Origin: Bacillota bacterium
GTDB lineage: Bacteria; Bacillota; Limnochordia; Limnochordales; ZCTH02-B6
NCBI GenBank assembly: GCA_003387805.1
Contig: QGSR01000013.1
Location: 1-16,190 of the forward strand
Length of the DNA stretch: 16,190 nucleotides
Direction: 5' to 3'
Position 1 is the stretch's first letter; every line of letters begins with the position of its first letter. The position numbers and the translations under genes are program-made. This document shows, piece by piece, positions 1-16,190 of this stretch. The notes beneath the pieces were generated by a model, which was given only the letters and a program-made list of their open reading frames with translations, ran no database searches and was not told the DNA's origin.

Positions 1-2
1 TC

Positions 3-494
3 GGCCCGCTGCTGCCGTTCGTCGCGGAGCAGCGCCTGGGCCTGGACGCCGCGGGCTACGGATTCTTGCTTTCCAGCATGACCGTGGGCACGCTGGCGGG
101 GGCCGTGGGCATGTCGGTGGCCGGCGCGCGCATTCGCCGCGGCATCGCCGTCCTTTGGAGCCTGGTCGTCATCGGCCTGGCGCTGCTGGCCGTAGGCGGG
201 CTGACCGTCGTGGCACCGGTGGTGGCCGCCTTCGTCGTCATGGGCGTGGCCCTCTCCGTCGCCAACGTCTGCGCCAGCACGCTGTTCCAGACGCGGGTGC
301 CGAGGGAGATCCAAGGGCGGGTGTTCGCGGTGCGCAGCTCCATCTCGCAAGCCGCGGGGCCGCTGGCCCTGGCTCTGGTGGGCGCGCTGTCGGCTTCGGT
401 CGCGCCCCACGTGATTTTGGTCGTCAGCGGCGTCATCGTCGTCGGGGGCGGGCTTCTGGGCTACGCGGTGCCGGGTTTGGCCGCCGCGGAGTAA
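3..494 (+). CDS. MFS transporter, C-terminal part (cut by window edge)
   Basis: The reading frame is open from base 3 and ends at TAA 492-494, so only the C-terminal ~163 residues of a major facilitator superfamily permease are present. The visible part has four to five hydrophobic helices rich in Gly, Ala and Val. A loop with the pattern QTRVPREIQGRVFAV joins two of them and resembles the cytoplasmic loop of MFS_3 / EntS-type exporters, which usually have about 400-420 residues and 12 helices. The substrate cannot be told from this fragment. An internal ATG at 78 exists, but the hydrophobic sequence continues upstream of it, so it is not the start. A GC-rich hairpin (500-515) follows the stop, and the next gene is convergent. 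Family assignment is fairly secure; the role (efflux of a small molecule) is inferred. Confidence 0.8.
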   Translation, partial: GPLLPFVAEQRLGLDAAGYGFLLSSMTVGTLAGAVGMSVAGARIRRGIAVLWSLVVIGLALLAVGGLTVVAPVVAAFVVMGVALSVANVCASTLFQTRVPREIQGRVFAVRSSISQAAGPLALALVGALSASVAPHVILVVSGVIVVGGGLLGYAVPGLAAAE

Positions 495-499
495 GCCGT

Positions 500-515
500 G
501 GGGCGCCGTCGCCCC
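500..515. terminator. Hairpin between convergent MFS gene and terC remnant
   Basis: GGGGCG (500-505) pairs with CGCCCC (510-515) around a CCGT loop, 6 nt after the MFS stop and 25 nt past the terC remnant stop on the other strand. There is no T-run on either side, so it may end or stabilise transcripts in both directions but is not a canonical intrinsic terminator. Confidence 0.4.
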
Positions 516-540
516 GTGCAGCGTCCGGCGCCGCGCCCGG

Positions 541-843
541 TCAGCGTTCGCGCACGCCGCCCGGTACCCGGGCGGACGCCGGCGCGGGCAAGAGCAGCGA
601 CGCGCCCACGGTCACGGCCAAGACGCCGCCGATGACGCCCAGCGACGCCGCGGGCGGCACGGTGACGACCGGCGACAACAGCATCTTGGCGCCGACGAAG
701 GTCAATATCAGCGCGAGGCCCGCCTTCAGGAAGCGCAGCCTGCCCATGACGTCGGCCAGAAGGAAGTACATGGACCGCAGGCCCAAGATGGCGAACACGT
801 TGGACGTGTAAACGAGGAACGGGTCCGTCGTAATGGTCGTGAT
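541..843 (-). pseudogene. terC: terC family membrane protein remnant (5'-truncated)
   Basis: On the minus strand the frame ending at TGA 543-541 encodes the C-terminal ~100 residues of a TerC-family integral membrane protein (Alx/TerC, linked to Mn2+ export and tellurite resistance). The diagnostic stretch is TTDPFLVYTSNVFAILGLR followed by YFLLADVMGRLRFLKAGLALILTFVGAKMLL and a last helix. Intact family members have about 300-330 residues and this motif lies in their last third. Upstream of the ITTDP segment (about 843) the frame stays open, but its residues no longer look like TerC and no start codon with a good RBS precedes it. A GTG at 798 could start an 85-residue peptide, but it lies inside the conserved motif. 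I read this as a gene whose first ~70% was lost at a junction just upstream of the osmolyte transporter operon. Confidence 0.7.
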
Positions 844-932
844 TCGAGAGCGAAAATTTTTTGCAGGGGAGTCGCTGCCCGGGTGGAAGGCCTTACTAGA
901 AAAGTTTAGGTTTCTCTCGGAGATGAACGTCC
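844..932 (+). promoter_or_regulatory. Leader and presumed promoter region of the osmolyte ABC operon
   Basis: This 89-base gap is clearly more AT-rich than its surroundings (runs of A and T at 853-862 and 898-915), as expected for a promoter. No convincing paired -35/-10 could be assigned: TTGCAG 861-866 and TACTAG 894-899 are 27 bp apart. GGAG at 919-922 is the ribosome binding site, 10 nt before the GTG at 933. Confidence 0.4.
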
Positions 933-1577
933 GTGGGCGTGTTCGTGGATGCGGTCCGCTACATCGCTGCCAACAGCGACCGCTTTCTTGAGGCGTTGGG
1001 CATTCACGTCGGGCTGGCCCTGGCGGCGCTGGGTCTGGGCGTGCTCATCGGCGTCCCGCTGGGCATCTGGGCGGCCCGCTCCCGCATCGTCAGCAGCGTG
1101 TCCCTGAACGTGCTGGGCGTTTTGCGGGTTGTTCCGAGCCTGGCCGTGCTGGTGCTGGTGTTTCCGTATCTGGGCCTAGGCTTCCGCACGGCTCTGGTCG
1201 CGCTGACCGTGCTGGCCGCGCCGCCCGTCCTCATCAACACCTACGTCGCTTACCGGGACGTGGACCCGGCGGTGGTGGAGGCGGCGGTGGGCATGGGCAT
1301 GACGCGCGGGCAGATTCTGCGCTGGATTGAAACGCCTTTGGCTTTGCCCGTCGTGCTGACGGGCGTTCGCACGGCCGCCGGAGAAGTGGTGGCCAGCGCC
1401 ACCTTGGCGGCGTTCATCGGCGGCGGCGGCATGGGCGAATTTATTGTCAACGGATTGGCGGTGAACAACGTGGCGTTGCTTTTGGTTGGCGCCGTGCCCG
1501 TCGCCCTGCTGGCCCTGCTCTTCGAGGGCGTGCTGGCCGTTCCCGAGCACTTGGCCCGCCGGCGCGTCACTTCGTAG
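933..1577 (+). CDS. Glycine betaine/choline-type ABC transporter permease (first)
   Basis: A 214-residue membrane permease of the OpuB/OpuC/OsmU class of osmoprotectant importers, about the usual family length (210-220). It has roughly five to six hydrophobic segments. The EAA loop that contacts the ATPase is visible around residues 112-146 (VEAAVGMGMTRGQILRWIE, then PLALPVVLTGVR). A glycine-rich segment, AAFIGGGGMGEFIVNG, before the last helices is typical of this family. The GTG start at 933 is chosen because GGAG lies 10 nt upstream; the nearby ATG at 923 is in another frame. It is the first gene of the operon permease-binding protein-ATPase-permease, and the second permease (3799) would complete a heterodimeric channel. 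Family assignment is strong; the exact substrate (betaine, choline, carnitine, proline betaine) cannot be read from it. Confidence 0.9.
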   Translation: MGVFVDAVRYIAANSDRFLEALGIHVGLALAALGLGVLIGVPLGIWAARSRIVSSVSLNVLGVLRVVPSLAVLVLVFPYLGLGFRTALVALTVLAAPPVLINTYVAYRDVDPAVVEAAVGMGMTRGQILRWIETPLALPVVLTGVRTAAGEVVASATLAAFIGGGGMGEFIVNGLAVNNVALLLVGAVPVALLALLFEGVLAVPEHLARRRVTS

Positions 1578-1644
1578 CGCGCGGCGGCCGTGCCGTGTTG
1601 TCGGGGGCTGCACCGTCGCAATCCGAACCAGGGGGGCAGAAAAC

Positions 1645-2586
1645 ATGTCAGTCGGCACACTGTACTTGCGGACGTTTCGTCACGCCGGGGCGCGCCTTGC
1701 GGCCGCGGCCCTGCTCGCGTTTTTGACGCTGGCTGCGGGTTCGGCCGCGGTTTGGGCTCAGCCCGAATCGGCGCCGGTCATCCGCATCGGCTCAAAAAAT
1801 TTCACGGAGCAGTTGCTCCTGGGTGAGATCTACGCCTTGCTGCTGGAGGAACACGGCTACCGGGTGGAGCGGCGGCTCAACCTGGCCGGCACGCTGGTGG
1901 CCCACCAGGCTCTGGTGCACGGGGAGATTGATCTGTACCCCGAGTACACGGGCACGGGCTTGTTCAACATGCTGAACCTGGAGCCCATGTCCGACGCCGA
2001 GGCGGTGTACAACGCCGTCAAGCAAGGCTACGAGGAAAACTGGGACCTCATCTGGCTCGATCCCGCGCCCATGAACAACACGCAGGCCATCGCGGTCACC
2101 AGGGCTACAGCGGAGAAATACGACATGTACACGCTGTCGCGCATGGCCGAGGTGGCGCCCGAACTGGTGATGGCCGCAGTGCCGGAGTTCACCGAGCGGC
2201 CCGACGGCCTGAAGGGACTTCAGGAAGTGTACGGCGGCTTTGAGTTCAGGGCCGTGCGGCTGGTGGACTTCGGCATCAAGTATCGCGTGCTGCTGCAGGG
2301 CCAGGCCGACGTTACCGTGGCCTTCGGCACCGACGGCGAAATCATCGGCCACGACCTGGTGGTCATGGAGGACGACAAAGGCCTGTGGCCGCCTTACCAG
2401 GTGGCGCCGGTGGTGCGCAAAGAGCTGCTGGAGCGGGCGCCGGAGATCGCGGACATCTTGAACAGTGTTCAGCCGTACCTGACCGACGAAACAGCCCAGC
2501 GGCTCAACTGGGAAGTGGACGGCAACCGCCGGGAATACACGAGAGTGGCCCGGGAGTTCTTGCAGGAGATCGGTTTGATTCGCTGA
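1645..2586 (+). CDS. Osmoprotectant ABC transporter substrate-binding protein
   Basis: A 313-residue extracytoplasmic binding protein of the OpuBC/OpuCC/OsmF (OpuAC-like) family. The N terminus has a basic region, a hydrophobic core (residues ~17-35) and a likely signal peptidase I site after VWA38. The mature protein opens with IRIGSKNFTEQLLLGEIYA and continues with the family signature DLYPEYTGTGL near residue 97, which helps build the quaternary-amine pocket. ATG 1645 is chosen because AGGGGGG lies 8 nt upstream and it gives a proper signal peptide; the frame is open back to 1486, but that part overlaps the permease gene and looks non-coding. It lacks a lipobox cysteine, which is unusual for a Gram-positive binding protein, so it may be held by an uncleaved signal anchor or the cell may have an outer membrane. 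Two strong hairpins follow the gene. Confidence 0.9.
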   Translation: MSVGTLYLRTFRHAGARLAAAALLAFLTLAAGSAAVWAQPESAPVIRIGSKNFTEQLLLGEIYALLLEEHGYRVERRLNLAGTLVAHQALVHGEIDLYPEYTGTGLFNMLNLEPMSDAEAVYNAVKQGYEENWDLIWLDPAPMNNTQAIAVTRATAEKYDMYTLSRMAEVAPELVMAAVPEFTERPDGLKGLQEVYGGFEFRAVRLVDFGIKYRVLLQGQADVTVAFGTDGEIIGHDLVVMEDDKGLWPPYQVAPVVRKELLERAPEIADILNSVQPYLTDETAQRLNWEVDGNRREYTRVAREFLQEIGLIR

Positions 2587-2597
2587 CGCCCCGGGCG

Positions 2598-2676
2598 CGG
2601 GAGCCGGCCGGCTCGGCCGAGGCTCCCGGTGCGGGAGAGGCGGGGGACGACGGGGCGCGGCCGCCGGCCGGCCCCG
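2598..2676 (+). other. Two tandem GC-rich hairpins between binding-protein and ATPase genes
   Basis: Hairpin 1: CGGGAGCC (2598-2605) pairs with GGCTCCCG (2621-2628), extended inside by GGCCG/CGGCC. Hairpin 2: CGGGGC (2651-2656) pairs with GCCCCG (2671-2676), extended inside by CGGCC/GGCCG. Neither has a T-run. In other importers, hairpins placed just after the binding-protein gene protect its mRNA and give it higher dosage than the membrane subunits; that role is inferred here from position. Confidence 0.55.
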
Positions 2677-2722
2677 TTCCCGCCTTGTTCGCCACGGGGC
2701 TGCTTCAACGGGGTGACATTGC

Positions 2723-3802
2723 GTGGAACCGGCCATCGTCCTTGACCGGGTGTCGAAGACGTTTCCCGGCGCCGCTGCGCCTGCCGTGGCCGGCTGCAGC
2801 TTGACGGTGCACGCGGGCGAGCTGCTGGTGGTGCTGGGGTCTTCCGGGAGCGGCAAAACGACGCTCTTGAAAATGATCAATCGCATTCACGAGCCCACGG
2901 CCGGCCGCATCGTGGTCAACGGGCGGGACGTGCTGCACACGCCCGTCACGGAGCTGCGGCGCGGCATCGGCTACGTCATTCAGCAGGTGGGGCTGTTCCC
3001 GCACCAGACCGTGGCCCAGAACATCGGCACCGTTCCCCGCATTCTCGGCTGGGATCGGCGCCGCATCGCCCAGCGGGTCGATTTTCTGCTGGAGCTGATG
3101 CAGCTGCCGCCGGCGCAGTACCGGGACCGGCTGCCCCGGCAGCTTTCCGGGGGCGAGCAGCAGCGGGTGGGCATCGCCCGGGCGCTGGCCGCGGACCCGC
3201 CCATTTTGCTCATGGACGAACCGTTCGGCGCGCTGGACGCGATTACCCGGGCGGCCCTTCAGGACGAGCTGCTGGACATCCAGCGGCGCTTGAAGAAGAC
3301 CATCGTTTTCGTGACGCACGACGTGGACGAGGCGCTGAAACTGGCCGACCGCATCGTCGTCATGGAGAAAGGCCGCATCGAGCAAGCGGGCCGGCCCATC
3401 GAGCTTTTAAGCGCGCCGGCGACGCCCTTCGTGCGGCGGCTGCTGGGCGCCGACAATCTCCTCCAGCACCTGCGGGTTCTTTCCGTGCGCGACGTCATGG
3501 AGCCGAGGGCGCCTGCCCGGACGGCGGAAAGCGGACCCGCCGTCACGGCGGGCACGAACTTGCGCGACGCGTTGTCCGTCCTGCTGCAGATCCGGGGCGA
3601 ACCGGTGCCCGTCGTGGACGAAGCGGGGGCGCCCGTGGGCCAACTCCGCTGGGAGCACGTCATGGAGGCGGCGTCCGGAGGGCGCGGGGCGGCGCGGCCC
3701 GGGACTCCCGGCAGGCCCGCGGGCGGGCTCGCGGGTACAGCGGCGACGCCCCGAGCTTCCGATGAGCCGGTGCGCCGCGGGGAGGAGGCCGGCGCCGGGT
3801 GA
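2723..3802 (+). CDS. Osmoprotectant ABC transporter ATP-binding protein with CBS-like tail
   Basis: A 359-residue ATPase of the OpuCA/ProV type that powers the betaine-class importer. Visible motifs are Walker A GSSGSGKTT (39-47), Q-loop near Q87, signature LSGGEQQ (141-147), Walker B ILLMDEP (161-167), D-loop ALD and switch His199 (VTHD). Residues ~253-315 (VRDVMEP ... PVPVVDEAGAPVGQLRWEHVM) resemble one CBS unit; OpuCA proteins usually carry two CBS repeats that sense ionic strength. The last ~45 residues are Gly/Ala/Pro/Arg-rich and of low complexity, so the second CBS unit seems to be missing. GTG 2723 has GGGGTG about 8 nt upstream. The stop overlaps the next start (GTGA at 3799-3802), showing translational coupling to the second permease. 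Confidence 0.92.
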   Translation: MEPAIVLDRVSKTFPGAAAPAVAGCSLTVHAGELLVVLGSSGSGKTTLLKMINRIHEPTAGRIVVNGRDVLHTPVTELRRGIGYVIQQVGLFPHQTVAQNIGTVPRILGWDRRRIAQRVDFLLELMQLPPAQYRDRLPRQLSGGEQQRVGIARALAADPPILLMDEPFGALDAITRAALQDELLDIQRRLKKTIVFVTHDVDEALKLADRIVVMEKGRIEQAGRPIELLSAPATPFVRRLLGADNLLQHLRVLSVRDVMEPRAPARTAESGPAVTAGTNLRDALSVLLQIRGEPVPVVDEAGAPVGQLRWEHVMEAASGGRGAARPGTPGRPAGGLAGTAATPRASDEPVRRGEEAGAG

Positions 3803-4425
3803 CCTACTTGACCGAAAACTGGGACGTGGTCCTGCGGCTCACGTGGGAACATCTGTACCTGACGGGTCTGGTGCTGATCACCGCGGTCGCGCTGGCCGTA
3901 CCGCTGGGCGTCGTGCTGGCTCACTTTCGCCGGGCGACAACGCCCGCTCTGGGTCTTCTCGGCGTCGTCTACACCATTCCGAGCATGGCGCTGTTCGCGC
4001 TCCTCATCCCGGTGACGGGCCTGGGCACGAAAACCGCGGCGACGGCCCTCGTCGCGTACTCGCAGTACATTCTGGTCCGCAACACCGTGGCCGGGCTGCG
4101 GGGCGTGGATCCGGCGGTGGAGGAGGCGGCCCGGGGCATGGGCATGACCGGCTGGCAAATGCTGCGGGAGGTGCGCCTGCCGCTGGCCTTGCCCGTCATC
4201 CTCGCCGGCGTGCGGGTGGCCGCGGTGACGGTTATCGGCATGGCCAGTCTCGCGGCCTGGATCAACGCCGGGGGCCTGGGCGTCTTGCTGTTTCAGGGGC
4301 TTTATCAGTACCACCCGGTGAAGATGTGGACGGGCACCGTCCTCATCGGGGCCATCGCTCTGGCCGTCAACCGCGTCCTGCTCATCCTCGAAACGAAGGC
4401 CCGGCACTGGGCCGGGGCGGGCTGA
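3799..4425 (+). CDS. Glycine betaine/choline-type ABC transporter permease (second)
   Basis: A 208-residue permease paralogous to the one at 933. The two share the EAA block (here VEEAARGMGMTGWQMLREV, then RLPLALPVILAGVR), the LGVVYTIPSMALFALLIP segment typical of OpuCB/OpuCD/YehY proteins, and a Gly-rich stretch before the last helices (AAWINAGGLGVLLFQGLY). It starts at GTG 3799, overlapping the ATPase stop by four bases, so translation is coupled. Together with the first permease it should form the membrane channel of the importer. The operon ends here: a hairpin lies at 4455-4471 and the next gene is convergent. Confidence 0.9.
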   Translation: MTYLTENWDVVLRLTWEHLYLTGLVLITAVALAVPLGVVLAHFRRATTPALGLLGVVYTIPSMALFALLIPVTGLGTKTAATALVAYSQYILVRNTVAGLRGVDPAVEEAARGMGMTGWQMLREVRLPLALPVILAGVRVAAVTVIGMASLAAWINAGGLGVLLFQGLYQYHPVKMWTGTVLIGAIALAVNRVLLILETKARHWAGAG

Positions 4426-4454
4426 GGGAACGGAGTCAGGGGCCGGCCTTAGAA

Positions 4455-4471
4455 GGCGGCCGCCGGCCGCC
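4455..4471. terminator. Hairpin between convergent permease and HD-GYP genes
   Basis: GGCGGCC (4455-4461) pairs with GGCCGCC (4465-4471) around a GCC loop, 30 nt after the permease stop and 8 nt past the HD-GYP stop. On the minus strand it is followed by TTCT, on the plus strand by no T-run. It may be a weak bidirectional terminator. Confidence 0.4.
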
Positions 4472-4478
4472 CACGCCG

Positions 4479-5462
4479 TCATCCTTCCGCGGCCAGACGG
4501 GGAAAGCCGCCTTCGGCGGCCGGTTCGAGTGCCTCGCCCCCTAGGCCGCCGCCCTCTACCCAGCGGACCAAGGCGTCCACGATCCGAGGATCCCACTGCG
4601 TCCCTTTGCCTTCCTGCAGGCGGCGCAACGCCTCCTCCAGGGGCAGGCGGGGCCGGTAGGCCCGGTCCGACGTCATCGCGTCGAACGCGTCCGCGACGGC
4701 CAAGATGCGGGCGTCCAGCGGAATCTCCTCGGCCCGCAGCCCGTCGGGGTAGCCTTTGCCGTCCATGCGCTCGTGGTGGTAGCGGACCGCGTCCAACAGC
4801 GGGAGGTACTGCTCCACCAGCGCCACGATCTTCGCGGACTCCACCGGGTGCTGCTGAATGACGCGGAATTCTTCGGGCGTCAGCTTGTCCGGTTTGTTCA
4901 GGATGTGTTCGGGAACCGCGAGTTTGCCCACGTCGTGGAGGAGGGCGGCCCAGCGGATGCGCTCCACCCGCTCGGGCGGCAGTTTCAGCTCCCGGGCGAT
5001 GGCCACCGCGTACTCGGCCACTTTCGTGGAGTGCTGGGCCGTGTAGCTGTCCTTGGCGTCAATGGCCTGCACGAAGGCCCGGATCGTCTGTTCGTTGACC
5101 CGGCCCAGGGCCTCGATGCGCTGGCGGAGGGCGGTGCTGAGGCCGCCCGTCAGGGCGCCGATGGCGGTGAAGACGGCCATGCGGATCAGCCAGCTCTGCA
5201 GCGGCTGGGGAATGCCCGCGGCCACATCCCGGGGCATCAGGGGGCCGCACAGCAGACCGGCCACGACGCCCACCGCGATGCCGCCCGGGAGGCCGTGGAC
5301 GTAGCCGCCCAGCACGACCGGGATGTAGAACAGGTGAGGGAACACGTTGACGGTGCCGCCGGTCTTGTAGGTTGCGCCCGTGGCCACGGCCAGCGTCACC
5401 AGCACGGCCAAACTGCCCCACGGGGAATTGGGCTCGAGAACGACCCGCCGCAGTCCGGTCAT
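4479..5462 (-). CDS. Membrane-anchored HD-GYP domain protein (c-di-GMP phosphodiesterase type)
   Basis: A 327-residue protein with about three to four N-terminal membrane segments (residues ~16-112, including GYVHGLPGGIAVGVVAGLLCGPLMP) and a short coiled linker (~112-125). The HD-GYP domain follows (~127-305). Metal and catalytic motifs are present: His144, HD 176-177 with Lys180 (LLHDVGK), His205 (QQHP), His229-His230 (HHERMDGKGYPDGL, with the full GYP element at 237-239) and VADAFDAMTSDRAYR. Such proteins hydrolyse c-di-GMP to pGpG or GMP at the inner face of the membrane. The N-terminal region probably senses something in or near the membrane; it is not a PAS or GAF domain. ATG 5462 has GGAGGG 6 nt upstream. 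The gene stands alone, facing the transporter operon; what it regulates is unknown. The ~14-residue C-terminal tail is Gly/Glu-rich. Confidence 0.93.
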   Translation of the reverse strand: MTGLRRVVLEPNSPWGSLAVLVTLAVATGATYKTGGTVNVFPHLFYIPVVLGGYVHGLPGGIAVGVVAGLLCGPLMPRDVAAGIPQPLQSWLIRMAVFTAIGALTGGLSTALRQRIEALGRVNEQTIRAFVQAIDAKDSYTAQHSTKVAEYAVAIARELKLPPERVERIRWAALLHDVGKLAVPEHILNKPDKLTPEEFRVIQQHPVESAKIVALVEQYLPLLDAVRYHHERMDGKGYPDGLRAEEIPLDARILAVADAFDAMTSDRAYRPRLPLEEALRRLQEGKGTQWDPRIVDALVRWVEGGGLGGEALEPAAEGGFPRLAAEG

Positions 5463-5579
5463 GGCAATCCCTCCCGGGCACCGAATTTGAATTCCGGTTC
5501 TCCATGAACTTTGAAAATTCTTTGAGCCCTTCGTCCTGGGGGCGGAAGTTTTTGACAGGGGGGTGAAGCTGCCCCGACC

Positions 5580-5648
5580 GGGGGGGTGGGGCGGGGGGGC
5601 GCCCGGCGGCCGCTGGCCCCCCGCCGCCCGCCGCCCGTCGCCCGCCCA
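5580..5648. other. G-quadruplex-capable tract on both strands
   Basis: On the plus strand G-runs of 7, 4 and 7 (5580-5599) are separated by single bases. On the minus strand the C-runs at 5617-5648 become five or more G-runs of at least three separated by 2-3 bases. The minus-strand run would lie in the 3' end of the serine hydrolase transcript, right after the hairpin at 5650-5685. It could stall polymerase or protect RNA; folding is inferred from the pattern only. Confidence 0.5.
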
Positions 5649-5649
5649 A

Positions 5650-5685
5650 GGACCGGCCGGATTCCCCGGGGAACCCGGCCGGTCC
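5650..5685 (-). terminator. Large palindromic hairpin after the serine hydrolase gene
   Basis: Eleven perfect base pairs (5650-5660 with 5675-5685; arm GGACCGGCCGG) enclose a second palindrome TTCCCCGGGGAA (5662-5673), so nearly all 36 bases can pair. It lies 30 nt past the stop of the minus-strand serine hydrolase gene. There is no T-run beyond it; instead the G-run tract follows. The likely role is transcript 3' end formation or protection. Confidence 0.55.
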
Positions 5686-5714
5686 GGTGCAGCGTTTCGT
5701 CGGAGGGCGGACGC

Positions 5715-6980
5715 TCAGCGGGCGTCCAGGTCCCGCAGCGCTTTCAGCAGTCCGCTGTAGAGCGTATAAAACGTCACCTCGTCCAGCGCCTGCTCGGGGT
5801 TGTTCCAGGTGGCGCTGACGATGTACGGCGTGCCGGAATGGCTGACCACCAGGGTGGTATAGTTCAGCACGCCGGGCTCGGAACCGCCTTTGAACGCGAC
5901 GTAGCTCCAGTCGCCGGGGTCCGCGACGCCCGGGTTGACCGACATGAAGGGCAGGTCGTGCACGTAGGCCATGAGGTTGGCCAGTTCGCCGACGGTGAAG
6001 TACCACTCGACGTCCAGCGCCGTCGGTTCGGGACTCAGGTCGCTCACCGCCGGCAGGGGCCGCCGCGCCAGCTCGGCCAGGAGAGCCCGCCGTCCCGCCA
6101 CGTCGGCGTTCCGCCACGCTTCGAGCAAGTCCTCGTTGCCGGCCGCCTTCAGCACGAAAGCTTCCCGGGTGCTCAACAGCGGCACGTTGCGCGGGGCGTA
6201 GCGTTCCACCGCGGCGCGCCCGGCGGCCCGCAGCAGCGCGTCGGTGGCGGTGTTGTCGCTGATGGAAATCATGAGCGTGGCCAGCGCCTGGACGGTCATG
6301 GGCGTGCCCGGCGGCCAGTCCTGGAGGATTCCCGTCGGAAGGCTGACGTCCTGCTCTTCGAGCACGATGACGTCGCCCCACGACCGCATGCCCGCCGCGA
6401 CCTGATCCTTCAGCGCGGCCAAGATGGCCAGCTTGAACGCCGAGCCCACGGCCAGGGGCGTGTCGGCGTTGACGGCCGCCAGCACGCCGCCGTCGGTGAC
6501 GACGATGAGGCTGACCTGGCCGGGCAGCGTTTGGAAGTCCGCCAGCACCGCGTCCAGCTCCGACGCCTTCGGCTCGGGCGCTCCGAACCAAATGCCGGCG
6601 ATGCGGCCGGCGGAATCCAGGAAAATCTGGGAATCGACGAAGCCCCGCTCGAACTCCAGGCGGAAGAACGGCGCCGTCCCTTCGGCGGCCACGTATGCGC
6701 CCAGCGCGGCCCGGTACTGGCCGATCATGGCGTCCATGACGGCGGGCGGCAACTCAGCCAGGAACATGTCCGTAAACCATTCCGGCTGTACGGCGTCGGA
6801 CGTGAACAGCCGTTCGTACACTTCTTCGGGCGTGACGGCTTGGGCTTGAGCGGACGCGGCGCCCGCGAAGGCGCCCGCCAATGCGCCCGCGCCCACGAGG
6901 CCCATCAGGCACACAAGAGCCCAGGGTGCCAGCCCCCCACGGGGCTGCCGGCTCCCGAGCGGTCGCTTTTGGTTTCTCAC
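5715..6980 (-). CDS. Secreted serine hydrolase, class A beta-lactamase fold with N-terminal accessory domain
   Basis: A 421-residue exported protein. The signal peptide covers residues ~1-46 (Arg-rich start, hydrophobic 18-40, AGAASAQA cleavage area). An N-terminal domain (~50-135) resembles the small NTF2/cystatin-like domains found before some beta-lactamase-like enzymes. The C-terminal domain has the three active-site motifs: S180-x-x-K183 (SAFK), S241-D-N243 (SDN) and K364-G-G (in place of KTG). The order and spacing fit class A beta-lactamases and relatives such as clavulanate-cluster Orf12, which also has a two-domain layout. No clear Glu166-type omega-loop motif was recognised, so true beta-lactamase activity is uncertain; esterase or peptidase activity is possible. 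The GTG at 6980 is chosen because AGGAGGTG lies 5 nt upstream; an upstream GTG at 7025 has no RBS. The gene is divergent from the first Crp/Fnr gene. Confidence 0.85.
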   Translation of the reverse strand: MRNQKRPLGSRQPRGGLAPWALVCLMGLVGAGALAGAFAGAASAQAQAVTPEEVYERLFTSDAVQPEWFTDMFLAELPPAVMDAMIGQYRAALGAYVAAEGTAPFFRLEFERGFVDSQIFLDSAGRIAGIWFGAPEPKASELDAVLADFQTLPGQVSLIVVTDGGVLAAVNADTPLAVGSAFKLAILAALKDQVAAGMRSWGDVIVLEEQDVSLPTGILQDWPPGTPMTVQALATLMISISDNTATDALLRAAGRAAVERYAPRNVPLLSTREAFVLKAAGNEDLLEAWRNADVAGRRALLAELARRPLPAVSDLSPEPTALDVEWYFTVGELANLMAYVHDLPFMSVNPGVADPGDWSYVAFKGGSEPGVLNYTTLVVSHSGTPYIVSATWNNPEQALDEVTFYTLYSGLLKALRDLDAR

Positions 6981-6985
6981 GACAG

Positions 6986-6993
6986 CACCTCCT
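6986..6993 (-). promoter_or_regulatory. Ribosome binding site that fixes the serine hydrolase start
   Basis: A perfect AGGAGGTG on the minus strand lies 5 nt before GTG 6980, which excludes the longer frame starting at 7025. Confidence 0.8.
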
Positions 6994-7219
6994 GGATGGT
7001 GGTGGAACTTTTTGCGGCAACGCACCTAACTTCGGCACGAGAAGCCTCCGTTTCCTGCCGGCGGGGCGGCGTTGGCGCGGGCCGCCGAGGGCCGGGTGCG
7101 GCCCCGGGGCGTTCCTGGACTTCGCGCAAGAGCACCGCTCGCCGAGGGCAAAGGTTTCGGCAGGAAGGTACGAGGGCGGGCAAGCGGGAAAGTACCATGC
7201 GGGTGCAGGGTGCAGCGAG
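6994..7219. promoter_or_regulatory. Divergent intergenic region of serine hydrolase and Crp/Fnr genes
   Basis: About 225 bases hold the two promoters. No confident -35/-10 pairs and no TCAC-type palindrome like those of the right-hand island were found. A GGGCCG/CGGCCC hairpin (7089-7104) sits in the middle. Confidence 0.3.
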
Positions 7220-7894
7220 GTGGATGAAGAGCCGATGTGGGCGCAAGCGAAACAACTGTTTCCCTTTCTGAACGAAATCCGGGATGAGGACCTGCGGGCG
7301 GGGATCACGACGGCCCGCCTGCCCAAAGGCGCCACCGCGTTCGTCGAGGGCGAGCCGTGCCGGCACGTGGCCTTCGTGCTGGACGGGTCCATCCGGGTGT
7401 TCAAGTCGAACCCCGACGGGCGGGAACTGACGCTGTATCACGTCACGGCCGGCGACTCGTGTGTCCTGATGTGGGCCAGCGTGCTGGCCGACGCCCGCTA
7501 CGGCGCGCAGGCCGTGGCCGCCGCCGACACCGACGTCCTGCTGGTGCCCGTGCCCGTTTTCCAGAGCTGGATGCAGCGCTACGAGGCGGTGCGCCGGTTC
7601 GTGTACGAGGCTTTTGCCCAGCGCCTGGCCGCGGTGATGCTGCTGGTGGACGAGGTGCTGTTTCGCCACGTCGACCAGCGGCTGGCTTCGCTCCTGCTGC
7701 AGCGGACCGGCGACGAGCAGCCCGTGCTGGAAGCCACCCACGAACAGCTGGCCCTGGAGCTGGGCACCGCCCGGGAAGTGGTGAGCCGCATCCTGAAATC
7801 GTTTGAGGAAGACGGCGCCGTCCGGCTGTTCCGCGGGCGCATCCAGGTGACGGACCGCGACCTTCTGGCCCGCAAGCGCGACGGGCGCACGTGA
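7220..7894 (+). CDS. Crp/Fnr-family transcriptional regulator (first)
   Basis: About 224 residues, the normal family size. An N-terminal cyclic-nucleotide-binding-type beta-roll (~33-110) contains GEPCRHVAFVLDGSIRVFKSNPDGREL. A dimer helix follows (~114-148), then a winged helix-turn-helix (~165-212), with THEQLALELGTAREVVSRIL as the HTH. Recognition residues Arg185, Glu186 and Arg190 match the CRP pattern that reads TGTGA/TCACA. There is no FNR-type N-terminal Cys cluster; Cys47 and Cys81 are the only cysteines and might serve redox or NO sensing. GTG 7220 has AGGGTG 7 nt upstream; ATG 7235, in frame, is a fair alternative start. It lies just upstream of the DUF2892 and nirK genes, so it probably controls nitrite/NO genes. 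Its own promoter has no obvious site of the shared type. Confidence 0.9.
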   Translation: MDEEPMWAQAKQLFPFLNEIRDEDLRAGITTARLPKGATAFVEGEPCRHVAFVLDGSIRVFKSNPDGRELTLYHVTAGDSCVLMWASVLADARYGAQAVAAADTDVLLVPVPVFQSWMQRYEAVRRFVYEAFAQRLAAVMLLVDEVLFRHVDQRLASLLLQRTGDEQPVLEATHEQLALELGTAREVVSRILKSFEEDGAVRLFRGRIQVTDRDLLARKRDGRT

Positions 7895-7918
7895 CGGTCC
7901 GCCGCGGCGCCGGCGAAA

Positions 7919-7934
7919 TGTAACCGCCGTCACA
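7919..7934 (+). promoter_or_regulatory. Crp/Fnr-type operator before the DUF2892 gene
   Basis: TGTAACCGCCGTCACA is a near-perfect TGTGA-N6-TCACA palindrome. Exactly 21 bp separate it from a -10 box TACCAT (7956-7961), placing it at about -41.5, the class II activator position. There is no -35 box. A lone CGTGA half-site overlaps the regulator stop at 7890-7894. Confidence 0.7.
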
Positions 7935-7955
7935 GACGCTTCGGCCCGCATACAT

Positions 7956-7961
7956 TACCAT
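7956..7961 (+). promoter_or_regulatory. Predicted -10 box of the DUF2892 promoter
   Basis: TACCAT lies 21 bp after the operator. A start of transcription near 7968 would give a ~25-nt leader containing the AGGTGATG ribosome binding site (7981-7988). Confidence 0.5.
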
Positions 7962-7992
7962 ATGGCCAGAATTTTCGGTGAGGTGATGGTTT

Positions 7993-8181
7993 ATGCAGGC
8001 CAACGTCGGAAACGTGGACCGCATCATCCGCATCATCGTCGGCCTGGCGCTGCTGTCGATGCTGTTTCTGGTCGAAGGAAGCCTGCGGTGGGTGGGGCTG
8101 GTAGGGATCATTCCTCTGGCCACCGCCTTCATGCGCTTCTGTCCGCTGTATTCCATCTTTCGCATCAACACGGCCAAGTAA
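7993..8181 (+). CDS. DUF2892 (YgaP-type) small membrane protein
   Basis: A 62-residue protein. It starts with NVGNVDRIIRIIVGLALL, the hallmark of DUF2892 (the YgaP C-terminal membrane domain), and ends with FMRFCPLYSIFRINT, the conserved C-P-L-Y element. There are two membrane helices (~10-28 and ~33-48). DUF2892 peptides occur alone or fused to rhodanese domains and are often near sulfur or nitrogen-oxide genes; their biochemical role is not settled. ATG 7993 has AGGTGATG 4-5 nt upstream. It is preceded by an operator and -10 box of the type shared with nirK, which links it to the nitrite/NO regulon. Confidence 0.88.
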   Translation: MQANVGNVDRIIRIIVGLALLSMLFLVEGSLRWVGLVGIIPLATAFMRFCPLYSIFRINTAK

Positions 8182-8300
8182 AGGCGCAGGCCGGCAACGC
8201 CCGGGAGCCGGCGTGGTGCCGAAACCCGGTGCACGGGCAGTTTCAAATCCTTCTGCCGTTGACGAATGGGTGCGGCGTGACGTGGTGAGCGGAACACCGG

Positions 8301-8326
8301 GACGGTCTTGGCCGCGACGGACCGTC
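8301..8326 (+). terminator. Possible terminator of the DUF2892 transcript
   Basis: A seven-base-pair stem with a 12-nt loop, followed by CTTCC with no long T-run. It is weak, but its position 120 nt after the DUF2892 stop and before the nirK promoter fits. Confidence 0.35.
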
Positions 8327-8443
8327 TTCCGCTGCGTCGGTCGCACTCATTCGCTTATCTAGACCCCGTTTCGGTTTTCCGTTGTCGTCCTCAACTTTCC
8401 CGATCTCCCCGTCTCTCCCGCTCGACGCTGATTTCCCGCCCGG

Positions 8444-8459
8444 TGTGAGCAATATCACG
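8444..8459 (+). promoter_or_regulatory. Distal Crp/Fnr-type operator of nirK
   Basis: TGTGAGCAATATCACG matches TGTGA-N6-TCACA at nine of ten arm positions. Its centre is about -63.5 from the predicted start of transcription and 22 bp upstream of the proximal site. Confidence 0.75.
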
Positions 8460-8465
8460 CGCAAA

Positions 8466-8481
8466 GGGCGCGCGCGTCACG
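8466..8481 (+). promoter_or_regulatory. Proximal (half) operator of nirK
   Basis: Only the promoter-proximal half TCACG (8477-8481) is intact; the left half is degenerate. Its end lies exactly 21 bp before the -10 box, the same spacing seen at the other four promoters of the island. Confidence 0.55.
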
Positions 8482-8502
8482 TCCCCGCCGAGGCCGGTGT
8501 CG

Positions 8503-8508
8503 TACGCT
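8503..8508 (+). promoter_or_regulatory. Predicted -10 box of nirK
   Basis: TACGCT, 21 bp after the proximal operator, with no -35 box at the expected place, as in activator-dependent promoters. Transcription would start near 8515. Confidence 0.5.
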
Positions 8509-8552
8509 CGAAGTGACAACAAAGACGACCTCGCAGGAGGTGTGCGGATTCC

Positions 8553-9626
8553 ATGAAGCGATGGCATCTCGTCGTGTTGCTGCTGGCACTTGTGGCGGCT
8601 TTGACCGCCGGCTGCGGAGGCCTGACCACCGGGGTACGGCAGGAGCCGTCGGCGGCCGCGCCGTCTTCGTCGGCGCAGCCGTCCCCGTCCCAGCCCGCCG
8701 TCGAACCGCCGAGAGATGATGCGGTGCGGGTGGCCAAGGACCCGGCCGACATTCCGCCCCCCGTCGGCGGCCGTGAGCCGCAGCTCGTCAAGGTCGAAAT
8801 GGTGGCCAAGGAGCTGGACGGTCAGCTGAAGGACGGCATCACCTTCACGTACTGGACGTTTGACGGCGTCGTTCCGGGCAAGATGCTGCGGGTGCGGGCC
8901 GGCGACACGGTGGAGCTGACGCTGCACAACGACCCGTCCAGCACGCAGCCCCACTCCATCGACCTGCACGCGGTCAACGGCCCGGGCGGCGGCGCCGAAG
9001 CCACGCAGGTGCTGCCGGGCGAGACGAAGACGTTCCGGTTTAAGGCTATGAATCCCGGCGTTTATGTGTATCACTGCGCGACGCCCTACATCCCGGCCCA
9101 CATCGCCAACGGCATGTACGGCCTCATCGTGGTGGAGCCCGAAGGCGGCCTGCGCCCGGTGGACCGCGAGTTTTACGTGATGCAGGGAGAAATTTACGCG
9201 TCGCTGCGTCCGCATCAGCGGGGGCACGCACGGTTCAGCGATCAGGACTTGTGGAACGAGCAGCCGAACTTCGTCGTCTTCAACGGCCAGTACCAGGCGC
9301 TCACGGGCGAGCACGCGATGCGGGCGCAGGTCGGCGAGACCGTCCGCATCTTCATCGGCAACGGCGGGCCCAACTTGGCGTCGTCGTTCCACGTCATCGG
9401 CGAAATCTTCGACGTCGTCCACAAGGAGGGCGCGTCGGAGGCGTCGACCAACATCCAGACGACGCTTATCCCGGCCGGCGGCGCGGCCTGGGTGGAGTTC
9501 ACGGTCGACGTGCCCGGCGATTACATTCTCGTGGACCACTCCATCAACCGGGCCTCCGGCAAAGGCGCCATCGCCGTGCTCCACGTCGAGGGTCCTGAAA
9601 ATCCGGAGATTTTCGAGGCGCTGTAA
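8553..9626 (+). CDS. nirK: Copper-containing nitrite reductase (NO-forming), lipoprotein
   Basis: A 357-residue enzyme that reduces nitrite to nitric oxide outside the cytoplasmic membrane. It starts with a lipoprotein signal peptide (lipobox LTAGC, lipidated Cys21) and a Ser/Pro/Ala-rich linker (~30-55), followed by two cupredoxin domains. All copper ligands are visible. Type 1: His134, Cys175, His183, Met188 (PHSID, YHCATPYIPAHIANGMYG). Type 2: His139, His174 and His329 (VDHSIN). Catalytic Asp137 (HSID) and His280 (SSFH) are also present. The lipid anchor fits a Gram-positive cell, where the enzyme would otherwise be lost. ATG 8553 has AGGAGGTG 9-10 nt upstream. The cupredoxin gene starts 2 nt after the stop, so the two are co-translated. 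It is preceded by a two-site Crp/Fnr-type promoter, indicating induction by NO, nitrite or low oxygen. Confidence 0.96.
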   Translation: MKRWHLVVLLLALVAALTAGCGGLTTGVRQEPSAAAPSSSAQPSPSQPAVEPPRDDAVRVAKDPADIPPPVGGREPQLVKVEMVAKELDGQLKDGITFTYWTFDGVVPGKMLRVRAGDTVELTLHNDPSSTQPHSIDLHAVNGPGGGAEATQVLPGETKTFRFKAMNPGVYVYHCATPYIPAHIANGMYGLIVVEPEGGLRPVDREFYVMQGEIYASLRPHQRGHARFSDQDLWNEQPNFVVFNGQYQALTGEHAMRAQVGETVRIFIGNGGPNLASSFHVIGEIFDVVHKEGASEASTNIQTTLIPAGGAAWVEFTVDVPGDYILVDHSINRASGKGAIAVLHVEGPENPEIFEAL

Positions 9627-9628
9627 CG

Positions 9629-10153
9629 ATGGCGGCGCGGCGTGGTTCCCGGAGAAGGGCGGCCGGCTTCGTCTTCATGGTCCTGGCGCTGGTGGCCGCC
9701 GCCGTCGTCGCCGCCGGGTACGGATCGCCCGCCGGAGTTTTCTCCGGCGGGCGGCGCCTCCAGCCGGGCGGCGGGGAAGCGGCAGCCGTGTCGATACAAA
9801 TTGCCGGCGTCGCGTGCGGCTCCCACTTGGCCCTGGCGCCCGCCTACATCGAAGCGAAGCCGGGGTCCATGCTTCGCATTGCCAACGAGGGCCTGTGGCC
9901 GCATGAGATCTACCTCAGCACCGAAGACCGGCCGGTCTTGATGAGCGATCCGGAAAGCCGGCGGCGCGTCCTCGCTTCAGTCCGGCTGGAACCCGGGGAC
10001 ACCGGCGAGCTCCCGCTTCCCGACGGACCGGGAGACTACTATCTTGTGCCCGGCAACACGTGGCATTTTCTGTCGGGGCTGCGAGGCCAGGTGCGGGTTG
10101 AACAGCCCGTCGATATGCCCGCCGCCCATAGACGTGCCAACGTCCGGCCCTAA
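9629..10153 (+). CDS. Membrane-anchored cupredoxin-like protein coupled to nirK
   Basis: A 174-residue protein with an N-terminal Arg-rich stretch and one membrane helix (~12-31), a Gly-rich linker, and a cupredoxin-like beta domain (~52-158). The core has the pattern KPGSMLRIANEGLWPHEIYL ... GDYYLVPGNTWHFLSGLRG, which resembles the start and end of blue-copper domains. The usual copper loop Cys-x(n)-His-x(n)-Met near the C terminus is absent: candidate ligands are His92 and His146, with Cys63 and His66 in an early ACGSH element and Met81/Met105. It may bind copper in another way, or be a structural or electron-transfer partner of NirK. The start lies 2 nt after the nirK stop. The fold call is moderate; the function is inferred only from the neighbour. 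Confidence 0.75.
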   Translation: MAARRGSRRRAAGFVFMVLALVAAAVVAAGYGSPAGVFSGGRRLQPGGGEAAAVSIQIAGVACGSHLALAPAYIEAKPGSMLRIANEGLWPHEIYLSTEDRPVLMSDPESRRRVLASVRLEPGDTGELPLPDGPGDYYLVPGNTWHFLSGLRGQVRVEQPVDMPAAHRRANVRP

Positions 10154-10235
10154 GGCCCGCCGTCCGCAGCACCCCGCCCGAACGAGCCGGACGCGCCCTG
10201 CCGCCTTGCGACAGCCATGCGAAATGCGAAAATTG

Positions 10236-10244
10236 TAGTATGAT
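10236..10244 (+). promoter_or_regulatory. Possible -10 box of the second Crp/Fnr gene
   Basis: TATGAT (10239-10244) matches TATAAT at five of six bases and lies in the only AT-rich patch of the 156-base gap, after a direct repeat of ATGCGAA (10217-10230). There is no good -35 and no shared operator at the usual distance, so this promoter appears to be controlled differently. Confidence 0.4.
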
Positions 10245-10309
10245 GGATGCGTGGAAACTGCCGCCGGCGGGGCGCCGTCGCGCCGCGGGCGTGGGGAGGC
10301 GCAGCGACC

Positions 10310-11005
10310 ATGGGCTTGGCCGGCCAGCCGCTGGAAATCCTCAAGAGAATCCCGTTCTTCGCGCAGCTCGCCCCGGCGGAGCTGGAGGCGCTGGCGGAGG
10401 CCGTGGTGGTGGCCCGCTATCGGAAAAACCAGGTGCTTTTCGTCGAGGGCGAGCCCAGCCACTCCCTGTACTTCATCTGCCGGGGCCGGGTGAAAGTGTA
10501 CCGCGTGTCCCCCGACGGCCGCGAGCAGATCTTGCACCTGCTGGGGGACGGCGACCCCATTTCCGTGGTGCCGTTTTTTGACGGCGACCCGTATCCGGCC
10601 AACGCGGAAGTGCTGACCGATTCCGAGATCGCGTTCATTCGCTTCGAAGACTTTGAGCGCATCGCCCGGGCCAATCCCGGCATTTTGCTGCAGATGCTGC
10701 GCGTTCTCGCCCGCAGGCTGCGCCGGGCGCAGGAAGAGATCGCCTCCCTGGCGCTCAAGAGCGTGGCCGGCCGCATGGCGGCCCGCTTGCTGGAGCTGGC
10801 CGAGCGCCAGGGGGAGCTGGTGGACGACGGCATTCAGATTGACCTGAAGCTGAGCCGCCAGGAGCTGGGTCACCTCATCGGCGCCTCGCGCGAAACGGTG
10901 ACGCGCGTGCTGCACCAGTTCCAGCGGGAAGACGCCATTCGCATCGACGGCTCCCGCATCGTCATCCGCAAACCGCTCATTCTGCAGTCGTGGAGCGAGC
11001 AGTAA
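10310..11005 (+). CDS. Crp/Fnr-family transcriptional regulator (second)
   Basis: A 231-residue protein with the full family layout: a sensory beta-roll (~30-115, with FVEGEPSHSLYFICRGRVKVYRVSPDGREQ), a long dimer helix (~117-150) and a winged HTH (~155-220). The recognition helix in LSRQELGHLIGASRETVTRVL has Arg194, Glu195 and Arg199 as in E. coli CRP, predicting TGTGA/TCACA half-sites. It has a single Cys (57), so no FNR-type iron-sulfur cluster. ATG 10310 is chosen because GGGGAGG lies 10 nt upstream; the frame extends back to an ATG at 10247, but that part is Arg-rich, overlaps the presumed promoter and is not family-like. It lies between nirK and a DUF2249 gene whose promoter carries such sites, so it is a strong candidate for the island regulator. 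It could sense heme-NO or a nucleotide. Confidence 0.92.
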   Translation: MGLAGQPLEILKRIPFFAQLAPAELEALAEAVVVARYRKNQVLFVEGEPSHSLYFICRGRVKVYRVSPDGREQILHLLGDGDPISVVPFFDGDPYPANAEVLTDSEIAFIRFEDFERIARANPGILLQMLRVLARRLRRAQEEIASLALKSVAGRMAARLLELAERQGELVDDGIQIDLKLSRQELGHLIGASRETVTRVLHQFQREDAIRIDGSRIVIRKPLILQSWSEQ

Positions 11006-11025
11006 GCCCCTCGGGTGCGGACTTC

Positions 11026-11041
11026 CGTGAGCAAGATCACA
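11026..11041 (+). promoter_or_regulatory. Distal Crp/Fnr-type operator of the plus-strand DUF2249 gene
   Basis: CGTGAGCAAGATCACA matches TGTGA-N6-TCACA at nine of ten arm positions. It shares its first spacer bases (GCAA) with the nirK distal site. Its centre is about -64.5. Confidence 0.75.
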
Positions 11042-11048
11042 CCCCGTC

Positions 11049-11064
11049 TGGTGCACTGGTCACG
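11049..11064 (+). promoter_or_regulatory. Proximal (half) operator of the plus-strand DUF2249 gene
   Basis: The right half TCACG (11060-11064) is perfect and the left half is degenerate. It is 23 bp from the distal site and exactly 21 bp before the -10 box. Confidence 0.55.
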
Positions 11065-11085
11065 GTGCCGGGGCGCGTTTTCGCG

Positions 11086-11091
11086 TACTCT
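11086..11091 (+). promoter_or_regulatory. Predicted -10 box of the plus-strand DUF2249 gene
   Basis: TACTCT, 21 bp after the proximal operator, with no -35 box. Transcription would start near 11098, giving an ~80-nt leader. Confidence 0.5.
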
Positions 11092-11180
11092 GTGGGTAGA
11101 CCGCGACAGGGGCGCCCGGCCCGGTGCGGGTGCGCGGTGACCGTCGCAGTGATGACACGGTCGAAAAGGGGATGATCGTC

Positions 11181-11432
11181 ATGTCTGCTCAGTCGCAGCC
11201 GGTCTTGCAATTGGACGTGCGGGACGTTCCGCCGCGGGAGCGGCACCCCCGCATTTTCGAGATTCTGGACGGCCTGGCCGCCGGGCAAAGCCTGGAGCTG
11301 ACCAACGACCACGATCCGAAGCCGCTCTATTACCAGATCCAGGTCGAGCGGCCCGGCCAGTTCGGCTGGGACTACTTGACCGAGGGACCGGACGTATGGC
11401 GAGTGCGCATTACCCGGATTGGGGAACGGTAG
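11181..11432 (+). CDS. DUF2249 domain protein
   Basis: An 83-residue cytoplasmic protein that is almost entirely one DUF2249 domain. The signature elements are LDVRDVPPRERHPRIFEILDGL, the NDHDPKPLYYQ segment with two His/Asp pairs that could bind metal, and a closing GPDVWRVRITR. Proteins of this family are frequent in denitrification and NO-stress loci, often alone or fused to hemerythrin or DUF59 domains; the molecular function is unproven. ATG 11181 is chosen because AGGGG lies 9 nt upstream; ATG 11172 abuts that sequence and is unlikely. It has its own operator-controlled promoter, separate from the regulator gene before it. A second DUF2249 gene faces it at 11541. Confidence 0.88.
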   Translation: MSAQSQPVLQLDVRDVPPRERHPRIFEILDGLAAGQSLELTNDHDPKPLYYQIQVERPGQFGWDYLTEGPDVWRVRITRIGER

Positions 11433-11540
11433 ACGCCGGGCGTGCCACTCAGTCCTCAGGTTTGGCGGGGTTTGGCGGGCGAGCCCGAGTTCCCGGACGC
11501 GCCCGCCGACGCCGCTCGCCGGGCTTGGTGGCCTTGCCCC

Positions 11541-11795
11541 TCATGGCCTGGCGGTTGACGGGTCTTTCGCTTGTATGCGGAAAAACTTGACGCGCCAATG
11601 CCTCTCTTCGATCTCCTCGGCCTCGTGCCGGAAGCCTTGGGCGGCCAGTACGTGATACAGGGGCCGCGGCTCGAACGGGGCGATGAGAACCAGCGCCTGG
11701 CCGGGCGCCAGCCGCCCGACGGCCGCCATGATTTTTGGAAACGGCTCCACGCCGCGGCGCAGGTCGTCTCGTACATCCAGCACCAGTGGTTCCAT
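11541..11795 (-). CDS. DUF2249 domain protein (second, divergent in sequence)
   Basis: An 84-residue protein with the DUF2249 pattern LDVRDDLRRGVEPFPKIMAAV, then LAPGQALVLIAPFEPRPLYHVLAAQGF and a Trp-x-Val strand near the end. Compared with the plus-strand copy, the NDHDPKPLYY motif is replaced by APFEPRPLYHV, so one putative metal-binding His-Asp is lost and a Glu and a later His take its place. This subtype is often next to redox membrane proteins. ATG 11795 has GGAGGTG about 8 nt upstream. It follows the 12-TM protein by 22 nt on the same strand, so the two form an operon. Confidence 0.85.
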   Translation of the reverse strand: MEPLVLDVRDDLRRGVEPFPKIMAAVGRLAPGQALVLIAPFEPRPLYHVLAAQGFRHEAEEIEERHWRVKFFRIQAKDPSTARP

Positions 11796-11817
11796 CAGAC
11801 ACGCACCTCCGACCGTC

Positions 11818-13140
11818 TCAGCGAAACAGCGTCCACAGCAAGTTGCCGGCGGCCAGCGCGGCCCCCAGCCCCAAGAGAGCGAGGAACGGGCCGGCGGGCC
11901 AGGCCGTCACCAGCGCCAGGGCCGTGCCGACGACGCCGGCATGGTACACGGCGAAGGCGGCCCAAGCCAGCGGCTGATGGATCATGTCCCGAAACGCCGG
12001 GACGCCGGGCTCACGTCCCCGCCCCCAGTAGCGGTTGTGCCACACGATGAAGGGCAAAATGCGGTGCAAGTAGCCGAGAATGGTGCTGGAGAGCCAGCCG
12101 GCCGCGGCCAGAAAACCCAGGGCCGTCAGCCACGAGGGCGCGGGCCGGAAGCCTGCCGCGGGCAGGCATGCCAGCATCGCCAGCAGCACGGCGCACAAGG
12201 CCAGGTACGCGTGGGCCGCCCGCACGTGGCCCACGGCCGGATGCATGCGCTCGGGCCCTCGGCGGGCGTACAGGCCCCGGGCGTCCCCCACGAACAACGC
12301 GCAGGCCGCCGCGACCGCCAGCCCGGCGGCGCCGGTGACCAACGGGGTCCCCGTCGGAGTGCCGGCACCCCGTCCCAACGACGGCAACGACGCGGCGACG
12401 ATGCCCAGGACGACGCCCGCATGGAGCAGGCGGCGCACCGCCGCCGGCCGGCGAAACTCCCGGCGTTTGTCGACAAACCCAAAGAACGTCAGCAAGTGAT
12501 ATGAGATGCCGATGACGAGCATCAGGAACCATCCGCCCGCCGCCGCGCCCACGTGCGCGGCGAACGTGGCCCGCCACGCGGGCAGCAGCCAGCCCGTAGT
12601 CAAGTTGACGGCCAGCGCCGCCCCGGCGAGAAAAGCGATGAGAAGATATACGCCCGAAGCGTGCACGAAGGGGCGGATGAGCGCCCCTCTTGCCGTCGGC
12701 TGCGCCGTCCGCAGCGTGAGGGTGACGTTTGCCAGAACCATCATGGCGCCCAGCGGCAGGCCCGCCGCGGCGGCGAACAGCGCGGGCCGGGCGACTCCCG
12801 CCCGCGACAAGGCGACGAATCCCGTGATGAGACCGGCCAGGCCCAGGGCGTACGGCACGAACGCGGCGCGGGCCAGCCTGGTGCTGTGCAGAACGGTGGC
12901 GTACACGACCGCGACCATCTGCTGCAGCGCGCCCAACGCCACGGCGCTGCCCCAGCCCAAGGCGTAAAGATGCACCGCCGCCAGCACCAGCGGATGCCGG
13001 TACGCGCCCGCATCGAGCCGGCCCGCGGCGGCCAGGAGTACCCACGGGACGGCCGCAAACGACAGCAAGCCCAAAATGAAATAGGGCGCCAGGGCGGGGA
13101 GGGCGACCAAGTTTTCCCGGGTGACGCGCACGTTGACCAT
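11818..13140 (-). CDS. Polytopic membrane protein, heme-copper oxidase subunit I / NnrS-like
   Basis: A 440-residue protein with about 12 membrane helices. Histidines fall in or next to helices at 57 (AAVHLYALGWG), 196 (AAHVGAAAGGW), 215 (GISYHLLTFFGF), 310, 359 and 368 (GYLHRILPFIVWHNRYWGRG) and 400. The first (HLYALGWGSAVALGALQQ), third and LHRILPFIVWHNRYW motifs are typical of short membrane proteins in thermophilic denitrifiers that are often labelled cytochrome oxidase subunit I-like or NnrS-like. It lacks the HPEVY and full HH pairs that bind CuB in true oxidases, so a bona fide NO reductase is unlikely; heme or NO handling is the best guess. ATG 13140 has a weak GGTGG about 5-6 nt upstream. 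It forms an operon with the DUF2249 gene 22 nt downstream. Confidence 0.75.
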   Translation of the reverse strand: MVNVRVTRENLVALPALAPYFILGLLSFAAVPWVLLAAAGRLDAGAYRHPLVLAAVHLYALGWGSAVALGALQQMVAVVYATVLHSTRLARAAFVPYALGLAGLITGFVALSRAGVARPALFAAAAGLPLGAMMVLANVTLTLRTAQPTARGALIRPFVHASGVYLLIAFLAGAALAVNLTTGWLLPAWRATFAAHVGAAAGGWFLMLVIGISYHLLTFFGFVDKRREFRRPAAVRRLLHAGVVLGIVAASLPSLGRGAGTPTGTPLVTGAAGLAVAAACALFVGDARGLYARRGPERMHPAVGHVRAAHAYLALCAVLLAMLACLPAAGFRPAPSWLTALGFLAAAGWLSSTILGYLHRILPFIVWHNRYWGRGREPGVPAFRDMIHQPLAWAAFAVYHAGVVGTALALVTAWPAGPFLALLGLGAALAAGNLLWTLFR

Positions 13141-13151
13141 GGTTCCACCGT

Positions 13152-13262
13152 CCCGTGGCTCGACTTTCTGTGGCTCTGGCTTCCCGTGGCTCGACCTTCC
13201 CGTGGCTCAGCCTTGCCGTGGGTCGGCCTTCCCGTGGCTCCGCCTTCCCTTGGGTGCGGACG
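13152..13262. repeat. 16-bp tandem repeat, about seven copies
   Basis: Units run head to tail at 13152, 13168 (15 bp), 13183, 13199, 13215, 13231 and 13247. The consensus is CCCGTGGCTCNRCCTT; the four central copies differ at only a few bases, the outer ones more. It sits directly before the start of the minus-strand 12-TM gene, in its untranslated leader. The unit length is not a multiple of three and no coding frame is convincing. Confidence 0.8.
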
Positions 13263-13280
13263 GGTTTGTGCCCACTCTTT

Positions 13281-13332
13281 CGACGATTGTGTCATCCGGC
13301 CTGCCAATCGGGCAGGCCGGAGGAAATCGTCG
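13281..13332. other. Two-tier hairpin between nuoI-like and 12-TM genes
   Basis: The outer stem CGACGATT (13281-13288) pairs with AATCGTCG (13325-13332). The inner stem CCGGCCTGCC (13296-13305) pairs with GGCAGGCCGG (13311-13320) around an AATCG loop. Both stems are perfect, separated by 7-nt and 4-nt internal loops. It lies 66 nt after the nuoI-like stop. There is no T-run on either strand, so it is an RNA structure of unknown role: partial terminator, processing site or stabiliser. Confidence 0.65.
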
Positions 13333-13397
13333 CCGCCGGGCCGTATCGCGTTCCGGCAGCCGGCGGCGTCTCCTCTGCGAAAGATCGGCCAAGGGAA

Positions 13398-14087
13398 TTA
13401 CTCGGCCGGGGCATTATCCGGGGCCTGATACTGCAGGTCGGGCCGCGGCGGGAAGATGTTGTGGGGCTCTTCCCGCTCTTCCCAAACGGCGTCCCGCTGC
13501 AGGCTCAAGTACGGATTGAAGCGGGTGCCGGTGATGACAGCCGCCGGATGGCGGCCCAGCGCCGCCAGGCGCTCCTTCGTGTACACGAACCGCTCGTCTC
13601 CCGCGGTGCGCCCGGGAAAGCCGCCGTCGAACCGCTCCTTGTCCAGCTCGACGGGCACGGGTTCGCCGGCGGCGGCTTCAGCCAGCTCGTACACGTCCGA
13701 CATGGCCAGCGCCTCGTACGGGCACGCTTCGGCGCACAAACCGCAGTAGAGGCACAGGCTGGCGTCAAGATTGTACAGCCGCAGCGCCCGGCCCGTGTTC
13801 GTGTTGTTGCCCACTTCCTCCGGGCGGGCCGTTTTCCGGTCGACCTTGTCCCACCCAATGGTGATGCACTCCACCGGACACGCCCTGGCGCACAGCTCGC
13901 AGGCGGTGCAGTTGAGAATTTCCGTCCCGGGCCGGCTGAGCAGGACCGGCAGGCTGCGCTCGCCCCGCACCGTCACTCGCCGCTCCTCCGGGTAGTGCTG
14001 CGTGATGGTGGGACGGAAAAAGTTGACAATGGTAACCCACATCCCGCGGCCGATGGACGCCGCCGTGTCGAAGAATTGTCGGGTCAT
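13398..14087 (-). CDS. nuoI: NuoI-like 2x[4Fe-4S] ferredoxin protein
   Basis: A 229-residue protein like subunit I of NADH:quinone oxidoreductase. The N-terminal amphipathic part ends with the NuoI signature FFRPTITQHYPEE (~23-35). Two cluster motifs follow: C60-x2-C63-x2-C66-x3-C70P and C112-x2-C115-x2-C118-x3-C122P, each expected to bind a [4Fe-4S]. The C-terminal ~100 residues are longer than in short NuoI proteins and contain no further Cys. ATG 14087 is chosen; AAAGGGGTG lies 12 nt upstream, and TTG 14093, 6 nt after it, is a possible alternative, while GTG 14102 is too close. No other nuo genes are present, so this is an orphan that may carry electrons to a neighbouring redox protein rather than complex I. 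Its promoter has the shared operator layout. Confidence 0.87.
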   Translation of the reverse strand: MTRQFFDTAASIGRGMWVTIVNFFRPTITQHYPEERRVTVRGERSLPVLLSRPGTEILNCTACELCARACPVECITIGWDKVDRKTARPEEVGNNTNTGRALRLYNLDASLCLYCGLCAEACPYEALAMSDVYELAEAAAGEPVPVELDKERFDGGFPGRTAGDERFVYTKERLAALGRHPAAVITGTRFNPYLSLQRDAVWEEREEPHNIFPPRPDLQYQAPDNAPAE

Positions 14088-14173
14088 ATTCAATCGGGAC
14101 ACCCCTTTCGCCGGCCGGCCGGGCCGTTCCGGAAGCTGGCCGCGGAAAACTTAAGGCGCTTAACCTCGTCCTC

Positions 14174-14179
14174 AGCGTA
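14174..14179 (-). promoter_or_regulatory. Predicted -10 box of the nuoI-like gene
   Basis: TACGCT on the minus strand, identical to the nirK -10 box, lies exactly 21 bp from the proximal operator at 14201-14216. Transcription would start near 14167. Confidence 0.5.
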
Positions 14180-14200
14180 CCAACGCCGGGAGCGCAAGGA

Positions 14201-14216
14201 TGTGACCGCCGGAGCG
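14201..14216 (-). promoter_or_regulatory. Proximal operator of the nuoI-like gene
   Basis: Read on the minus strand, the promoter-proximal half TCACA is perfect and the distal half is degenerate, as at nirK and the plus-strand DUF2249 gene. Its centre is 23 bp from the next site. Confidence 0.55.
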
Positions 14217-14223
14217 GGGCCGA

Positions 14224-14239
14224 CGTGATCTTCGTCACG
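14224..14239. promoter_or_regulatory. Central Crp/Fnr-type operator 1 of the divergent region
   Basis: CGTGATCTTCGTCACG is a perfect palindrome in its arms (CGTGA/TCACG). It is distal for the nuoI-like gene (about -64.5) and also upstream of the DUF59 gene. Confidence 0.8.
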
Positions 14240-14245
14240 CGGAAA

Positions 14246-14261
14246 CGTGAGCGCCGTCACG
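14246..14261. promoter_or_regulatory. Central Crp/Fnr-type operator 2 of the divergent region
   Basis: CGTGAGCGCCGTCACG has perfect arms, 22 bp centre to centre from operator 1. It sits at about -63.5 for the DUF59 promoter. Confidence 0.8.
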
Positions 14262-14267
14262 GGGCGC

Positions 14268-14283
14268 CGTTGCATGCATCACG
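14268..14283 (+). promoter_or_regulatory. Proximal operator of the DUF59 gene
   Basis: CGTTGCATGCATCACG has the right half perfect and three of five left-half bases matching. It is 22 bp from operator 2 and exactly 21 bp before the -10 box. Confidence 0.65.
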
Positions 14284-14304
14284 GGTGACGGGCTGTCGTC
14301 GTGC

Positions 14305-14310
14305 TACAAT
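14305..14310 (+). promoter_or_regulatory. Predicted -10 box of the DUF59 operon
   Basis: TACAAT matches TATAAT at five of six bases, 21 bp after the proximal operator, with no -35 box. Transcription would start near 14317, giving an unusually long leader of about 230 nt. Confidence 0.6.
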
Positions 14311-14316
14311 TTCGAC

Positions 14317-14548
14317 AAACGGTTCATCCGATTAATCATGTCTCCCGTGTTTCCCGCTCCGGGGGCTCGCGCTGGTGCGGACGCTTTGGAGCGCCCGCCG
14401 TCGAGCCCCGGCGGGCCCGGGTCCGGCCTTGCCGCCGCACAAACGCAGACCGGCAGGCCCCGACCGGCCCGGGTCCGGCTCTGCCGCCAAGCTGGCGCGC
14501 CGGCCGCGGGCACGTCCTGCGGCCGGCGGTTTGCTGGGAGGAAACGCC
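14317..14548 (+). other. Long structured leader of the DUF59 operon, with direct repeat
   Basis: It contains a 23-bp direct repeat (14414-14436 and 14466-14488, two mismatches, period 52) and a hairpin GCCCGCCG/CGGCGGGC (14393-14400 with 14409-14416). The frames here are open but Arg/Ala/Pro-rich and not family-like, so I treat the stretch as untranslated. GGGAGG (14536-14541) is the ribosome binding site. No known riboswitch class was recognised. Confidence 0.5.
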
Positions 14549-14866
14549 ATGTCACTGGTCTCGCATGAAGAACGCATCCTCGACGCTTTGCGAGCAGTCA
14601 TCGATCCCGAGCTGGGCGTCAACGTTGTCGACTTGGGGTTGGTGTACAGCGCCGTGGCGCTGCCCAACGGCGACATCGCGGTGCAGATGACGATGACGAC
14701 GCCTTTGTGTCCCCTGAGCGCGCACTTGCGGGCCGAGGCGCAGTCGGCTCTGCGCCGGGCCTTTCCGGACGTCCGGGTCATCGACGTGCAGATTGTATGG
14801 GAGCCGCCTTGGGACCCGTCCATGATGTCCGATCGCGCCCGCCGAGCGCTGGGCTGGCGGGAGTGA
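14549..14866 (+). CDS. DUF59 (MIP18/SufT/PaaD-type) iron-sulfur assembly protein
   Basis: A 105-residue cytoplasmic protein made of one DUF59 domain. It has the family pattern RAVIDPELGVNVVDLGLVY (DPE at 19-21), then the QMTMTTPLCPLSAHL segment in which Cys54 is the conserved Cys of the domain, and a closing IVWEPPWDPSMMSDRARRALG. Relatives help to build or deliver iron-sulfur clusters (SufT, MIP18) or act in phenylacetate oxygenase assembly (PaaD). Here the nearest likely client is the two-cluster NuoI-like protein encoded divergently under the same operator block; this link is inferred. ATG 14549 has GGGAGG 7 nt upstream. The stop lies 5 nt before the NnrS-like start (or overlaps a GTG at 14863), so the two are coupled. 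Confidence 0.9.
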   Translation: MSLVSHEERILDALRAVIDPELGVNVVDLGLVYSAVALPNGDIAVQMTMTTPLCPLSAHLRAEAQSALRRAFPDVRVIDVQIVWEPPWDPSMMSDRARRALGWRE

Positions 14867-14871
14867 GCGTC

Positions 14872-15945
14872 ATGCCCCGTCGCTCCCGATGGATTTTGGT
14901 TCTGCTTCCGGCCGCGCTGGCGCTGCTGCTGCTCGCCGCCTGGGCCGGCCTCGTCCGCATGGGATGGGAATGGCCGCTGTCGCGGCGGCTGGCGCTGCTC
15001 CACGGCCCGGTGGTCGTTTCCGGGTTTCTCGGCACCGTCATCGGCCTCGAGCGGGCGGTGGCCTTCCGGCGCCCATGGGCCTACGGGGCCCCCGCCGGCG
15101 CCGCCGTCGGCACGCTGCTGCTGGTTACGAACGCGGCGCCGGGCCCGGGCCTGCTGGTCCTGGTGGGCGCGAGCATTGTTCTTTGCCTGGTCTATTTCCT
15201 CGCGTACCGGCGCCAGCCCGCTTCGTTCACCGCCGTCATGGGGCTGGGCGGGGCGTGCTGGCTGGCGGCCAACGTGCTGTACGCCGCGGGCCGGCCCGTG
15301 CACGTGGCGGCCCTTTGGTGGATGGGGTTCCTGGTCCTGACCATCGCCGGCGAGCGCCTGGAACTGAGCCGCATGGTCCCCCGAAGCCGGGGAAGCGAGA
15401 CCGTGTTCTTGGCGCTTGCGGCCGTCTACATCGCGGCTCTGGTCCTGGCACTCTTCGCTTACGGACCCGCCGGACGGCTGGCGGGCGCCGCCTTGCTGGG
15501 TTTCACCTTGTGGTTGTGGCGTTACGATGTGGCCCGGCTCACCATCCGCAGGGAGGGCCTGACTCGTTTCATCGCAGCAGGCTTGCTGTCAGGCTACGTG
15601 TGGATGACCGTCGCCGGCGTGCTGCTGATTGCGTTCGGCGGCGTGCCGGCGGGGCTCATCTACGACGCCCAGCTCCACGCCGTGTTCATTGGTTTCGTCT
15701 TCTCCATGATCTTCGCCCATGCCCCCATCATCCTGCCGGCGCTGAGCGGCCTGGCCGTCCCCTACCACGGCCGCTTCTACGTACACCTGGCGCTGCTCCA
15801 CGTTTCGCTGGCGGTCCGCATCGCGGGTGACCTCCTGGCCCTTCCGGACGTGCGCCGCTGGGGCGGCCTGCTCAATGCCGCGGCCATTCTCCTCTTTTTG
15901 TTCAACACCGCTTGGGCGGTGCGACGGGGACGGCGCACGGCTTAG
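14872..15945 (+). CDS. NnrS-like polytopic membrane protein
   Basis: A 357-residue protein with 10-12 membrane helices. Motifs are LHGPVVVSGFLGTVIGLERAVA (His44), FLVLTIAGERLELSRMV (~153-169), and LHAVFIGFVFSMIFAHAPIILPAL with His269 and His283, followed by His299, His305 and His310. These motifs recur in NnrS and NnrS-like heme/copper membrane proteins tied to nitric oxide metabolism in denitrifiers; NnrS protects against NO stress. ATG 14872 has GGGAGTGAG just upstream; GTG 14863, overlapping the preceding stop, is an alternative. It is translationally coupled to the DUF59 gene and shares its operator-controlled promoter. The last codons and stop lie in a 27-bp tandem duplication. Confidence 0.78.
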   Translation: MPRRSRWILVLLPAALALLLLAAWAGLVRMGWEWPLSRRLALLHGPVVVSGFLGTVIGLERAVAFRRPWAYGAPAGAAVGTLLLVTNAAPGPGLLVLVGASIVLCLVYFLAYRRQPASFTAVMGLGGACWLAANVLYAAGRPVHVAALWWMGFLVLTIAGERLELSRMVPRSRGSETVFLALAAVYIAALVLALFAYGPAGRLAGAALLGFTLWLWRYDVARLTIRREGLTRFIAAGLLSGYVWMTVAGVLLIAFGGVPAGLIYDAQLHAVFIGFVFSMIFAHAPIILPALSGLAVPYHGRFYVHLALLHVSLAVRIAGDLLALPDVRRWGGLLNAAAILLFLFNTAWAVRRGRRTA

Positions 15946-15984
15946 GCCGGGCGGGCACGGCGCGCGGCTTAGGCCGGGTGGGCA
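15931..15984 (+). repeat. 27-bp tandem duplication across the NnrS-like stop codon
   Basis: Bases 15931-15957 and 15958-15984 are adjacent copies differing at two positions. The unit is nine codons long and contains the TAG stop in frame, so the second copy repeats the C-terminal codons and stop without changing the protein. This looks like a fairly recent duplication by slippage. Confidence 0.85.
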
Positions 15985-16190
15985 GAAGCGCGGCGGGTGA
16001 GAGCGGCGGTCATAGCCTTGCGCGATTAGCCTCACCTGTGGGGACGATTTTCTCACGAAGCCTCGCGGATGGGGGTTTTCGGAAAACGAAAGCCCAAAAA
16101 ATAGGGTTGTTTTCCGCCGGCCCCGGCCCGGGGGAAACACCAGGAAAGCAGGCGGGGGCCCTTTTGAGGGCCGGGTTGAGCGGGCGCCTT
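15985..16190. other. Right-end non-coding stretch
   Basis: No supported gene. It has an A-rich patch near 16080-16110 and a small hairpin GGCCCT/AGGGCC (16157-16172) without a T-run. The promoter of a gene beyond the window may begin here. Confidence 0.4.

Follow-up and report, generated by a model that had tools for sequence, protein, structure and literature searches.

A tandem Crp/Fnr-type operator layout and a probable regulator at candidate nitrite/NO promoters of a Limnochordia bacterium

Introduction

Several proteins of the Crp/Fnr family, among them DNR, NNR and NnrR, control nir genes, and the Fnr protein of Bacillus subtilis, which carries an Fe-S cluster, uses a CRP-like site. HcpR provides a precedent for nitrite/NO control through a CRP-like operator: the Desulfovibrio-type regulator responds to nitrite/NO, possesses R180/E181 and has the palindrome wTGTGAnnnnnnTCACAw, and the recognition rule pairs R180/E181 with G3/A6 (PMC1274295). 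The same source gives the DNR box as the FNR-type TTGATnnnnATCAA and describes a CRP-like site in Firmicutes redox control for Crp2 of T. tengcongensis (PMC1274295). Among the FNR-activated promoters of Escherichia coli with a known start, 19 of 23 have a site no more than 4 nt from -41.5, and 89 % of the peaks in the FNR direct regulon contained one FNR site (PMC3688515). Two CRP sites lie 28 bp apart at cydA of M. smegmatis (PMC7739888).

The locus described here lies in a window of 16,190 nucleotides (the whole stretch of DNA analysed) and shares the operator centre at -41.5 with the class II CRP and FNR promoters of E. coli, but has a perfect second operator 22-23 bp upstream and a half-degenerate -41.5 site. 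This tandem spacing also differs from the 28 bp of the cydA pair. The promoters and a regulator named Reg2 share the CRP-like palindrome and R180/E181 with HcpR, whereas the core targets of HcpR are hcp/frdX and the candidate targets here are nirK, DUF2249 and the DUF59/membrane-protein genes. DNR uses an FNR-type box, whereas the promoters here carry a CRP-like one; unlike B. subtilis Fnr with its Fe-S cluster, Reg2 has one unconserved cysteine. A DGGPYPANAE-type stretch of Reg2 presumably resembles the sensor domains of DNR, NNR and NnrR. A literature search that mostly did not extend to subscription journals found no report of Crp/Fnr sites paired at 22-23 bp in which the -41.5 site is half degenerate, nor of the regulon in Limnochordia; both negatives are weak evidence of absence. 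The tandem layout looks like a variation on a known class of Crp/Fnr switch.

Operator sites and promoter geometry

The copper nitrite reductase gene nirK (8553..9626, plus strand; TIGR02376, 349.7 bits against a cut-off of 296.3) is preceded on the same strand by motif matches to a distal operator TGTGAGCAATATCACG (8444..8459; 10/10 consensus positions) and a proximal operator with an intact downstream half (8466..8481; 6/10), followed after 21 bp by the candidate -10 box TACGCT (8503..8508). The same arrangement was found at the DUF2249 gene (11172..11432, plus; PF10006, 110.6 bits), where matches to a distal operator CGTGAGCAAGATCACA (11026..11041; 10/10) and a proximal one (11049..11064; 7/10) stand 5' of the candidate -10 box TACTCT (11086..11091), again with a 21-bp gap. 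Two divergent promoters share an array of four phased sites, spaced 23/22/22 here and 23/22/23 in the related genome G001. On the minus strand, the gene of a NuoI-like 4Fe-4S ferredoxin with an additional C-terminal part (13398..14102) has the candidate -10 box TACGCT (14174..14179), 21 bp from a proximal motif match (14201..14216; 7/10), and a distal operator (14224..14239; 10/10) that is number two of the four. On the plus strand, the distal CGTGAGCGCCGTCACG (14246..14261; 10/10) and proximal (14268..14283; 8/10) motif matches and, after 21 bp, the candidate -10 box TACAAT (14305..14310) precede the gene of a DUF59/FeS_assembly_P protein (14549..14866; PF01883). The fifth promoter has the single operator TGTAACCGCCGTCACA (7919..7934, plus; 9/10) and, 21 bp 3' of it, the candidate -10 box TACCAT (7956..7961), upstream of a DUF2892/YgaP-like transmembrane protein gene (7993..8181, plus; PF11127).

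The five 16-mers, five TACNNT boxes and five 21-bp gaps of the original prediction were exact to the base, and its stronger upstream copies were present at four of the five promoters (22 bp away at nirK and DUF59, 23 bp at DUF2249 and the ferredoxin gene), none being found at the DUF2892 promoter. All four distal operators are perfect palindromes. The proximal 16-mers had been described as YGTGA-N6-TCACR-like, which holds for the perfect TCACR half; the upstream half is degenerate and weaker than claimed, with a mean of 1.7 of four bases matching GTGA against 1.0 expected. Consensus positions in the proximal 16-mers numbered 6, 7, 7 and 8 of 10 at the tandem promoters and 9 at 7919. The predicted absence of a -35 box was borne out, the best match to TTGACA reaching only 1-3 of 6 with spacers of 15-19 at the four tandem promoters of the window. 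Searching the window for tRNA genes and for Rfam families at the gathering threshold gave no match.

The window holds 43 TCACR and 26 TACNNT motifs, which form 11 pairs at gaps of 5-60; five lie at a gap of exactly 21 and four at 43 or 44. None of 500 dinucleotide shuffles of the window gave five pairs at any one gap, in agreement with the prediction that the 21-bp recurrence exceeds chance. Across the genome (2,368,537 bases) TCACR-N21-TACNNT occurred seven times, five of them the reported promoters on this 16-kb contig (reversed-pattern control, four), and GTGA-N6-TCAC 27 times, four on this contig (reversed control, two).

Because each 16-mer ends 21 bp before TACNNT, the operator centre falls at -41.5 if TACNNT is the -10 box. 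Taking it as such, the 21-bp distance of class II Crp/Fnr promoters was found at all five, and their sequence thus supports an arrangement like that of class II promoters activated by Crp/Fnr proteins. As this is the usual class II position, the identical spacing does not define a new operator, contrary to one part of the original prediction; the other part, that the operator is CRP-like and not the FNR-like TTGAT, was supported. The 22-23 bp tandem with its half-degenerate proximal site is the more telling feature.

Conservation of the tandem layout

The layout was recovered in related genomes at orthologues of nirK, DUF2249 and the DUF59/membrane-protein pair, with 10 instances in total in the own genome (G000) and the relatives G001, G004 and G009. 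A further tandem promoter of the same layout lies on contig C113 of the own genome, so the regulon is not self-contained as had been proposed. When 120 genomes were scanned with free spacing (GTGAN6TCAC-N{8,28}-TCAC-N{12,34}-TACNNT), 52 rows were obtained. All 10 rows from these four genomes had spacings of 18-19 and 22-23, with no reversed-pattern row in the same genomes, and the layout spacing occurred in none of the remaining 42 rows (33 genomes; 37 scored, five overlong at 80-83 bases). A distance of 44-46 between distal site and -10 box was seen in 13 of 23 rows from the four genomes (expected 2.2), and in eight of 14 without the own genome (binomial P ~1e-5 assuming independence of rows, which is partly violated). 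At the DUF2249 and divergent promoters the conserved blocks were the distal site, the TCAC half and TACNNT.

Among eight nirK relatives (39-74 % identity), a 9-10/10 operator 43-44 bp before TANNNT was found only in G001, G004 and G009. It was missing in G005, G015, G020 and G033, and in G024 the operator lay 65 bp from the box; the genes without the layout include those of the two NirK proteins closest in sequence (G015, 70 %; G020, 74 %). At nirK of G001 and G004 the proximal half reads TCATC instead of TCAC. In G009, either DUF2249 gene has a proximal site whose intact half is the upstream one; the proximal site is therefore not strictly conserved. Across the five genomes of the family, Reg2 and the layout occurred together in G000, G001 and G004 (orthologues of 77 % each in the latter two) and were both missing in G002 and G003.

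A public scan for the layout returned at least 117 stretches, 80 of them listed, which is roughly the number expected by chance, so that only the follow-up scan counts. This covered 24 of the 80 listed loci, hand-picked for spread (four of the 24 genomes were Bacilli), and gave 45 rows against six for the reversed control, 24 being the selecting matches themselves and 21 extra. Three of the 21 extra rows, from two Terriglobia/Acidobacteriales genomes and one Chthonomonas, had the layout spacing (expected 0.17), a hint that the layout is used in more distant genomes too. The follow-up set was contaminated by Rex-like sites. At a Pallidibacillus DUF2249-nirK locus, operators 23 bp apart and 21 bp from TACGTT adjoin genes for DUF2249 (65 %) and nirK (38 %), but both of these operators are perfect palindromes, whereas the proximal one here is degenerate. 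That the asymmetric tandem operator is a recurring non-cAMP Crp/Fnr device, which also controls Limnochordia-type denitrification genes, is a tentative idea that we consider rather doubtful.

Regulators and other proteins of the locus

As predicted, both Crp/Fnr regulators encoded in the window, Reg1 (7235..7894, plus; 219 aa; recognition helix AREVVSR) and Reg2 (10310..11005, plus; 231 aa; SRETVTR), carry R-E-x3-R in the recognition helix. In Reg2, the proposed activator, R194/E195 are present in 60 of 60 aligned sequences and R199 in 58. A DNR-type FNR box (TTGAT-N4-ATCAA) was rejected, since the promoters carry GTGA-N6-TCAC and the Reg2 helix has Arg at the R180 position. Identity of Reg2 with cAMP-CRP was likewise rejected: PRTSSA of Mtb CRP, whose Arg-Ser we take to be the cAMP phosphate pocket residues, aligns with PYPANA in Reg2, which lacks Arg-Ser, and the Pro-Ala at that position is conserved in 56 and 60 of 60 sequences. 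Fe-S FNR proteins have three to four cluster cysteines; Reg2 has a single Cys, present in 25 of 60 sequences, and is not of this type. No inducer-binding residue was identified in Reg2; H76 is conserved in 44 of the 60. The nearest PDB structures to the confident Reg2 model (pLDDT 90.0, pTM 0.66) were cAMP-type CRPs, a likeness of fold, not of ligand, and the best PDB sequence match of Reg1 was 3dv8. A third Crp/Fnr protein of the genome (contig C211) was disfavoured as the binder by its helix, PESLSR.

A small cupredoxin-like protein (9629..10153, plus; weak plastocyanin match, E 0.041; no Pfam match) is encoded 3' of nirK. The minus-strand cluster closes with a second DUF2249 gene (11541..11795; PF10006, 70.3 bits), preceded by a membrane protein gene (11818..13140). 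The latter protein has 12 long helices and, from a strong fold-search result, a predicted heme-copper oxidase/NO reductase fold, although a PDB profile search with its family gave nothing meaningful (best E 0.43); on the doubtful reading of a recurring tandem device, it may consume NO produced by NirK. The membrane protein downstream of DUF59 (14872..15945, plus; 71 % in G001) had been called NnrS-like, a label that found no significant Pfam or NCBIfam match.

Alternative readings of the sites

All five promoters had been proposed to form one regulon, which Reg1, Reg2 or both might bind interchangeably. The R-E-x3-R helix of both regulators and the TCACR half at exactly 21 bp in five of five promoters agree with this, but the distal site is present at only four, and the gene pair of the 7919 promoter is missing at the locus shared by G001 and G004. 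In G002 every base of the 7919 operator, including the core, recurs behind the Reg1 orthologue (75 %) in the same Reg1-DUF2892 pair, with TATCAT at 22 bp; this genome has no Reg2 orthologue. Reg2 occurs together with the tandem sites in G001 and G004, which have no close Reg1. Since the 7919 promoter lacks a distal site and goes with Reg1, we hold it to be improbable that the five make up one regulon. The operator at 7919 was assigned to Reg1, and the DUF2892 promoter would stand apart from the tandem ones, as a class II promoter at which that regulator has only one site. Reg1, with its R-E-x3-R helix, could also bind the same half-sites.

Were the distal palindrome the sole operator, either class I-like at about -63.5 or for a repressor, the proximal TCAC would be incidental. 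The match of the proximal upstream half to GTGA (1.7 of 4 bases, 1.0 expected), and the distal-to--10 distance kept despite loss of TCAC at G001/G004 nirK and G009 DUF2249, fit such an arrangement; we nevertheless think it unlikely, because in a scan that demanded TCAC but left the TCAC-to-box distance free (16-25) all 10 instances fell at 21-22, five of the 11 unconstrained window pairs lie at 21, and the distal position is 2-3 bp away from the canonical class I -61.5. It is very unlikely that TCACR-N21-TACNNT is a promoter element for a special sigma factor, as the fixed spacing and missing -35 might suggest: TCACR sits within a palindrome of the Crp type that is repeated in phase, and the element is missing at the two G009 DUF2249 genes. 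No sigma factor is known to us that uses a spacer of this kind. Rex operators (TTGTGAA-N4-TTCACAA; PMC2883068) also match GTGA-N6-TCAC, and some listed public-scan matches (e.g. L155) are Rex-like, but GTGAA-N4-TTCAC occurs in none of the four distal sites of the window; Rex operators were thus rejected on the inner bases of the palindromes, and we give this reading hardly any credence.

Proposed mechanism and significance

The reading that we favour, with reasonable though not high confidence, is that Reg2 is a Crp/Fnr activator of a small nitrite/NO regulon that works by distal-first tandem class II docking. As judged from the sequence, Reg2 most likely activates, rather than represses, the nirK, DUF2249, ferredoxin and DUF59 promoters, presumably in response to a NO- or nitrite-derived signal. 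The perfect distal palindrome, with its centre at about -63.5/-64.5, would be the first to take up a Reg2 dimer, which would help another dimer to bind the weak site at -41.5, where one half is intact; the proximal Reg2, acting as a class II activator, would then recruit RNA polymerase to the -10-only TACNNT promoter.

The grouping of DUF2249, DUF59 and the heme-copper-fold membrane protein with NirK narrows their functions. For the uncultured lineage, the proposed nitrite/NO regulon is concrete enough to be tested, and its promoter signature (distal operator, 22/23 bp, TCACR, 21 bp, TACNNT) can be searched for in genomes. The mechanistic question posed is whether a cooperative switch results when a distal operator that is perfect is paired with a crippled one at -41.5. 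On the more doubtful reading of a recurring device, the distal palindrome would nucleate the dimer, and the obligatorily weak -41.5 half-site, two helical turns away, would make activation cooperative and switch-like.

Operators and candidate promoters in the window

All coordinates of the original prediction were confirmed when the 16-mers, boxes and gaps were rechecked on the window sequence. The 16-mer of promoter 7919, before the DUF2892 gene, matched the consensus at nine of 10 positions, and those at 8466 (nirK), 11049 (DUF2249), 14201 (minus strand, ferredoxin) and 14268 (DUF59) matched at six, seven, seven and eight. In the last four, the upstream half of this proximal operator was degenerate and the downstream half, TCACR, perfect; a perfect operator copy lay a further 22, 23, 23 and 22 bp upstream, respectively. 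No perfect copy was present upstream of promoter 7919 in the window sequence. The divergent promoter (14201/14268) comprised four phased operators, spaced 23/22/22 bp in the window and 23/22/23 bp in G001, a genome of the same family. The long leader before the DUF59 gene also contained, by reading, a GC-rich stretch in two near-copies (14390-14485).

Every TCACR in the window was paired with every TACNNT, the candidate -10 box, on both strands at gaps of 5-60 bp. Eleven pairs were found, five at a gap of 21 bp, four at 43 or 44 bp and one each at 16 and 18 bp; none of 500 dinucleotide-preserving shuffles of the window reached five pairs at any gap. The assembly consists of 2 368 537 bases in 454 contigs (estimated 91 % complete), the window being one entire contig, C222. 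TCACR-N21-TACNNT occurred seven times in the whole assembly (reversed control, four), and five of these were in the window. The outcome named beforehand as speaking against a shared architecture, such pairs being as frequent at random places in the genome, was therefore not observed. GTGA-N6-TCAC occurred 27 times, four of them in the window (reversed control, two).

Conservation and spacing of the tandem layout

The window and loci L066-L082 were searched for a distal operator followed by TCAC and TANNNT, the two distances being allowed to vary over 19-26 and 16-25. Ten instances of the layout were found, with an operator step of 22 or 23 bp, 21 or 22 bp between TCAC and the box, and TAC in every box: in the window's own genome before nirK, DUF2249, DUF59 and the ferredoxin gene, with one more on contig C113; in G001 before DUF2249, DUF59 and the orthologue of the minus-strand membrane protein of 11821-13140; in G004 before DUF2249; and in G009, from another family of the same order, before nirK. 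In alignments, the operators and the -10 box formed conserved blocks amid otherwise diverged intergenic DNA.

Weaker cases were also seen. The distal site and -10 box of nirK were kept 44 and 43 bp apart in G001 and G004, the proximal half being TCATC, and both DUF2249 genes of G009 kept the upstream proximal half instead of the downstream half. DUF2249 of G005 was preceded by only one palindrome, which stood 21 bp ahead of TATCGT (counted by eye). At nirK of G024 the distal site and TACGCT were 65 bp apart and, again counted by eye, TCACT preceded that box by 21 bp. Eight relatives had a nirK match (39-74 % identity), and the layout was absent at four of these (G005, G015, G020 and G033), including the two closest NirK proteins.

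With spacing left free, GTGAN6TCAC-N{8,28}-TCAC-N{12,34}-TACNNT (483 possible spacing pairs) gave 52 rows in 37 of 120 genomes, and the reversed control 32 rows, none of them in the own genome, G001, G004 or G009. The forward pattern gave five, three, one and one rows in these four genomes, and all 10 combined a first gap of 18-19 with a second of 22-23. Among the remaining 42 rows, none of the 37 scored had these gaps, and five, of 80-83 bases, were too long for them. When TCAC was omitted, 13 of 23 rows in the four genomes had TACNNT at a distance of 44-46 from the distal site (2.2 expected); the figure without the own genome, eight of 14 (binomial P about 1e-5), is fairer and its P approximate, because the bin was chosen after the window had been seen and a few rows overlap. 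In a further five nirK-bearing relatives, six of 37 rows lay at this distance (3.6 expected), and the reversed control gave five rows across nine genomes.

The regulators and their assignment

The Crp/Fnr proteins Reg2 (10310-11005, 231 aa) and Reg1 (7235-7894, 219 aa) both carried R-E-x3-R in the recognition helix. An alignment of Reg2 and 59 relatives had the motif's first Arg and its Glu in all 60 sequences and the second Arg in 58. Rodionov et al. (2005; PMC1274295) link R180 and E181 to site positions G3 and A6. The sites described here carry the G3 and A6 expected from this rule. Several named Reg2 homologues, at 63-79 % identity, carry the names Limnochordales or Limnochorda, and the own genome is probably that of a Limnochordia-type Firmicute. 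The PRTSSA of Mtb CRP, which holds the Arg-Ser pair of the cAMP pocket, aligned with PYPANA of Reg2; as this pair is missing and the single cysteine of Reg2 is unconserved, cAMP and an Fe-S cluster are both unlikely for Reg2. Its family has the consensus stretch DGGPYPANAE, which resembles DNR/NnrR sensor domains.

Reg2 as query recovered three Crp/Fnr proteins from the own genome, the third (contig C211) having an FNR-like PESLSR recognition helix; another frame on C211 resembles, by reading, a metal-transporting P-type ATPase. Among the family's five genomes, the own genome, G001 and G004 had both Reg2 orthologues and the layout, and neither was found in G002 or G003. In G009, two RE-type regulators adjoin the two DUF2249 genes divergently, with the DUF2249 promoters in between.

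If TACNNT is placed at -12 to -7, the proximal 16-mer, ending 21 bp upstream of it, has its centre at -41.5, and the centre of the distal 16-mer falls at -63.5 or -64.5. The 22 bp step, about two helical turns, would put two dimers side by side on one DNA face, and an economical model would have them load cooperatively on a strong distal and a weak proximal site, with activation from the proximal site. Alternatively, the distal site may act by repression or class I action. Activation of the tandem promoters by Reg2 is, as a whole, the probable explanation; the lack of the layout in four of the eight relatives with a nirK match weighs slightly against it.

Promoter 7919 was assigned to Reg1, likewise as a class II site, since an identical 16-mer follows the Reg1 orthologue of G002 and palindromes lie beside distant Reg1 relatives. 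This orthologue (75 %) was the only close one among 59 relatives searched; DUF2892 follows it, with the 16-mer in between and TATCAT at 22 bp. The distant relatives in G054 (38 %) and G059 (35 %) are followed by a different gene, DUF302-like by reading, and there a palindrome one base shorter lies 21 bp before TATACT and TATAAT, respectively (counted by eye). At L293 and L294, loci of distant Reg1 relatives, TGTGA-N5-TCACA, with a 5-base core, was read 21 bp from the -10 box before a DUF302-like gene.

Neighbouring genes and other sites

The fifth free-spacing row of the own genome, on C113 (locus L068, 3357-5597), marks an outlying regulon member, with a tandem operator before a gene for a MarR-type regulator and one for a 460 aa membrane protein whose COX1/CcoN match was partial and below cut-off. 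A PF00115 search of the own genome (assembly 91 % complete) gave only two COX1 matches above cut-off, on C392 and C387, read as caa3- and ba3-type, and neither was an obvious NO reductase. In relatives, the NuoI-like ferredoxin (13398-14102, minus strand) was matched at about residues 5-165 only, at up to 56 % (rows with E below 1e-10), leaving its C-terminal part without a counterpart in them; at the G001 locus it had no match.

On C104 (locus L067), a perfect TGTGA-N6-TCACA (6272-6287) lies 28 bp before the likely start of nuoA (named by reading), with a 9/10 copy further upstream (6188-6203); the pair is without the tandem layout, and through these sites complex I is possibly linked to a Crp/Fnr protein. 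On C210 (locus L071), an NDH-2-like gene (by reading) is preceded by a near-perfect 15 bp inverted repeat, GGTGAAAGyGGTCAC around 7 bp (about 6039-6075), which resembles the operator of another regulator.

Comparison with known systems

Class II promoters and CRP-like operators for nitrite/NO are already known. In a Pallidibacillus (Bacillaceae) locus, two operators near DUF2249 and nirK are separated by 23 bp and precede TACGTT by 21 bp, but there both operators are perfect. In 24 genomes picked from the public-scan matches listed, a set in which Rex-like sites are intermixed, 21 extra free-spacing hits remained once those that had selected the genomes were left out. Three of these were on spacing, against 0.17 expected, which suggests that the tandem layout may be wider in distribution.
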